Origin: Rhodococcus sp. Leaf278
GTDB taxonomy: Bacteria; Actinomycetota; Actinomycetes; Mycobacteriales; Mycobacteriaceae
Direction: 5' to 3'
DNA length: 64,000 bases
Assembly (NCBI RefSeq): GCF_001426085.1
Contig: NZ_LMRR01000009.1
Coordinates: forward strand, 1 to 64,000
Positions 1-64,000 of the stretch are shown here, piece after piece; the first letter of the stretch is position 1; every line of letters begins with the position of its first letter. A model generated the notes under the pieces. The model ran no database searches, was not told where the DNA came from, and saw only the letters and a list, made by a program, of their open reading frames with translations. The position numbers were made by a program, and so were the translations under genes.

Positions 1-28
1 GAACGGGAACTCGTGAACGGGAACTCGT
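1..28. repeat. Perfect 14-bp tandem duplication at the window edge
   Basis: The unit GAACGGGAACTCGT occurs twice back to back (1-14 and 15-28), inside the formaldehyde dehydrogenase gene. Fourteen is not a multiple of three, so the duplication shifts the frame just after DEFPF, where the family normally continues LLGHE. This is either a real frameshifting duplication or an assembly artefact at a contig end. Confidence 0.8.
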
Positions 29-191
29 CGTTGATGCCGCCCTCGCGGTAATGCAGGTCGGTGTGGCACACCCCGCACGCCTGGATCTTCACCACGACCT
101 CGTTCGGGCCGGGGTCGGGAATGGTGATCGTCTCGATGGAGACGGGTGCGCCCTTGCTCTTGGCGACGACGGCGCGGACCTGCTGCGGCAT
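1..191 (-). CDS. mscR: S-(hydroxymethyl)mycothiol dehydrogenase, N-terminal part (cut by window edge)
   Basis: This is the start of a zinc-dependent medium-chain alcohol dehydrogenase that oxidises the formaldehyde-mycothiol adduct. The first 59 residues match the mycothiol-dependent formaldehyde dehydrogenase family: an N-terminal [17 protein letters not shown] stretch, then [15 protein letters not shown] with the catalytic zinc cysteine (Cys42) and the adjacent His43. The start is the ATG at 191. After DEFPF the frame runs into a perfect 14-base tandem duplication at the window edge, which breaks the usual continuation (family: PFLLGHE). Formaldehyde detoxification fits the neighbouring N-demethylation genes, because dimethylglycine and sarcosine oxidases release formaldehyde when folate is not loaded. 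A TAATATATCA site lies about 70 bases upstream. The family call is firm from the motif; whether the gene is intact cannot be seen here. Confidence 0.85.
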
Positions 192-555
192 GGTTGATGC
201 TCCTGAGATCTGATCGAGCAGCGGGAATCGGTGCCGCTGCGAATGTTGGAATCGAGTTAATATATCAGTTACCGGACAGTATCCAATGTTAAATGCGAGT
301 ATCGAATTCTTGCCTGGTCGCGCGCGCACGCTCGGATACCTGCAGCTGAACGCCTATTTGTAGACAGTAAGTACCGTGTCGAATCCATCGAAGTGCCGTG
401 CTATCTCTTGACATAGCCGTCGGGTCGGCTCAGTCTTGTTCGAGTTCAGGCAAATCGAAGTTGCGCAGAGAGCAACGCGTCGCGCATCTTTCCGACCATC
501 CACGCTGCGTGCACGGGCGACATACCTATTCGGCGAGAGCCGGAGGGAGAACGAT
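192..555. other. Divergent intergenic region (364 bp) between mscR and the BCCT transporter
   Basis: No gene is supported here. The mscR-proximal part is AT-rich and holds a promoter-like pair and a GntR-type operator (259-286 and 258-267). On the plus strand a TTGACA at 408-413 could be a -35 for the transporter, but no convincing -10 follows. An in-frame extension of the transporter reaches back to 436; it is rejected because it lacks a ribosome site and adds a basic, low-complexity leader unlike the family. Confidence 0.6.
258..286 (-). promoter_or_regulatory. mscR promoter with overlapping GntR-type operator
   Basis: On the minus strand TTGGAT (281-286) is separated by 16 bases from TATATT (259-264), a fair -35/-10 pair for mscR. 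The -10 is embedded in TAATATATCA (258-267), which differs by one base from the TGATATATCA found at the dimethylglycine oxidase and glyA promoters. A regulator bound here would block the -10. Confidence 0.5.
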
Positions 556-2199
556 GTGACAACGAACAGCAAACCCCGGAGCGACAAGACTCGGGTCGCC
601 GCTTCCGATAAACACGAACCTCATCATTACGGTCCTCTCGAGGTCTACCACCACGGAGAGGAGGGCAAGCCGCGCACGGACAAGGTGGTGTTCGGTATCA
701 CCGCCGCGATCGTGATCGCAATCCTCGTGTGGGGTGTTCTCGGCAAAGAGAACATGAAGTCCGTCAATGCGTCGGTACTCGACTGGGTCGTGACGAATAT
801 CGGCTGGCTCTTCATCTTCTCGGCCACCGGGTTCGTGATCTTCGCGATCTGGCTCGCGCTCAGTCGGTACGGAAAGATTCCGCTCGGCAAAGACGGCGAG
901 AAGCCCGAATTCAATACCGTCAGCTGGATCGCGATGATGTTCAGCGCCGGCATGGGAATTGGCCTGATCTTCTGGGGAGTGGCCGAGCCGCTCACCCACT
1001 TCGTTACTCCGCCGCCCGGAATCACCGATTCGACTGTGGGAACGGCACTGTCGACGGCCATCTTCCACTGGGGATTGCACCCGTGGTCGATGTACGCGGT
1101 GGTCGGATTGTCCATTGCATACGGCACCTACCGGATGGGCCGCAAGCAACTCATCAGCTCGTCGTTCATTCCGTTGATCGGCCGTCGCGCCGAGGGCCCC
1201 ATCGGCAAGGTCATCGACATCCTGGCGATCTTTGCCACCATGTTCGGTACTGCTGCCTCGCTCGGACTCGGTGCACTCCAGATCGGTTCGGGTATAGAGG
1301 TTCTCGGCTGGGTCAACCAAGCCGGGACGCTTCTGCTCGTAGCTGTCGTCGCCATTCTGACGCTCGCGTTCGTGGCCTCGGCAGTGTCCGGAGTGTCCAA
1401 GGGAATTCAGTGGCTGTCGAACATCAACATGGTGTTGGCCCTCGTGCTTGCGGTGTTCGTGTTCGTCGCAGGACCCACGGTGCTGATCCTGAACCTGTTG
1501 CCCACCACTCTCGGTGACTACGCGGCACACATCGCCGGAATGTCGGCGCGTTCGGCGGCGTCCGGTGGACCCGAGACGGAGTCCTGGCTCTCGTCCTGGA
1601 CCATCTTCTACTGGGCGTGGTGGATCTCGTGGACCCCCTTCGTCGGTATGTTCCTCGCTCGCATCAGTCGTGGCCGCACCATCCGCCAGTTCGTCATCGG
1701 CGTCATTCTCATTCCGACGTCGGTGAGCCTCGTCTGGTTCTCGATCTTCGGTGGAGCGGCAATCGGGCAGCAGCAGTCAGGAACCGAGGATTTGGTGGCC
1801 CTCGGTAAACCGGAATCGCAATTGTTCGCGGTTCTCGATCAGTTTCCGTTGGCCGGCATTTCGTCGGTGCTGGTGATGGTGTTGGTGGGCATCTTCTTCG
1901 TCAGTGGTGCAGACGCGGCGTCGATCGTGATGGGAACCCTGTCTCAGCGCGGCACTTTGGATCCGTCACGCGGCGTCGTCGCCTTCTGGGGATTGGTCAC
2001 CGGAGGCATCGCGATCCTGATGCTGTGGACGGGAGGATCGGACGCTCTGAGCGGACTGCAGACGATGACGATCATCGTGGCGGCACCGTTCGTGCTGGTG
2101 ATGATCGGTACGTGTGTCTCGCTCTACAAGGACGTCACCAACGATCCGTTCATCGTCAAGAACCCGAAGGCTCCGCCCAAAGTAAAAGCTGGAAAGTGA
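556..2199 (+). CDS. BCCT-family glycine betaine/choline transporter
   Basis: This is a 547-residue sodium-coupled betaine/choline/carnitine transporter, a polytopic membrane protein with about 12 helices after a hydrophilic N-terminus of about 50 residues. It has the glycine-rich GMGIG motif of betaine symporters near residue 132 and, near residue 355, the Trp box WWISWTPFVGMFLARISRGR, which matches the WWISWSPF substrate-binding motif of BetP. The start is GTG at 556, preceded by CGGAGGGAGA; an ATG at 554 is in another frame and is followed at once by a stop. The gene has its own terminator. With dimethylglycine and sarcosine oxidases next door, its likely job is importing betaine, or a demethylated derivative, as a carbon and nitrogen source rather than only for osmoprotection. 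The exact substrate is inferred from context. Confidence 0.9.
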   Translation: MTTNSKPRSDKTRVAASDKHEPHHYGPLEVYHHGEEGKPRTDKVVFGITAAIVIAILVWGVLGKENMKSVNASVLDWVVTNIGWLFIFSATGFVIFAIWLALSRYGKIPLGKDGEKPEFNTVSWIAMMFSAGMGIGLIFWGVAEPLTHFVTPPPGITDSTVGTALSTAIFHWGLHPWSMYAVVGLSIAYGTYRMGRKQLISSSFIPLIGRRAEGPIGKVIDILAIFATMFGTAASLGLGALQIGSGIEVLGWVNQAGTLLLVAVVAILTLAFVASAVSGVSKGIQWLSNINMVLALVLAVFVFVAGPTVLILNLLPTTLGDYAAHIAGMSARSAASGGPETESWLSSWTIFYWAWWISWTPFVGMFLARISRGRTIRQFVIGVILIPTSVSLVWFSIFGGAAIGQQQSGTEDLVALGKPESQLFAVLDQFPLAGISSVLVMVLVGIFFVSGADAASIVMGTLSQRGTLDPSRGVVAFWGLVTGGIAILMLWTGGSDALSGLQTMTIIVAAPFVLVMIGTCVSLYKDVTNDPFIVKNPKAPPKVKAGK

Positions 2200-2219
2200 A
2201 GACCGACAGGTGAAGTGAG

Positions 2220-2261
2220 CCGAGGGTGCGGGACGCGTATACAGGCGTCCCGCACCCTCGG
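2220..2261 (+). terminator. Intrinsic terminator after the BCCT gene
   Basis: CCGAGGGTGCGGGACGC (2220-2236) pairs perfectly with 2245-2261 around an 8-base loop, giving a 17-bp stem about 20 bases after the stop codon. The tail is GTATTT rather than a long T run, as is common in actinobacteria. Confidence 0.85.
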
Positions 2262-2272
2262 TATTTCGGGGG

Positions 2273-4856
<2,584 letters not shown>

Positions 4857-4881
4857 CGACCCACCAGTACCAGGAGATTCG

Positions 4882-5730
4882 ATGACCGAGAACTTCACCC
4901 TCACGCTCAGCTGCGGACAGCGGCCGGGCATCGTCCGGGCCGTCAGTGCGTTCCTGTTCGACAACGACTGCGACATCGCCGAACACCAACAATTCGACGA
5001 CTCGACGGACGGGTCGTTCTTCCTGCGCACGTCGTTCGTGGCCAGCCGCAGCACCGACATCGAGAAGCTGACCGAGAGTTTCCGGGAGGTGGCCGATCGA
5101 TTCGCGATGATGTACACCTTCAACGGCTGTAGTCAGCCGCGCGTACTCGTCATGGTCTCCAAGATGGGGCACTGCCTCAACGACCTCATCTTCCGTTGGC
5201 GTTCCCAGAATCTCGGCGGAGAACTTGTGGCCGTGGTCAGCAACCACGAGGTGCTCCGGCCGATGGCCGAGGCCGCGGGGTTGCCGTTCATCCACGTTCC
5301 CGTCACCCCCGGTACCAAAGCCGAAGCCGAGCAGCGTCTGCTGGACCTCGTCGCCGAGTACGAGGTGGACCTGGTGGTGCTGGCCCGCTACATGCAGGTG
5401 CTCTCCGACGAGACGTGTCGAGCGCTGCATGGCAAAGCCATCAACATCCACCACTCTTTCCTGCCCGGCTTCAAGGGTGCGAAGCCGTACCACCAGGCCT
5501 TCGACCGGGGCGTAAAGCAGGTCGGAGCGACGGCGCACTACGTCACTCCCGATCTCGACGAGGGCCCGATCATCGAGCAGCAGGTCATTCGCATCGACCA
5601 CACCCACGACCCGTCTCGTCTGGCCACCGTCGGACAGGACGCCGAGGCGCTCGCACTGTCGCGGGCCGTGCGCTGGCACTGCGAGAATCGCGTTCTGCTG
5701 CACGGACACCGGACGGTGATCTTCAGCTGA
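4882..5730 (+). CDS. purU: Formyltetrahydrofolate deformylase
   Basis: This 282-residue enzyme hydrolyses 10-formyl-THF to formate and THF. An N-terminal ACT-like domain (about residues 5-80) precedes a formyltransferase-fold catalytic domain with the diagnostic INIHHSFLPGFKGAKPYHQAF stretch (split here by its Asn and His catalytic residues) and DLDEGPIIEQ with the catalytic Asp. The start is ATG 4882 behind CAGGAGATTCG. It lies in the dimethylglycine oxidase transcript. There it would regenerate free THF from one-carbon units made by methyl oxidation, so that the folate-linked demethylases do not run out of acceptor. PurU genes are a usual partner of sarcosine oxidase clusters in actinobacteria. 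The normal housekeeping role in purine balance is less likely here because of the operon. Confidence 0.92.
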   Translation: MTENFTLTLSCGQRPGIVRAVSAFLFDNDCDIAEHQQFDDSTDGSFFLRTSFVASRSTDIEKLTESFREVADRFAMMYTFNGCSQPRVLVMVSKMGHCLNDLIFRWRSQNLGGELVAVVSNHEVLRPMAEAAGLPFIHVPVTPGTKAEAEQRLLDLVAEYEVDLVVLARYMQVLSDETCRALHGKAINIHHSFLPGFKGAKPYHQAFDRGVKQVGATAHYVTPDLDEGPIIEQQVIRIDHTHDPSRLATVGQDAEALALSRAVRWHCENRVLLHGHRTVIFS

Positions 5731-5740
5731 GCTCGACACA

Positions 5741-5775
5741 CGAGGGGCCCGTACCGATTCGGTACGGGCCCCTCG
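5741..5775. terminator. Perfect-stem terminator between purU and sdaA
   Basis: CGAGGGGCCCGTACCGA pairs perfectly with 5759-5775 around a single central T; in RNA the stem would open to a normal small loop. TTGTTG follows on the plus strand. Because purU and sdaA converge, it could serve both directions. Confidence 0.85.
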
Positions 5776-5791
5776 TTGTTGCGGTGGTCCA

Positions 5792-5880
5792 GGAGAACCT
5801 CACACCCTTTTTGCCGGGTGCGCGCTGGTTCTCTGTGCGGAGAACACGCGCGCACCCCCCAAAAGGGGTGTGAGGTCTCC
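5792..5880. repeat. 89-bp imperfect palindrome
   Basis: Two arms of about 41 bases, GGAGAACCTCACACCC...GGTTCTC and its near-complement GAGAAC...GGGTGTGAGGTCTCC, flank the hexamer TGTGCG. Mismatches are few and lie in the CTTTTTGCC/CCCAAAAG section. It sits between converging genes beside an ordinary terminator. It could be a second bidirectional terminator, but its size and symmetry also suit a dispersed palindromic repeat. No second copy was seen in this window. Confidence 0.7.
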
Positions 5881-5897
5881 CGTTAGCACTCCACGCT

Positions 5898-7280
5898 CTA
5901 ACACTCCACAAAACTGACCGGCACGTTGATCGCGAGACCGCCGCTCGAGGTCTCCTTGTACTTCGAATGCATGTCGGCACCGGTGGAGCGCATCGTCTCG
6001 ATCACCTGATCCAGGCTTACACGATGAGTACCGTTGCCGCGCAATGCCATTCGTGCAGCATTGATGGCCTTGCCAGCCGAGATGGCGTTGCGTTCGATGC
6101 ACGGAATCTGCACCAGCCCGCCGATGGGGTCGCACGTCAGGCCGAGGCTGTGTTCCATCGCGATCTCGGCGGCGTTCTCCACTTGTTCGGGTGTGCCGCC
6201 CAGTACCTCGGCCAGACCGGCAGCAGCCATCGATGCTGCCGAACCGACCTCGCCCTGGCAGCCCACTTCGGCACCGGAGATCGAGGCCATCTCCTTGTAG
6301 AGCGACCCGATCGCGCCGGCGGTGAGCAGAAAGCGCACCGTGCTGCCGTCGGGATCGGCGATCCCTGCGGCGGTGTAGCGAGTGGCGTAGTGCAGTACGG
6401 CCGGGATGATGCCCGCCGCACCGTTGGTGGGGGCTGTGACGATACGACCGCCGGACGCGTTCTCCTCGTTGACCGCGAGGGCCACGAGATTGACCCAATC
6501 CTCGGCGAATTCGCTCGAGCGGTGGGGGTCCTCGGCGTCGAGCCGCAGGAACCAGTCCCGTGCTCGACGCCGAACTCCCAGCGCGCCGGGGAGATAACCG
6601 TCGCGGGAGATACCGCGAACCTCGCACTCGACCATCACGTCGCGGATGTGCAGCAGTCCGTCTCGTATCTCGTCGAGCGTGCGGCGTTCGAGTTCGACCT
6701 CGGTCATGACGTCACTGATGCTGCAGTGTCGACGTTCACAGAGTTGGAGCAGTTCCTTGGCCGACGCGAACCCGTTGGCAGAGGCAAGGGGTGTAACAGC
6801 CTCGACGCTTTCGGCCTCGGTCACCACGAATCCGCCACCGACGGAGAAGTAGGTCTCGGAGTGCAGTTCGGTCGAATCTGCAGCGCGGGCAGTCAGTTTC
6901 ATTCCGTTGGGGTGGAACGGCAAGACCGTCAACGGACGCAACACGATGTCGTCGACCGCTAGGTCGATCTCGCGGTGACCACCGAAGACGATTCGGCGGG
7001 TGGCCGCCATCGATGCCTGCCGTTCTTCCATCACCTCGGTCGTGACGCTCTCGGGCGCATAACCTTCCAGCCCCAGCAGTACAGCGGTCATGGTGCCGTG
7101 TCCGGCTCCGGTCGCGGCCAACGAGCCGTACAGGTCCACCGTGACGTCTCGAACCTCGTCGAAGGCAGACATCGTGCGCAGATCGTCGACGAATCGAGCG
7201 GCCGCACGCATCGGCCCGACGGTATGCGAACTCGAGGGGCCGACTCCGATCGAAAAGAGGTCGAACACACTGATGGTCAT
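5898..7280 (-). CDS. sdaA: L-serine dehydratase, single-chain iron-sulfur type
   Basis: This 460-residue enzyme converts L-serine to pyruvate and ammonia using a 4Fe-4S cluster. The N-terminal beta domain carries [14 protein letters not shown] near residue 14; the alpha domain carries [13 protein letters not shown] and [13 protein letters not shown] with the cluster cysteines. The chain ends in Cys (FVEC), as in the type 2 enzymes where the terminal cysteine folds into the active site and ligates the cluster. The start is ATG 7280, overlapping the stop of the GcvH-like gene by four bases. As the last gene of the glyA-sox operon it drains serine made from glycine and methylene-THF into central metabolism, completing betaine to pyruvate. 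Confidence 0.93.
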
Positions 7281-7687
7281 GAGGTCGTCCCCACTGCGTC
7301 GGTGGGCTCGCGCGCGGTGAGATCCTCGAACGACGCGGCTGCGGGGGTCAGGACGGCGAACAGCCAGCCGGCGCCGAGCGGATCCGCGGCCACGATCGAG
7401 GGGTCCTCTTGTACAACGGGATTGACGATCGTGACCAAGCCGCTCGCCGGCGCGAACACCGTGACCGAGCCGGTGGACGTGCGGATGGTGCCGCACGCCT
7501 CACCTGCGGTGAGTACGGTACGAACCGACGGAAGGTCGACGCCGAGAATGTCGGACGCGCCGCCCAAGGCGTCCGGCGTCACACCCACTCGGCTCGGAGT
7601 CTGAGCGGGTGAGCCGAACGGGTCGACGGCCATCCAGCCGTGCTCAGCGCTGAAGAGCCGGCGGGCGGAGGAGAGGGATGCGGTCAT
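7277..7687 (-). CDS. GcvH-like protein lacking the lipoyl lysine
   Basis: This 136-residue protein has the fold signature of glycine cleavage H protein: EHGWMAVD near the N-terminus, [10 protein letters not shown], then [15 protein letters not shown] and [11 protein letters not shown]. In true GcvH the lipoylated lysine sits in E-S-T/V-K-S-V before the YAPVSG turn. Here the segment reads [18 protein letters not shown], with Thr at the lysine position and no lysine anywhere in the chain up to the C-terminus. It therefore cannot carry a lipoyl arm. It overlaps folP and sdaA by four bases on each side, so it is made with the sarcosine oxidase operon. No P protein or lipoylation gene is nearby. 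A non-catalytic binding or regulatory role is possible; the function is unknown. Confidence 0.75.
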
Positions 7688-8601
7688 GAGGTGGCCTCGG
7701 CATTCTTCGTGGATTGACCTGAAATCGAGTCGAGTGAACGCAGTGCCCGCAGCACGGCCAGTGCGTCGACGGTGGCGGCGACGTCATGCACCCGGAGGAG
7801 TGACGCCCCGTTCTGGGCCGCGACGATCGCGGCAGCGAGTGATCCGGCGAGCCGGTCGTCGACATCTCTTCCGGTGATGGCACCGATCATGCCTTTGCGG
7901 GACACGCCCGCCATGATCGGCCTGCCGGTCGAGTGCACCTTCCGAAGGCCATGGAGCAGTTGCAGATTGTGCTCGAGGGTCTTGCCGAATCCGAACCCCG
8001 GATCCACCAGAATGCGGTACGCCGGAATCCCGGCCCGGATGCATTCGGCAGCCCGGTCTTCGAGAAACTCGCACACCTCAGTAGTGACGTCGCGGTAGCG
8101 AGGGGAATGCTGCATCGTCGACGGCTCGCCCAGCATGTGCGTGAGGCACACGGCAACGTCCAGCTCGGCTGCGGCGTCGAGCGCACCCGGAAGACGAAGG
8201 GCACGAACGTCGTTGATGACACTTGCCCCGGCGCGCACCGCCTCTCGCATCACCTCGGGCCGGGAGGTGTCGACCGACAGCGGTGTCGAGGTGCGTCTGG
8301 ACAGGGCGTCGATCACCGGTACGACCCGGGCGATCTCCTCGTCGACGGTGGGTGGGATTGACCCGGGCCGGGTCGATTCGCCGCCGATGTCGAGCAGCTC
8401 GGCTCCCTCGTCGACCATCGACAGTGCATGCGCCACAGCACGATCGGTGTCCAGAAACATCCCTCCGTCGGAGAACGAATCCGGGGTGACGTTGACGATT
8501 CCGCAGACCACGGGATGTGAGGTCGTCAGCCGGGTCAGCAGTCGATCGCGGGCATCGGCTGCCCGTGTTGCGGTGGAGACGGTCGTGAGCACTACGGTCA
8601 C
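7684..8601 (-). CDS. folP: Dihydropteroate synthase in the sarcosine oxidase operon
   Basis: This 305-residue TIM-barrel enzyme joins p-aminobenzoate to hydroxymethyl-dihydropterin in folate synthesis. All hallmark motifs are present: NVTPDSFSDGG, DIGGESTRPG, VINDV, VDPGFGFGKTLEHN, GVSRKGMIG and RVHDVA. It is a little longer than usual at both ends. The start is taken as GTG 8601, 28 bases after soxG; an in-frame GTG at 8592 has a better spaced GAAAAGG site and may be the true start. It overlaps the GcvH-like gene by four bases. The operon context suggests it raises folate supply for the THF-dependent demethylases rather than serving as the housekeeping copy; an ordinary folate cluster is not seen here. 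Confidence 0.92.
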   Translation of the reverse strand: MTVVLTTVSTATRAADARDRLLTRLTTSHPVVCGIVNVTPDSFSDGGMFLDTDRAVAHALSMVDEGAELLDIGGESTRPGSIPPTVDEEIARVVPVIDALSRRTSTPLSVDTSRPEVMREAVRAGASVINDVRALRLPGALDAAAELDVAVCLTHMLGEPSTMQHSPRYRDVTTEVCEFLEDRAAECIRAGIPAYRILVDPGFGFGKTLEHNLQLLHGLRKVHSTGRPIMAGVSRKGMIGAITGRDVDDRLAGSLAAAIVAAQNGASLLRVHDVAATVDALAVLRALRSLDSISGQSTKNAEATS

Positions 8602-8629
8602 CTTTTCTCGCGCGAGTCCAACGGGACGA

Positions 8630-9205
8630 TCAGACGTCGGTGTATTCCTCGGCCGCGTCGGTCAGCCAGGTTGCGAGATAGCGTGCGAACGACGAGCGCA
8701 CGAGGATGCGGTAGTCCGTTCCCGTGTCGTCGCAGGCGATGAGGATCATGCCTGCCATCGACAGCATCGTCTGGACCGTCGAGCCTGCCGGGAAGACGCG
8801 GGGGTGCAGATCGATCGAGCATCCCTTCGCCAACACCTCGCGGGCTCGGGAACCACTGAGCCGCAGACAGGTGCGCTGCGCGGACACGTCCGTTGCCGCA
8901 CCCCGATGCTCGCGAACAGCCGCACCGAGACGGTGTTCGAGTTCGACGGGATCGAGGCCGGCTCCGATCACCAGCCACTCCTCGGGGCCGAGCCAGATGG
9001 CCGTGGTGTTCGTGCCCTCGGCGACGCGGCCGGGGCCGGGGAGTTCGGTGCCGAGCGCGGCCGAGGCGGCGCCACCGCCCGGTCCGTTCGGATCGACCCA
9101 CAGGTCGATACCGGCGAGGAACGGCTCCTCCACGATCCGGACAGCAGGCGAATCCGGCAGGACTGTCTCTGCGAGCGGGCTTCTGGCGGCGAGTCGGTCA
9201 GCCAT
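8630..9205 (-). CDS. soxG: Sarcosine oxidase, gamma subunit
   Basis: This 191-residue protein is the smallest folate-domain-like subunit of heterotetrameric sarcosine oxidase (SoxBDAG). It shows the gamma-subunit pattern WLGPEEWLVIG near residue 70, VSAQRTCLRLSG and a C-terminal DYRILVRSSFARYLATWLTDAAEEY. The start is ATG 9205, which overlaps the soxA stop by eight bases; an open frame further upstream is only out-of-frame soxA sequence. The order soxB-D-A-G is that of characterised actinobacterial sarcosine oxidase operons. The product probably has no separate catalytic activity and helps assemble the complex. Confidence 0.88.
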   Translation of the reverse strand: MADRLAARSPLAETVLPDSPAVRIVEEPFLAGIDLWVDPNGPGGGAASAALGTELPGPGRVAEGTNTTAIWLGPEEWLVIGAGLDPVELEHRLGAAVREHRGAATDVSAQRTCLRLSGSRAREVLAKGCSIDLHPRVFPAGSTVQTMLSMAGMILIACDDTGTDYRILVRSSFARYLATWLTDAAEEYTDV

Positions 9206-12041
9206 CACGGCGGTTACCTTCCGGGTCGACGAGTACGGAGCCGGTGACTTCGACGGCGACGAGGGTGTCGCCGACCGGGACGTGCAGGATGTCGCCGAGT
9301 CGGTCACGTCCGGCTTCGAGCAGGGCCAGCCCGAACGGGCGGCCCAGTTCTGCGCTGGCGTAACTCGACGTGACGTGGCCGAGCATCGGTACCGGAAGTT
9401 CGGGGAGGACGCCGCTCTCGGAGTGCTCGATGATCTGCGAGCCCTCGGGGAGGACGGTTTCCCGGTCGACGGGCAGTAGGCCGACGAACTGCTTACGCAA
9501 CGGGTTCCGGTTCTCGGCGCGGTCGAACGAGCGCTTTCCGATGAAGTCGAGCTTCTTCTTCGATACCGCCCAGCTCATGCCGAGATCCTGCGGGGTGACG
9601 GTGCCGTCGGTGTCCTGGCCGACGATCGGGTAACCCTTCTCGGCCCGCAGCACGTGCATGGTCTCGGTGCCGTACGGGGTGATGCCGTACTTCTCGCCGG
9701 CCTCGATCAGCCGCGACCACAGTGCGTGGGCGTGCCAGGAATCGATGTTCACCTCGAAGGCGAGTTCGCCGGAGAAGCTGATTCGTGCCACGCGTACCGG
9801 CACACCGTCGATCGAAGCATCTCGCCACGCCATGAAGGGGAACGCCTCGTTGGAGACGTCGAGTTCGGGAAAGAATTCACCGACGAGATCGCGGGAACGC
9901 GGTCCGACGACGGGGAACGTGGCCCATTGCTCGGTCACCGAGGTCAGCCGAACCGTGAGGTGCGGCCACTCGGTCTGCAGCCATTCCTCCATCCAGTCGA
10001 GCATTCCTGCTGCGCCGCCGGTGGTGGTGAACACCTGGAATCGATCGTCCGCCAGCCGCATCACGGTGCCGTCGTCGATGACCATGCCGTCGGTACCGCA
10101 CATCACGCCGTACCGAACCATGCCGACCTTCAAGTTGCTCATCATGTTCGTGTAGAACATGTCGAGCACCACACCCGCGTCGGGACCCTGCACGTCGATC
10201 TTGCCGAGTGTCGAACCGTCGAGCATGCCGACGCTCGCACGCACCGCAGCGCATTCCCGGAGCACGGCGTCGTGCATCTCTTCGCCGGGCAGGGGGTAGT
10301 AGCGGGGCCGCTTCCACTGTCCTACGTCCTCGAAGACCGCACCGCGTGCGACGTGCCAATCATGGACTGCGGTAACGCGTTCCGGGTCGAAAGCCATGCC
10401 GCGATTGCGACCGGCCAACGCCGCGAACGCCACCGGGGTGTACGGCGGGCGGAACGTGGTGGTGCCGAGGTTTTCCACCGGCTTGTCGAGCAGTTCGGCC
10501 ACGATGCCCGAGGACACCACACCGGAGGTCTTGCCCTGATCGTGTGCGGTGCCGATTGTGGTGTAGCGCTTGATGTGTTCCATCGAGGACATGCCTGCAC
10601 CGACGGCGCGGACCAGATCGGCCACCGTCGCATCACGCTGGACGTCGACGAACTGGCTGTCGGCTCCGAAGTCGTCGCGCACCCGCCACAGCACCAGCGA
10701 CTCGCTACTGGGCAGGGAATCGACTGCTGGTAGGGGAGTTTCGGTGACAGAGAAGCCGAGACCGGCCAGTGCTTCTGCTGCTGCCGAGCTGCCACCTCCG
10801 ATGCAGCCGGCCAGATCGAACACGCCCGATGCCGACCCGGCGACGCTGATGCCCTCGACGTCGTCCGCCGGCACGAATGCTCCGAGTGTGCCGTCGTAGC
10901 GCAGCTTTCCGCGGGCCTGGCTGAACAGGTGGACAGCGGGGTTCCAGCCACCGCTGACGAGAAGGACGTCGCAGGCCACGGTGTCGGTGGCACCGTCGGC
11001 ACCGGTCACCAAAGCATGGGTGACGCGGGTGTCGCCGCGGGTGCCGGATACGACGCTGCCGGTACGCACCTCGATGCCGCGTTCGCGGCACAGGCCGAGC
11101 CAGTGTTCGGGCGCAGTGACGCGGGCGTCGACGATGCGCGCGATGCGGACCCCGGCGTCGTGCAGATCGACGGCGGCCTTGTACGCGCTGTCGTTGGTGG
11201 TGAAGACCACGGCCTCGGTTCCTACCGTCACGCCGTAGCGATGCAGGAACGTCCGTGCGCTGTGCGCCAACATGATTCCGGGTCGATCGTTGTCGGTGAA
11301 GACGACGGGACGTTCGTGGGCGCCGGTGGCTACCAGGATATGACGTGAACGAATACGCCAGACTCGCTGACGGCTCAGCGCGGCAGGCGCTTCCAAGCCC
11401 AGGTGATCAGTGCGGCGCTCGAGGGCGAGCACGAAGCCGTCGTCGTAGGAACCGAACGCGGTGGTGCGGCGCAGCAGGGTCACGTCGGGGAAGGTGGACA
11501 ACTCGGTCACCGCGTCGGCCACCCATTCCAGGGCCGGCCGTCCGTCGATGACGTCGTCGGAGCCGAGCAGGGAGCCGCCGAACTCGCTCTGATCGTCGAC
11601 GACGACCACGCGAGCGCCACTGCGGGCAGCGACCAGAGCAGCCGTCAGACCGGCCGGTCCTGCCCCGACGACCAACAGGTCCGCGTGGGCGTGCATCGCG
11701 TCGTACTTGGCGGAGTCGGAGATCTCGGCGAGACGCCCCTGCCCGGGGATGCCGCGGGCGACCAGGCCGTCGTACAGCTCGATGGTCGTGGCGAGCAGCA
11801 TCGGCTCGGGAAACGGCTCCTCGATCTGTACGAGTCCGCCGGTGTCCTCGGCCCATGCTGCGGTGAATCCACGGGGCCTGCCGAGCTTGATGCTGGTGGT
11901 GACCTGATGAATGCCGTTGGCGAGCAACGCAGATGCCAGCGTGTCACCCGGGTGGCCCTGCAGGGCAGAGCCGCCGAACGTGAAGTCGAAGGTGCTCGTG
12001 CGGTCGATGCGGCCGCGGGATGCGGTGCGGAATGCGGTCAT
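9198..12041 (-). CDS. soxA: Sarcosine oxidase, alpha subunit
   Basis: This is the 947-residue large subunit of heterotetrameric sarcosine oxidase, which oxidises sarcosine to glycine, hydrogen peroxide and 5,10-methylene-THF. It starts with a ferredoxin-like domain lacking cysteines (FGGSALQGHPGDTLASALLANG, about residues 20-45). A nucleotide-binding oxidoreductase domain follows, with VVGAGPAGLTAALVAARSGA near residue 125 and the NAD site farther on. The second half is a GcvT plus GcvT C-terminal folate domain, including GELAFEVN and LRAEKGYPIVGQDTDGTVTP. The start is ATG 12041, overlapping soxD by four bases. Length is normal and no key motif is missing. Confidence 0.93.
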   Translation of the reverse strand: MTAFRTASRGRIDRTSTFDFTFGGSALQGHPGDTLASALLANGIHQVTTSIKLGRPRGFTAAWAEDTGGLVQIEEPFPEPMLLATTIELYDGLVARGIPGQGRLAEISDSAKYDAMHAHADLLVVGAGPAGLTAALVAARSGARVVVVDDQSEFGGSLLGSDDVIDGRPALEWVADAVTELSTFPDVTLLRRTTAFGSYDDGFVLALERRTDHLGLEAPAALSRQRVWRIRSRHILVATGAHERPVVFTDNDRPGIMLAHSARTFLHRYGVTVGTEAVVFTTNDSAYKAAVDLHDAGVRIARIVDARVTAPEHWLGLCRERGIEVRTGSVVSGTRGDTRVTHALVTGADGATDTVACDVLLVSGGWNPAVHLFSQARGKLRYDGTLGAFVPADDVEGISVAGSASGVFDLAGCIGGGSSAAAEALAGLGFSVTETPLPAVDSLPSSESLVLWRVRDDFGADSQFVDVQRDATVADLVRAVGAGMSSMEHIKRYTTIGTAHDQGKTSGVVSSGIVAELLDKPVENLGTTTFRPPYTPVAFAALAGRNRGMAFDPERVTAVHDWHVARGAVFEDVGQWKRPRYYPLPGEEMHDAVLRECAAVRASVGMLDGSTLGKIDVQGPDAGVVLDMFYTNMMSNLKVGMVRYGVMCGTDGMVIDDGTVMRLADDRFQVFTTTGGAAGMLDWMEEWLQTEWPHLTVRLTSVTEQWATFPVVGPRSRDLVGEFFPELDVSNEAFPFMAWRDASIDGVPVRVARISFSGELAFEVNIDSWHAHALWSRLIEAGEKYGITPYGTETMHVLRAEKGYPIVGQDTDGTVTPQDLGMSWAVSKKKLDFIGKRSFDRAENRNPLRKQFVGLLPVDRETVLPEGSQIIEHSESGVLPELPVPMLGHVTSSYASAELGRPFGLALLEAGRDRLGDILHVPVGDTLVAVEVTGSVLVDPEGNRRDG

Positions 12042-12316
12042 GGGTTCACCGGCTTCGGGTCGTCGAGGCGATAGACACTGTGGATTCGGTAGGTAGCGGT
12101 GTCCCGTACGGCATTGAACCAACGCCTGCACCCTGCGCTGTGGCTCCACCGTTCCGCGAAGAGCCCCTTGGGGTTGTCGCGGAAGAACACGAAGTGCGCC
12201 CACTGTTCGTCGGTCAGAGCCGAGGGCTCCTCGGGGTAGGCGATGTGCGCCTGGCCGCCGTAGTGGAACTCGGTCTCTTCTCGACTCCCGCACCACGGGC
12301 ATTCGATCAATTGCAT
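12038..12316 (-). CDS. soxD: Sarcosine oxidase, delta subunit
   Basis: This 92-residue subunit binds zinc through CPWC near the N-terminus together with the later His/Cys pair in SHSAGCRRWFN. The AHIAYPEEP segment and the RDTATYRI C-terminus are typical of SoxD. The start is ATG 12316, 50 bases after soxB; the coupled ATGA joins it to soxA. The length is the family norm of roughly 90-100 residues. It has no catalytic role of its own in the family and is needed for assembly of the heterotetramer. Confidence 0.9.
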   Translation of the reverse strand: MQLIECPWCGSREETEFHYGGQAHIAYPEEPSALTDEQWAHFVFFRDNPKGLFAERWSHSAGCRRWFNAVRDTATYRIHSVYRLDDPKPVNP

Positions 12317-12366
12317 TGCCACTCCAAGATTTCTCGTTCGGGTGCTGCGTGGGTCGGGCGGAGAGA

Positions 12367-13605
12367 CTAGTGAGCCACGCCTGCGGCACCGTGCTCGTCC
12401 ACCAGCGCACCGGTGACGAATCGGTCCAGACTGAAGGGCGCGATGTACTCGTGCACTTCGTCGTTGGCGATGGTGTCGGCCAGGCACCAGCCGGCACCGG
12501 GGGTCGCCTTGAATCCGCCCGTGCCCCAACCGCAATTGAGGAACACGTTGTCGAACGGCGTGCGTCCGACGATGGGGGAGGCGTCGGGACAGACGTCGAC
12601 GATGCCGGCCCACGTGCGCAGCAGGTGCGCACGAGCGAACACGGGGAACAACTCGACCGCGGCTGCCATCTGCCGTTCGATGATGTGGAAGGCACCGCGC
12701 TGGCCGTAGCCGTTGTAGGAGTCGACGCCCGCGCCCATCACCAGTTCACCCTTGTGCGCCTGGGAGACGTACACGTGCACGGCATTCGACATGACGACTG
12801 TGGGATGCACCGGCTCGAGCAGTTCCGAGACCAGCGCCTGCAGCGGGTGGCTCTGCAGTGGAGTCTTGATGCCGAGCATGTCCGTGAGCGTCGAGGTGTG
12901 CCCGGCCGCGCACAGAGCCACCTGGCCGGTGGCGATGTCGCCGCGCGTGGTCTTGACCCCGGTGACGCGATTGCCGTCGGTGGTGAAGCCGGTGACCTCA
13001 CAGTTTTGGATGATGTCGATACCGGCCGCGTCGGCGCGTCGGGCAAATCCCCAGGCGACGTAGTCGTGCTTGGCGATACCGGCGCGCGGCTGGTACGTCG
13101 CACCGAGCACCGGGTAGCGAATGTCGCTGGAGATATTGACGATTGGGCACAGCTTCTTGACCTCGTCGGGATCGACCCATTGAGCGTCGATGCCGTTGAG
13201 ACGGTTGGCCTCGACGCGTCGCACGCTGTCGCGGACGTCCTGCAGGCTGTGCGCGAGGTTCAGGACGCCGCGCTGGCTGAACAGGATGGGGTAGTCGAGG
13301 TCGTCGGCGAGCCCCTCCCAGAGCTTGAGCGAATGCTCGTAGATGCGCGCGCTCTCGTCCCACAGGTAGTTCGAGCGGATCAGGGTGGTGTTGCGCGCCA
13401 TGTTGCCGCCGGCGAGCCATCCCTTCTCCAGCACAGCCACATTGGTGATGCCGTGGTTCTTGGCGAGGTAGTGCGCGGTGGCCAGGCCGTGTCCGCCGCC
13501 GCCGATGATCACGACGTCGTAGGACTTCTTCGGCTCGGGGTTGCGCCACAGGAAGTCCGGGTGGTCGGGCAGATGTGCGCCCGGTGGGGTTGCGGGGGCG
13601 GTCAT
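12367..13605 (-). CDS. soxB: Sarcosine oxidase, beta subunit
   Basis: This 412-residue flavoprotein subunit carries the sarcosine-oxidising site and a covalently bound FMN. An FAD/FMN amine-oxidase fold opens with [22 protein letters not shown] (residues 31-52), and the AKHDYVAWG segment holds His180, the likely covalent flavin site by analogy with the characterised corynebacterial enzyme. Near the C-terminus are [17 protein letters not shown] and the SoxB ending. The start is ATG 13605, overlapping the glyA stop by four bases. It is the second gene of the operon and, with soxD, soxA and soxG, completes the enzyme that turns sarcosine into glycine. Confidence 0.93.
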
Positions 13606-14930
13606 CGGTAGCCTTCCGTCAGGTCGGAGTAGAGGGGGAACTGCGCGGCAACGGATTCGACCCGGGTGCGCAGGGCATCGAGGCCGCGGTCGTCGGTGTC
13701 GGGGCGCAACGCGTGGGCGATGACGTCGGATACCTCGGCGAACGCCGTGGCGTCCAGGCCGCGCGTCGCGAGAGCCGGGGTGCCGATGCGGACGCCGGAG
13801 CTCACCATGGGTGGCCGTGGATCGAACGGAACTGCATTGCGGTTCACGGTGATTCCGACGTGATGCAGTCTGTCCTCGGCCTGTTTTCCGTCCAGTTCGG
13901 ACGTGCGCAGGTCCACCAGAACGAGATGGACGTCGGTGCCGCCCGAGACCACGTCGATGCCTGCGGCCGCTGCGTCGTCGGTCAGCAGTCGATCGGCCAG
14001 AATTTTCGCGCCTTCGAGGGTGCGCTGCTGACGTTCCCGAAAGTCCTCTTCGGCAGCGAGTTTGAACGACACTGCCTTTGCCGCGATCACGTGCTCCAGC
14101 GGGCCACCCTGCTGGCCGGGAAAGACCGACGAGTTGAACTTCTTTGCCAGAGCGGCGTCGTTGGTGATGATGACACCACCGCGTGGGCCGCCGAGAGTCT
14201 TGTGCGTGGTGGAGGTGACCACGTGTGCGTGCGGTACGGGTGACGGGTGGAGCCCGGCGGCGACCAGACCGGCGAAGTGCGCCATGTCCACCATCAGATA
14301 GGCCCCGACTTCGTCTGCGATGCGGCGGAATTCGGCGAAGTCGAGGTGACGAGGGTAAGCGGACCAGCCGGCCATGATCAGCTTGGGGCGGTGCTCGTGG
14401 GCGAGGCGCTCCACCTCGGCCATATCGACGAGATGGTCGTGTTCACGGACGTGGTAGGCGGAGACGTCGTAGAGCTTGCCCGAGAAGTTCAGTTTCATAC
14501 CGTGCGTCAGGTGTCCGCCGTGGGCGAGTGCGAGACCGAGAATCGAATCGCCGGGCTGCAGCAGTGCCGCCATTGCAGCGGCATTGGCCTGTGCACCGGA
14601 GTGCGGCTGCACGTTGGCGAACGACGACCCGAACAAGGAATTGAGGCGGTCGATCGCGAGTTGCTCGATGACGTCGACGTTTTCGCAACCGCCGTAGTAG
14701 CGCCGGCCGGGGTAGCCCTCGGCATACTTGTTCGTCAGTACCGAACCCTGCGCCTGCATGACGGCCAGTGGTGCGAAGTTCTCGCTCGCGATCATCTCCA
14801 GGGTGTTCTGCTGGCGGCCGAGCTCGGCACTGATCGCGCGGTGCACCTCGGGATCGAGATCGGCGAGAACACGGTTCGTCACGCCCCTCGGGTGCGGTGC
14901 CGTCGCCGTCGGTGCGAAGTCCTGCGTCAA
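13602..14930 (-). CDS. glyA: Serine hydroxymethyltransferase
   Basis: This 442-residue PLP enzyme interconverts glycine plus 5,10-methylene-THF and serine. It shows IASENF, the [18 protein letters not shown] region and the PLP lysine in [14 protein letters not shown]. The start is a TTG at 14930, chosen because AGAAGGG lies nine bases upstream and no in-frame ATG or GTG is better placed. It opens the eight-gene operon. In this setting it consumes both products of SoxBDAG, glycine and methylene-THF, and hands serine to SdaA at the other end of the transcript, so it is probably a catabolic copy distinct from a housekeeping GlyA. The N-terminal 20 residues are a less conserved extension. Confidence 0.92.
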
Positions 14931-14965
14931 GATGGCCGCCCTTCTGGAAGATCAATGGTCTGGAA

Positions 14966-15015
14966 CTGATATATCAAGATGCCAATAGAGTAAGATCACA
15001 AACCAGAGCCGTCAA
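14966..15015 (-). promoter_or_regulatory. Promoter and GntR operator of the glyA-sox operon
   Basis: On the minus strand TTGACG (15010-15015), 17 bases and TACTCT (14987-14992) form the promoter. The operator TGATATATCA (14967-14976, flanked by CT and AG) lies just downstream of the -10. This repeats the layout at the dimethylglycine oxidase promoter: same spacer, same -10, same palindrome. The site also lies about 75 bases upstream of gntR, so the regulator may control itself. Confidence 0.65.
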
Positions 15016-15048
15016 GGGCGGGGCATCGACCGGGAGTGAGTAGACAAG

Positions 15049-15720
15049 ATGACGATCGAAGTTCAGCCGGTGATCGATGCAACGCAGTTTGTCGGAACCA
15101 ATGCCGATCGAGCCTACGAAATAGTGCGTGAGCAGCTGATCATGCTGGAAATTCGTCCGGGTGAACCGATCAACGACGATCGCCTGGCCGAGCAATTGGG
15201 ACTGGGACGAACCCCGATTCGTGAGGGTCTCAAACGACTCGAGCGCGAGCGACTCGTCGTTGCTTACCCTCGCCGCGGAACCTTCGCCACCGCCGTCGAC
15301 ATGACCGATCTGGCCAACATCTCGGAGATTCGCAAGCAACTCGAGCCTGCGGCCTCGGCCCGAGCGGCGCGCACGGCCACCCGGGCAGCGCGAGACCGGC
15401 TGGCGGAACTCGCAGCCTCCATCGCGAGTATCGAGGACACCGACGATTCACGTGAGGTGCTGCGCAAAGATGTTGCCGTGCATCGGGAAATCTATCGGGC
15501 CTCGGGGAATCCCCACCTCGAAGACATCCTGGTCAGCCTCGACGCACATGCCACCCGCATCTGGTGCATGTTCCTCGACCGACTGCCGAACGTCGCCGGC
15601 CACGTTCGTGAACACGTCGTGCTGCTGCAGGCCATCATCGACGGCGATGCCGACACCGCAGCGGAATTGACGCTCGAACACGTCACCGGGTTCGAGAACG
15701 CCATCAGGGAATTGCTGTAA
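15049..15720 (+). CDS. GntR-family (FCD) regulator, likely of betaine catabolism
   Basis: This 223-residue protein has an N-terminal winged helix (about residues 15-85, with DDRLAEQLGLGRTPIREGLKRLERERLV) and a C-terminal FCD effector domain with the metal- and acid-binding Asp/His pattern (VHREIYRASGNPH, HVREHVVLL). It is divergent from glyA across a 118-bp control region. A TGATATATCA palindrome occurs there and at the dimethylglycine oxidase and mscR promoters, so this is the obvious candidate reader. FCD proteins commonly sense small carboxylates, so sarcosine, dimethylglycine or betaine is a reasonable ligand. Its last 17 bases overlap the 3' end of the converging LysR gene. Confidence 0.9.
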   Translation: MTIEVQPVIDATQFVGTNADRAYEIVREQLIMLEIRPGEPINDDRLAEQLGLGRTPIREGLKRLERERLVVAYPRRGTFATAVDMTDLANISEIRKQLEPAASARAARTATRAARDRLAELAASIASIEDTDDSREVLRKDVAVHREIYRASGNPHLEDILVSLDAHATRIWCMFLDRLPNVAGHVREHVVLLQAIIDGDADTAAELTLEHVTGFENAIRELL

Positions 15721-16639
15721 CTGCAGCCGAAATTCGCTCCGCAGCACCTCTCAGCGCGGTCGAGATCGCGTACATCGCCGGTGTGTATTGGCGCCGAGCG
15801 AGGGACGCGATGTAGATGACGCGCGTCGGTACCCGATCCGTTTCGGGGAAATCGATGGTGGTGACGTCGGGTCGGTGGTGAATCACCGACAACCCAGGAA
15901 CCATCGCGATGCCGACACCGGCAGCCACCATGGCCTCGATTTCCTGATAGTCGTGGGCCTCGTACACGACGTCGGGGTCGAATCCTGCTACGCGACAACT
16001 GCGATAGAGAACTTCGGCGGCCGGGTGATCGTTGCTGCGGATGATCCATCGCGCGTCACGAAGATCGTGCAGCGAGACGTCGTGCTGCAATCGATCGTCG
16101 TCGATCGGCAGTAGCAGCACGGTCGGGTCCTCCATCAGCGGCTCGAGTGACAGTGAGCGTTCTGCCTCCTCCGTCCAGGCATAGCTCCACAGCAGCGCCA
16201 GGTCGATCTCGCTCGAATGCAGCATGTCCAGCAGCTGCGGACGTACCGCCGATCGAACCCGGACGTCGACGCCGGGCCACCGCGAGTGGTAGTCCTTCAG
16301 TGCGTCGGAGAGTAGAGACGCACTGACCGTGGGAAACGAGCCGAGCCGAACCGAACCGCGTTCGAGCCCTCGGATTGCTTCGAGGTCGCCGCTCGCCGCC
16401 CGCATCTCCCGTCTGAACAGGCGAGCGCGGCTGGTGAGGATTTCGCCGGCTTCGGTGAGTTGCACGCCGCGTGGCAGTCGCGTCAAGACCGGCTGTTTGA
16501 TGCCGTGTTCGAGTTTGCTGATGCGCTGGGACGCCGCGGACGGGGTCATGTTCGCCCGTTCGGCACCTGCGGTCAGGGAGCCGGCCTCGGCGATATCGAG
16601 CAGAAGGAACAGCGTCACGACGTCGAACGTGTGGTTCAT
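15704..16639 (-). CDS. LysR-family regulator (copy 1)
   Basis: This 311-residue LysR-type regulator has an N-terminal helix-turn-helix (AEAGSLTAGAERANMTPSAASQRISKLE) and a LysR substrate-binding domain beginning near residue 90 (GSVRLGSFPTVSASLL). The start is ATG 16639; an upstream in-frame ATG at 16678 lacks a ribosome site. It is divergent from the MatC-like permease and PrpF gene, the usual position of a LysR regulator relative to its target. It resembles the LysR encoded at 19428-20324 along its whole length (both have the GVxLTEAGE and LGSFPT/IGTFPT segments), so the two are paralogues with equivalent roles. Its 3' end overlaps gntR. Confidence 0.88.
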   Translation of the reverse strand: MNHTFDVVTLFLLLDIAEAGSLTAGAERANMTPSAASQRISKLEHGIKQPVLTRLPRGVQLTEAGEILTSRARLFRREMRAASGDLEAIRGLERGSVRLGSFPTVSASLLSDALKDYHSRWPGVDVRVRSAVRPQLLDMLHSSEIDLALLWSYAWTEEAERSLSLEPLMEDPTVLLLPIDDDRLQHDVSLHDLRDARWIIRSNDHPAAEVLYRSCRVAGFDPDVVYEAHDYQEIEAMVAAGVGIAMVPGLSVIHHRPDVTTIDFPETDRVPTRVIYIASLARRQYTPAMYAISTALRGAAERISAAVTAIP

Positions 16640-16680
16640 GCGAATATCTTTCAGCTGAGCTAAACGACTAGGTAGCAAAA

Positions 16681-16692
16681 CGATATTGTCCT
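16681..16692. promoter_or_regulatory. Possible LysR site in the lysR1/permease control region
   Basis: CGATATTGTCCT resembles the CGTAATTGTNCT motif seen upstream of both prpF genes (9 of 12 positions equal to the prpF2 copy). It lies between the divergent LysR and permease genes. The similarity is short and the call is tentative. Confidence 0.3.
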
Positions 16693-16776
16693 AAAAGGCA
16701 GGCGTCAATAATGTGACAGGGACAACGTTCGAGTGCGGATGTAACCGAGCACTTACCAGCCACCTGAAAGACGCCC

Positions 16777-18168
16777 ATGACTTCCATCGAGATCCTCCCG
16801 CTCATCGCATTGGTTGCGATGTTCGTGATCGCAACCTTCTTTCCGATCAACATCGGCATCCTCGGCTTCATCGGTGCCTTCGTGGTCGGGTACTTCGCGC
16901 TCGGATTCGACGACAAGGAAATTCTGAACGAGTTCCCCAGCTCGATCGTGTTGACCATCGTCGGCGTCACCTACTTCTTCGGTATGGCCAAACGCAACGG
17001 CACCATCGATCTGCTGGTGAACAGCTGCATCAGAGCTGTCAACGGCCGAGTGACGGTGGTGCCGTGGGTGTTCTTCTTCGTCGCCTCGGTCCTGACGGCG
17101 CTCGGCACCTTCAGCCCCGCCGCAGTCGCACTGATCGTCCCGGCAGCCATGGCCTTCGCAGCACGCACCGGCATGAGCCCGCTGGTCATGGGCATCATGG
17201 TGATCAACGGTGCCCACGCAGGAGCCTTCTCCCCGATCTCGGTCTCCGGCGTTCTGGTCCGCGACATCGTCGAGAACAACGGACTCGCCCTCGACCCATG
17301 GACCCTGTTCTTCGCCAGCTACGGCATCAACCTGCTGCTCTCGGTGCTGACGGTTGTCGGCTACGCAGCCCTGGCCCGCATGAAAGGCTTCGAGTACACC
17401 GCGACCGGCTCCACCAACCCCGCGCCCGGCAGTGGCCCGGTCGGCGGATCGCCGATCTCGACGTCCGTCCCCACCGGCGGCGGCACCGCAGGTGGTAGCT
17501 CAGCAGGCGGCAGCACCCAGGTTCTCACTCGTCCGAAAACAACCACGCTGGTCGACGCACCGGCCCCGGTCACGTTCGTACAGAAGCTCACACTGTTCCT
17601 TATCGGCGCACTCCTGGTGCTCGTTCTCGTACTGCACCTGCCGATCAGCTTCATCGCCATCGGAGCCGGCGCAGTCCTGGCGTTCACGGATCTGAAGAAG
17701 CAGAACGAAGCTATTGCAGACATCAGCTGGTCGACGGTTCTGCTGGTCGCCGGCATGGTCACCTACATCTCGATCCTGCAAGAAGTGGGCACCATCGATC
17801 ACCTGGCCGAAATGGCGATCACCATCGGCGCTCCGATCATCGTGGCCATCGTGCTCTGCTACGTCATCGGCGTCACCTCGGCGTTCGCGTCCTCCACTGC
17901 GCTGCTGGCCGCCGTCATCCCGCTGGCCATGCCGCTGCTGGGTACCGGTGCACTGCCGGTCGTCGGTGTAGTCGCTGCTCTGGCCATCTCGGCCACCGTC
18001 GTCGACGTCTCGCCCTTCTCGACCAACGGTGCGCTCGTGCTGGCCAACGCCCAGAACATCGAGCGCCCGCGCTTCTACCGCCAGCTGTTGGTCAATGCAG
18101 GAATCGTCGTGGCCATCGCGCCTGCCCTGTGCTGGCTGATCCTGGTCGTCGTTCCCGCCCTGTTCTGA
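16777..18168 (+). CDS. MatC-like dicarboxylate permease (SLC13/ion-transporter superfamily)
   Basis: This 463-residue integral membrane protein has about 11-12 hydrophobic segments and an N-terminal MatC-type domain (MTSIEILPLIALVAMFVIATFFPINIGIL and following). The two halves each have the transporter hairpin region, with GTFSPAAVALIVPAAMAFA and VVDVSPFSTNGALVLA. Between them (about residues 210-260) lies a Gly/Ser/Pro-rich hydrophilic linker that is unusual in composition. The family moves malonate, malate, citrate-like and other di/tricarboxylates. Downstream, 112 bases away, is prpF1, so the substrate is probably an unsaturated carboxylate that PrpF isomerises, for example aconitate-like compounds. 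The substrate is inferred from context only. Confidence 0.82.
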   Translation: MTSIEILPLIALVAMFVIATFFPINIGILGFIGAFVVGYFALGFDDKEILNEFPSSIVLTIVGVTYFFGMAKRNGTIDLLVNSCIRAVNGRVTVVPWVFFFVASVLTALGTFSPAAVALIVPAAMAFAARTGMSPLVMGIMVINGAHAGAFSPISVSGVLVRDIVENNGLALDPWTLFFASYGINLLLSVLTVVGYAALARMKGFEYTATGSTNPAPGSGPVGGSPISTSVPTGGGTAGGSSAGGSTQVLTRPKTTTLVDAPAPVTFVQKLTLFLIGALLVLVLVLHLPISFIAIGAGAVLAFTDLKKQNEAIADISWSTVLLVAGMVTYISILQEVGTIDHLAEMAITIGAPIIVAIVLCYVIGVTSAFASSTALLAAVIPLAMPLLGTGALPVVGVVAALAISATVVDVSPFSTNGALVLANAQNIERPRFYRQLLVNAGIVVAIAPALCWLILVVVPALF

Positions 18169-18209
18169 TCGAGCAGACGCGTTAAGCATTGCTGCACGGC
18201 ATGAACATA

Positions 18210-18221
18210 TTTCGTAATTGT
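18210..18221. promoter_or_regulatory. Motif TTTCGTAATTGT upstream of prpF1
   Basis: This 12-mer occurs 60 bases before the prpF1 start and again, identically, upstream of prpF2 at 20366-20377. The gene neighbourhoods are otherwise different in their non-coding parts, so a shared regulator site is likely. Confidence 0.5.
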
Positions 18222-18280
18222 GCTTGAGCATCCTCTGTCGCAGGGTGGAAGCATCGGATCCTGATCGGAAGGCACACCAG

Positions 18281-19417
18281 ATGTTCACTCTTCGTGGAAC
18301 GTGGATGCGTGGAGGCACCAGCAAGTGCTGGCTCTTCAACGCGGTCGACATCGACCCGTACATCGCCGACGCCGGCGGTCTCGACAACATCCTCACCGCG
18401 GCCTTCGGTTCCGGTGACCCGCGTCAGCTCGACGGGGTGGGTGGCGGCAGTTCCACCACCTCCAAGGCCGCCATCGTGCGACGCTCGAGTGCACCCGGTA
18501 TCGACGTCGACTATCTCTTCGCTCAAGTCGCCATAGAGAACCGCACCGTGGAGTGGGGCAGCAACTGTGGAAACTGTGCGACGGCAATCGGCCTCTATGC
18601 AGTGCAGACGGGTCTCGTCGCCGTGGACGACCACGTCACCGTGGTCCGGATGCGCAACGAGAACACCGGCGCAATTCTGGCGGCGGAGATCGCGACCCCC
18701 GGCGGACGCATTCCTGCCGAGGGTGACGCGTCCGTCCCCGGCACCACCGCTCTCGGCGTCCCGGTGGGATTGACCTTCACCGATCCGGCCTCGGATCGAG
18801 TGACGATGCTTCCCACCGGTGCAGAGGTCGATCGAGTCGCATTCGGCGACAACGAGTTCCGCGGAACGTTCGTTCGAGCGGGCGCGCCCGCCGCATTGTT
18901 CGACGCCGCCGAATTCGGGCTGACCGGGTCGGAGACCAACGATGTTGTCGCCGCTCACGTCCCCACCCTCATCGCCCTACGCCGACAGGCCGCTCTGCGG
19001 ATGGGGCTGAGCAAGCCCGAAGAACCTGTCTCGCAGGCCATTCCGAAGGTCGGGATCGTTGGAGCGCCGCGGGATTACACGACCACCACGGGTGAGCATG
19101 TCGCAGCCGCCGACTACGACATCTCGGTGCGCATGCTGTCGATGATGGCACCGCATCCGGCAATCGGACTGACCTCGGCTGTAGCGGTGGCCGCAGCAGC
19201 AACCGTCATCGGAGGAGTCGTCACCGCCAACGCGGGGGTCGGCCGTCCCGGAACCATTCGGATCGGCACCGCCGCGGGAGTGCTCGAGGTCGACTACACG
19301 GTGGACGGCAATGGGCTGCTGCAGTCGGTCACCCTGCATCGCGCAGTCCGGCGTATCGCCACCGCAGACCTCTTCGTGGTGCCGATGCCCGCTCTTGTCG
19401 GTGCACACTCGGCCTGA
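18281..19417 (+). CDS. PrpF-family isomerase (copy 1)
   Basis: This 378-residue protein belongs to the PrpF/2-methylaconitate isomerase and 4-oxalomesaconate tautomerase family, which shifts double bonds in tricarboxylates by proton abstraction. It has the N-terminal MRGGTSK motif (with the catalytic-type lysine), the GSGDPRQLDGVGGGSSTTSK segment, SNCGNCATAIG near residue 92, and SMMAPHPAIGLTSA near the C-terminus. The start is ATG 18281 after GGAAGG. It follows the MatC-like permease in the same direction, with a 112-bp gap containing its own control motif. No AcnD or 2-methylcitrate gene is close, so methylcitrate metabolism is not supported; the true substrate is unknown. Confidence 0.85.
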   Translation: MFTLRGTWMRGGTSKCWLFNAVDIDPYIADAGGLDNILTAAFGSGDPRQLDGVGGGSSTTSKAAIVRRSSAPGIDVDYLFAQVAIENRTVEWGSNCGNCATAIGLYAVQTGLVAVDDHVTVVRMRNENTGAILAAEIATPGGRIPAEGDASVPGTTALGVPVGLTFTDPASDRVTMLPTGAEVDRVAFGDNEFRGTFVRAGAPAALFDAAEFGLTGSETNDVVAAHVPTLIALRRQAALRMGLSKPEEPVSQAIPKVGIVGAPRDYTTTTGEHVAAADYDISVRMLSMMAPHPAIGLTSAVAVAAAATVIGGVVTANAGVGRPGTIRIGTAAGVLEVDYTVDGNGLLQSVTLHRAVRRIATADLFVVPMPALVGAHSA

Positions 19418-19427
19418 AGCCGTCCTT

Positions 19428-20324
19428 TCAGAACCGCGCGGCGACATCCTGGAATATCTTCAGTAGTACCGTTGCGCTGGGGGACAGTCTGTTTTCTGCC
19501 AAGTGTGCCAACAGGATTCGACGTGACGGTGCGCCCGTCAACGGGACCAATCGCACATCGTCACGAATATTCGACAGCGCCATGCGCGGTGCGAACGAGA
19601 CACCCAGATCCACGGCCACCATTGCCTGTGCCTCCTGGTAGTCGTTCGCGGCGAACGACACGGTAGGGGAGAAGCCTGCAACGTGGCACGCGCGCTCGAG
19701 TGCTGTACCGACCGGATGGGTGTCTTCCCGGGTGATCCACTGCTCGTGCTCGAGCTCTGTCATGTCCACCGAATCACGTTCGGCCAGATGGTGATTGACC
19801 GCGACAACCAGCATCGGTGGGTCGACGATGAGCTGGTGCACCGTCAGATCCGACTCCGTGATCCGGGCCCACTCGTAATCCCAGAGCAGAGACAGCTCCA
19901 CCTCGCGGGTGTCGAGCATTCCACGCAGTCCCGCAAACCGTGAGCTGCGCACCGTCAGCGCGACGGCTGGGTGGCGCGACTTGAACAGCTTCACCACCGG
20001 CGGCAGCAGGCTGGCACCGGCCGTCGGGAAGGTGCCGATTCTCAATGTACCGGCGCGTAGCCCTGACAGATCTTCGAGTTCGTTACGCGCAGCAAGTAAT
20101 TGAGTCTCGATTCGTTCCGCGTGTCGGACCAGGACTTCGCCGGCCTCGGTCAGTCGCACCCCGCGAGCGTGTCGTTCCAGTAACGGTTGGCCGGCTTCGA
20201 GCTCGAGTTTGCTCAACTGCTGAGACACCGCAGATGTGGTGAAGCTCAACCGAGTTGCGGCCGCCGTGATGGACCCGGTTCGCACCACCTCGACCAGCAG
20301 TAGTAGGCGTCGGGTGTCGAACAT
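19428..20324 (-). CDS. LysR-family regulator (copy 2)
   Basis: This 298-residue LysR-type regulator begins MFDTRRLLLLVEVVRTGSIT with a standard winged helix and a substrate-binding domain from about residue 88 (GTLRIGTFPTAGASLLPPVV). The start is ATG 20324, preceded by AAAGGTGG. It is divergent from prpF2 and the ABC transporter genes, and it is paralogous to the LysR at 15704-16639. Together with the paralogous PrpF proteins this shows that a regulator-isomerase pair was duplicated and attached to two different transport systems. Confidence 0.9.
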   Translation of the reverse strand: MFDTRRLLLLVEVVRTGSITAAATRLSFTTSAVSQQLSKLELEAGQPLLERHARGVRLTEAGEVLVRHAERIETQLLAARNELEDLSGLRAGTLRIGTFPTAGASLLPPVVKLFKSRHPAVALTVRSSRFAGLRGMLDTREVELSLLWDYEWARITESDLTVHQLIVDPPMLVVAVNHHLAERDSVDMTELEHEQWITREDTHPVGTALERACHVAGFSPTVSFAANDYQEAQAMVAVDLGVSFAPRMALSNIRDDVRLVPLTGAPSRRILLAHLAENRLSPSATVLLKIFQDVAARF

Positions 20325-20365
20325 GATCGAACCACCTTTAAGTGAAAGTTAAGGGATCTCGACTT

Positions 20366-20377
20366 TTTCGTAATTGT
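20366..20377. promoter_or_regulatory. Motif TTTCGTAATTGT upstream of prpF2
   Basis: This is the second copy of the 12-mer, in the 182-bp gap between LysR copy 2 and prpF2. It lies 42 bases from the LysR start codon and 129 bases from the prpF2 start, a reasonable position for a divergent LysR site. Confidence 0.5.
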
Positions 20378-20506
20378 ACTCGACGGCTGTGTGATGCAGG
20401 CTATGTACAGCAACCGCACGAGATCTGCGTCACACAACCGCAACGCTCCCTCGAATGTGCAACTCCAAGAACGTTTTCGAGAGCAACGATCGGAAGGTAT
20501 CCGACA

Positions 20507-21637
20507 ATGTATTCATTGCGTGGCACGTGGATGAGGGGCGGGACCAGCAAATGCTGGCTCTTCAGCTCCGTCGACGTCGAGCCGTTGATCGAACAGGCCG
20601 GATCGCTGGACGAAATCCTGGTCTCGGCGTTCGGATCCGGCGACCCCCGCCAGCTCGACGGCGTCGGCGGTGGTAGCTCGACCACCTCGAAGGCAGCCAT
20701 CGTCAGTAGGTCGTCCGAGGACGGAATCGACGTGGACTACCTCTTCGCGCAGGTCGCTATCGGTGACCGAAAGGTGGAGTGGGGAAGCAACTGTGGCAAC
20801 TGCGCCACCGCGATCGGCCTGTACGCGCTTCAGCAGGGATTGGTGGCGATCGATCCGGTCACCACCATCGTGCGGCTGCGCAACCGCAACACCGGTGCGG
20901 TCCTGCTCACCGAGATCGATACACCGGGCGGCGTCGTTCCGTCCGAGGGGTCGGCTCAGGTTGCCGGCACGTCCGCCCTCGGAGTTCCGGTCGGTCTGAC
21001 GTTCATCGACCTCGGTGCCGATCGCACTCGGCTGCTCCCTACCGGGTCTGTGGAGGACACCGTGGAGCTACACGGGTCGCAGTACCGCGGCACCATGGTG
21101 GTCGCCGGCGCGCCCGCTGCACTGTTCGATGCATCCGATCTGGGTATGACCGGGGCAGGGTCGAATACCGAACTGATGGAACGGGTTCCGCTGCTGGTCG
21201 AACTCAGGCGCGCAACGGCTCTGCTCATGGGCCTGTCGCGTCCGGAGGATGCCATCACGCACGCGGTGCCGAAGGTGGGCATCATTGCTCCGCCGGTGGA
21301 CTACCGCCTCGAAGACGGAACACTCGTCACGGCCGGTGAGTACGACGTCTGCGTGCGGATGCTCTCGATGATGGCACCGCATCCGTCGATCGGTCTGACG
21401 TCGGCGGTAGCGGTGGCCGCTGCCGCAACCGTGCGCGGCGGTGTGGTCGACCGAGTCGTCGACGGTGCCGCAACCTCGACACTACGGCTGGGAACACCGG
21501 CCGGTGTCTTGGCCGTCGATGTCGACATCGACGCGGACGGCAATCTCACCAGCGTCACCCTGCACCGCGCTGCACGACGCATCGCGACGGCAGAATTGTT
21601 CGTTTCCGCTGCGGCGACAGCACTTTCGATCGGATAG
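20507..21637 (+). CDS. PrpF-family isomerase (copy 2)
   Basis: This 376-residue paralogue of the protein encoded at 18281 matches it at most positions, including MRGGTSKCWLF, FGSGDPRQLDGVGGGSSTTSK, VEWGSNCGNCATAIGLYA and the SMMAPHPSIGLTSAVAVAAA segment near the C-terminus. The same family reasoning applies: double-bond isomerisation of an unsaturated di- or tricarboxylate. The start is ATG 20507 after CGGAAGG; a longer upstream frame is rejected because it crosses the control motif. It is the first gene of an operon with a full ABC importer, which probably brings in the compound it isomerises. Confidence 0.86.
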   Translation: MYSLRGTWMRGGTSKCWLFSSVDVEPLIEQAGSLDEILVSAFGSGDPRQLDGVGGGSSTTSKAAIVSRSSEDGIDVDYLFAQVAIGDRKVEWGSNCGNCATAIGLYALQQGLVAIDPVTTIVRLRNRNTGAVLLTEIDTPGGVVPSEGSAQVAGTSALGVPVGLTFIDLGADRTRLLPTGSVEDTVELHGSQYRGTMVVAGAPAALFDASDLGMTGAGSNTELMERVPLLVELRRATALLMGLSRPEDAITHAVPKVGIIAPPVDYRLEDGTLVTAGEYDVCVRMLSMMAPHPSIGLTSAVAVAAAATVRGGVVDRVVDGAATSTLRLGTPAGVLAVDVDIDADGNLTSVTLHRAARRIATAELFVSAAATALSIG

Positions 21638-21682
21638 ACCGACCTGTGAACACGGCATCGACGACTGAAGAAAAGGAAGATC

Positions 21683-22798
21683 ATGAAGGTTAGCATCGAG
21701 AATCTGAGCCTGGCGTACTCGGGAAACACTGTTGTCCGCGACCTCGATCTGGAGATCGCCGACGGCGAATCCCTGGTGTTGTTGGGGCAGTCCGGCTGCG
21801 GTAAGACGAGCACGATGCGCTGCGTCGCAGGATTGGAGACTCCCAGCGCCGGCCGAATCACCATCGGTGATCGCGTCGTCCACGACTCGAAGACGAACAA
21901 GACGATCCCGCCGCACAAACGCAACGTAGGCATGGTCTTTCAGTCCTACGCGGTGTGGCCGCACCGGACTGTGTTCGACAACGTCTCGTTCTCGTTGAAG
22001 ATGCAGAAGGTCAACAAGACCGAGATCAACCAGCGGGTCCTCGAAGCCCTCGACCTCGTCGGGTTGGGTGAAATGGCCCACCGCGGAGCGAGCTTGCTCA
22101 GTGGTGGTCAGATGCAGCGGGTGGCGCTGGCTCGGTCGTTGGTGATGCGCCCCAGCGTGCTCCTCCTCGACGAGCCGCTGTCGAACCTCGACGCCCGACT
22201 GCGCGAACGACTTCGGATGGAATTGCGAGAGCTTCAGCTCCGACTCGGATTGACCACCGTCTACGTCACGCACGATCAGGTCGAGGCGTTCGCCCTCGCC
22301 GACCGAATCGCGTTGATGCAGAACGGCCGAATCGTGCAGATCGGCACCCCCGAAGACATCTACACCTCGCCGATGTCCGCCTCGGTGGCCGAGTTCCTCG
22401 GCGTAGGCAACATTTTCCGCGCGACGCCTGCGTCGGGACCGCGCTCGATGATGGAGCTGACGGACTTCGGACGGACGGCAGTGTCGATCGATACAGCACC
22501 GGCGGGTGACGGTCCGGTTGTGGTGTGCCTGCGGCCCGAGGATCTGTTGGTCACCCCGCTGGACGAGGCCGAGCCCGAGGGCCAGTCCTGGATGGGCACA
22601 GTCGATGTCGCCAGCTACCAGGGGGCATCGATCCGGTACCGCGTCACCCTGGACGACGGCCCCGAGATCGAAGCCGTCGCCACCGGGCACGCCAGCCGAA
22701 TCCTGGGAATGGGAGAACGCGCACGGGTCACCGCAGTAGCCGGCGGAGCCCAGGTCCTCGTCGACGATCGCGTCGCCTCCGAGGCGGTGCCGGTATGA
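21683..22798 (+). CDS. ABC transporter ATP-binding protein with TOBE domain
   Basis: This 371-residue ATPase of the iron(III)/polyamine-type importer class (FbpC/PotA) has Walker A GQSGCGKTS near residue 37, Q-loop FQSYAVWPH, signature LSGGQMQRVALARSL near residue 134, Walker B VLLLDEP and an H-loop TVYVTHDQ. A C-terminal TOBE regulatory domain follows (about residues 280-365). It starts at ATG 21683 after GAAAAGGAAG and overlaps the permease gene by four bases. It energises uptake by the permease and lipoprotein encoded next. Confidence 0.92.
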   Translation: MKVSIENLSLAYSGNTVVRDLDLEIADGESLVLLGQSGCGKTSTMRCVAGLETPSAGRITIGDRVVHDSKTNKTIPPHKRNVGMVFQSYAVWPHRTVFDNVSFSLKMQKVNKTEINQRVLEALDLVGLGEMAHRGASLLSGGQMQRVALARSLVMRPSVLLLDEPLSNLDARLRERLRMELRELQLRLGLTTVYVTHDQVEAFALADRIALMQNGRIVQIGTPEDIYTSPMSASVAEFLGVGNIFRATPASGPRSMMELTDFGRTAVSIDTAPAGDGPVVVCLRPEDLLVTPLDEAEPEGQSWMGTVDVASYQGASIRYRVTLDDGPEIEAVATGHASRILGMGERARVTAVAGGAQVLVDDRVASEAVPV

Positions 22799-24555
22799 GC
22801 GCTCCCACAGACGATCGGCCGGTCACCACGACGAAGCCGCCGGTCGACACTCCGACCCCCCAACGCAGACCCGGTCTGAAGAAGTGGATTCCGACGCTGT
22901 TGCAGTTGGCTCTGCTCACCGTGATCGTGCTGTTCCCGATGTTCTTCATCGTGATGGGCGCATTCACTGACAACGCCGAGCGCACGTCGCTGTTCGACTT
23001 CGGTAACTTCACCCTCGACAACTTCTCACTGCTCGGATCCTCGACCGCGCAGACTGCCCTGTGGAATTCGGCACTGGTCGGCATCGGGTCTTCGATCGTC
23101 GCGCTGGCGATCGGGTGCACGCTCGCCTTCCTCGCAGCACGTACCAACGTTCCGGGTCGAAAGATGATCTACGGCATCGGTATTGCGCCGCTGTTCCTTC
23201 CGGCGCTCGTCGGGGCACTGGCCTGGGCATTGCTGGCCGGCCCGGCCACCGGTTACATCAACCTGGTTCTGACCGCGATCGGTCTTCCTGGATTCATCGA
23301 CATCTACAGCTTCGGCGGAATGATCTTCATCCTCGGCATCTACTACGCGCCGTACCCGTTCCTGATGGTCCACTCCGCGCTGTCGCTGATGAACCCCGAC
23401 CTCGAAGACGCCGCCAGTCTGCACGGTGCCAAGCTGACCAAAATGCTCAGCAAGATCACCTTCCCGCTCGTCATGCCTGCCGTGATCGGCTCGGGCATTC
23501 TGGTTTTCGCGCTCACCGTAGAGAACTTCCCGGTTGCACAGGTGATCGGTGTTCCCGGTGGAGTAGACACTCTGCCGACTCTGATCTACCGACTCATGAA
23601 TGCATCGCCGGCCCGCGGCAACGACGCAGCTGCTGTCGCCGTCGTACTCACGGTTCTGCTGGTCGCCGTCGTCGCGTTCCAGCAGCGCGCGATGAGCAGT
23701 AAGGAATACACCACCGTCAGCGGTAAAGGTGTTCGGGCGCGGCAGGTTCCGCTGCGAGCGTGGCGCATCCCGGCTGCCGTGTTCGCATGGGTGTACTTCG
23801 CGCTGGCCGTTCTCTTGCCGCTCATCGCCCTGGTGTTAGCTGCATTGCAGACCAGCCCCTACGTCGCGAACATCGGCCAGCTCTTCGACTCCGGTGCCCT
23901 GTCGTTCTGGGGACTGGGAGAAACGTTGCGCAGTGCAGACTTCCGCAGCGTGATGACAAACAGCGTCATCGTCGGTGTTGCCACAGCCGCGATCGGTACC
24001 GCGTTCTGCTTCGCTCTGGCGTACACGAGATACCGCACGAACGCTCCGGGTCGAAAGCTGTTGGAGTACTTGGCCATGCTGCCGCTGGCCGTTCCGGCCA
24101 TCGTGCTCGGCCTGGGTCTGCTGTGGACGTGGCTGGCGCTCCCATTGCCGGTGTACGGAACACTCGCGGTGCTGGTGATCGCGTTCGTCGCAGTCACCAT
24201 TCCGCAGGGCTACCGCGGTGTATCGGCGTCGATCATCCAGTTGGACAAAGACTTGGAAGACAGCGCCGTCATGCTGGGTGCACGTCGGCACCGGGCTATC
24301 TCGTTCGTCACGGCTCCGTTGCTCAAGGTAGGTCTGTCCTCGACGTTCCTGTTGCTGCTGATGCTGTCCATGCGTGAGCTCACGGCCGCGCTGTTCCTGT
24401 TCACCTCCGACACCCGGTTGCTGTCGATCGCAATTTTCGACGCTTACGACAACGGCTCGTTCCAGTCGGCTGCCGAGTTGAGCTTGCTGTACTGCGTTGT
24501 GATCGGTGTGCTCGCCATCCTGTCGCGTCGCTTCGGATCCAAGGAAACTGTCTGA
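22795..24555 (+). CDS. ABC transporter permease, fused double-domain type
   Basis: This 586-residue membrane protein consists of two BPD-type permease domains in tandem, as in FbpB-like importers, so it supplies both transmembrane halves alone. Each half carries an EAA-type coupling loop: LEDAASLHGAKLTKMLSKITFPL near residue 203 and LEDSAVMLGARRHRAISFVTAPLL near residue 485. About 12 hydrophobic helices are visible. The start is ATG 22795, overlapping the ATPase gene; the stop overlaps the start of the binding-protein gene by one base. The combination of one ATPase, one fused permease and one lipoprotein is typical of iron or small organic-acid importers. Confidence 0.9.
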   Translation: MSAPTDDRPVTTTKPPVDTPTPQRRPGLKKWIPTLLQLALLTVIVLFPMFFIVMGAFTDNAERTSLFDFGNFTLDNFSLLGSSTAQTALWNSALVGIGSSIVALAIGCTLAFLAARTNVPGRKMIYGIGIAPLFLPALVGALAWALLAGPATGYINLVLTAIGLPGFIDIYSFGGMIFILGIYYAPYPFLMVHSALSLMNPDLEDAASLHGAKLTKMLSKITFPLVMPAVIGSGILVFALTVENFPVAQVIGVPGGVDTLPTLIYRLMNASPARGNDAAAVAVVLTVLLVAVVAFQQRAMSSKEYTTVSGKGVRARQVPLRAWRIPAAVFAWVYFALAVLLPLIALVLAALQTSPYVANIGQLFDSGALSFWGLGETLRSADFRSVMTNSVIVGVATAAIGTAFCFALAYTRYRTNAPGRKLLEYLAMLPLAVPAIVLGLGLLWTWLALPLPVYGTLAVLVIAFVAVTIPQGYRGVSASIIQLDKDLEDSAVMLGARRHRAISFVTAPLLKVGLSSTFLLLLMLSMRELTAALFLFTSDTRLLSIAIFDAYDNGSFQSAAELSLLYCVVIGVLAILSRRFGSKETV

Positions 24556-25661
24556 TGAGAAAATTGGTCACAGCAATCGCGCTGGGTGTCGCAGTGGCAA
24601 CGGCCACGGCCTGCTCGCCGCCCCCGGAACGCCCCGCTCTGGCTCGGGCGGCAGAAGAGATCATCACCGACAACGGCCTCGTCATCGACGGCGAACAGAT
24701 CGCCGATCCGGATCTCTGGACGCAGGCTCAGGCCGAGGGCGGCATCACCCTCTACAGCGGCTACACCGCGGTCACCGAGGCCACGGTGTTGAAGAACTTC
24801 GAGAAGGACACCGGACTCGACGTCAAGCTCGTGCGGCTCACCCCGAACCGGCTGTACGAGCGACTGGTGGCCGAGTACGGCGCGGGCCGTCTCGACGCGG
24901 ACGTCGTGCGAATCTCCGACGCCGGATTCGTCAGCGGACTCAGCGAGCGCGGTGTGTTCCAGCCCTACACACCGCCCACGGCCGGCGAGCTACAGGACGA
25001 CGTGGTGTTCGACGGCGGCAATTACTACCGCACCTTCGACCCGATCTACACGATGGGCTACAACAGCGCGCTCATCGAGGGCGACGACAGGCCGGCGTCC
25101 TGGGCGGACCTTCTCGACGATCGGTGGAAGGGCAATCTGGGGATCGCTCAGGCCGGAGCCGGCGGTAGTGCATTGGCGCTGACACGGTTCCAGCGTAACG
25201 TTCTCGGCGACGACTACCTACGCGAATACTCCTCGGAGGCACGAGTGTTCGACTCCATCGGAGCCCAGCTCGATGCGCTCGCCCGAGGTGAGATCGAAGC
25301 GGGGACCGTGGTGGTGAGCAGCGTCAACATCGCCAACAACGAGAATGCGCCGGTCAACTTCGTGGTGCCGGAGGAGGGACTGACCGCCTACGACTACTAC
25401 ACGGGTGTCGCGTCCACAGCGAAAAACATTGCAGCCGCGCAGGTATTCATGAACTGGAACCTCTCCAAGAGGGGACAGCAGGTCTTCAGCGATCTCGGTG
25501 AGTACTCGGTGCGCAACGACATCGATCCGCCGGTGATCCGCGGAATCGAGCTACCGGAGTTCACCGATCCCAAGGTCAATCGAATCACGCAGTCGGAGTC
25601 GATCGAGAACTCCGCCAACGATCAAGAGGCCTGGAACGCGATCTTCGGATACAACGAATAG
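24555..25661 (+). CDS. ABC transporter substrate-binding lipoprotein
   Basis: This 368-residue extracellular solute-binding protein is anchored by a lipobox cysteine (Cys20, in MRKLVTAIALGVAVATATAC, split from the following SPPPERP). The mature part is of the iron/2-aminoethylphosphonate/organic-acid group: ITLYSGYTAVTEATVLKNFEKDTG, the central TMGYN segment and a C-terminal PKVNRITQSE. The start is ATG 24555, within the stop of the permease gene. It defines the specificity of the importer in the prpF2 operon. The pairing with PrpF points to a carboxylate, possibly a metal-carboxylate complex, but the sequence alone does not say which. Confidence 0.88.
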   Translation: MRKLVTAIALGVAVATATACSPPPERPALARAAEEIITDNGLVIDGEQIADPDLWTQAQAEGGITLYSGYTAVTEATVLKNFEKDTGLDVKLVRLTPNRLYERLVAEYGAGRLDADVVRISDAGFVSGLSERGVFQPYTPPTAGELQDDVVFDGGNYYRTFDPIYTMGYNSALIEGDDRPASWADLLDDRWKGNLGIAQAGAGGSALALTRFQRNVLGDDYLREYSSEARVFDSIGAQLDALARGEIEAGTVVVSSVNIANNENAPVNFVVPEEGLTAYDYYTGVASTAKNIAAAQVFMNWNLSKRGQQVFSDLGEYSVRNDIDPPVIRGIELPEFTDPKVNRITQSESIENSANDQEAWNAIFGYNE

Positions 25662-25677
25662 AACACCAGCTCATCGG

Positions 25678-25710
25678 CGGCCGTCGAGTCCATCGGACTC
25701 GGCGGCCGCG
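25678..25710 (+). terminator. Terminator of the prpF2-ABC operon
   Basis: GCGGCCGTCGAGTCC (25678-25692) pairs with 25696-25710 around ATC with one mismatch, followed by GAATTTGTTT. It lies about 17 bases after the stop codon. Confidence 0.8.
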
Positions 25711-25806
25711 AATTTGTTTGCACCGAGACGATATCCGGTGGTGCTCGGCCACAGGGGTCCGCCGATCCTGGCGCGGCACCTCATGTCCCGTGTGACACTG
25801 ATCGCC

Positions 25807-26385
25807 ATGAAGCAGTTTCTACGCTGTGTTCTCGTTCTTACTGTGGTCATGCCACTGACGGTGGTTCTGATGTTCGCGCGCCCGGGGGTTGCGCACGCAT
25901 GCAGCTGTGCCTATTACCCGGGCGGTCCACAGTTGGATCAGCAGCTCGCCGACTTCGCCCAGGGAGAGAATGCCGTCTTCACCGGCACGCCCGTCGCCGA
26001 GCGGCGAGAAGATTTCACCGTCTTCTACGACTTCGAGGTCCGTGAAGTCTTCCGAGGCGAGGTCGGCGCAACAACGACCGTCTCCACTGCGGGTGACAGC
26101 GCCGCGTGTGGCACCACCTTCGACCTGAAACAGGAGTACCTGGTTTTCGCGACGACCTATGACACCCAGGATGCGCCATGGGCAGTCGATTCGTGCTCGG
26201 CAACAACGTATTCCAATGATTCGGAAACCCGTGTCGCGACGGTGACGCAGTTCGGGCAGCCCCGGGAGGTGTTCGTCGACGACGGTATTCCGACCGCTCC
26301 GATGATCTTGATCGGGATCGTTGTAATCGCCGCGGTCGCAGGTGGTGCAGCGGGATGGAGTCTGTACAGGCGGCGATCACGGTAG
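25807..26385 (+). CDS. Secreted, membrane-anchored protein with TIMP/NTR-like domain
   Basis: This 192-residue protein has a signal peptide (MKQFLRCVLVLTVVMPLTVV to about VAHA), a mature region that begins with Cys-Ser-Cys, then ENAVFTGTPV...FYDFEVREVFRGEVG, TVSTAGDSAACGTTF and EYLVFATTYD, and a C-terminal membrane helix with an RRRSR stop-transfer end. The leading C-x-C and the FTGTV/VFKG pattern resemble bacterial tissue-inhibitor-of-metalloproteinase (netrin-like) domains. The start is taken as ATG 25807; ATG 25783 in the same frame is possible and neither has a clear ribosome site. It follows the ABC operon but is separated by a terminator. The role is unknown; an envelope-exposed binding or inhibitor function would fit. 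Confidence 0.65.
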   Translation: MKQFLRCVLVLTVVMPLTVVLMFARPGVAHACSCAYYPGGPQLDQQLADFAQGENAVFTGTPVAERREDFTVFYDFEVREVFRGEVGATTTVSTAGDSAACGTTFDLKQEYLVFATTYDTQDAPWAVDSCSATTYSNDSETRVATVTQFGQPREVFVDDGIPTAPMILIGIVVIAAVAGGAAGWSLYRRRSR

Positions 26386-26410
26386 TCGGCGGACGAGTAG
26401 CGAACGTGCG

Positions 26411-27043
26411 TCAGGTTGCGCCGACCCCACCGAGCACAGCATCGACCAGATTCTCGGCGTAGACGTGGTCGGCATCGTCTCGATCGGCATCGTCGCGGTG
26501 CGAGAAGATGACGTGGCTGAATACCGCTCCGGTCACCAGTTCGAGAATTCGGGTGGTATCAACGGACTCGGGCAATTCACCTCGCCTCTGAGCTCGATGC
26601 ACGATGAGTCTCGCTGCGACCAAGCGGCTTCGGTTGAGCGTGTCGATCATGTGTCCGAGTAGGTCGGGGTGCACCCGCGCATCGAGGGCAACCCTCAGAC
26701 TGACCAAGCCGGCCGTCCCTCGGTATCCCTGCAGAAGCTGCACCGCGAGTTCGACGAGATCCGCCCGCAGCGTGCCGAGGTCGATCGGCGTAGCGAGTGG
26801 ACTCCGGGCTTCCAGTGCGTCGACGACCAAGGCCCCCTTCGATTCCCAGCGTCGATAAAGTGCGGCCCTCCCGACCGATGCGCGACGGGCAACGGCGTCG
26901 AGTGTGAAGCCGGACCACCCCTTTTCCCAGTACACCTCGAGCACTGCGTCGTAGACGCGGTCTTCCAGATCGGGATCACGCGGCCGGCCCCGTCTGCTCT
27001 TGGCTTCGTCGGTCACCCTCGGATTGTTGCATCTGCCCGGCAT
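26411..27043 (-). CDS. TetR-family regulator
   Basis: This protein of about 210 residues has an N-terminal helix-turn-helix (DAVLEVYWEKGWSGFTLDAVARRASVGRAALYRRWESKGALV) and a C-terminal domain typical of TetR proteins with the TetR_C_16-like pattern. Two starts are possible: ATG 27043 behind AAGGA, or GTG 27016 just before TDEAKSRRGRP. It is divergent from the thiolase-like/crotonase genes with only 34 bases between the coding starts, and an inverted repeat lies in that gap, so it very probably controls that operon and itself. Confidence 0.85.
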   Translation of the reverse strand: MPGRCNNPRVTDEAKSRRGRPRDPDLEDRVYDAVLEVYWEKGWSGFTLDAVARRASVGRAALYRRWESKGALVVDALEARSPLATPIDLGTLRADLVELAVQLLQGYRGTAGLVSLRVALDARVHPDLLGHMIDTLNRSRLVAARLIVHRAQRRGELPESVDTTRILELVTGAVFSHVIFSHRDDADRDDADHVYAENLVDAVLGGVGAT

Positions 27044-27047
27044 TGCG

Positions 27048-27060
27048 GACAATCCTTGTC
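27048..27060. promoter_or_regulatory. Inverted repeat operator between TetR and thiolase-like genes
   Basis: GACAATCCTTGTC is a 5-3-5 inverted repeat in the 34-bp divergent gap. Its place between two start codons makes it a good candidate for the TetR operator; binding would block both genes. Confidence 0.5.
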
Positions 27061-27077
27061 TGTAATAGGTTCCGGTC

Positions 27078-28613
27078 ATGAGTTCTGCACGCCACGAGGC
27101 GTCGACGGTCGATCCGACCCGTGTCCCGGTGATCGTGGCCATCGGTGAAACAAGCGGCCGCGGTGAACCCATGGGCGTCGAACCCATGGAATTGATCACG
27201 CTCGCTGCGACTGCGGCACTCCGGGACTCGCCGACGTCGGAGCCGTGGATTCGCCGCGCGGACAGCATCGCGTTCTGCCACATCGCCAGCTGGGCCTACA
27301 CCAGTCCTGCCTCTGCGCTGGCCCGCAGATTCGGTTCCACACCCGCAGATCTGTTCGACGCTCCGATAGGCGGGCAGTGGCCTGCACGGCTTCTCGATCG
27401 CGCGGCTGCGCGCATCGCCTCCGGAGAATCGACGGTGGCGGTGATAGCGGGCGGTGAAGCCCAGGCCTCGATGAGCGCACTGGTCAAGGCCGGTCGAGAC
27501 CCCGTCGACGACGGCGGGTGGAGCACGGATCCGGGCGGCCCGCCCACCTTCGACCTCGACCAACTCGGCAGTGCCGCAATGCAAGAAGCCGGTCTGATCT
27601 CACCGGTCCGGATCTATCCGTTGTTCGAGAGCCGCTATCGCTTCGAGGCCAGCATGGATCCGGAAGCACGGCAGGCCGAGTGCAGCGAGCTGTATGCGTC
27701 CTTCTCCGTTGTTGCCGAGAAGAATCCGTACTCGTGGAACGGGCGAGCGAGGACGGCTGCAGACATCGGCACGCCCTCGCCGAAGAACCGCATCGTGTGC
27801 GAGCCGTATCCGCTGTCGATGAACGCCATGCCGTTCGTCGACCAGGCGGCATGCATCGTGGTCACCAGCTTGGCCGAAGCCCGCGAACGCGGCGTGCCCG
27901 AGAGCGACATCGTGTACGTCTGGGGCGGTGCGGGTGCCGAGGACACGGTGGATATTCTCGACCGCACCAGTTTCGGCCGGTCCCCAGCGATGGAAGATGC
28001 GATGGATCGAGCGCTGCACGGAGCCGAAATCGGGGTCGAGCATTTGGACGTGTTGGATGTCTACAGCTGCTTTCCGATCGTCCCGACCCTGGCCACACAT
28101 CACCTCGGAACGCCTAAGTCGTTGATTCCCAGCGTGACCGGCGGGCACTCTTCTTTCGGTGGACCTCTCAGTAGTCATTCGCTGCACTCGATCACCGCAT
28201 CGGTTCGGGAGATTCGCGGCGGCAAGAGCTGTGCGCTGGTGCACGCGAACGGTGGCTATCTGACGTACCACCACTCCGTGCTGTTGGGCGGAAATCGGCA
28301 TCCGCTCGGCTACATCGGAAATCCTGAACCCGCAGTGCTGACGTCGGATCCGCCGCCTCGAGCACCTGTCGAGGACGGGGATCTCGTGGTGGAGGCCGTG
28401 TCGGTCGAGCATTCCCGGCAGCAGGAACCGAACCAGGCTTTTCTCGTCGGCAGAGACGAGCGCGGACGACGGGTCGCCGCACAGACGGCCTCCGGCGATA
28501 CTGCCAGTGCGCATGCGTTGTCCCTCTATCGAAGCAAGTCTGCACGCGACATCATCGGCAGCACAGTCACTGTCGACATCATCGAGGGGAACATCCGTGT
28601 CCGAAGCAGCTAG
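27078..28613 (+). CDS. Thiolase-like protein (acetyl-CoA acetyltransferase family, degenerate)
   Basis: This 511-residue protein has the thiolase fold pattern with a long C-terminal extension, like the mycobacterial thiolase-like proteins often annotated as lipid-transfer or acetyl-CoA acetyltransferase proteins. It shows VAVIAGGEAQASMS, NRIVCEPYPLSMNAMPFVDQAAC, LDVLDVYSCFPIVP and a GGHSSFGGPLSSHS loop. The usual thiolase nucleophile Cys is not seen near residue 90. The C-terminal CxGGG cysteine position reads VHANGG, so classical thiolysis is doubtful. It overlaps the crotonase gene by 17 bases. Together they suggest side-chain or fatty-acyl-CoA processing under the TetR, with the exact reaction unknown. 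Confidence 0.75.
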   Translation: MSSARHEASTVDPTRVPVIVAIGETSGRGEPMGVEPMELITLAATAALRDSPTSEPWIRRADSIAFCHIASWAYTSPASALARRFGSTPADLFDAPIGGQWPARLLDRAAARIASGESTVAVIAGGEAQASMSALVKAGRDPVDDGGWSTDPGGPPTFDLDQLGSAAMQEAGLISPVRIYPLFESRYRFEASMDPEARQAECSELYASFSVVAEKNPYSWNGRARTAADIGTPSPKNRIVCEPYPLSMNAMPFVDQAACIVVTSLAEARERGVPESDIVYVWGGAGAEDTVDILDRTSFGRSPAMEDAMDRALHGAEIGVEHLDVLDVYSCFPIVPTLATHHLGTPKSLIPSVTGGHSSFGGPLSSHSLHSITASVREIRGGKSCALVHANGGYLTYHHSVLLGGNRHPLGYIGNPEPAVLTSDPPPRAPVEDGDLVVEAVSVEHSRQQEPNQAFLVGRDERGRRVAAQTASGDTASAHALSLYRSKSARDIIGSTVTVDIIEGNIRVRSS

Positions 28614-29406
28614 TTCCGAACCTGTCGTCCTGACGAGACGGGAAGGTCATGTACTCGTCGTCACGATCAATCGGCCGAAAGCGGCCAACAGCATCGACGC
28701 TCGCGTACACACATTGCTCGGGGAGGCCTGGGAGTCGGCCGAGGCAGATCGAGACATCCGGGCCATCGTCCTGACCGGCGCCGGGTCCGCGACCTTCTGC
28801 GGGGGTGCCGATCTGAAAGCCCTCGGCACCGGAGGCCCCGCAGCGGTGACCCCGTCCGAGACCGAGCATTGGGGGTTCGCCGGGATTGTCCAACACCCGA
28901 TTTCGGTTCCGATCATCGCGGCCGTGAACGGGTCGGCGATGGGAGGTGGAACCGAGATTGCTCTGGTCTCGGATATGGTCGTCGCCTCGGACACGGCTGT
29001 ATTCGGCCTGCCCGAGATTCGTCGCGGACTCATCGCCGGTGCTGGGGGAGCCTTCAGACTCATGACTGCGGTGCCGGAACACATTGCGTTGGAGATGATC
29101 CTGACGGGTCAGCCGATCTCCGCGCAGGAAGCCGCACGATGGGGGTTGGTCAACAGGGTGGTCGCGCCCAACGACCTTTTCGATACGGCACTCGGTCTCG
29201 CTCATCTGTGTGCGGAGGGTGCGCCACTCGCGGTGCGCGCATCCAAGCGACTCGCCCGACGCATCACCGACGGCACCATCGCGCACGAGGAAGATTCGTG
29301 GCAGCAGAACCGTCAGGAATTGGATCGACTCACCACGACGAAGGACGTCGTCGAAGGAATCACCGCATTTCTGCAGAAACGCGATCCGATATGGACCGCA
29401 CAGTGA
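28597..29406 (+). CDS. Enoyl-CoA hydratase/isomerase (crotonase) family protein
   Basis: This 269-residue crotonase-fold enzyme has the oxyanion-hole segments TFCGGADLKAL (about residue 65) and NGSAMGGGTEIAL (about residue 108), PEIRRGLIAGAGG and a normal C-terminus. The start is GTG 28597 behind the strong site GAGGGGAAC, inside the end of the thiolase-like gene. Substrates of this family are acyl-CoA thioesters. The pair with the thiolase-like protein suggests a short beta-oxidation-type step; the specific acyl chain is not evident. Ends 60 bases before a strong hairpin. Confidence 0.87.
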   Translation: MSEAASSEPVVLTRREGHVLVVTINRPKAANSIDARVHTLLGEAWESAEADRDIRAIVLTGAGSATFCGGADLKALGTGGPAAVTPSETEHWGFAGIVQHPISVPIIAAVNGSAMGGGTEIALVSDMVVASDTAVFGLPEIRRGLIAGAGGAFRLMTAVPEHIALEMILTGQPISAQEAARWGLVNRVVAPNDLFDTALGLAHLCAEGAPLAVRASKRLARRITDGTIAHEEDSWQQNRQELDRLTTTKDVVEGITAFLQKRDPIWTAQ

Positions 29407-29466
29407 GCGCTCATTAGTGAGAACCGCTGTTACCGAAGCGTGACCTGCTTAGCGCAAGTAACGGAG

Positions 29467-29495
29467 TCGTGCCCGGGGCGATAGACCGGGCACGA
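29467..29495 (+). terminator. Terminator-like hairpin after the crotonase gene
   Basis: TCGTGCCCGG (29467-29476) pairs perfectly with CCGGGCACGA (29486-29495) around nine bases. It lies between the crotonase stop and the lipoprotein start. Confidence 0.7.
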
Positions 29496-29520
29496 TATTC
29501 GTCGCGAGTGGGGAGTCGTC

Positions 29521-30207
29521 ATGAGAGTGCGTTCTTCGATCGGATCCGCCCTGTTGACAGTGACGGCCATCGCCGCGCTGACGGGATGCGGCACTGATGA
29601 CCCTCGGCCCGCGCCGCAGGCAGCTGCGACGTCCACCCAGGTGGCCGGTGCTCTACCAGCTGCTCCGGTCGAGAACGCGCCATCGGAGAGTCCGGTGGTG
29701 GATGAGCCGGATACCGGCGATGGATCGGGGCCTGTCGAGGCGTCGGTAACGCCGCCGACCACTGATCGGCCTGTGGTGGTCGATCCGCCCGTTCAGGATC
29801 CGGTGCAGCCGGAGGTTCCCCCTGCCTCGAACCCTGATGGCGACGACCTCGCGTCGACCATCATGGGCGACTGGCAACGGCACGCGAGCATCCTGCATCT
29901 CGATCCCGACCCGGCGAGCAGCACGTTCACCACCGGATCGAGTTGTTGCGACGTCGAGACCTGGACGGCCACGTACACGCCGATCGGGGACGACAAGGAA
30001 GACGGCGTTGTCGTCACGCTGCTACAGCGCACATTCGTGGCCGGTGACGGGTTGGGTGGAGTTCTGTACGAGGGCAAGCGATTCGAGGCCTCGCCGAGCC
30101 TGGGATACAACGACACCCGCGTGTTGATGACCTACGATCTGGGCGATGCTCCCGGGGTGAACACGTGGTGTCGATCCGGTCACGGCGTTCCCGAATGCGG
30201 TGCCTGA
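29521..30207 (+). CDS. Putative lipoprotein of unknown function
   Basis: This 228-residue protein has a lipoprotein signal (MRVRSSIGSALLTVTAIAALTGC, Cys23 in LTGC), a Pro/Ala/Val-rich linker of about 80 residues (likely a disordered spacer through the cell wall) and a compact C-terminal domain of about 110 residues. That domain has a vicinal CC pair (GSSCCDVETW) and two more cysteines in WCRSGHGVPEC, suggesting two disulfides. The start is ATG 29521 after GGGGAG. I do not recognise the domain. Its last 28 bases overlap, tail to tail, the serine hydrolase gene on the other strand. Confidence 0.75.
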   Translation: MRVRSSIGSALLTVTAIAALTGCGTDDPRPAPQAAATSTQVAGALPAAPVENAPSESPVVDEPDTGDGSGPVEASVTPPTTDRPVVVDPPVQDPVQPEVPPASNPDGDDLASTIMGDWQRHASILHLDPDPASSTFTTGSSCCDVETWTATYTPIGDDKEDGVVVTLLQRTFVAGDGLGGVLYEGKRFEASPSLGYNDTRVLMTYDLGDAPGVNTWCRSGHGVPECGA

Positions 30208-31085
30208 CGTACCGCAGTCACCGCGATTCTGGCCGCATGACCGATGGCTCGATCGACCAAGGGGAGATACAGGTCCATCCGCGCCGCCCTGGTGAACACC
30301 GACACCGCGACCGGCTCCTCGCCTGGAAACGACACCACGGCAACCTCGTTGCGAATGGGACCGATGGTGCCCGTCTTCCCCGCGACCTGCACATCCGGGT
30401 ACGGGATCCCGCTTCGAATCCTGTGCGGCCACACCTGCTGAGACAGAACCTGTTTCATGTACCGGCACTGTGTCGGTGATGCCGCGGTGCCCAGCCAAAT
30501 GGAACGCAGGACGGTATTGCTGTCACGGGGCGTCGTGCACGAGGTGTACGCCGGATCGAAGCCCGAGCTGTCCACCACCGTGTAGTTGCTGGCCAGCAAG
30601 CCCAGTGCTTCGTTCGCGCTCAACCGGCCCGTATCGCGGACGATCTGCTCACCCAGAGTTTTCGTGCCACCGACGATGCGAGTCTGATCCAGCCGGAGAT
30701 CCTCGATCACAGCGGTGAGTGCATCGAGCCCGAGGGCGCCGAGAAGCGCGTCGGCAGCGGCGTTGTCGGAGACGGTGATCATCGACCGTGCGATGTCCCG
30801 CCAACTCATGGTCACCGGATCCGCGAGACTTGCGATGCCCGTCGGACCGGGACTGCACTGGGCCGGAACGAGGCGTACCGAATCGGTGGCAGTCAGTGAT
30901 CCGTCGTCGAACGCCCGTGCCGCGGCAACCAGCAGCACGATTTTCCAGACCGACGCAGCGACGACGGGATCGTCGCCCTCGTAGTCGACGACCGTGCCGG
31001 TGCCGTCGATTCGTTCGGCGCGTACCCAACCGCGGCAGCCGGCGTCGGCGAATGCTGCGCGGAGTTGCTCGTCCGTCGTGCTCAC
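30180..31085 (-). CDS. Beta-lactamase-fold serine hydrolase without signal peptide
   Basis: This 301-residue protein has the three class A-type motifs SVWK (residues 45-48), SDN (106-108) and KTGT (near residue 257). The loop that should hold the deacylating glutamate (E-x-E-L-N in class A enzymes) has no counterpart: the corresponding part reads LRLDQTRIVGGTKTLGEQI. No signal peptide is visible. The start is GTG 31085, inside the stop of the LysR gene (GTGA overlap). These features argue against a secreted penicillinase and for a cytosolic or otherwise targeted serine hydrolase or peptidase-like protein. It is transcribed with LysR copy 3, opposite a genuine class A beta-lactamase gene. Confidence 0.78.
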   Translation of the reverse strand: MSTTDEQLRAAFADAGCRGWVRAERIDGTGTVVDYEGDDPVVAASVWKIVLLVAAARAFDDGSLTATDSVRLVPAQCSPGPTGIASLADPVTMSWRDIARSMITVSDNAAADALLGALGLDALTAVIEDLRLDQTRIVGGTKTLGEQIVRDTGRLSANEALGLLASNYTVVDSSGFDPAYTSCTTPRDSNTVLRSIWLGTAASPTQCRYMKQVLSQQVWPHRIRSGIPYPDVQVAGKTGTIGPIRNEVAVVSFPGEEPVAVSVFTRAARMDLYLPLVDRAIGHAARIAVTAVRQAPHSGTP

Positions 31086-31936
31086 TTGTTGGCCTGCAAC
31101 AGTATTCGGTCGACGAGGTTCGCGAGAGAGTCTGCTTCGTCGACGCGGCGCACTATCCGCACTCGTAGGGCAACGTCCTCGGAAGCGAGGTCGAGATGCT
31201 CTGTGCCGGGTAGGACCGGGCTCGCGGCCGGAACGAGACCGAAACAACGACCCGATGCGACACCGATGGAGACGTCGCGAAAGGTGTTCGCGATGAACAG
31301 TTCTGGGTCGAGAGCGTGGCGTCTGAATACGTCGAGCAACAGATCGTGCGCGGGTGGATTCGCAGTCCTCGGCGTGGTGGCGAAGGTCAGGTCGGACAAC
31401 ATGGTCAACCGTGGCCGCTCTGCTTGGGCCGACCTGTGAGTTGTCGGAACGCAGACTCGTCGGGGCAACGTGATGACCGGTCCGGCCGTCAGTCGATCGA
31501 GCACAACCGGGTGGTCGACCACCGCCACGTCGAGCTCGTGTGAGCGCACGCTGTCCAGCAATGACACGGCTCCGGCTGTCTCCACTCGCGCTCGGACTCC
31601 GACGGACGCAGCGATGCGTGCGGCCAATGCATCGTCCAGTTGAGGGATGAGGCCGATGCGGACCGTCTTGGACGCGGTCAGTGACTCTGCCGTCGTGGTC
31701 AATCGGCGCGCGTCGTCGACGATCAAGCGAGCCCGGGGCAACAGCGCAGCCCCGTGTGCGGTGACGGCCGCACCGTCGGGAGTCCGCTCCACCAGTGTGA
31801 GGCCGAGGTGCTTCTCCAGGGTCTTGATCGCCCGAGACACGGGCGGCTGCGTCACGCCGAGAGTGGCCGCTGCGCGACCGAAGTGGCGTTCCTCGGCGAC
31901 GGCGACGAAATACTCGAGATGGCGAACAAGATCCAC
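31082..31936 (-). CDS. LysR-family regulator flanked by two beta-lactamase-fold genes
   Basis: This 284-residue LysR regulator has the N-terminal helix-turn-helix HFGRAAATLGVTQPPVSRAIKTLEKHLGLTLVERT and a substrate-binding domain from about residue 92 (TVRIGLIPQLDDAL). It is transcribed into the serine hydrolase gene with a four-base overlap and is divergent from bla across 103 bp. The layout resembles AmpR-type or BlaR-free LysR control of beta-lactamases, but this LysR is not clearly AmpR, and control of bla is inferred from position. An alternative target is a neighbouring metabolic gene outside the pair. Confidence 0.85.
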   Translation of the reverse strand: MDLVRHLEYFVAVAEERHFGRAAATLGVTQPPVSRAIKTLEKHLGLTLVERTPDGAAVTAHGAALLPRARLIVDDARRLTTTAESLTASKTVRIGLIPQLDDALAARIAASVGVRARVETAGAVSLLDSVRSHELDVAVVDHPVVLDRLTAGPVITLPRRVCVPTTHRSAQAERPRLTMLSDLTFATTPRTANPPAHDLLLDVFRRHALDPELFIANTFRDVSIGVASGRCFGLVPAASPVLPGTEHLDLASEDVALRVRIVRRVDEADSLANLVDRILLQANK

Positions 31937-32039
31937 CGACCTATTGAAACACGTTCACCTGCCGCGATACCGAAGAGGAATGACGCTTCCACGTCTCAGG
32001 ACTTGGCCCGGAGGCGAGCGGGTGTGATCGCATGAGCCC

Positions 32040-32969
32040 ATGCGTACCTCGACATCCACCCGACTACTCACCGTGATTGCAGCGGCGACGCTGACCGCGG
32101 GCGTCGCCTGTTCCTCGACAGCCACCACCGAACCGCCGCGATCCGACACGAACAGCACCCAGTCCACGGGCGAACAGCCCAGTGCCGAGCAGGCGTATCT
32201 CGAGCTCGAGGCCAGGGATAGTGCACGGCTCGGAGTCAGTGCGCTCGATCTCGCGACCGGTTCCACCCAGAGTTACCGCGGCGACGAACGTTTCGCATTC
32301 TGCTCCACCTTCAAGGTGTATGCCGTCGGTGCCGTTCTCGCCGCCGTTGATGCAGGCAGGCTACAGCTGAGCGACACCAGAACGATCGCAGCGGAAGACA
32401 AGGTGCCCGAGTCTGCGGTCGACTGGGAACCAGGATCTGTTGTCACGATTGCAGATTTAGCAGCGGCCGCATTGACCAAGAGCGACAACACATCCGGCAA
32501 TCTGCTGATTCGCGAAGCGGGTGGCACTGCGGCGCTCACCGACTTCGCCCGGTCGCTCGGGGACACCGAATTCAGACTCGATCGCACCGAGCCGGAATTG
32601 AACACGGCAATCCCCGGCGATCCGCGGGACACGACGACACCGAACTCGCTGGCCGCCGGCTATCGGACCCTGCTCGACGGCGACGTTCTGACTCAGGCCT
32701 CGCGCGCACAGCTACTGGAGTGGATGGGCGACACTGAGACGTCCACCGCCCGGTTCCGGGCGGGCATTGCGCCGCAATGGACTTCGGCCGACAAGACCGG
32801 CACCGGAAGCTACGGCGTCTCCAACGATGCCGGGCTGTTGCTCGGACCGGACGGGCAGAGAATCCTGCTGGTCGTGCTCAGTGCGACTACGTCGGGAGTG
32901 GAAGATTCGTCAGCAATGAACCCGTTGGTGGCAGACGCGACCAGAACAGCCGTGGAACAGGTGCAGTGA
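32040..32969 (+). CDS. bla: Class A beta-lactamase (lipoprotein)
   Basis: This 309-residue enzyme hydrolyses beta-lactams. It has a lipoprotein signal ending at Cys24 (GVACSS), a spacer of about 25 residues, then the full catalytic set: S89-T-F-K92, S148-D-N150, the omega-loop R182-x-E184-P-E-L-N188 with the deacylating glutamate, and KTGTGSYG. The fit to chromosomal actinobacterial class A enzymes is good. It starts at ATG 32040, divergent from the LysR gene. The 3' end lies one base from the converging MarR gene. Confers intrinsic beta-lactam resistance in related organisms; spectrum cannot be read from sequence. Confidence 0.92.
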   Translation: MRTSTSTRLLTVIAAATLTAGVACSSTATTEPPRSDTNSTQSTGEQPSAEQAYLELEARDSARLGVSALDLATGSTQSYRGDERFAFCSTFKVYAVGAVLAAVDAGRLQLSDTRTIAAEDKVPESAVDWEPGSVVTIADLAAAALTKSDNTSGNLLIREAGGTAALTDFARSLGDTEFRLDRTEPELNTAIPGDPRDTTTPNSLAAGYRTLLDGDVLTQASRAQLLEWMGDTETSTARFRAGIAPQWTSADKTGTGSYGVSNDAGLLLGPDGQRILLVVLSATTSGVEDSSAMNPLVADATRTAVEQVQ

Positions 32970-32970
32970 T

Positions 32971-33423
32971 TCAGTCTTCGGCGCGACGAACGGCGTCGAC
33001 CAAGGGAACGAGATCCGGCTCGTCGGATGCGTCGTCGAGAGCCTCGCGCAGCGCCGCGTCGTTGGTGGGCCGCGCCGCCTCGAGCAGGGCCAGGCCTTCT
33101 TCGCTGACGTCCGTGTAGATACCTCGTCGATCGGTGGGGCACAGGTACCGCGTGAGCAGCCCCCGATCCTCGAGGCGAGTGACCAGGCGGGTCGTGGCGC
33201 TCTGGCTCAGCACGACGGCGTCGGCCACCTGCTTCATCTGCAGGTGCCCGCCGACCCCGTCGTGCTGTCTGCCCAGGACGTCGAGTAGCCAGTACTCACG
33301 CGCACTGAGGTTGTGGTTGGTCTGCAGCGCACGCTCGATGCGGCTTTCGATACGTCCGTGCAAGACGGCAAGCGCAAGCCAATTCTCCGCAAGGGCAGTC
33401 AGGGCGGGGTCGTGTGCGCTCAT
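32971..33423 (-). CDS. MarR-family regulator
   Basis: This 150-residue winged-helix protein matches the MarR pattern: LSAREYWLLDVLGRQHDGVGGHLQMKQVADAVVLSQSATTRLVTRLEDRGLLTRY followed by the wing DRRGIYTDVSEEG. The start is ATG 33423 behind GAGAGGCACG; an upstream in-frame start lacks support. It is divergent from the esterase gene, its most likely target, and converges on bla. The ligand is unknown. Confidence 0.88.
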   Translation of the reverse strand: MSAHDPALTALAENWLALAVLHGRIESRIERALQTNHNLSAREYWLLDVLGRQHDGVGGHLQMKQVADAVVLSQSATTRLVTRLEDRGLLTRYLCPTDRRGIYTDVSEEGLALLEAARPTNDAALREALDDASDEPDLVPLVDAVRRAED

Positions 33424-33526
33424 GGTCGTGCCTCTCGATACCTGTACCAGTCGCCACCCACCATACCGCGCCGACAATTAACGGCGTCTGCAATCAATGG
33501 CGGGCAGAACACCTACTGTGGAATGT

Positions 33527-34450
33527 ATGCGCATCGACGACCTCGATCCCGAACTGCAGGCTGTGGTCTCCGACGTTCCGGCCGTTGATTTTCGCAATGT
33601 CGCTGCTGCTCGGGCTGCGAGGACGAACGGTCCGGTCAGGATGTCCGCGGATGTTGTTGTCACGGAATCGGTTGCCGAGTTCGACGGGCACAGTGTCGGT
33701 GTTCGCATCACTGGTCCGACGGGAGCGACGCGTGGCCCTGTGCCCATCGTGGTCGAAATGCACGGCGGCGGTTTCGTATTGGGCTCGGCTGCCTCGAACG
33801 ATGAAGGAAACGCTGGTCTCGCGGCTGCGCTGCAGTGCGTCGTCGTTGCCGTCGACTACCGGTTGGCCCCCGAATTCCCCTATCCCGCAGCCGTTGACGA
33901 CTGTGTCACCGCGGTGCAGTGGGCGGTCGATGCTGCCGACAGCATCGGCGGTGACCCGGGGCGGATCGGTCTCTTGGGAACCAGTGCCGGAGCGTGTCTG
34001 GCCGCGTGCACTGCCTTGGAACTTCGTGACAGCGGCGGTCCGAGACTGGTGATGCAGGCACTGATCGAACCCGCACTCGACGACAGAGCCGACTCGCCGT
34101 CGATGGAACAAGGCGTCGACGCCGTGTTCTGGAACACCGACAATGCGGTCCTGAGCTGGCAGCACTATCTCGGAGGGCGAGTTCCGGACGAACACACGTC
34201 CCCGGCGCGTCGACAAGACCTTTCGGGGTTGCCGCCGACTTATCTCACGGTGAACGAGCTGGATCCCTTGCGCGATCAGGGTATCGATTACGCCCGCAGA
34301 CTTCTGGCAGCGGGAAACAGAGTCGAATTCCATTGCTGGCCCGGCGCATTCCATGGCTTCACTATGTTCGACACGGCACTGTCTCGTCGCACCCGAGCCA
34401 GCGATCTCGCCGCGATGGATCGCCTACTGAACGGTCCCGTCCGCGGCTGA
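33527..34450 (+). CDS. Alpha/beta hydrolase, hormone-sensitive-lipase (HSL) family esterase
   Basis: This 307-residue esterase has the HGGGF oxyanion motif near residue 80, the nucleophile elbow GTSAG near residue 147, the acid in LDPLRD and the catalytic His in GAFHGF near the C-terminus, which define the HSL family. Start ATG 33527 is preferred because MRIDDLDPEL is the usual family start and GTGGA lies just upstream; ATG 33497 in frame is possible. It is divergent from a MarR gene, a common arrangement for esterases of xenobiotics or short-chain esters. It is expected to be cytosolic, with no signal peptide. Confidence 0.88.
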   Translation: MRIDDLDPELQAVVSDVPAVDFRNVAAARAARTNGPVRMSADVVVTESVAEFDGHSVGVRITGPTGATRGPVPIVVEMHGGGFVLGSAASNDEGNAGLAAALQCVVVAVDYRLAPEFPYPAAVDDCVTAVQWAVDAADSIGGDPGRIGLLGTSAGACLAACTALELRDSGGPRLVMQALIEPALDDRADSPSMEQGVDAVFWNTDNAVLSWQHYLGGRVPDEHTSPARRQDLSGLPPTYLTVNELDPLRDQGIDYARRLLAAGNRVEFHCWPGAFHGFTMFDTALSRRTRASDLAAMDRLLNGPVRG

Positions 34451-34462
34451 GCCCGTCAGCAG

Positions 34463-35122
34463 TTACGCGACGAGATTGCCGACGGCCCACATCATGTGCT
34501 CACGCACCGCAGCGGTTGCATCGTCGGCAATACCAGCCTCGATGGCGTCGACCATGTCGTGGTGACGGTCGGCGTCCATGTTGCCGAGGGCGCGATCGCG
34601 CCCGGCGTACATGATCGACATACGGATCGAACCTTCGAGACTGGTCCACGAGTGCAGCAGGGTTTCGTTGTCGGCGGATCGACACAGCAGGCGATGAAAG
34701 TCGAGGTCTGCCTCGATGCGGTCGTCGAGGGTCTCGTCTTTCGGTGCCTGGTTCAGCAGCTCGAGCGCAGCCCGCAGCTCCGCGACGATGCGGGGCCGTT
34801 CGGGATGCCTAGCGATCTCGGCCGCGGCCAAGCCTTCGAGTGCGCCTCGCACCGAGAAGATGTCCTGAATCTCCTTGGTGTCGAGGTGGCGTACGTGCAG
34901 TCGTCCGCGAGCGCCGGTGACCACGAGGCCTTCCTGCTGCAACTGGCGCAGGGCCTCCCGCAGAGTTCCGCGACTGATCTGCAGCCGCTCGGACAGTTCG
35001 GTCTCGACCAGGGCACTGCGGGGACGAAGCTCACCGCTGGTGATGGCAGATCGCAGAGCGGTGACCGCCTGCTGACGCAGGTTGGTTTTCTGCAGTCCGA
35101 GGAGTGCGCCGGGTTGCCCCAT
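34463..35122 (-). CDS. GntR/FadR-type regulator of the transketolase module
   Basis: This 219-residue regulator has a GntR winged helix (ALVETELSERLQISRGTLREALRQLQQEGLVV) and an FCD-type all-helical effector domain containing the His/Asp pattern (DLDFHRLLCRSADN, DRHHDMVDAI). The start is ATG 35122 behind AAAGGAG; an upstream in-frame ATG at 35149 has no site. It lies downstream of the split transketolase genes in the same direction, with a 113-bp gap that holds two 10-bp palindromes. The same core occurs at the MFS/TIM-barrel control region, so it very likely regulates the whole module. Confidence 0.88.
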   Translation of the reverse strand: MGQPGALLGLQKTNLRQQAVTALRSAITSGELRPRSALVETELSERLQISRGTLREALRQLQQEGLVVTGARGRLHVRHLDTKEIQDIFSVRGALEGLAAAEIARHPERPRIVAELRAALELLNQAPKDETLDDRIEADLDFHRLLCRSADNETLLHSWTSLEGSIRMSIMYAGRDRALGNMDADRHHDMVDAIEAGIADDATAAVREHMMWAVGNLVA

Positions 35123-35160
35123 GGCGGGGGCTCCTTTCGTCGAGTACATCTCACTGCAAA

Positions 35161-35184
35161 CAGTCGACTGACAGCTGTCGACAG
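35161..35184. promoter_or_regulatory. GntR operators upstream of gntR
   Basis: Two adjacent 10-bp palindromes, CAGTCGACTG (35161-35170) and CTGTCGACAG (35175-35184), lie in the gap before the regulator gene. CTGTCGACAG closely matches CTGTCAACAG at 38572-38581 in the divergent control region of the module, consistent with autoregulation. Confidence 0.6.
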
Positions 35185-35235
35185 TAAGTGTACGTCCGGC
35201 GTCGACGACCCCTCGGACTGCAAAGCCGCATCGAG

Positions 35236-36225
35236 TCAGAGTTCTGCCATGATCCGAGCTTCGATACTCGACGTCGACAGTCCGTAGCGATCGTGCAACG
35301 TCGGCAGGGCACCTGCCGCAAGAAACTCGTCGGGCAAGGAGATGGCACCCATCTTCTTACCGAGTCCGCGCTCGACGACGGCGGAGGCGACGGTCTCGAA
35401 CAGCCCGCCGATCTTGGTGTGGTTCTCGCAGGTGAACGCCAACCGAGGTGTAGCCAATTCTGCGAGAACAGTATCGGCGTCGAACGGCTTGATCGTGGGG
35501 GTGTGCACCACCGAGACGTCGATGTTGTGTTTCTCCAGATTCTTCGCTGCCTGCAGCGCGCGCATCGTCATCAGTCCGCTCGACACCAGCACCACGTCGT
35601 TACCCGGACGGATGACCTTGGCCTTACCGAGCTCGAAGGTGTAGTCGTACTCGTCGAGCACGGTCGCCACCTTGCCACGAAGCAAGCGCAGGTACGTCGG
35701 CCCGTCGGAGGCAGCGAGTTGGGGCACGGCCTGGCTGATGTCGACCGAGTCGCACGGATCGACGATCGTCAGGTTCGGCATCCCACGAAAGATGGCGATG
35801 TCCTCGGTGGCCTGATGGCTCGGTCCGTATCCCGTGGTGAGGCCGGGCAGGCCGCCGATGATGTTGACGTTCAGATTGGGCTCGGCGATATCGAGGCACA
35901 GGAAGTCGTATGCCCGACGGGCTGCGAACACCGAGTACGTCGATGCGAACGGGATCAGTCCGGTCTCGGCCATGCCGGCCGAGGCCCCGAGGAGTAGCTG
36001 CTCGGCCATGCCCATCTGGAAGAAGCGATCGGGAAACGCCTGAGCGAAGATGTGCATGTCGGTGTACTTGGCAAGGTCGGCGCTGAGACCGACTATCTTG
36101 TCGTTGTTCTGCGCGGCTTCGACGAGAGCGTGACCGAACGGTGCGTCGGCGGTGCGTTGGCCGGGGTCGACGAACGAGGCGATCATCGCCGATGTCTTGA
36201 GTTTCGGAGTGGTGGTGGTGGTCAT
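35236..36225 (-). CDS. Transketolase, C-terminal subunit
   Basis: This 329-residue protein comprises the pyrimidine-binding and C-terminal domains of a thiamine-diphosphate transketolase whose N-terminal half is a separate gene. Near residue 70 is FFQMGMAEQLLLGASAGMAETG with the conserved glutamate that activates the cofactor. The transketolase C domain follows (GNDVVLVSSGLMTMRAL, SVVHTPTIKPFD). The start ATG 36225 overlaps the N-subunit stop by four bases. Split enzymes of this kind occur in sugar, sugar-acid and sulfosugar pathways as well as in ordinary pentose metabolism. No transaldolase or other pentose phosphate gene is near, so a dedicated pathway is more likely. Confidence 0.88.
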   Translation of the reverse strand: MTTTTTPKLKTSAMIASFVDPGQRTADAPFGHALVEAAQNNDKIVGLSADLAKYTDMHIFAQAFPDRFFQMGMAEQLLLGASAGMAETGLIPFASTYSVFAARRAYDFLCLDIAEPNLNVNIIGGLPGLTTGYGPSHQATEDIAIFRGMPNLTIVDPCDSVDISQAVPQLAASDGPTYLRLLRGKVATVLDEYDYTFELGKAKVIRPGNDVVLVSSGLMTMRALQAAKNLEKHNIDVSVVHTPTIKPFDADTVLAELATPRLAFTCENHTKIGGLFETVASAVVERGLGKKMGAISLPDEFLAAGALPTLHDRYGLSTSSIEARIMAEL

Positions 36226-37127
36226 GCCTGAACCTCGTTTTCCTGCAGGTAGGTCGGGTCGGTGAAACGCTCGGTCAGCTGGTCGCGGCAGATGCTCCAC
36301 TCGCTCTCGTCGATGCGCATGAAGTGCGCCTTCTCTCGATTTTCGAGCAAGGTGACTCCGTAGCCGATCTTGGTGTCGCAGATGACGATCGACGGAGTTC
36401 CGACGGGCTCGGCTGCGGCACAGGCAGAATCGAAGGCTTCCGAGAGAGCAGCGGGATCGTTGCCGTTGACGCGGTAGACGTTCCACCCCATCGCCGCCCA
36501 CTTCTCGTGGACGGGCTCGATACCGAGCACACCGGCTGTCGGGCCGTCCGCTTGGAGCGCGTTCATGTCGACCATGGCGATGAGGTTGCCGAGTCGGTGG
36601 TGATGGGCACCCATCGCGGCCTCCCAGGTGGAACCTTCGTCCAGTTCGCCGTCGGAGAGAAAGTTGAATACTCGCGACGCGGAATTCTGATGACGGAGTC
36701 CGAGGGCCATCCCCACTGCGACTGTGAGACCGTGGCCGAGCGATCCGCCGGAGATCTCCATTCCCGGTGTGTAGGTAGCCATTCCGGACATGGGCAGTCG
36801 GGACTCATCCGAGCCGTACGTCTCGAGCTCGGCGACCGGCACGATGTCTGCCGCGGCGAGGGCAGCGTAGAGGCCGATGGCGTAATGGCCCGTAGAGAGT
36901 AGAAAGCGATCACGTTCGGCCCATTCCGGGTCGTCTGCGCGGTACTTCAACCGGTCGGCGTAGACAGCGGCGAAGATGTCTGCCGCGCCCAGGGCCTGCC
37001 CTACGTAGCCCTGTCCCTGAGCCTCGCCCATATCGATGACGTGGTGGCGCATGGCGTACGCGAACTCGGCTGCGCGTTCGATGCTGCTCTTCGAGTCATG
37101 CTGTGCTGCTTCGGTTATCGTGCTCAC
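36222..37127 (-). CDS. Transketolase, N-terminal subunit
   Basis: This 301-residue thiamine-diphosphate-binding half carries the cofactor motif SDGELDEGSTWEAAMGAHHHRLGNLIAMVDMN (positions 143-175 by eye) and the phosphate/His residues HVIDMGEAQGQGYVGQALG and STGHYAIGLYAAL. The start is GTG 37127, with AAAGGA six bases upstream. In the sequence as given, the frame is open upstream into the MFS gene, because the transporter has a one-base shift just before its proper stop; in the intact layout its TGA would overlap this GTG by four bases. It forms the functional enzyme with the C-terminal subunit. Confidence 0.88.
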   Translation of the reverse strand: MSTITEAAQHDSKSSIERAAEFAYAMRHHVIDMGEAQGQGYVGQALGAADIFAAVYADRLKYRADDPEWAERDRFLLSTGHYAIGLYAALAAADIVPVAELETYGSDESRLPMSGMATYTPGMEISGGSLGHGLTVAVGMALGLRHQNSASRVFNFLSDGELDEGSTWEAAMGAHHHRLGNLIAMVDMNALQADGPTAGVLGIEPVHEKWAAMGWNVYRVNGNDPAALSEAFDSACAAAEPVGTPSIVICDTKIGYGVTLLENREKAHFMRIDESEWSICRDQLTERFTDPTYLQENEVQA

Positions 37128-38483
37128 AGTAGTTCCTTTGCGCGAGTGGAGGCCGGAAAATCCGCCGGGGTGTCGAGTTCTGCCTGTGCCGCGAGGCGTC
37201 GCTCGGTGGGGCCCCAGGTTTCCTTTGGTGGCGAGAGCGGAGCCGAGCCCGATCAGGGCGTAGGCGATGAACAGCAGGGCCGGTCCGAGCCACCCGAGCC
37301 ACACGAACAGCAACGTCGTGATGAACGGAGTGAAGCCGGAGACCATGGCCGAGATCTGGTACGCCAGTGAAGCTCCCGAGGCGCGGCGGGAGGCGTCGAA
37401 CAGTTCGGGGAACCAGGCACCCTGTGAGCCGGCGAGGGCATTCTGGCAGACGGCGTAGGCGAGCACGATGGTCGCGATGACGAACAGGAACAGACCGGTG
37501 TTGACGAGCAGGAACATCGGTATTCCGAACAGTGCGGCGAAGGAGCACACCGCGATGTAGAGGGGGCGTCGCCCGATCCTGTCGGTGAGAGCGGCCCAGC
37601 CGGTAGTGGCGAAGATGCCGATGAACGAGGCGATGCAGAGTGCGGTGATGGTCTCGGACGTGGTCGCCAACTCCTGCGTGTGCAGGTAGGAGATCATGTA
37701 GGTGACGGACACTGCGTATCCTGCCGTCTCGGCGATGCGAAGACCGATGCCGCGCAGAATGTTTCGCCAGTCGTGCTTGATGGCCTCCTTGATCGGAGAC
37801 TTGGAGACACCCGCTTCCTTGACGTCGTCGAAGACCGGCGACTCGGGAACCTTCGAGCGGATTATCAGGCCCACTGCGACCAGGACGATGCTGAACAAGA
37901 AGGGAACCCGCCACGCCCAGTCGCCGCCGAGGTGCACGCTTCCGAGGAAGACGAGGTTGGCGAGCAGTAGCCCGACGGGGAAGCCGGCTTGCACGATGCC
38001 GGTGAATTTGCCTTTCTTGCGCCACGGAGCGTGCTCGTAGCTCATCAGGATCGCGCCTCCCCATTCCGCGCCGAAGGCGAGGCCCTGGATGATGCGCACC
38101 ACCACGAGCAGCATCGGCGCGATGATGCCGGCTTGGGCGTAGGTGGGCAGCAAGCCGATGGCGAAGGTGGCGATACCCATGAGGATCAGGGAGCCGACCA
38201 GTACCGGCTTGCGGCCGACGCGATCGCCGAGATGTCCTCCGACGATGCCGCCGATGGGTCGTGCTGCGAAGCCGACACCGAGTGTGGCGAAGGCGGCCAG
38301 TGTGCCGGTGACGGAGTTGGAGCCGGGGAAGAATGCGGTTCCGAAGTACAGGGCGGCGGCGGTACCGAAGCCGATGAAGTCGTACGTTTCGATGACGGCA
38401 CCGACCGAAGATCCGACGGCGACGCGTTTGGCGTCTTTTGTGCCGTGGACCGGTCCGCGCATCTGCAGAGCATCTGTGCTCAT
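37124..38483 (-). CDS. MHS-family MFS transporter, with apparent one-base frameshift near its C-terminus
   Basis: This is a metabolite:proton symporter of about 450 residues with 12 helices. It has the MHS signature GGHLGDRVGRKPVLVGSL near residue 82 and QGLAFGAEWGGAILMSYEHAPWRKKGKFTG near residue 133. The reading frame is intact to Lys420. From there the given frame runs into a Gly/Arg/Pro-rich stretch and on into the transketolase gene without a stop. Skipping one base in AAAGG (37222-37226) restores a typical MHS ending, ETWGPTERRLAAQAELD...AKELL, with TGA at 37124-37126. The shift may be a sequencing error, a real mutation, or a regulated frameshift. The substrate is unknown; the family carries shikimate, betaine, and organic acids or sugars. 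Confidence 0.82.
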
Positions 38484-38530
38484 GGGGACTCTCCTGCTGA
38501 GGTGTTGGTTTCAAACTCGTCCAAGTGACC

Positions 38531-38582
38531 GTCGACTGTCAACACCACGAGTGTGACCCATTCCACTGTTACTGTCAACAGT
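38531..38582. promoter_or_regulatory. GntR operators in the divergent MFS/TIM-barrel control region
   Basis: GTCGACTGTCAAC (38531-38543) and ACTGTCAACAGT (38571-38582) lie between the two divergent operons. They match the CTGTCGACAG palindrome beside gntR in the core CTGTC(G/A)ACAG. On the minus strand the second site contains a TTGACA that could be the -35 of the MFS operon. Confidence 0.6.
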
Positions 38583-38595
38583 CAACCGGCGACGG

Positions 38596-38625
38596 TTGAC
38601 GAAGAGGTCTAGAGGTGCTTACTGT
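38596..38625 (+). promoter_or_regulatory. Promoter of the TIM-barrel/SDR/whiB operon
   Basis: TTGACG (38596-38601), 18 bases, TACTGT (38620-38625). It lies immediately downstream of the GntR operators and 33 bases before the first start codon. Confidence 0.5.
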
Positions 38626-38658
38626 GGTCCGCATCACGACGACGGGAGGGAAGCTCGG

Positions 38659-39537
38659 ATGTTCGATTCACGGCTCGGTTGCTCGACGATCTCGTTTCGG
38701 CACCTACCCCTGCGCAGCACACTCGACGTGATCGGCGAGCTCGGATTCGCGGAAATCGACCTGGGATCGCTACCGGGGGTGTGCGACCACGTACCCCTCG
38801 ACCTGGACGATCGTGGCGTCAGCGAGGTTGTGGAGGTCGTGCAGCGCTCAGGCCTGGCCGTCCGGTCGATCAATTGCGATGTCGGCGATCTGAACGACCC
38901 TGCTACCGACCTCGAGGCGTCCGCGCATCTCGAACGACTGCTGGAGTTGGCCTCCCGGGTGGGGGCGCACGCGCTCGTGCTACCGAACGGTGCCCTCGGG
39001 CATGAGCCCATCGAGTCGCTCGACGCCGATCTCGATCGGGTCGCGGCCAACCTGAACTATGCGTCGACACGGGCCCATCGGCACGGCGTGAACGTCTGGA
39101 CCGAGTCGCTGCATGTGTTCCGGCTCTGCTGCACCACCGACCGTGCAGCCGCGTTGGCCGAGCGCATCGATCCGGCGATCGGCATCGTCATGGACTTCAG
39201 CCATATCGTCGCGTCCGGAAGCGACCCGATTCACTTCGCGCGGTCGACGGGCACCCGAATCTCGCACGTCCATGTTCGCGATGCGACCCGCGGCGACGTC
39301 CGGCTCGATGGAGCCCACGCCGTCGACGACCCGGGCAACATCAACATCAGCGTGGGTCGCGGCGAGGTCGACTTCCGCGGCGGCATCGATGCGCTCCGAT
39401 ACGTGGGATTCAACGGCCATTTCGCGCTCGAACTCGAAACGAGAGACATCTCCGACGAACAACGTCCGGCGGCGACCACTGCCGCCGGTGACCTGATCAC
39501 CGAACTGCTACTCGACACACACCAGGAGACATCATGA
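38659..39537 (+). CDS. Sugar phosphate isomerase/epimerase family TIM-barrel protein
   Basis: This 292-residue xylose-isomerase-like TIM barrel has the metal-ligand set of the family in order: WTESLHVF (Glu), IGIVMDFSHI (Asp), SHVHVRDATRG (His) and HFALELETR (Glu). The start is ATG 38659 after GGGAGGGAAG; an earlier in-frame ATG at 38596 lies in the promoter. The family includes hydroxypyruvate and inosose isomerases, 3-ketohexose epimerases and 3-dehydroshikimate dehydratases. It overlaps the SDR gene by four bases, and with the SDR probably oxidises and isomerises the imported compound before the transketolase step. Confidence 0.85.
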   Translation: MFDSRLGCSTISFRHLPLRSTLDVIGELGFAEIDLGSLPGVCDHVPLDLDDRGVSEVVEVVQRSGLAVRSINCDVGDLNDPATDLEASAHLERLLELASRVGAHALVLPNGALGHEPIESLDADLDRVAANLNYASTRAHRHGVNVWTESLHVFRLCCTTDRAAALAERIDPAIGIVMDFSHIVASGSDPIHFARSTGTRISHVHVRDATRGDVRLDGAHAVDDPGNINISVGRGEVDFRGGIDALRYVGFNGHFALELETRDISDEQRPAATTAAGDLITELLLDTHQETS

Positions 39538-40307
39538 CCACCACCACCCGCACCGCAGTGATCACCGGGGCTACCTCCGACAAGGGAATCGGCCGCGCCA
39601 CCGCGGAGCGCTACGCCGAGGACGGTTGGGGCGTCGTCATTCTCGACCTCGACGGCGAGAAGTCCGAAAAGGTCGCCGCCGAGATCGCCGCGGCCTACAA
39701 CGTCGCTGCGTTCGGGCACGCCATCGACGTATCGGACGAGGACTCCGTCCAGAAAGCTTATGCAGCAACGAAATCAGAGGTCGACGCAGGGAACTTGCCA
39801 CCGGTCGGAGCCGTGGCGAACATCGCCGGCATCACGTCCCCGGTCCCGTTCCTCGAGACCACGGTCGAGCTGTGGAACAAGGTCTTTGCGGTCAACGCCA
39901 CCGGAACCTACCTGGTCACCAAAGCATTCCTGCCGGACATGATCGAGCAGCGGTGGGGTCGCATCATCACCATGTCCTCGGTCTCGGCGCAACGCGGCGG
40001 CGGAGTGTTCGGCAAAGTCCCCTACTCCTCGGCCAAGGCCGCTCTGCTCGGCTTCACCAAATCCCTTGCCCGTGAGCTGGAAGATACGGGCGTGACGATC
40101 AACGCGGTCACCCCGGGAGCTGTGGACACCAACATCCGCGTCGGCAGCACCGACGAACAGGAAAAGGCCATCGCCCAGGGCATTCCGCTCGGACGCACCG
40201 CCACCACCAGAGAAGTCGCCTCCGTCATCACGTTCCTGTCGTCCGAAGACGCCGCGTACCTCACCGGCACCACGATCGACATCAACGGTGGAAGCCACAT
40301 GCACTGA
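39534..40307 (+). CDS. Short-chain dehydrogenase/reductase of the transketolase module
   Basis: This 257-residue classical SDR has the cofactor motif TGATSDKGIG near residue 11, the NIAG turn and the YSSAK catalytic pair (Tyr/Lys) near residue 165, followed by the typical VTPGAVDTN. The C-terminal segment TGTTIDINGGSHMH is normal. It starts at ATG 39534 behind AGGAGA, coupled to the isomerase gene. In a polyol or sugar-acid pathway it would be the oxidising step. The actual substrate is unknown. Confidence 0.88.
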   Translation: MTTTTRTAVITGATSDKGIGRATAERYAEDGWGVVILDLDGEKSEKVAAEIAAAYNVAAFGHAIDVSDEDSVQKAYAATKSEVDAGNLPPVGAVANIAGITSPVPFLETTVELWNKVFAVNATGTYLVTKAFLPDMIEQRWGRIITMSSVSAQRGGGVFGKVPYSSAKAALLGFTKSLARELEDTGVTINAVTPGAVDTNIRVGSTDEQEKAIAQGIPLGRTATTREVASVITFLSSEDAAYLTGTTIDINGGSHMH

Positions 40308-40327
40308 GAACCCCAGGACGGAACACC

Positions 40328-40612
40328 ATGAAGTACAAGTCACTCGACGTGCAGCTGCCCGCGCCCATCGCCGGCGTGTGGGAATGGCAACTCCGAGCCC
40401 GGTGCAGAACGATGCCGATCTCGATGTTCTACCCGGACAGAGGATTGCGTGGCCCCACCCTCCGTCGCCTCGAGGCCGAGGCAAAGGCCATCTGTCGGCA
40501 ATGTCCGGTAGTCGAGTCCTGCCTGGCCCACGCCGAGCGATGCGACGAGCCGTACGGAATCTGGGGCGGGCTGACCGAGCGCGAGAGAACTACGAGGGTC
40601 GACGCGCGATGA
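40328..40612 (+). CDS. WhiB-family iron-sulfur regulator
   Basis: This 94-residue actinobacterial WhiB protein has the four cluster cysteines Cys26, Cys56, Cys59 and Cys65 in the pattern C-x29-C-x2-C-x5-C, followed by the family turn GIWGG (residues 76-80) and a short basic tail. The first cysteine follows WQLRARC, the usual context. It starts 20 bases after the SDR and in the same direction, so it is probably the last gene of that operon. WhiB proteins act with sigma factor region 4 and sense redox state. A WhiB gene in a sugar-catabolic operon is unusual. Its last 23 bases overlap the CoA-lyase gene on the other strand. Confidence 0.9.
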   Translation: MKYKSLDVQLPAPIAGVWEWQLRARCRTMPISMFYPDRGLRGPTLRRLEAEAKAICRQCPVVESCLAHAERCDEPYGIWGGLTERERTTRVDAR

Positions 40613-41399
40613 TGCGTCGAGCATGCGCGAGAACGGGTGCGTCGACCATCTGACCGCGGAAGGTGAAGACGCCGCGGTTGTGGGCCACTGCGTCGAGCAC
40701 TGCGGTGGCCCACTCGATCGCCTCGGGGGTCGGCGCGTAGGCCTCGCGAATGACGGGGATGTGGCTCGGGTGAATGGCCACTTTGCCATCGAAACCGACG
40801 GCCACGGCGTCATCGGCCTCGGCACGCACCCCGTCGAGATCGGGGATGTCGAGGAACACCGAATCGAGCGCGAACACTCCGCGCGCCTTCGCCGCCAGTA
40901 GCGTCTGCGATCGAACATGCTGTGCCACATCGCGGTACGAGCCGCCGGCGTGCCTACTCGAATTGCCGCCCATGGCGGCCACCAGGTCCTCGGCACCCCA
41001 CATGGCCCCGACGGCGTTGTCGGCCGCGAGCGCGTCGAACACCGTCATCGCGCCGAGCGGGGACTCGATCAGCGCGACGACATTCAGCGGAGCCAGAGCC
41101 TCGATCTCAGCGGCAGATTCACACTTGGGCAGCATGACGGTCGTGTACTCGGTGCGCTGCAACGCCTCGAGGTCGGCGGCCTGATCGTCGGTACCGTGCG
41201 CATTGATGCGGACGATGGTGCGCGACGGGTCCAGAGCGGTGGACACCACGGACTCGCGAGCTCCGGCTTTGTCCGCGGCACCGACAGCGTCTTCGAGATC
41301 GAGGATGACCACATCGGCTCGCGCGGCGGCTTTTTCGTAACGCTCGGGCCGGTCTGCCGGGCAGAACAGCCATGCCGGACCGGGCGGGACCCAGCTCAC
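40590..41399 (-). CDS. CitE-like CoA ester lyase of the leucine operon
   Basis: This 269-residue HpcH/HpaI-CitE TIM-barrel lyase has VVILDLEDAVGAADK, IVRINAHGT with the CoA-site arginine, ALIESPLGAMT with a metal glutamate and GAEDLVAAMGG with the second acidic metal ligand. It is the last gene of an operon with the order accD1-accA1-acyl-CoA dehydrogenase-MaoC-CitE, the same order as Mycobacterium tuberculosis Rv2502c to Rv2498c, whose CitE-like protein cleaves 3-hydroxy-3-methylglutaryl-CoA and citramalyl-CoA. The start is GTG 41399, overlapping the MaoC gene by four bases. A matching role in leucine and itaconate breakdown is likely. Confidence 0.88.
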   Translation of the reverse strand: MSWVPPGPAWLFCPADRPERYEKAAARADVVILDLEDAVGAADKAGARESVVSTALDPSRTIVRINAHGTDDQAADLEALQRTEYTTVMLPKCESAAEIEALAPLNVVALIESPLGAMTVFDALAADNAVGAMWGAEDLVAAMGGNSSRHAGGSYRDVAQHVRSQTLLAAKARGVFALDSVFLDIPDLDGVRAEADDAVAVGFDGKVAIHPSHIPVIREAYAPTPEAIEWATAVLDAVAHNRGVFTFRGQMVDAPVLAHARRIIARRPS

Positions 41400-41881
41400 G
41401 ACGCGTCGTCCTCGGGTCGCATTCGGACCAGCGTCTTGCGGACGGCGACCGCGACAATGTCTCCGTGCTGATTCCGACCGGTATGGGTGAACGTCACGAT
41501 GCCCTCACCGGGGCGAGACTTGGATTCTCGCTTGTCCGAGATCACGGTCTCCGCGTACAGCGTGTCGCCGTGGAACAGCGGTTTGGGAAAGGAGACCTCG
41601 GAGAAGCCCAGGTTCGCGACGATGGTGCCCTGGGTCAACTGCGTCACCGACAACCCGACGAGCGTGGACACGGTGAACATCGAGTTCACCAGGCGCTGGC
41701 CGAAAGGTGTTGTCTCGCTGTAGGCGGCGTCGAGGTGTAAGGCTTGGGTGTTCATCGTCTGCGTGGTGAACAGTGTGTTGTCGGCCTCGGTGATGGTCCG
41801 TCCCGGGCGGTGTTCGTAGACGGTGCCCAGCTCCATCTCCTCGAACCACAGACCGCGTTGCCGAATGCGCTTGTCGCTCAC
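41396..41881 (-). CDS. MaoC-type hydratase of the leucine operon
   Basis: This 161-residue hot-dog-fold hydratase matches the MaoC family: FEEMELGTVYEHRPGRTITEADNTLFTTQTMNTQALHLDAAYSE and PFGQRLVNSMFTVSTLVGLSV carry the R-hydratase motif with its Asp/His pair. The position equals that of M. tuberculosis Rv2499c in the same operon order. It would hydrate 3-methylglutaconyl-CoA, or itaconyl-CoA, to feed the CitE-like lyase. The start is GTG 41881, overlapping the acyl-CoA dehydrogenase gene by four bases; no in-frame ATG is near. Confidence 0.88.
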   Translation of the reverse strand: MSDKRIRQRGLWFEEMELGTVYEHRPGRTITEADNTLFTTQTMNTQALHLDAAYSETTPFGQRLVNSMFTVSTLVGLSVTQLTQGTIVANLGFSEVSFPKPLFHGDTLYAETVISDKRESKSRPGEGIVTFTHTGRNQHGDIVAVAVRKTLVRMRPEDDAS

Positions 41882-43044
41882 AGTCCCAGGCTCCGGGCGA
41901 TGAGCATCAGCTGAACCTCGGTTGTACCCTCACCGATTTCGAGGATCTTGCTGTCGCGGTAGTGACGCGCGACGACGTACTCGTTCATGAAACCGTAGCC
42001 GCCGTGGATCTGCGTGGCATCGCGCGCGTTGTCCATTGCCGCTTCGGAGGCGACGAGCTTGGCGATCGAGGCTGCCTTCTTGAACGGCTTGCCCGCCAAC
42101 ATCAATGCCGCCGCGTCGTAGTAGGCCGTCCGCGCGGTGTGGGCGCGGGCTTCCATCCGCGCGATCTTGAACGAGATCGCTTGGTTCCGACCGATCGGAG
42201 TGCCGAAGGCCTCGCGCTCTTTGGCGTATTTGACGCTCTCGTCGACGCAGCCCTGCGCGGCACCGACAGACACCGCCGCGATCGCGATGCGGCCCTCGTC
42301 GAGAATGTGCAGGAAGTTCGCGTACCCGCGGCCCTCCTGCCCGAGCAGGTTCTCCTGGGGTACGCGGACGTCGGTGAAGCTGAGCGGGTGGGTGTCCGAC
42401 GCGTTCCAGCCGACCTTGTTGTAGGCCGGCTCGGCAACAAAGCCGGGGGTGTCGGTGGGGACGAGGATCGAGGAAATCTGCTTACGGCCGGTTGCCTCGT
42501 CGACACCGGTGACCGCGGTCACGGTGACGAGTTCGGTGATGTCGGTGCCGGAGTTGGTGATGAACTGCTTGCTGCCGTTGATGATCCAGTCGCCGCCGTC
42601 GCGCTTGGCAGTGGTCTTGGTGCCGCCCGCGTCGCTACCGGCACCGGGCTCGGTCAGACCGAACGCGGCCAAGGCTTTGCCTGCGGTGAGCTTGGGTAAC
42701 CACTGCTGCTTCTGTGCGTCGTTGCCGAATCGATAGACGGGCATGGCACCGAGGGAGACGCCGGCTTCGAGTGTCATCGCGACACTCTGGTCGACCTTGC
42801 CGAGCTCCTCGAGCGCCAGGCACAGAGCGAAGTAGTCGCCGCCCATACCGCCGTACTCCTCGGGGAACGGCAGACCGAACAGTCCCATCTCGGCCATTCC
42901 GGCGACGACTTCGTACGGAAACGAGTGCTCGGCATCGTGTTTCGCCGAGACCGGTGCGACGACCGTCCGGGTGAAGTCGGCAACGGACTTGACCAGTTGC
43001 TGGTACTCGTCGGGCAGATTCGCGGATGACAGGTGATCGGTCAT
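41878..43044 (-). CDS. Acyl-CoA dehydrogenase (FadE19/isovaleryl-CoA type)
   Basis: This 388-residue FAD enzyme of the acyl-CoA dehydrogenase family has [21 protein letters not shown], the R-E-x-F-G block and a C-terminal [34 protein letters not shown]. Its place between accA1 and MaoC, as for fadE19 in M. tuberculosis, points to isovaleryl-CoA oxidation to 3-methylcrotonyl-CoA, the substrate of the carboxylase encoded upstream. The start is ATG 43044 (ATGA overlap with accA1). Short branched-chain acyl-CoA specificity is inferred from context, not from the active site. Confidence 0.9.
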
Positions 43045-45038
43045 GGCTGGTCCTGTTCTGTGTCGGTGGGAACGATGCGGGCGAGGATCTGGTCCACGCG
43101 GACCTGATCCCCCACTGCAACAGTGAGTTCGACGGTGCCGTCGATGGGTGTGGTCAGGGTGTGTTCCATCTTCATCGCCTCGACGACGACGATGGCCGAG
43201 CCTGCGGTGACGGCGCTGCCAGTGGTGGTTCCGATCGCGATGATCGAACCCGGCATCGGTGAGAGGATCTCGGCGTCACCGGAGTGCGCTTCGTTCTCGC
43301 GGACGCTGGGCTCGGCGATTCGATCGATTCGCCACGTGCCGCGAGAGCTGGAAACCCAAGTGGAGGAGTCACTTCGGGCGAACGTCATCGTCTCGCGTCG
43401 ATCCTCGAGCACCAGATTCACGGAATCCTTCGTGGCGGTTGCTCGGAGAGCGCGCGGCACTGCGTCGTCGACGACGACCGTGGCCGCATCGAGGGTCCCG
43501 GTGATGGACACGTGAGCGGTGCGCCCTCCGGATGCAAGACGGCAGTGGAACGGTGCGTGGGTTCCCACCCGCCATCCCGACGGCGTACCCCAGATGTCCT
43601 GGCCGGCCGAGTGCCACACATCGAGCCAGGCGATGGCTGCTGCGGCGATCAGTGCCTCGTCGGTAACCTCGGCGGCTGCGAAATCTTCGACCCGGCGGTC
43701 GAGCAGTCCGGTGTCGAGATTGCCGGCGCGGACGTCGTCGTCGGCGAGTAGGAATCGCGCGAACTCGATGTTCGTGACGACTCCGAGTACGGCGGTGTCG
43801 GCCAGTGCGCGGTCCAGGCTACGCAGCGCGGTGCTGCGATCGGGGCCGTAGGCAATGACTTTGGAGAGCATGGGGTCGTAGTTGCTGCCGACCTCGGTGC
43901 CCACGGCGAGGCCGGAGTCGACGCGGATGCCCGGTCCGGTGGGTTCGCGTAGTCCGACGACGGTGCCGCCGGTGGGGAGGAATCCGCGGCCGGGATCCTC
44001 GGCGTACACGCGGGCCTCGATGGCGTGTCCGGTCAGCTGAATGTCGTTCTGGCTCAAAGTGAGCTCTTCACCGGAAGCTACCCGGACCTGCCATTCGACG
44101 AGGTCGAGTCCGGTGACCATCTCGGTGACCGGGTGCTCCACCTGCAGGCGGGTGTTCATCTCCATGAAGAAGAACTCGTCCGGGCTGTCGGCCGAGACGA
44201 TGAATTCGACTGTGCCGGCACCGGAGTAGTCGACGCTGCGGGCGGTGTTGCATGCGGCCTCGCCGATGCGGGCCCGGGTTGCTTCGTCCAGCAAGGGCGA
44301 CGGTGCTTCCTCGATGACCTTCTGATGGCGTCGCTGCAGACTGCATTCGCGTTCGCCGAGATGGATGACGTTGCCGTGTCCGTCGGCGAGGATCTGTACC
44401 TCGATGTGCCGGGGCCGCAACACGAATCGTTCGAGAAAGAGGGTGTCGTCACCGAACGAGGAGGCCGCTTCACGGCGAGCGCTGGTCAGTGCCGCGGGAA
44501 GGTCCTCGGCATGCTCGACCAGGCGCATTCCCTTTCCGCCGCCACCTGCGGACGGCTTGACCAGGACTGGGAAGCCGACGTCGGGTGCGCCGGCGATGAG
44601 GTCGTCGTCGGTCAGGCCCGGTCGGGAGATTCCGGGTACGACGGGGACGCCGAAGGCGCTGACGGCGGCCTTGGCGGCGATCTTGTCGCCCATCACTTCG
44701 ATGGCCTTGGCCGGTGGTCCGAGGAATGCGATTCCCGCTGCAGCACAGGCGGTTGCGAACTCCGAGTTCTCGGACAGGAACCCGTAGCCGGGATGAATTC
44801 CCTGTGCGCCGGTGGCCTGCGCGGCCGCGATCACCTTGCCGATGTCGAGGTAGCTCTCGCGAGCGTTGGCGGGGCCGAGCCGCACGGCGGTGTCGGCTTC
44901 GTGGACGTGCCGGGTATCGGCGTCGGCATCACTGTAGACGGCGACGGTCCGAATTCCCATGCGGCGCAATGTGCGCGCGACTCGGACGGCGATCTCGCCG
45001 CGGTTGGCGATCAGAATGGTGTCCAACATCGTGGTCAT
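43041..45038 (-). CDS. accA1: 3-Methylcrotonyl-CoA carboxylase, biotin carboxylase/BCCP alpha subunit
   Basis: This 665-residue alpha chain holds the biotin carboxylase ATP-grasp domain at the front ([12 protein letters not shown], then [11 protein letters not shown] in the glycine loop, [23 protein letters not shown] and [13 protein letters not shown]) and a biotinyl domain at the C-terminus with the lysine in [10 protein letters not shown]. It pairs with accD1 encoded just upstream to carboxylate 3-methylcrotonyl-CoA in leucine breakdown. The start is ATG 45038, five bases after accD1, with a weak GAGAG site; an in-frame ATG at 45029 is possible. Confidence 0.92.
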
Positions 45039-45043
45039 CTCTC

Positions 45044-46621
45044 TCACATCCTGAAAACGCCGTAGGAGACCGGCTCGAGCGGTGCATTGGCGCACGCCGC
45101 GAGGGCCAGTCCGAGTACCTGCCTGGTATCGGCCGGGTCGATGATGCCGTCGTCCCACAGGCGGGCCGTCGAGTAGTACGGGTTGCCCTGGCTTTCGTAC
45201 TGGTCACGAATCGGAGCTTTGAACGCCTCCTGGTCTTGCTCACCCCACGGTTTGCCTGCGGCGTCGAGTTGGTCGCTCCGCACCGTAGCGAGCACCGATG
45301 CGGCCTGTTCACCGCCCATCACCGAGATACGCGCGTTCGGCCACATGAACAGGAAGCGAGGCGAATACGCTCTGCCGCACATGGAGTAGTTGCCCGCACC
45401 GTACGAGCCGCCGATGACAACGGTGATCTTCGGGACGCGGGCGCAGGCCACTGCCGTCACCATCTTCGCGCCGTGCTTGGCGATGCCGCCTGCCTCGTAG
45501 TCTCGGCCGACCATGAAGCCGGTGATGTTCTGCAGGAAGACCAATGGGATGCTGCGCTTGTCGCACAGTTCGATGAAATGTGCGCCCTTCATGGCAGATT
45601 CGGCGAACAGGACGCCGTTGTTGGCGATGATTCCGACGGGGTGGCCGTGGAGGTGGGCGAATCCGGTGACGAGTGTCTTGCCGTATTCGGCTTTGAACTC
45701 GTCGAATTCGCCTGCGTCGACCACGCGAGTGATCACTTCACGCACGTCGTACGGGGTGCGCGGATCGGTGGGGACGACGTCGTAGATTTCGCTCTGATCG
45801 GCGATCGGTGCACGGGTGGTGACGACGTCCCACGGCCGCGTGGTGCGGGGCCCGAGGGTGGAGACGATGCGGCGCACTCGTCGCAATGCGTCTCGATCGT
45901 CGTCGGCGAGATGGTCGGTGACACCGGAGATCTTCGAGTGCAGATCACCGCCGCCGAGTTCTTCGGCCGTGACGACCTCGCCGGTCGCGGCCTTCACCAG
46001 TGGCGGGCCACCGAGGAAGATCGTGCCCTGGTTCTTGACGATGATCGCCTCGTCGCTCATCGCAGGTACGTAGGCACCGCCCGCGGTGCAGGAGCCCATG
46101 ACGGCAGCGATCTGAGCAATTCCTTTGGCGCTCATGGTGGCCTGGTTGAAGAAGATGCGCCCGAAGTGGTCACGGTCGGGGAACACCTCGTCCTGACGCG
46201 GCAGGAATGCGCCGCCCGAGTCGACGAGGTAGATGCACGGCAGGGTGTTCTGCAGGGCGATCTCTTGAGCGCGGAGGTGCTTCTTCACCGTCATCGGGTA
46301 GTAGGTGCCGCCCTTGACGGTGGCGTCGTTGGCGATGATCACGCACTCGCGTCCGGAGACTCGGCCGATGCCGGCGATGACACCGGCGCCGGGGCATTCG
46401 TCGTCGTACAGACCGTTGGCGGCCAGCGGTGCGATTTCGAGGAAGGGGCTGCCGGGATCCAGGAGCTCGTCGACGCGATCGCGGGGGAGCAGTTTGCCGC
46501 GGGCGATGTGCCGCTCCCGTGACTTCTCGCTACCGCCGCGAGCGGCGACGGCGAGCCGTTCGGAGAGTTCGCTGGTGAGATGCTCGTGATCTGCGCGGTT
46601 GGCCGCGGTATCGATCGCCAT
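45044..46621 (-). CDS. accD1: 3-Methylcrotonyl-CoA carboxylase, carboxyltransferase beta subunit
   Basis: This 525-residue carboxyltransferase has both crotonase-like domains with the acyl-CoA and biotin oxyanion loops, for example [43 protein letters not shown] and [27 protein letters not shown]. The start is ATG 46621 behind TAAGG; a GTG three codons upstream has no spacing for a ribosome site. It opens the leucine operon and is divergent from a TetR gene across a 117-bp region with long inverted repeats. Confidence 0.92.
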
Positions 46622-46663
46622 GAGATGCACGCCTTAGGGGTCGGACGTCGGTGTCGAAGAAGT

Positions 46664-46711
46664 TCAGTTAATGGTTGATAACTGACATGATAGTAAACTA
46701 CGATTAACTGA
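46664..46711. promoter_or_regulatory. Inverted repeats in the accD1/TetR control region
   Basis: TCAGTTAAT (46664-46672) and ATTAACTGA (46703-46711) form perfect 9-bp arms 30 bases apart, with an AT-rich interior that includes GTTGATAAC. The size suggests two operator half-sites or two overlapping promoters for the divergent accD1 and TetR genes. Confidence 0.55.
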
Positions 46712-46738
46712 GTGTCCAGGGTCGAGGGGGTGTGAGAG

Positions 46739-47332
46739 TTGAAAGCAAAGCCGACGACCGTGCGCGAGCAACGTAAGGCCGAGCGTCGACAGCAATTGCT
46801 CGACGCCGCCGCATCGTTGTTCGCCGATCGTGGGTTCACCTCCGTGCGGCTGGAGGACTTGGGTGCGGCAGTCGGCATCAGTGGTCCCGCCGTCTACCGC
46901 CACTTCCCGAACAAGGAGGCGGTGCTCGTCGAGCTGATGGTCGGAATCTCGGAGTATCTGCTCGACGGCGGCCGCGAGGTGATCGGTTCGCGGAAGGTCG
47001 ATGCAGACACGGTGTCGGCTCTGGTCGACTTCCACCTCGATTTCGCCTTCGAGACCCCGGCATTCATTCGCATTCAGGATCGCGACCTGCAGAGCCTCCC
47101 CGAGGGTGCGCGACGCAAGGTGCGCCGGATGCAGCGCGAATACGTGGAACTGTGGGTCGAGGTGCTGTGCGCCGTCGACTCGGAATTGAACGAGTCCGAT
47201 GCGCGCACCACGGCGCATGCGGTCTTCGGCCTGATCAACTCGACGCCCTACAGCGCAGGGCGCACGCCGTCACGCAGCGCTCGGCCGGTGCTGCGGGCAA
47301 TGGCACTGGGGGCGTTGAAAGCACTGACCTGA
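46739..47332 (+). CDS. TetR-family regulator of the leucine operon
   Basis: This 197-residue TetR protein has the HTH RLEDLGAAVGISGPAVYRHFPNKEAVLVELM and a C-terminal ligand domain of mycobacterial fatty-acid-regulator type. The start is TTG 46739, behind GGGGGTGTGAGAG; no better in-frame codon is seen. It is divergent from accD1, so it probably represses the leucine catabolic operon in response to a CoA thioester intermediate. This is inferred from position and the inverted repeats between the two genes. Confidence 0.85.
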   Translation: MKAKPTTVREQRKAERRQQLLDAAASLFADRGFTSVRLEDLGAAVGISGPAVYRHFPNKEAVLVELMVGISEYLLDGGREVIGSRKVDADTVSALVDFHLDFAFETPAFIRIQDRDLQSLPEGARRKVRRMQREYVELWVEVLCAVDSELNESDARTTAHAVFGLINSTPYSAGRTPSRSARPVLRAMALGALKALT

Positions 47333-47440
47333 GCGCCCACAATTCGAGTCGAGGATCGCGATCCCGTCTGCGGACGCAAATAGTGGACACTCAGCGCACC
47401 TGCGCTCCATAGGAAGAGCAAACCGTCGTTATCGGAGACA

Positions 47441-48577
47441 ATGATCGACATGACGACCCAACTATCGCGTGTCGAACTCGGCAGACGGCAGAGTCGATTC
47501 ACTCTCGACGAGGTTCCTCGGCTGCTCGCGATGGCCGGCTTCATTGCCGCGTTGCATGTGATCGGGTGGGGGCTGTTCACCCACTACGACTCCATTCCGA
47601 GTATTCATGGCCTCACCGGAGCCGACGGCACCCTCGTCTACGCCGGAGCCGGCGTGCTGGCGTACACCCTCGGTCTGCGGCACGCGTTCGACGCGGATCA
47701 CATCGCCGCCATCGACGACACCACCCGCTTCCTGTTGCAGAAGGGCAAGCGGCCGTTGGCCGTCGGGCTGTTCTTCTCTCTCGGTCACTCGACCGTCGTA
47801 TTCGTGTTCGTTGCCGCGATTGCCTTCGTCGCGTCGCAGGCGACGGCGTTCCAAGATGCCTTCGCCGGGGTCGGCGGCATCATCGGCACGCTGGTGTCCG
47901 GAACGTTCCTGTATCTCATTGCCGCGCTGAACATCGCGGTACTCGCAGGCATCGTCGGGGTCTGGCGGCGGGCGAAGCGCGGTGAGTTCACCGAGGCCGG
48001 GCTCGACGAGTTGCTGGCCAAGCGCGGCCTGATGAATCGACTGTTCCGGGGCCGCTACGACAAGATGATCAACCACTCGTGGCAGATGTACCCGCTGGGA
48101 CTTCTGTTCGGTCTCGGTTTCGATACCGCCACACAGGTCGGTCTGCTCGCCATCGCCGGCACGACCGCGATCGCCGGCGGACTCCCACCGATGGCGATCA
48201 TCGCGTTGCCGGTCCTGTTCGCCGCGGGTATGACCACGATGGACACGATCGACGGCATCTTCATGTCGAAGGCATACGGCTGGGCGTTCGTCACCCCGGT
48301 CCGCAAGATCTACTACAACATGACGATGACGGGTCTGTCGGTCTTCGTGGCCCTGGTGATCGGGACGGTGCAGCTGCTGACGCTGCTCGCCGAGCAGTTC
48401 GAGCTGACCGGTGGACTGTGGGACGCAGTGGCCGTCATCGATCTGAACCTCGCCGGCCAGCTCGTCGTCGGCACGTTCTTCGTTGTCTGGATCGGTGCGG
48501 TCGTGTATTACAAGGTGGCGCGCATCGACGAACGCGGTGGCGCGCTCGGCCACTCGAATGCAACGGAGACCCAGTGA
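47441..48577 (+). CDS. NiCoT-family nickel/cobalt transporter
   Basis: This 378-residue integral membrane protein belongs to the HoxN/NixA/NicT family of high-affinity nickel and cobalt permeases. The diagnostic motif RHAFDADHIAAIDDTTR (helix II, His/Asp metal ligands) is present near residue 83, with LGHSTVVFV and GLGFDTATQ in later helices. Eight transmembrane segments can be traced. The start is ATG 47441 close behind GGAG. It overlaps the lipase gene by four bases. Cobalt for cobalamin or nickel for urease or hydrogenase is a plausible need, but no cobalamin riboswitch was seen upstream. Confidence 0.9.
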   Translation: MIDMTTQLSRVELGRRQSRFTLDEVPRLLAMAGFIAALHVIGWGLFTHYDSIPSIHGLTGADGTLVYAGAGVLAYTLGLRHAFDADHIAAIDDTTRFLLQKGKRPLAVGLFFSLGHSTVVFVFVAAIAFVASQATAFQDAFAGVGGIIGTLVSGTFLYLIAALNIAVLAGIVGVWRRAKRGEFTEAGLDELLAKRGLMNRLFRGRYDKMINHSWQMYPLGLLFGLGFDTATQVGLLAIAGTTAIAGGLPPMAIIALPVLFAAGMTTMDTIDGIFMSKAYGWAFVTPVRKIYYNMTMTGLSVFVALVIGTVQLLTLLAEQFELTGGLWDAVAVIDLNLAGQLVVGTFFVVWIGAVVYYKVARIDERGGALGHSNATETQ

Positions 48578-49731
48578 TCGCTCGTCGTCGGATCGGTGCC
48601 CTTGCAGTAGTCGCAGCGCTGGCGTCGAGCATGGCTTCCGGCCTGCTGGCCGCCCCGGCCTCCGCGGCGCCGGTGATCACTCAGAACATCGGTGACGTTG
48701 TCTCCAGTCGTCCGCTGCCACAAGACTTCTGGATTCCCGGTTCGTCCTCGGCCGAAGTGCTCACCTATGTCACCACCGATACGTTCGGTGAGAAGGCACT
48801 CAGCACCGGCACGGTTTTTCTCCCGCAGGGCACGGCCCCCGATGGCGGTTGGCCGGTGATCTCGTGGGCCCACGGCACCTCCGGACTCGGTGACTCGTGC
48901 GCGCCGTCGGTCGCGGGGCCGGCGTTGGCCGAACGAGATCTGCCGTACCTCGGTAACTGGCTGGCGCAGGGATACGCCGTTGTGGCCAGCGACTACGCCG
49001 GCCTCGGAACGCCCGGTCTGCAGGCATATCTGGACGGCAGGACCACGGCACACAACGTGGTCGACATGGTGAAAGCCGGCCGCAACTACAGTGATCAACT
49101 CTCGCGCAAGTGGGTGACGGTAGGTCAATCGCAGGGCGGCGGCGCAGCGATCTACACCGCTCGGTATGCAACCGAATTCGGTGGACCGGATCTCGACTAC
49201 AGGGGCGCTGTCGGCACCGGAACCCCCGCGTACATCGAGAAGCTCGTCTCGATCGGTGGACCGGGCATGCCGCCGATTGCACTGCCGGCCGGTCTGACCG
49301 CATACGTTGCGTACATCGGTGCTGCTCTTCGCTATTCGCATCCCGAGCTGGGCTTGGACGGCATCCTCACCCCCACCGGACAGAAGTACGCAGCTCTGGC
49401 CGAGACGGCGTGCGTAGCGGACCTCGAGGAACAACTCGACGGAGTGAAGATCGGCGACTTCTTCACCGCGCCGCTGACCAGCCTGCCGAATTTTACCGCA
49501 GTGCTCGACGACTACATGGCCATGCCCGAGTCAGGTTTCGACAAGCCGTTCTTCATGGGCCACGGTCTGCGCGACACCGATGTCCCGTTCCCGACCACCG
49601 CCGCGTACGTCGCCGCACTCACCGCGAACGGTCAGCCGTTGACGTTTCGGACGTACGACGCCGACCACAGCGGAGCGCTCGTTCAATCACAGGCCGACAC
49701 GATTCCGTTCGTCGCAGCGCTCTTCCGTTAG
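48574..49731 (+). CDS. Secreted lipase/alpha-beta hydrolase (LIP family)
   Basis: This 385-residue protein has a Sec signal peptide of about 30 residues with a double-arginine start (VIARRRIGALAVVAALASSM, cleavage after APASA) and the catalytic elbow GQSQGG near residue 183. The LIP-type ISWAHGTSG and GYAVVASDYAGLG segments and the late GHGLRDTDVPFPTTAAY and DHSGAL pieces hold the Asp/His of the triad. The start is GTG 48574, coupled to the NiCoT stop; the longer open frame back to 48079 is just out-of-frame transporter sequence. It hydrolyses extracellular lipid esters. Why it is coupled to a metal permease is unclear. Confidence 0.87.
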   Translation: MIARRRIGALAVVAALASSMASGLLAAPASAAPVITQNIGDVVSSRPLPQDFWIPGSSSAEVLTYVTTDTFGEKALSTGTVFLPQGTAPDGGWPVISWAHGTSGLGDSCAPSVAGPALAERDLPYLGNWLAQGYAVVASDYAGLGTPGLQAYLDGRTTAHNVVDMVKAGRNYSDQLSRKWVTVGQSQGGGAAIYTARYATEFGGPDLDYRGAVGTGTPAYIEKLVSIGGPGMPPIALPAGLTAYVAYIGAALRYSHPELGLDGILTPTGQKYAALAETACVADLEEQLDGVKIGDFFTAPLTSLPNFTAVLDDYMAMPESGFDKPFFMGHGLRDTDVPFPTTAAYVAALTANGQPLTFRTYDADHSGALVQSQADTIPFVAALFR

Positions 49732-50543
49732 GTCACCGGTCGCTTGCTGGGCAGTCCGTATGCCCGAGCCGTGAACTTCTCGAGCACGGTGCGTGGCAGC
49801 AATCGTTGGGCGAGGAACACGGCAGGCGCATTGCTGCCGACGGCGTAGATCGGCAGGGTCTTCTTGTCCTCGACCGCTCGAAGCACGGTCTTGGCGACCG
49901 TCTCGGCCGAAATGCCTTGTGCCTCTTTGGCGTCGAGCCGTGAGATGACCGTGGTGAAATCGCGCAGATACGGTGAATGCGGTCCGCAGTACTTGGTTCG
50001 GCGAGCGGAGAGTCCGGTGGCGATCGACCCGGGTTCGACTGTGGTGATATCGATTCCGTACGGCTCGAGCTCGTACCGCGCCGCGGTCGCGAACCCCTTG
50101 ATCGCCGCTTTGGTCGCGGCATACGAGGAACGGTAGGCGAGGGGGAAGCTGGCGAGCATCGACCCGATGTTGATGATTCGTCCGCGACCACGCTCACGCA
50201 TGGCCGGTACTACGGCCTGGGTCAGCTCGATCGCGCCGAAGACGTTGAGCTGGAACAGTCGGGTGATCGCCTCGATAGGGAGTTCTTCGATCGGTCCGCA
50301 CTGGCTCTCGCCTGCGTTGTTGATCAGTACATCGACCTCCACGTCGCCGAGCCCATCGACGAAGGCCCGGATGGAAGCCGGATCCGTCAGGTCCAGATCG
50401 CGGTAGTCGACGCCTGGAATCGGGTCGACCACCGCAGAGCTGTTGCGGCTCGTCCCGATAACGCGAAAGCCGCGGGCGATGAGAGTTTCGGCGATGGCCT
50501 CGCCGATTCCCGACGTCGCTCCGGTGACAATTGCAGTTTTCAT
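49728..50543 (-). CDS. Short-chain dehydrogenase/reductase (last gene of aromatic operon)
   Basis: This 271-residue SDR has TGATSGIGEA at the N-terminus, INNAGESQCG, and YAATKAA with the catalytic Tyr/Lys near residue 152. The C-terminus (RTVLEKFTARAYGLPSKRPVT) is hydrophobic-basic. It overlaps the FAD monooxygenase gene by four bases (ATGA) and ends four bases into the lipase gene, which runs toward it. It may oxidise or reduce a ring substrate or a side chain in the same pathway. The substrate is unknown. Confidence 0.85.
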   Translation of the reverse strand: MKTAIVTGATSGIGEAIAETLIARGFRVIGTSRNSSAVVDPIPGVDYRDLDLTDPASIRAFVDGLGDVEVDVLINNAGESQCGPIEELPIEAITRLFQLNVFGAIELTQAVVPAMRERGRGRIINIGSMLASFPLAYRSSYAATKAAIKGFATAARYELEPYGIDITTVEPGSIATGLSARRTKYCGPHSPYLRDFTTVISRLDAKEAQGISAETVAKTVLRAVEDKKTLPIYAVGSNAPAVFLAQRLLPRTVLEKFTARAYGLPSKRPVT

Positions 50544-52147
50544 CTACGCCTCTTCGATGCAGTGCTTCTGGTCTTCGGTGCAGTGACCTGAGCCGTGGGT
50601 GTCGGTCGGTCGGCGCGTCGGAGCGTCGTGGTCGGAACTCGGGTGTGCAAGGCCGGTACCGACTTGCCCGCTGCCATGACGGTGCGGTCCGGACGAACGA
50701 TCGCTGCAACAGCGCGACCGCGCTTCAGCCACAGGCCGAGATCGGACGAGGCCGCCACCTCCACCACTGCGGCACCACGCCGTTGGACCTCGCGTCGCTG
50801 CTCGACGGTCAGGGGTGTCGATGCGAGAAACAGGAACTGCCCAGGTGCCCGATCATCGAGTCGCATCCCATTGTCCAACAGGCTGTTCGGGCAGAGTTGT
50901 CCGGCGAGTGAGCGAGGCTGCATCGGCGATCGCAGGACGTACTGCGATCCGACGAGCGAGGGCGTGGTGCTCGCGGTGACCTTCTCGCCGATGATCGGAA
51001 GATGTCCGAGGACGGGCGCGATGTTGGCCCGCATGATGCCGGTGAGCTTGCTCCCGCCGGTCATGGCCCGCCCCATCGTCACGGCCAGCCTGATCATGGC
51101 CTTGGCGTGCGTCTTTCGTTCGATCTCGTAGCTGTCCAGCGCGGACTGGACCACGTGTCCGTCGAGTGCGCCGACCACCTTCCACACCAGGTTGCGGGCG
51201 TCGCGCAAGCCCGCTCCCATTCCCTGACCGATGAACGGCGGCGTCAGATGCGCGGCGTCGCCCAGGACGAAGACCCGGCGATCACGCCACTGATCGGCAA
51301 TCTGTGCCTTGAAGGTGTACTCGGCGCTGCGAATCAGCTTCATCTCAGGGATCTCCGCCGCAACGAACCACGGTGCGATCAGTGGGTGAATGGCCGAGAG
51401 ATCGGTGAACTCGTCGAGGGTTTCGCCATCGAGCATCTGGAACTCCCAGCGGTAGCGCGTGGTTCCGATGCGCATGTACGTCGCCGATCTCACGGAATCG
51501 CACACCTGGTGCACACCGTCCCACTGATCGAGGTCGACATCGGCCTCGATATCGACGACCAGCCAGCGCTGCTCGAAACCGAGATCCTCCATCTTCGAGC
51601 CGATGGACCTGCGCACCACACTGTTGGCACCGTCGCACCCGAGAACGTAGTCCGCGGTCACCCAATGCGGCGTTCCGTCCTCGGTGGACGTGTACGAGAC
51701 CCGGACGCTGTCCCTCAGATTCTGCACATCGGTGATCTCGCAGCCGCCGCGCATCGCAATGCCGTCGTAGCGAGCGACATGAGAACGCATCAGACGTTCG
51801 AGTTCGGGTTGATCGAACATGTTCGCCTGCGGATAGCCGTGTGGTCGAGCATCCGGATCGCGCTCGAACTCGGCAAGGGTCCTGATGTCCTTGGTGCACA
51901 ACCGCAATCCGCGTCCGGGACGGGATATGGCTGCAAAGTCCTCGCCCAGTCCCAGGTCGCCGAGAATGCGGTACACCTCGTCGTCGAGGTGGACCGCGCG
52001 CGGTTGGGGGTAGACGTCTTCCCACCTGTCCAGGACGAGGCAGGGGACGCCGTACTGCGCTAGCAGCAACGCGGCGGTCATTCCGGTCGGGCCTGCACCG
52101 ACGATCACTACCCGATGGTGCGTGCCATCGGGCTCGTGTTCGCTCAT
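50540..52147 (-). CDS. FAD-dependent aromatic hydroxylase (MhpA-like)
   Basis: This 535-residue flavoprotein monooxygenase is of the phenol/3-(3-hydroxyphenyl)propionate hydroxylase class. It has VIVGAGPTGMTAALLLAQYGV at the N-terminus, a DG motif in GCDGANSVVRRSIGSKM (near residue 180), the GD motif in VFVLGDAAHLTPPFIGQGMGAGLRDARNL, and an aromatic hydroxylase C-terminal domain. The last 30 residues are Arg/Thr/Ala-rich and unlike the family, and may be a loose tail. The start is ATG 52147, overlapping the FAH gene. It probably produces the catechol that the ring-cleavage enzyme encoded two genes upstream opens. Confidence 0.87.
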   Translation of the reverse strand: MSEHEPDGTHHRVVIVGAGPTGMTAALLLAQYGVPCLVLDRWEDVYPQPRAVHLDDEVYRILGDLGLGEDFAAISRPGRGLRLCTKDIRTLAEFERDPDARPHGYPQANMFDQPELERLMRSHVARYDGIAMRGGCEITDVQNLRDSVRVSYTSTEDGTPHWVTADYVLGCDGANSVVRRSIGSKMEDLGFEQRWLVVDIEADVDLDQWDGVHQVCDSVRSATYMRIGTTRYRWEFQMLDGETLDEFTDLSAIHPLIAPWFVAAEIPEMKLIRSAEYTFKAQIADQWRDRRVFVLGDAAHLTPPFIGQGMGAGLRDARNLVWKVVGALDGHVVQSALDSYEIERKTHAKAMIRLAVTMGRAMTGGSKLTGIMRANIAPVLGHLPIIGEKVTASTTPSLVGSQYVLRSPMQPRSLAGQLCPNSLLDNGMRLDDRAPGQFLFLASTPLTVEQRREVQRRGAAVVEVAASSDLGLWLKRGRAVAAIVRPDRTVMAAGKSVPALHTRVPTTTLRRADRPTPTAQVTAPKTRSTASKRRR

Positions 52148-53079
52148 CGGTAGGAGACCCGGGTGCGCTGAACCCCCAGATCCAGGGCTCCGTCGGGAGT
52201 CGAGCTCGTCAGTTCGAGCACGTCGCCGTCCTGCAGGAAGTCGGGATTCTTGGCCTGCTTCTTGAAGAAGACCTTCCACTTGAGCGCCGGCGGGATCAGC
52301 GATCCGATCATCTCGATCGGCTTGGCGGGAGCCTTGAGGGCGGTACCGCCGGGTGTGCCGGTGAGCAGCAGGTCGCCGGGATCGATCCGCTGGAACTTGC
52401 TCAGCGCCTTCAGTGATTCGACCGGCCGGAAGATCATGTCTGCGACCGTACTGTCCTGTCGGACAGTGCCGTTCACTCGGAGCGTCATGGCCAAATCGCC
52501 GAATCGATCGAACTCACCAGCTTCGAGCAGTACGAGACGGGGTCCGACCGGCGTGAAGGTGGGGTACGACTTACCCTCGTAGAACTGAGTTTTGGGCAGC
52601 TGGACATCGCGCGCGGAGACGTCGTTGGTGAGCACGAGTCCGGCAACGTACTCGGCCACGTTGGTGGCATCGATCTTGGTGCCGACGGTCAGCGTCTTGC
52701 CGAACACCAGCCCGATCTCGATCTCGTAGTCGAGCAGTTTCACGTGCGGCGGCTTGACGACGTCGTCGGTAGGGCCGCTGATCGAACCCGAGGTCTTCCG
52801 GAAGAACGTCAGCGGCACCGTCTCGGGGTTCATGCCCGAATCCTTGACGTGGGAGACGAAATTGGTCATGTTCGCCATCACGCGGCACGGTGCGGTGACC
52901 GGGGAAACGAGCGAGAGTGTCTCCACCGCAACGACATCGGTACCGGTGCGCGCTGCGTCCACGGCCGCGCGATCGGCGAGAAGCTCGGCGGTGGTGGTTG
53001 CCGTCGTGTCGATGCGGGACGCTCCGGCCGGGGTCTCGACCCACCAGGCGTCGGCGGTGCGTAGTACAGCGATGCTCAT
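52144..53079 (-). CDS. Fumarylacetoacetate hydrolase family protein
   Basis: This 311-residue protein has the FAH C-terminal domain from about residue 95, with the metal ligands in DYEIEIGLVFGK (E-x-E), and later TNDVSARDVQ, TPVGPRLV and GDLLLTGTPGG. Family members hydrolyse or isomerise 2-keto-enol acids, for example 2-hydroxymuconate-type ring-fission products. The start is ATG 53079 and both ends overlap neighbours by four bases. After ring cleavage by the adjacent extradiol dioxygenase this enzyme would cut or rearrange the fission product. Confidence 0.88.
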   Translation of the reverse strand: MSIAVLRTADAWWVETPAGASRIDTTATTTAELLADRAAVDAARTGTDVVAVETLSLVSPVTAPCRVMANMTNFVSHVKDSGMNPETVPLTFFRKTSGSISGPTDDVVKPPHVKLLDYEIEIGLVFGKTLTVGTKIDATNVAEYVAGLVLTNDVSARDVQLPKTQFYEGKSYPTFTPVGPRLVLLEAGEFDRFGDLAMTLRVNGTVRQDSTVADMIFRPVESLKALSKFQRIDPGDLLLTGTPGGTALKAPAKPIEMIGSLIPPALKWKVFFKKQAKNPDFLQDGDVLELTSSTPDGALDLGVQRTRVSYR

Positions 53080-54209
53080 GAGGAAGCCACTTTCATCAGG
53101 CCGCGAAGGCGTTCGGTGTCGAATTCGTTGTCGTTGCGGAGCGAGGAGAGGATCGATTTGAGCTCGTGCAGAGACGATTTGCTCGGCGCGATTCCGAGAA
53201 AGTCCTTGGACGCGGGCGGCCCCCACTGGGCCAGGCCCGACGCCGTCATCGGTGCCCAGCCGGGTTCGAGTGAACTGTCGAACATGTCGCCGTCGCTGAA
53301 ATGTTCCACTAGGAAGCCGTCGGGATCGCGCCAGTAGTCGAAGATCTGGCTGCCCTGAATATGCCTGCCGATACCCCAGGAATGCTTGTACCCATGCGCG
53401 GTGAGGAATTCGCCACCGGCGGCGATGGCGTCGATGTCGGTCACCTGATACGCCGAGTGCACGTACCGATCTGACGGGCCGAGAGTCATGGCGAGCGTGT
53501 GATGATCGGACGGGATGCTGCCGCGGTCGCATCGGATGAAGCTCATCACCGGTCCTCGGTCGCGTTGGCCGTCGTAGTAGAGGAAATCGCTGACGATCAG
53601 TCCCAGATGATGCAGATACCAGTTGAGGTTCTCCAGGTAGTCGACGCGCTGCAGCACTACGTGCCCGAGTCGTTGCACTCGTGCCGGCTGATGCGGTGGA
53701 CGCTGTGTGGCGTTCACTCGGTTGCGGGGATCGCCGAAGTTGTAGGTGTGTGTGTCCTGGCCCGGAAGCTCCGGGTGCTCGGTGTATCCCGAGACGACCT
53801 GAACGGGCTGGCCGCCCGGATCGGTCAGAGTGACGGCGATACCGCCGAGGGTGTCGGGCAGTCGGTGGACGCGCTGCCCGGTGGCCTCGGCGAGTCGGAC
53901 GACGTCTGCATCCTCGGCGGCGGCGAACGCTGCACCGACGAAACGTGTTCGCTTTCCGCGTCGGATGATCACGCACGGTGAGCCGACGTGAGTACCGCGA
54001 AGGTGAATCTCCTCGGACGTGCGCAGTGCGACGGTGAATCCGAACGCCACGGCGAACGCCTCGGCCTTGGCCAGATCGGGTTTGCGGAACTCGAGCCAGG
54101 CGATGTCGCGCACCTTGATGATCGGGTCGGTGGCTTTCCCCGGGTGTTCGCCTGGTAGCGCGCCCTGATCCACATGCATGTTCTTGTGGCCGTCGACGTC
54201 GTGTCCCAT
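53076..54209 (-). CDS. VOC-family extradiol dioxygenase (catechol 2,3-dioxygenase-like)
   Basis: This 377-residue two-module glyoxalase/VOC protein carries the iron ligands of extradiol dioxygenases: His in GHVVLQRVDY, His in SDHHTLAM and Glu in GFLVEHFSDGD. The N-terminal module is the usual non-catalytic repeat. The start is ATG 54209 behind AGGGAGGG; an earlier in-frame start is not supported. It is the first gene of the operon dioxygenase-FAH-hydroxylase-SDR and is divergent from its TetR. The natural catechol is not identifiable from sequence. Confidence 0.87.
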   Translation of the reverse strand: MGHDVDGHKNMHVDQGALPGEHPGKATDPIIKVRDIAWLEFRKPDLAKAEAFAVAFGFTVALRTSEEIHLRGTHVGSPCVIIRRGKRTRFVGAAFAAAEDADVVRLAEATGQRVHRLPDTLGGIAVTLTDPGGQPVQVVSGYTEHPELPGQDTHTYNFGDPRNRVNATQRPPHQPARVQRLGHVVLQRVDYLENLNWYLHHLGLIVSDFLYYDGQRDRGPVMSFIRCDRGSIPSDHHTLAMTLGPSDRYVHSAYQVTDIDAIAAGGEFLTAHGYKHSWGIGRHIQGSQIFDYWRDPDGFLVEHFSDGDMFDSSLEPGWAPMTASGLAQWGPPASKDFLGIAPSKSSLHELKSILSSLRNDNEFDTERLRGLMKVASS

Positions 54210-54244
54210 CAGCCCTCCCTTGTTGTTGACACTATCGTCACCTA

Positions 54245-54258
54245 TGACTACTAAGTCA
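54245..54258. promoter_or_regulatory. Palindrome between the dioxygenase gene and TetR
   Basis: TGACTACTAAGTCA (arms TGACT and AGTCA, 4-base spacer) lies in the 124-bp divergent region, near TTGACA hexamers on both sides. It is a candidate TetR operator. Confidence 0.5.
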
Positions 54259-54333
54259 GTCAAGGGTATTGACAAATTCGTCAGCGGTGAGGAAGGGTCA
54301 GTGAATAGACCGGCGTAGACAGAGGTGTGGAAC

Positions 54334-54987
54334 ATGGTGGAGACGCAGAATCGCCTCGAGCGACGGAAGGCTCGCACCCGTGGCGCACTGATTGCGGCCG
54401 CGCAAGGCTTCATCGCTCGGGGCGAGCTGAATGCTCCGATCGCGGAGATCACTCAGGCAGCCGACGTGGGGATGGGTTCTTTCTACAACCACTTCGTCAG
54501 CCGCGAGCAGTTGTTCCAGTCGGCGGTCGACGGTGCCTTGGAACAGCTGGGGCGATACCTGGACTCGTTGACCGACGAAGACGCGGATCCTGCCGAAGCG
54601 TTCACTCGGTCGTTCCGCATTTCCGGAAGAATTTTTCGTTTGCAACCGGAACTGAGCCAGGTGCTCATCCACTCCGGTCCCGAGTTGATCACGTCGCAGC
54701 ACGGCCTGGGTCCACGTGCGGCGAGAGATATCGTGGCCGGAATCGGTGCAGGTTATTTCCGTGTCGAGGACATCCAGCTGGCCCTGGCGTTGGTGGCGGG
54801 GGCTTTGCTCGGTTTGGGCCAGCTTCTGCTCGAGCAACCCGATCGTGACGACGCCGAGGCCGTGGACCGGATGGCGTACACAGTGCTGCTCGCACTGGGA
54901 GTGTCCGACGGCGACGCCCAGGACCTGTGTGCGCTGCCGCTGCCGCCGATGAGTGACGTTCCCAGCGTGGGTAACGAGACCGAGTAG
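54334..54987 (+). CDS. TetR-family regulator of the aromatic operon
   Basis: This 217-residue TetR protein has the HTH APIAEITQAADVGMGSFYNHFVSREQLFQSAVDGALEQL (in parts), and an acidic, hydrophobic C-terminal ligand domain. The start is ATG 54334 behind AGAGG; the GTG at 54325 three codons earlier is possible. It is divergent from the extradiol dioxygenase gene. It ends 18 bases before the converging SDR gene, the last of the BVMO operon, whose own regulator lies on the far side. Confidence 0.86.
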   Translation: MVETQNRLERRKARTRGALIAAAQGFIARGELNAPIAEITQAADVGMGSFYNHFVSREQLFQSAVDGALEQLGRYLDSLTDEDADPAEAFTRSFRISGRIFRLQPELSQVLIHSGPELITSQHGLGPRAARDIVAGIGAGYFRVEDIQLALALVAGALLGLGQLLLEQPDRDDAEAVDRMAYTVLLALGVSDGDAQDLCALPLPPMSDVPSVGNETE

Positions 54988-55005
54988 CTCACGATCGCAC
55001 GAATG

Positions 55006-55839
55006 TCACAGTGCACGAACCTCTTCCAGATCGCGAATGATCCGAGCGATCGCGCGGTCGTGGACGAGTCGACGTTCCACGATCGGGTTCAATACCCCGC
55101 GGAACCAGAAGTACGGCATCCACACAGCAGGGGCGATGACTCGTGCCCGGCGGGTGCGGACCGCGCGTACGAGCAACTCCGCGGCGCGCCGAGATGGCAG
55201 ACGTCGGCTCAGTGGCCACGGAAGCAATCCGCCGATTCGCTGACCGATCGGGTCGTCGTCGAGGGTGTGACGCGCCAGGTCGGTGTCCACCACTCCGAAG
55301 TACGCAAGACCGGCCGATGCGCCGACGGCTGCGAGTTCGATACGCAGAGCACGTCCCAGCTGTTCCACCGCCGCCTTGCTCACCATATATGCAGACCCGC
55401 CCATGCCGGGAGTGAATGCAGCACAGGACGATACGAGCAGAATATGGCCACCGCTCGCGACGATCTCGTCGGCTGCAGCCCGCACGATGTTGAGCACGCC
55501 GCCGAAGTTCACTGCCATCACCGAGTCGAAGACGGCGCGGTCGATCGACCGAATCGTGCCGGGCGGCGGGGTGATACCGGCATTGGCGATCACGATGTCG
55601 AGACCGCCGAAGGCTCGCACAGCGGCTTGTACGCACTCCGCCATGGCGTCGGGGTCGGTGACGTCCCCGGTCAGCATCAACACTCGTGCCGACTCTCCTG
55701 CTTCGGTCGGAAAGTCTCGATCCACCACGGCCACGGACGCCCCCGCGGTCACCAGCGCCGCTACGGTTGCAGCTCCGATGCCGCGTGCGCCACCCGTGAC
55801 CAATGCGACCTTGCCGGTGAGGTCCCTGCGGTTGTTCAT
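55006..55839 (-). CDS. Short-chain dehydrogenase/reductase of the BVMO operon
   Basis: This 277-residue SDR has TGGARGIGAAT near residue 15, IANAGITPP and the catalytic YMVSK near residue 154, with an extended C-terminus (VERRLVHDRAIARIIRDL) of mostly helical, hydrophobic-basic character that resembles SadH-like enzymes near mycobacterial BVMO genes. The start is ATG 55839 behind AAGGAG. It overlaps the BVMO gene by four bases. It is the last gene of a four-gene operon and would supply the ketone for the Baeyer-Villiger step or process its product. Confidence 0.86.
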   Translation of the reverse strand: MNNRRDLTGKVALVTGGARGIGAATVAALVTAGASVAVVDRDFPTEAGESARVLMLTGDVTDPDAMAECVQAAVRAFGGLDIVIANAGITPPPGTIRSIDRAVFDSVMAVNFGGVLNIVRAAADEIVASGGHILLVSSCAAFTPGMGGSAYMVSKAAVEQLGRALRIELAAVGASAGLAYFGVVDTDLARHTLDDDPIGQRIGGLLPWPLSRRLPSRRAAELLVRAVRTRRARVIAPAVWMPYFWFRGVLNPIVERRLVHDRAIARIIRDLEEVRAL

Positions 55840-57341
55840 ACGAGCTCCTTCGTGGAGTCTACCGTCGCACTGCGGCAGTGATAATGGTCGAGCTCGATGG
55901 TGGCCATGCGACGAGTGAAATTGCGGACCGAGCCCGGCCAGTAGGTCACGTTGCGGCCCGACGGGCTCAGGTAGTAGCTGCTGCACCCGCCCGAGTTCCA
56001 CACCGAACCGGCCAAGCGTTCGTCCGTGTAGTCCGCGAATTGGGTTTGTGCAGTGCGAGTGACTTCGATTGCAGCCAGGGACTTGTCGTCCATCGCGCGC
56101 AGCGCAGCGAGCACGTAGTTCACCTGTGCTTCGATGGTGACGACCTGCGAGGTGTACACCACTGAATTGGGGCCGAGCACCATGAAGAAGTTCGGAAAGC
56201 CGTGCACCGTGGTCCCTCGATACGACGACATCTCGCCGCCCGGCCACGTGTCCGCCAGCGAGATTCCGCCTCGCCCGACGATGCGTCGAAAGCCCGAGTG
56301 GCCGGCGACGGTGAATCCGGTTCCGAGCACGATGGCATCCACCTCGTGCACCGTGCCGTCGGTCGTGACGATTCCCTCGGGCACGATCGCTTGGATGCCG
56401 CTGGTCTCGACCGTGACGTTCTTTCGGCACAGAGCCGGGTAGAACTTGTTGGAGAACGTGGGCCGTTTACAGCCGAATGCATAGGAAGGCGTGAGCTTCT
56501 CTCGAAGAACCGGATCCTTCACCTGACGGCGCAGGTGCGCGCGCCCGAGTGCGGTCAGTGGGGCCAACAGAGAACGATGCCGAATCAATCCCGGTACCAA
56601 CGCTTCCTGGAACAGATCGAACATGCGACGCAGGGCGCGCTGAGCCGGTGGGAAGTTCTCGAACAGGGATCTGCCGGATTCGGAGATGGGCCGGTCGGGG
56701 TGCGGAAGAATCCACGTCGGTGTCCGCTGAAACAGCGTGAGGTGCCCGGCCTCGGGGGCCAGCCGCGGGACGAACTGCACCGCCGATGCACCGGTGCCGA
56801 TGACGGCGAGGCGTCGCCCCTGCACCGAAAAATCGTGGTCCCAGTTCGCGGAATGAAACACTGTGCCCGAGAAAGAATCCAGTCCTGTGATAGTGGGAGT
56901 CGCCGGTTCACTGAACGGGCCGAGAGCTCCGATCAGGATCCGAGAAGTCCATGTCCCGCCGCTCGTGCGTATCACCCACTGCGCTCGCTCGTTCTCCCAC
57001 GTTGCGTCGAGCACGTCGTGATCGAACCGGATTCGATCACGGATTCCGAACCGGTCGGTGCAGTCGTCGAGGTACTGCTCTATCTCGGGCTGCAGCGGGT
57101 ACAGCCGTGTCCAGTTCGGATTGGGCGCGAACGAGAACGAATACAGCGCCGACGGAATGTCGCATTGGGCCCCGGGATAGGTGTTCACGTGCCACGTTCC
57201 GCCGACGGCGTCGTCGCGCTCGAAGACCAGGAAGTCGCTGCGGCCTTCCTGCTCGAGCCTGATCGCGGCGCCGAGGCCGCCGAAGCCGGCACCGATGATG
57301 GCGACGTCGATATGCCGCGCTCCAGAGTCGTTGTCGGTCAT
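55836..57341 (-). CDS. Flavin-containing Baeyer-Villiger monooxygenase
   Basis: This 501-residue FAD/NADPH enzyme inserts an oxygen next to a carbonyl. It has two Rossmann motifs (GAGFGGLGAAIRLEQEG near residue 17; AVIGTGASAVQFVPRLAPEAG near residue 181) and between them the type I BVMO fingerprint F-x-G-x3-H-x3-W in FSGTVFHSANWDHD. The N-terminal GGTWHVNTYPGAQCD is typical. The start is ATG 57341. It sits in the middle of the operon with the SDR downstream and a reductase upstream. The natural ketone is not known; fatty or terpenoid ketones are common for this group. Confidence 0.9.
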   Translation of the reverse strand: MTDNDSGARHIDVAIIGAGFGGLGAAIRLEQEGRSDFLVFERDDAVGGTWHVNTYPGAQCDIPSALYSFSFAPNPNWTRLYPLQPEIEQYLDDCTDRFGIRDRIRFDHDVLDATWENERAQWVIRTSGGTWTSRILIGALGPFSEPATPTITGLDSFSGTVFHSANWDHDFSVQGRRLAVIGTGASAVQFVPRLAPEAGHLTLFQRTPTWILPHPDRPISESGRSLFENFPPAQRALRRMFDLFQEALVPGLIRHRSLLAPLTALGRAHLRRQVKDPVLREKLTPSYAFGCKRPTFSNKFYPALCRKNVTVETSGIQAIVPEGIVTTDGTVHEVDAIVLGTGFTVAGHSGFRRIVGRGGISLADTWPGGEMSSYRGTTVHGFPNFFMVLGPNSVVYTSQVVTIEAQVNYVLAALRAMDDKSLAAIEVTRTAQTQFADYTDERLAGSVWNSGGCSSYYLSPSGRNVTYWPGSVRNFTRRMATIELDHYHCRSATVDSTKELV

Positions 57342-57356
57342 GATGTGTGGCTCCTT

Positions 57357-58481
57357 CTACAGATCGAGAACGACGACGTCGCAGTCGACCGCGCCGCGTG
57401 AGACGCACAGGGTGAGTGAGCTTTCGCGCTCCGTGCCGCTCAGCACGCGATCGCGATGGTCGACGCGTCCGCCGGTGAGGCCGACGACGCAGGCACCGCA
57501 GAAGCCTTGGCGGCACGAGAACGGCTGATCCGGGCGGACTCGTCGGAGAGCGTCGAGGGCGGTCTCTTGTGCGCCGACCTCGACGGTGTCGCCGGAACGT
57601 GCGAGCTTCAGCATGAACGGACGACCGTCGACCACGGGGGCTGGCGCGAACAGCTCGGTGTGGAACTCCCGAACCGCGGTGCCGCGGACGGCCTCTTCTC
57701 GCAGCCGGCGCGAGAGTGCCGCGGGTCCGCAGACGTACAGGGCCGAGGATCGCGTTCCGAGATCGACGATGTCCGCAGGAATCGGAAGTCCCTCGACGTC
57801 ATCAGTTTTCACGATCACGTGGCCATGCGAGACGAGGGCCATCTGCTGCAGTTCGGCGACGAACGGCAGACTGGCACGCGATCGTCCGTGGTAGTAGAGC
57901 GTCCACCGTCTGCCTTCGGCGACTGCGCGTTCGATCATGGACCGGATGGGGGTGATGCCGATGCCGGCGGCCACGAAGAGGTAGTGCTCGGCGGTGGCCA
58001 TCGGAAAAGCGTTGCGAGGTCCACGGACTCGCAGAACATCTCCGCGGGAGAGGGTGTGGATCTCTTCGGAGGCCGTGCCGCCGGGTACCTTGCGGACGCT
58101 GATGCGGTAGCGGTCACCTGCGCCGGAACGCCCGGTGAGCGAGTACTGCCGCATCGAACCGGAGGGGGTGGTGACGTCGATGTGTGCACCGGGGAGCCAC
58201 GTCGGCAATGCAGCTCCGTCGCTGCGGCGGAGCAACAGTGAGCGCACGTCCTCGGCCTCGTCGACGATGTCGTCGATGGTGGTCTCGAATTCGTAGCCGA
58301 TGCATCGGCGTGGTCGTGCCGGGGACAGAGCGGTCACGAGGGACGAGTCGGTCACCAATCTGGCGTACATCCGTGAGGCGGCAGCGATCGCTCGCAGACC
58401 GCGACCGGGTTCGCTCACCGTGATCTCACCCAGATGGCTGTGAATCGGAGACGCTGCGCTCGTCGATGCTGTGGTTGTCAC
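57357..58481 (-). CDS. Ferredoxin reductase-type oxidoreductase with C-terminal 2Fe-2S domain
   Basis: This 374-residue electron-transfer protein follows the phthalate-dioxygenase-reductase order. An FMN/FAD-binding beta barrel carries RQYSLTGRSGAGDRYRISVR with its flavin motif near residue 112. The NAD domain contains VAAGIGITPIRSM and the late YVCGP. A plant-type ferredoxin domain ends the chain, with CRQGFCGACVVG and LTLC as cluster ligands. The start is GTG 58481, overlapping the hydrolase gene by four bases. Its partner is likely the ferritin-like protein encoded just upstream, which has carboxylate/His ligands and would need an electron donor; direct coupling to the BVMO is unlikely because that enzyme uses NADPH itself. 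Confidence 0.87.
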   Translation of the reverse strand: MTTTASTSAASPIHSHLGEITVSEPGRGLRAIAAASRMYARLVTDSSLVTALSPARPRRCIGYEFETTIDDIVDEAEDVRSLLLRRSDGAALPTWLPGAHIDVTTPSGSMRQYSLTGRSGAGDRYRISVRKVPGGTASEEIHTLSRGDVLRVRGPRNAFPMATAEHYLFVAAGIGITPIRSMIERAVAEGRRWTLYYHGRSRASLPFVAELQQMALVSHGHVIVKTDDVEGLPIPADIVDLGTRSSALYVCGPAALSRRLREEAVRGTAVREFHTELFAPAPVVDGRPFMLKLARSGDTVEVGAQETALDALRRVRPDQPFSCRQGFCGACVVGLTGGRVDHRDRVLSGTERESSLTLCVSRGAVDCDVVVLDL

Positions 58482-59392
58482 CGCTGAGCTGCCAGGGCCG
58501 CGGGAGATACTGCCAGGTATCGCACGGCCTTGTCGATGTCGCCCATCGTCGACGGGTGGAAACCGGGCCGGATGTAGAGGGCGAGTTGTACGAACAGGAA
58601 AGACAGGCCCGGGATGAGGTGCTTGCGTGACGCTCTCGCGAATGCGAGAGGCCAGGGGGTGCGAAGCCGACGCTTCCCGGTACGGGGGGTGGCCACCGAA
58701 TTCTTGTACAGGTAGGCGGCGGTGCTGAACCACAACACGGCCAATCCGGCGCTGGCTATCACTGCGGTGCGGGCGCGGCGAAATCCACCACCGTCGACGT
58801 ACTGGAATGCGTCGAAGGCAACGTTGCGGTGTTCGAGTTCCTCGGCTCCGTGCCAGCGAAGCAGGTCCAGCATCGTCGGATCGACACCGACGCGGTCGAA
58901 TTCGGTGTTGTCCAAAAGCCATTCGCCCACTACTGCGGTGAAATGTTCGGCAGCGGCGTAGATGCCGAGGCGCTCGTTCAGCCAGGCCTTGCCCGCGCGC
59001 CCGGTGAGGCCGTGATCGCCGAACATCACGCCCACCGCGAATCGAATGCGCTGCAGGATCGGCTCGATGTCGACGCCGTGCGCCACGAGGTATGTACGAA
59101 AGCTCTCGTGCGACGACGCGTGGGTGGCTTCCTGTCCGACGAAACCGACGACCTCCTCGTGCAGCCTGCGGTCGTCGATGTAGGGGAGCGCGAGGGCGAA
59201 CACGTCGGCCATCGCCCGTTCGCCCTCTGGGAGCACCAGGTGCATGACGTTCCAGAAGTGCGTGGCATACCACTCGTCCGGAATGTACTGCAGCGGAACG
59301 CCGGTCCAGTCGAACGTCACCGCGCGGGCCACGATCGCGTAGGACTCGCCCAGGTGGCGCGCATTCGGGTCGATCGCTCTGTCACGAGACAT
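58478..59392 (-). CDS. PF10118-type metal-dependent hydrolase (ferritin-like, diiron pattern)
   Basis: This 304-residue helical protein belongs to the family often annotated metal-dependent hydrolase. It carries Glu/His pairs in the spacing expected for a dinuclear metal site: GQEATHASSHESF, AAAEHFTAVVGEW and GAEELEHRNVAFD. A hydrophobic segment follows at about residues 215-235, so membrane association is possible. The start is ATG 59392. It is the first gene of the BVMO operon and is transcribed with the 2Fe-2S reductase, which suggests a diiron oxygenase or desaturase-like reaction rather than hydrolysis. That is inference from context and ligand pattern. Confidence 0.8.
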   Translation of the reverse strand: MSRDRAIDPNARHLGESYAIVARAVTFDWTGVPLQYIPDEWYATHFWNVMHLVLPEGERAMADVFALALPYIDDRRLHEEVVGFVGQEATHASSHESFRTYLVAHGVDIEPILQRIRFAVGVMFGDHGLTGRAGKAWLNERLGIYAAAEHFTAVVGEWLLDNTEFDRVGVDPTMLDLLRWHGAEELEHRNVAFDAFQYVDGGGFRRARTAVIASAGLAVLWFSTAAYLYKNSVATPRTGKRRLRTPWPLAFARASRKHLIPGLSFLFVQLALYIRPGFHPSTMGDIDKAVRYLAVSPAALAAQR

Positions 59393-59435
59393 TCGAGCTC
59401 CATTCGTCGAGATGCTGATGCGCTGATGTTACATA

Positions 59436-59452
59436 GCAACAGACACTGTTGC
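59436..59452. promoter_or_regulatory. Palindromic operator between the BVMO operon and its TetR
   Basis: GCAACAGACACTGTTGC has 6-bp arms GCAACA and TGTTGC. It is nested in a larger dyad (TGTTACATAGCAACA and TGTTGCAATGTTGCA) in the 102-bp divergent region, a good candidate TetR operator. Confidence 0.6.
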
Positions 59453-59494
59453 AATGTTGCATTTGACCATCGGGGATGCCGTTAGGATCGGACG

Positions 59495-60079
59495 ATGCAT
59501 CCAGACGGTGACGACGGGCCGATCCTCGATGCCGCGTTGGAGTTGTTCGGCGAGGTCGGCATTCCCAGAACGACCATCGGTGACGTGGCCAAGCGAGCCA
59601 AGATCAACCGGGTAACCGTCTATCGCCGCATCGGCTCCAAGGACGAGTTGGTGCGTGCGGTCACGGCCCGTGAGTCGACGCGACTGTTCGTCGCGGTGGC
59701 GGAAGCGGCTGCCGAGCAGACGTCACAGGCGGATCGAGCCGCGCACGGCTTCGCGACGACGATCGATTCGGTTCGAACCAACCCTGTTCTGCTCAAGATG
59801 TTCGATTCCGAGAGTGCATTGGTGCTCGAACAATTGACGACCAATGCGTCGATGCTGCTCGCGTCCGCGATAGACGCGGCCACTCAGATCGCGCGTGGAG
59901 AGGTGGATTCGGACCGGTTCGAGATACCCGATGCTCCGGAAATCGTGGTCCGCGTAGTGCATTCGATTCTCTTGACGCCTGCGGCCGGCGCTGCACTCGA
60001 GACGTACGACGAGTTGCTCGCCTTCGCGCACCGCAGCATCGTGCCGTTGCTGGTCAGCGACGACCACCGGGACGACTAG
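59495..60079 (+). CDS. TetR-family regulator of the BVMO operon
   Basis: This 194-residue TetR protein has the HTH TTIGDVAKRAKINRVTVYRRIGSKDELVRAVTARE and a C-terminal domain with no recognised specialisation. The start is ATG 59495 behind AGGATCGGACG. It is divergent from the metal-dependent hydrolase gene that heads the BVMO operon, with a clear dyad between them. It ends about 60 bases before the converging TetR gene of the next module. Confidence 0.87.
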   Translation: MHPDGDDGPILDAALELFGEVGIPRTTIGDVAKRAKINRVTVYRRIGSKDELVRAVTARESTRLFVAVAEAAAEQTSQADRAAHGFATTIDSVRTNPVLLKMFDSESALVLEQLTTNASMLLASAIDAATQIARGEVDSDRFEIPDAPEIVVRVVHSILLTPAAGAALETYDELLAFAHRSIVPLLVSDDHRDD

Positions 60080-60142
60080 TCAGGCGAGCGTCCGAGTCGA
60101 CCGACTGTTTGCGTTCGACAGCCGCACGATCGGCCCATCGAG

Positions 60143-60754
60143 TCAGGGTGTCCGCTCGTACGAGTCGAGAACCCGAAACAGTGCGTCGCGCAATGCAGTT
60201 CGATTACCACCCGGTGTGGGCCTGGCGATCTCGTGCAGGGTGTAGCCGTCGATCAAGGCCAGGAAATGCCGTGCCGGTAGATGTGGTTCCGGGATGCCGA
60301 ATGCCCCGAGTGCGGCCTCGGCCGCCTCCTCGATCATCCGCATGATTCGGTGTACCGAGTCCGCCAGCTCGGGCCGTCTGCGCACGGCAAGGTACGCCTC
60401 GAACTGGACGAGGGAGTCGTCGTCCTCGGGGGAGGACAGCAGCGAGACCAGGTCCATGATCGCGTCGGCGAGATCGTCGCGGGTGAGCCCACCGGCGTGA
60501 GCAACGTCGAGTAGAGCGGTGACCTTTGCCGTCACGTTCTCGGCGATGCGAGTGATCGCTGCGTCGATGAGTTCACCGACCGAGCCGAAGAAATAGCTGG
60601 TGGTCGACGGCGGGAAGCCGGCAGCGTCGGCCACGGACCGAAACGAGACGCGTTCGAGTCCGCGTGTTCCGATCACGCCGATGGCGGCGTCGACCAGGGC
60701 GTCGCGGCGCTCCTGGCCACGCGCGTATCGAGTCCTACGGCGCTCGTCGGTCAT
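60143..60754 (-). CDS. TetR-family regulator of the amine oxidase operon
   Basis: This 203-residue TetR protein has the [35 protein letters not shown] (approximately residues 35-67) and a C-terminal domain suited to a small ligand. The start is ATG 60754; an Arg-rich [17 protein letters not shown] leader precedes the first helix. It is divergent from the amine oxidase operon across 137 bp. A palindrome CCAATATTGG lies in that gap. Ligand unknown; an amine or aldehyde would suit. Confidence 0.86.
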
Positions 60755-60838
60755 TGCTACAACGTAGCGGGGATGATGTCGCCCACCCTCATTGCAGTGT
60801 CCTTCAACAGGCGATTTCGGTCAATCCTGGCCTAGTGG

Positions 60839-60848
60839 CCAATATTGG
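60839..60848. promoter_or_regulatory. Palindrome CCAATATTGG upstream of the amine oxidase gene
   Basis: A perfect 10-bp palindrome in the divergent TetR/amine oxidase gap, about 43 bases before the amine oxidase start. It may be the TetR operator. Confidence 0.4.
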
Positions 60849-60891
60849 GTTACTGTCGCCGCTACATCGAACAGCCCGGAAAGGTGCACCC

Positions 60892-62319
60892 ATGACCGAC
60901 ATTCCGGAAGCCTCGCGTGTCGACGTAGTGGTCGTCGGCGCAGGGCTCGCGGGTCTGACCGCCGCCAGGGAGCTAACAGCAGCGGGCCTGACCGTCCAGG
61001 TTCTCGAAGCCCGCGATCGGGTCGGCGGGAGGACGGTGAATCATGCGATCGGCAGAGACGCTGTGGTGGAGACCGGTGGGCAGTTCGTCGGTCCGACGCA
61101 GGACCACATCCTCCGCCTGGCCAGGGACGTCGGCGTCGGGACGTTCCCGGCGTACGACATCGGTGCGAGCATCTACGTCAAGAACGGACGTGCCCGACGC
61201 TTCGACGGTGGGGTGCCGCCGGACCTGGCGGCACTACCGGACGTCGGGATGCTGGTGGCGCGGATCGATCGAGCCGCGCGGCAGATTCCCCTGGGCAGGC
61301 CGTGGTCGGCACCGCGCGCACACGACTGGGACGCAATGACTTTGGCCACCTGGGCTCGGAATCACTCGGCCACCGACGGCGGCGTGGAGTTGCTCGACAT
61401 CCTGCTCGGCTCGGTGTTCGGTGGCACATCCGCCGACGTGTCGGCGCTCTTCGGTCTGGCGTACATCGCCGGGGCGGGCAACGAGTACACCCCCGGCACG
61501 GTGGACCGATTGATGAGTGTAGCTGGGGGAGCGCAACAATGGCGCTTCGTCGGCGGCTCCCAGGCGATCTCGATCGCACTGGCCGAGCAACTCGGTGACG
61601 CCGTCCGGCTCGACAGCCCGGTGCGCCGGGTGGAGCAGTATCCGGATCGAGTGGTGGTACAAACCGATACCGAATCGTGGAGCGCCGGATCGGTCGTCGT
61701 TGCGATTCCGCCTGTTCTGGCCACCCGAATCGACTGGAGCCCTGCGCTTCCCGCACCCCAGGAAGCACTGTTCCAGCGGATGAACTTCGGCGGATTGGCC
61801 AAGTGCGAGGCCGTGTATCCCGAACCGTTCTGGCGCGCGAGTGGGCTCTCCGGCCAGGCGCTCTTTCGTGACGGCGACGTGCCGGTGTCCTCGATGTTCG
61901 ACAACTCGCCTCCCGACGGAAGTCGGGGCGTGCTGATGGGCTTCGTCGGTACCTGGGGCGCACGCTATCGAGGAGGTCGAAACTGGTCCGAGGGCAATGA
62001 ATCCGAGCGACGTGGTGAGGTTCTGCGTGCCTTCGCCTCGGTGGTGGGGCCGCGCGCTCTGGAGCCGACCGAATGGATCGAACTGGACTGGACCCGCGAG
62101 CAATGGACGCGTGGTGGGCCGACCGCGGTGTTGACGCCCGGCGTCTTGACCGGGCTGGGTCGGTGGCGCGACGTTCCGTTCGGACGGGTGCGGTGGGCCG
62201 GTGCAGAACACTCCGACTATTGGAACGGATATATGGACGGCGCCGTGCGATCGGGTGAAAAGGCCGCAGCAGAAATACTTTCGACCGAAGGAGAACTCTC
62301 GTGGAACAACGCTTCGTAG
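60892..62319 (+). CDS. Flavin amine oxidase (monoamine/putrescine oxidase family)
   Basis: This 475-residue FAD amine oxidase has the dinucleotide motif [21 protein letters not shown] near residue 13, [23 protein letters not shown], and the C-terminal flavin segment [26 protein letters not shown]. In mammalian MAO a cysteine in SGGCY binds flavin covalently; the matching part here reads TRGGPTAVL, so FAD is probably non-covalent, as in bacterial putrescine oxidase. The start is ATG 60892 behind GGAAAGG. It is the first gene of an operon with an SRPBCC protein, a PfkB kinase and a class II aldolase. The amine substrate is unknown; the partner genes suggest it carries a sugar- or polyol-like part. 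Confidence 0.88.
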
Positions 62320-62780
62320 TCTCGGCCCACCGCACACTCTCGGCGAGTCCGGAGGAAGTCTGGGCACTGACCGCCGACACCAGCCGCTACGCGGAATGGG
62401 TGTCCGACGTCCGTACCGTCACCGCCCATCACGGCACCGCTCGTACCGGTGGTGTGTACACCGAGGAAGTGGCGGCGCTCGGACGCTTCACCACTCACGC
62501 CACGTGGACCGTCCGGCATCTGGAACCGAACCGACTGCGAGTCGATTCGGGTCAGGGATTCGCGCCGCTCACCAACGTGGCGAACGTCTTTCGCTTCGCA
62601 CCGCTCAGCGGCGGAACCTCCACCGCGATGACCTTCGAGTTCTGGTTCGATGTGGCTCCGAGCTGGGTGGGACGTATTGTGCGGCCGATCGCGACCGCCG
62701 GGATGTCCGCACGATTCGACGTTTCGATGTGCAACCTCGAGGCGCTGATCCTGTCCGAACGAACAGCGACGATCCGATGA
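62301..62780 (+). CDS. SRPBCC (START-like) family protein
   Basis: This 159-residue helix-grip protein matches the polyketide-cyclase/SRPBCC pattern: [59 protein letters not shown], and a C-terminal helix [29 protein letters not shown]. Such proteins bind a small hydrophobic ligand in a deep cavity. The start is GTG 62301 behind GAAGGAGAAC, overlapping the amine oxidase by 19 bases; a four-base overlap joins it to the PfkB gene. A binding, cyclisation or hydration role in the pathway is possible, but the ligand is unknown. Confidence 0.82.
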
Positions 62781-63712
62781 GAGAATCGGCCGAAGTCCTC
62801 ACCCTCGGGGTGCACGTGCTCGACACTCTGGTGCGGCCGGTCACCGAGATACCCGACGGTCAGCAGGCCGCACTGGCGGAGCAGATCGCGATGTCGGCGG
62901 CGGGAACGGCCGGTGGCACCGCCCTGGTGCTGGCCCGGCTCGGTGCCGCTGTACACACCGCAGGAGTCGTCGGTACTGATTCGGCAGGCACGTTCTTGCT
63001 GCAAATCCTCGCCGACGACGGAGTGGACGTCTCCTTGGTGCACCGTATGGACGGGGTGCAGACCTCGGCGTCGGTGTTGCCGATTCGGCCGGATGGCTCG
63101 CGACCGGCCTTGCATGTGATCGGTGCCAATGGCTATCTGTCTCAGCATGTTCCGTGGAACATGTTTCACAACGTCGACTTCCTGCATCTCGGCGGACCCG
63201 AGTTCTTCGGACCGGACACCGCGCGCGACATCGCTCGTCGCGCTCACGAGGACGGCGTCGTCGTCACCGTCGACAGTCTGGCACCGTCCGTTCCCGAGGG
63301 CCTCGGTGCTTTCGCACCCGCACTCCCGTACGTCGACTACCTGCTGCCGAACGACGAGCAGGTTCTCGGCTGGACCGGCTGTGCGACCCTCGAGGATGGA
63401 TGCCGCCGACTGCTCGAACTCGGTGCGTCCTGCGTCGTCGCCACTGCCGGGGCGTCGCCCACACTCGTCGTGACGGCCGACGACGCCGTCGAAGTTTCCG
63501 CGTACGCCGTGGACGTGGTGGATACCAGTGGATGCGGAGATGCGTTCTCGGCAGGGTTCGTTCGTGGCCTGTCGCTGAGCATGAGCGTCGTCGAGTCAGC
63601 GGAACTGGGCAATGCGACCGCGGCGCAAGTGGCGCAGGGTCTCGGTACGGATTTCGGCACCTATGACCTCGAATTCGTTCGGAAGTTCGCTCGCACGTGC
63701 AGGACCACCTGA
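62777..63712 (+). CDS. PfkB-family carbohydrate kinase
   Basis: This 311-residue ribokinase-fold kinase has the N-terminal GVHVLDTLVRPV, the substrate lid with AGGTALVLARLGA, and the catalytic DTSGCGDAFSAGF motif with its Asp base near residue 250 (DTxGxGD family signature). The start is ATG 62777, overlapping the SRPBCC stop. The next gene overlaps its stop by one base. It phosphorylates a sugar, nucleoside or similar alcohol, possibly one derived from the amine oxidase product, before the class II aldolase cleaves the phosphate. Confidence 0.86.
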   Translation: MRESAEVLTLGVHVLDTLVRPVTEIPDGQQAALAEQIAMSAAGTAGGTALVLARLGAAVHTAGVVGTDSAGTFLLQILADDGVDVSLVHRMDGVQTSASVLPIRPDGSRPALHVIGANGYLSQHVPWNMFHNVDFLHLGGPEFFGPDTARDIARRAHEDGVVVTVDSLAPSVPEGLGAFAPALPYVDYLLPNDEQVLGWTGCATLEDGCRRLLELGASCVVATAGASPTLVVTADDAVEVSAYAVDVVDTSGCGDAFSAGFVRGLSLSMSVVESAELGNATAAQVAQGLGTDFGTYDLEFVRKFARTCRTT

Positions 63713-64000
63713 TGTCGACCGACACCGGTGAAGTCCGGGAGTCCGTCGCGGCGATCGCCCGGCACCTGGGCCGACGGGGTCTGGTACTCGGTACCGCCGG
63801 CAACGTCAGCGCACGTGTGGATGATGTGGTGGCGGTGACGGCGACCGGCCTGGTGCTGGCAGACGCCACGATCGAGGACATCACGCTCGTCGGGATGGAC
63901 GGCGTCGTGCGCGCAGGTGCGTGCCAACCGACATCGGAACTGGGCCTGCACCTGGGCATCTACGCATCGTCCGAGGTTCGGGCGGTGGTGCATGCGCATT
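63712..64000 (+). CDS. Class II aldolase/adducin family protein, N-terminal part (cut by window edge)
   Basis: This is the first 96 residues of a zinc class II aldolase of the fuculose-1-phosphate type. TAGNVSAR near residue 31 forms the phosphate loop and, at the right edge, PTSELGLHLGIYASSEVRAVVHAH holds the catalytic Glu region and the first two zinc histidines. The start is ATG 63712, coupled to the PfkB gene through TGATG. The gene runs beyond the window. With the kinase it suggests phosphorylation then retro-aldol cleavage to dihydroxyacetone phosphate and an aldehyde, as in fucose or 5-deoxyribose salvage. Confidence 0.85.
   Translation, partial: MSTDTGEVRESVAAIARHLGRRGLVLGTAGNVSARVDDVVAVTATGLVLADATIEDITLVGMDGVVRAGACQPTSELGLHLGIYASSEVRAVVHAH

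Follow-up and report, generated by a model that had tools for sequence, protein, structure and literature searches.

What is a glycine cleavage H protein (GcvH) doing in a sarcosine oxidase operon if it lacks the lysine to which lipoate is attached? The question arises from the window analyzed here, the whole stretch of 64,000 nucleotides from Rhodococcus sp. Leaf278, in which positions 7277-7687 of the minus strand encode a GcvH homologue of 136 amino acids that we term H*. In practice a protein is recognized as GcvH by its lipoyl lysine, yet H* proteins continue to be listed in databases as 'glycine cleavage system protein H'. An earlier note on this DNA had pointed out that the lysine is replaced by threonine with no other lysine present, and that the fold of an H protein is kept. 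Both observations are confirmed: Thr72 occupies the position of the lipoyl lysine, the protein contains zero lysines, and its predicted fold is the H-protein fold of GcvH.

Gene and operon structure

Within a glyA-soxBDAG operon, H* has folP on one side and sdaA on the other. Four-base ATGA overlaps flank the gene, joining the folP stop to the H* start at 7684-7687 (minus strand) and the H* stop (TGA, 7277-7279) to the sdaA start (ATG, 7278-7280) at 7277-7280 (minus strand). Counted from the gene start at 7687, the codons for residues 67-77, the former lipoyl hairpin T-I-R-T-S-T72-G-S-V-T-V, are found at 7457-7489 on the same strand.

The other genes of the operon also lie on the minus strand. 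At its head stands glyA for serine hydroxymethyltransferase (13602-14930; NF000586, 595 bits), followed by soxB for the beta subunit of sarcosine oxidase (12367-13605; TIGR01373, 622 bits), soxD for the delta subunit (12038-12316), an unscored reading frame of 92 amino acids named by its place between soxB and soxA, soxA for the alpha subunit with its C-terminal GcvT-like domain (9198-12041; TIGR01372, 1197 bits for 9198-12095) and soxG for the gamma subunit (8630-9205; 80 bits with PF04268, and 117.7 bits with TIGR01375, under the cut-off of 143.95). Then come folP for dihydropteroate synthase (7684-8601; TIGR01496, 317 bits versus a cut-off of 162.6) and, beyond H*, sdaA for L-serine ammonia-lyase (5898-7280; TIGR00720, 644 bits for 5898-7277 versus a cut-off of 345). 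The start of sdaA was taken as the ATG in the overlap; the list of open reading frames gives a longer frame, 5898-7496. From this gene order we infer that H* is produced alongside the demethylating enzymes. The same genome carries a separate lysine-bearing GcvH and GcvP elsewhere, and the idea that H* replaces the housekeeping GcvH was rejected, as both are present.

Convergent to the operon on the plus strand are purU for formyltetrahydrofolate deformylase (4882-5730; TIGR00655, 318 bits) and, upstream of it, a gene for a dimethylglycine-oxidase-like FAD/GcvT fusion protein (2391-4856; Pfam DAO, FAO_M, GCV_T and GCV_T_C), preceded in turn by a BCCT betaine/carnitine/choline transporter gene (436-2199, plus strand). 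The region has the appearance of an island leading from glycine betaine to pyruvate. Just upstream of glyA, the genes for a GntR/FCD regulator (15049-15720, plus strand) and a LysR regulator (15704-16678, minus strand) overlap at their 3' ends; both are candidates for the control of the sox operon. A search of the window for a promoter pattern gave 0 matches, with 0.42 expected. In related loci a gene for a pabC-like class IV aminotransferase follows folP, and in some a pabA/pabB-like gene lies beside H* on the other strand (scored in L088, recognized by eye in L080). The stretches concerned are 8497-9156 (plus strand) in L078, 6922-9011 (minus strand) in L080 and 1473-3602 (minus strand) in L088. 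With folP and these genes, the sarcosine locus seems to carry its own folate synthesis.

Loss of the lipoyl site and conservation of the protein body

A profile search in a large protein set yielded 134 matches, and among the 120 of them that were listed and in which the site was read, the lipoyl lysine is absent in 41 and present in 79. The residue in its place varies between Thr, Ala, Arg, Gly, Leu, Trp, His and Gln. The earlier note had raised the question whether Thr is constant here, and it is not: the nine closest clusters (P0001-P0009) have T in two cases and A in seven, with R, G, L, W, H and Q further out. Thr as a fixed functional residue was thus rejected, as Ala is commoner even within the genus. 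The lysine does not vanish alone. In the listed matches, the glutamate of the HEW motif is present in 77 of 78 lysine-bearing versus 0 of 40 lysine-less proteins in which it was readable, an Asp or Glu four residues past the lysine in 78/79 versus 0/41, and a Glu three residues ahead of it in 79/79 versus 0/41.

For the E. coli H protein, simulations and Ser-67 mutants have assigned the holding and release of the aminomethyl arm to Glu-12, Glu-14, Ser-67, Asp-68 and Tyr-70 (PMC7733448). By our mapping of residue numbers, the H* of the window has Gly17 at the position of Glu-14 and Thr76 at that of Asp-68, and keeps a Glu at that of Glu-12. As judged from the alignment, most of the arm machinery is gone beyond the lysine anchor itself, because the equivalents of Glu-14 and Asp-68 and the hairpin glutamate are missing together with the lysine. 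Aminomethyl docking, a role the earlier note had suggested, is therefore unlikely in spite of the retained Glu-12 equivalent. By its sequence, H* should not carry lysine-bound lipoate, since there is no lysine at the site for the usual amide. An alternative lysine was considered for lipoylation and dismissed: the window protein and its six genus orthologues have zero lysines anywhere, and other H* proteins have 0 to 3. Note that a total lack of lysine is by itself a weak signal (P about 0.05).

The mean entropy of the hairpin columns 66-76 is 0.42 bits in 37 lysine-bearing rows but 1.95 bits in 26 H* rows, while for the other 84 columns the values are 1.29 and 1.20 bits, respectively. Real GcvHs thus conserve the hairpin far better than their other columns, while in H* it is the less conserved part. 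The body retains H16, W18, P31, R33, G35, L52-P53, C65, P80, G83, N89, P96, D102-P103 and the GWLFA motif. His16 and Trp18 are invariant in all 26 H* rows, and His16 matches E. coli His-13, which touches the aminomethyl arm (PMC7733448). Other positions have become newly prevalent in H*, namely Ala20 and Leu113 (each 26/26) and Arg56 (88%).

With both NCBIfam models for GcvH the window protein scores below the cut-off (51.9 bits versus 115.85 for TIGR00527, 60.1 versus 117 for NF002270), and five other H* proteins reach 43-66 and 49-83 bits, respectively. TIGR00527 alone does not give a clean separation, because the lysine-bearing P0042 also falls under its cut-off with 110.5 bits, although it exceeds that of NF002270 with 125.3 bits. 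H* is, by its sequence, a paralogue of the H protein in which the feature that defines GcvH is missing.

Distribution and selection

Matches to soxG were found in 46 genomes from two overlapping samples of 37 genus and 301 family genomes, and 42 of these were classified; the weak cases G142, G285 and G221 were left out, as was G027 with its H* fragment and split neighbors. At the sox locus H* is present as an open frame in 23 of the 42 genomes, from five genera, and none has the lipoyl lysine. This count includes G054, where H*-sdaA and the sox genes are on different contigs. In the other 19, the 12-16 kb around soxG that were read showed no H*. H* carriers include Rhodococcoides fascians NBRC 12155, Hoyosella altamirensis and Aldersonia kunmingensis, and lysine-less protein matches also come from Rhodococcus opacus and from species of Nocardia, a set defined by protein sequence and not by gene context.

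Of the 37 genomes in the genus sample, 7 have an orthologue, counting that of the window itself, with 79-100% identity and always between folP and sdaA, while the ESTK motif is intact at 23 of 23 further GcvH loci that were read in the genus. An eighth genus genome, G027 (L095), has an H* fragment, with the matches to soxA and sdaA split over several frames, a sign of decay or else of mistakes in an assembly made up of a single contig. For the 301 family genomes, where loci were read in the best 30, the site is occupied by R, H, W, G or A, and never by K, in twelve loci with H* next to sdaA or sox, whereas other GcvH loci outside the genus have K in 14 of 14. Among the 29 loci read from an order-wide profile search of 348 genomes, the window's own gene was the only lysine-less one. 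The C-terminus of H* is shorter in G030, and in G094 the match continues beyond a TGA at the C-terminal end.

Calculated by the Nei-Gojobori method for 21 pairs from 7 orthologues, the median dN/dS of H* is 0.18 (0.13-0.34), compared to 0.16 for folP, 0.10 for soxG and 0.057 for sdaA. H* therefore evolves about three times faster than SdaA, and these ratios indicate purifying selection that is weaker than on sdaA. The earlier note's notion of a conserved lysine-less H protein, as opposed to a local loss, has thus held up, with the lysine in none of the 23 same-locus orthologues (window included) and the median dN/dS at 0.18. A chance loss in a single strain was ruled out by the 23 genomes, and a sequencing error was rejected because the same site is lost across many assemblies.

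Phylogeny and origin

The GcvH tree was calculated without the lipoyl columns from 26 of the 41 lysine-less proteins, leaving out 15 that were near-copies or gave short or extended rows. All 26 H* rows, including P0001, form one clade with a support of 96/86, so that several independent losses of the lysine across H* were rejected. The window protein belongs to the sox-linked lipoyl-less H* clade as we define it, by its place in the tree, its sox locus and its missing lysine. The nearest relatives in the tree are GcvH proteins (PF01597, TIGR00527, NF002270), in particular those that bear the lysine and are encoded, within the family and order of the window, in gcvP-gcvT-gcvH-glyA-sdaA operons or in gcvH-sdaA pairs. 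A 100/99 split sets the clade and the GcvHs of such catabolic operons apart from a housekeeping set, although this label is loose as some such rows also adjoin gcvT. Four catabolic operons were read and have the gene order gcvP-gcvT-gcvH-glyA-sdaA (L171-L174, gcvT by a match to a GcvT-like domain). The lysine-bearing GcvH of G098, from an isolated gcvH-sdaA pair, and the lysine-bearing Nocardia proteins P0042 and P0044 share a fork with H* (100/98).

Outside the family, a lysine-bearing gcvH directly precedes sdaA in 8 of 8 loci that had been chosen for a nearby sdaA, and none of sox, glyA and gcvPT was matched in their 16 kb. Pairs of gcvH and sdaA with no gcvP, gcvT, glyA or sox match in the stretch read (L178-L185 and L175) come from several families of the order. 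In an SdaA tree without a proper outgroup, the SdaA proteins of the sox loci form one group of 20 (100/99), including the second copy of G299, beside the catabolic SdaA; the exception is G076, a very distant row outside this group. From these relationships, a gcvH-sdaA unit probably entered the sox locus and afterwards lost the carrier site.

The copies from genus g15 (G076 and G094) are sister to H* with weak support (87/68), and their loss of the lysine may be a separate, independent event. In both genomes (L093, L094) the very divergent lysine-less GcvH follows purU, has Ala and Gly at the site and shows HDW and QNW in place of HEW. A further locus, in G290 (L155), has glyA and the sox genes, then a match to folP that falls into two frames, with H* and sdaA absent; the same genome has a complete gcvP-gcvT-gcvH-glyA-sdaA operon elsewhere (L174).

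Association with sdaA

A same-strand sdaA is found at the sox locus in 22 of 23 genomes with H* versus 0 of 19 without it, two of the latter having sdaA on the opposite strand about 3 kb beyond soxB. The Fisher value of this association is 4.5e-11, ignoring shared ancestry, and immediate neighbors can simply be inherited together. Opposite-strand genes lie between folP and H* in G255 and G284, which places H*-sdaA outside the sox transcript in these two genomes and makes the pairing with sdaA closer than the link to sox. In L088 and L080, H* and sdaA do not overlap but are spaced by 48 and 72 bases, as derived from the coordinates. G033 keeps soxB, soxA (95% identity) and soxG, with glyA, folP, H* and sdaA absent in the stretch read. 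Counter to the pattern, the second sox copy of G299 (L168) has glyA and sdaA but no H*, and in g15, purU lies between H* and sdaA in G076 and no sdaA is present in the stretch read in G094.

Sarcosine oxidase and SdaA are not generally dependent on H*, because 19 of the 42 sox loci lack it and the second copy of G299 has sdaA without it. By gene content, H* is dispensable for sarcosine oxidase as such and tracks the glycine-to-pyruvate branch. A partnership with SdaA or GlyA, or their regulation, as the earlier note had envisaged, is possible and fits the association.

Possible functions of H*

We tentatively propose, at slightly less than an even chance, that H* is a lipoyl-less GcvH paralogue that would no longer serve as an aminomethyl carrier but would be retained to bind one of the enzymes between sarcosine and pyruvate. 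In this view, a gcvH-sdaA unit that had served glycine catabolism would have joined a locus in which sarcosine oxidase already provides glycine and methylene-THF to GlyA and SdaA, so that the carrier role would have become unnecessary, and the body would have been retained because it binds a protein of the module leading from sarcosine via glycine and serine to pyruvate. The likeliest partner would be SdaA, as it is the oldest and closest gene neighbor and the most constant one before and after the loss of the lysine, with the GcvT-like domain of SoxA as the second choice; H* would stabilize or regulate this partner without cofactor chemistry. Several observations speak against the proposal: 19 of 42 sox loci and the second copy in G299 manage without H*, in g15 it is split from sdaA by purU or lacks sdaA in the stretch read, it changes about three times faster than SdaA, the window protein still bears the Glu-12 equivalent, and the passage of PMC3534580 that gives glyA, soxBDAG, sdaA and purU as the sarcosine gene set of Arthrobacter sp. 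Rue61a names no H protein. It is doubtful, if conceivable, that H proteins have a second, cofactor-free function with SdaA or the GcvT-like domain of SoxA as partner, already exerted in lysine-bearing gcvH-sdaA pairs and left as the sole function after joining the sarcosine locus.

As a serious alternative, H* might have lost its job after joining the sox locus and survive for a while as a fold that does nothing specific, in the window's genus perhaps because a deletion would be costly where start and stop codons overlap. The drifted hairpin would agree with this, as would the absence of H* from 19 of 42 sox loci, the fragment in G027 beside frame-split soxA and sdaA, the shortened C-terminus in G030 and a dN/dS about three times that of sdaA. 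We nevertheless consider it rather unlikely, as the frame is open in 23 genomes of five genera, the median dN/dS is near that of folP, the body is as conserved as in lysine-bearing H proteins, Ala20, Leu113 and Arg56 have become prevalent, and the gene is retained in L088 and L080 without the overlap.

Two further readings rank lower because the hairpin face that both should use has drifted. As a plug or docking piece, H* could take the place of a real H protein at the docking site of the GcvT-like folate domain, either in SoxA or in the dimethylglycine-oxidase-like protein, and there guard the imine or formaldehyde or aid the handover of methylene-THF to GlyA. The homologous T protein does dock real H proteins (T-H complexes 3a8i-k), all 23 H* genomes have sox, in the same locus except for the contig break in G054, and among loci with their neighbors read, the lysine is lost only in sox-linked copies; this role is nonetheless improbable with the expected docking face eroded, 19 sox loci devoid of H*, its presence tracking sdaA rather than sox, and G033 lacking it in spite of a SoxA at 95% identity. 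Alternatively H* might compete with the lipoylated GcvH for GcvP and GcvT and so spare glycine for serine synthesis on sarcosine, a logic that suits loci also bearing glyA and sdaA in a genome with lysine-bearing GcvH and GcvP elsewhere, but a competitor should retain the docking hairpin, which is erased and variable, and we regard this as quite improbable. Least probable is that the emptied arm cavity binds THF, glycine or formaldehyde: the folP, pabC-like and pabA/pabB-like genes nearby in related loci and the invariant His16 and Trp18 would suit such a binder, but the polar residues of the cavity are lost, and to our knowledge H proteins are not folate binders.

Comparison with known H-protein relatives

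H* resembles GcvH in its fold, in the body residues and in having sdaA as a neighbor, but differs in the missing lipoyl lysine, HEW glutamate and hairpin Glu or Asp, in the variable hairpin, in scoring below both NCBIfam cut-offs and in having no adjacent gcvP or gcvT. Its identity to the GcvH-L of Streptococcus (PDB 5a35) is 13%. The GcvH-L gene cluster encodes a SirTM sirtuin, a macrodomain protein and a lipoate ligase; the sirtuin and macrodomain partner genes are absent among the genes identified in the operon of the window. With the model TIGR03077 for chlamydial GcvH-like proteins, H* scores 33.9 bits, far below the cut-off of 144.05.

The nearest re-used GcvH relative that we found is LbpA of Hdr-like sulfur oxidation (PMC6067878), which keeps a strictly conserved lysine, two near-terminal cysteines (except in some archaeal proteins) and hdr neighbors. 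Like H*, LbpA is a GcvH relative put to use outside glycine cleavage; H* lacks a lysine at the site, contains a single cysteine and has sox, folP and sdaA as neighbors, and on these features it is not an LbpA. In Corynebacterium sp. U-96 and in Arthrobacter, the cluster for sarcosine comprises glyA, soxBDAG, sdaA and purU, with no H protein named in the passage of PMC3534580 that describes it. The operon of the window shares this sarcosine-to-pyruvate gene set, but has folP and H* inserted between soxG and sdaA. In searches of the openly licensed PMC literature we recognized no paper on a lysine-less GcvH or on an H protein of a sox operon.

The H* clade is a natural separation of the H-protein body from its cofactor site, occurring, in the loci read, at the sox locus and nearly always beside a serine deaminase gene. 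It makes it possible to ask if H proteins have a task beyond the carriage of aminomethyl groups, a question that the lysine-bearing gcvH-sdaA pairs without other gcv neighbors raise more widely. Misnamed proteins are indicated in Rhodococcus, Rhodococcoides, Nocardia, Hoyosella and Aldersonia.
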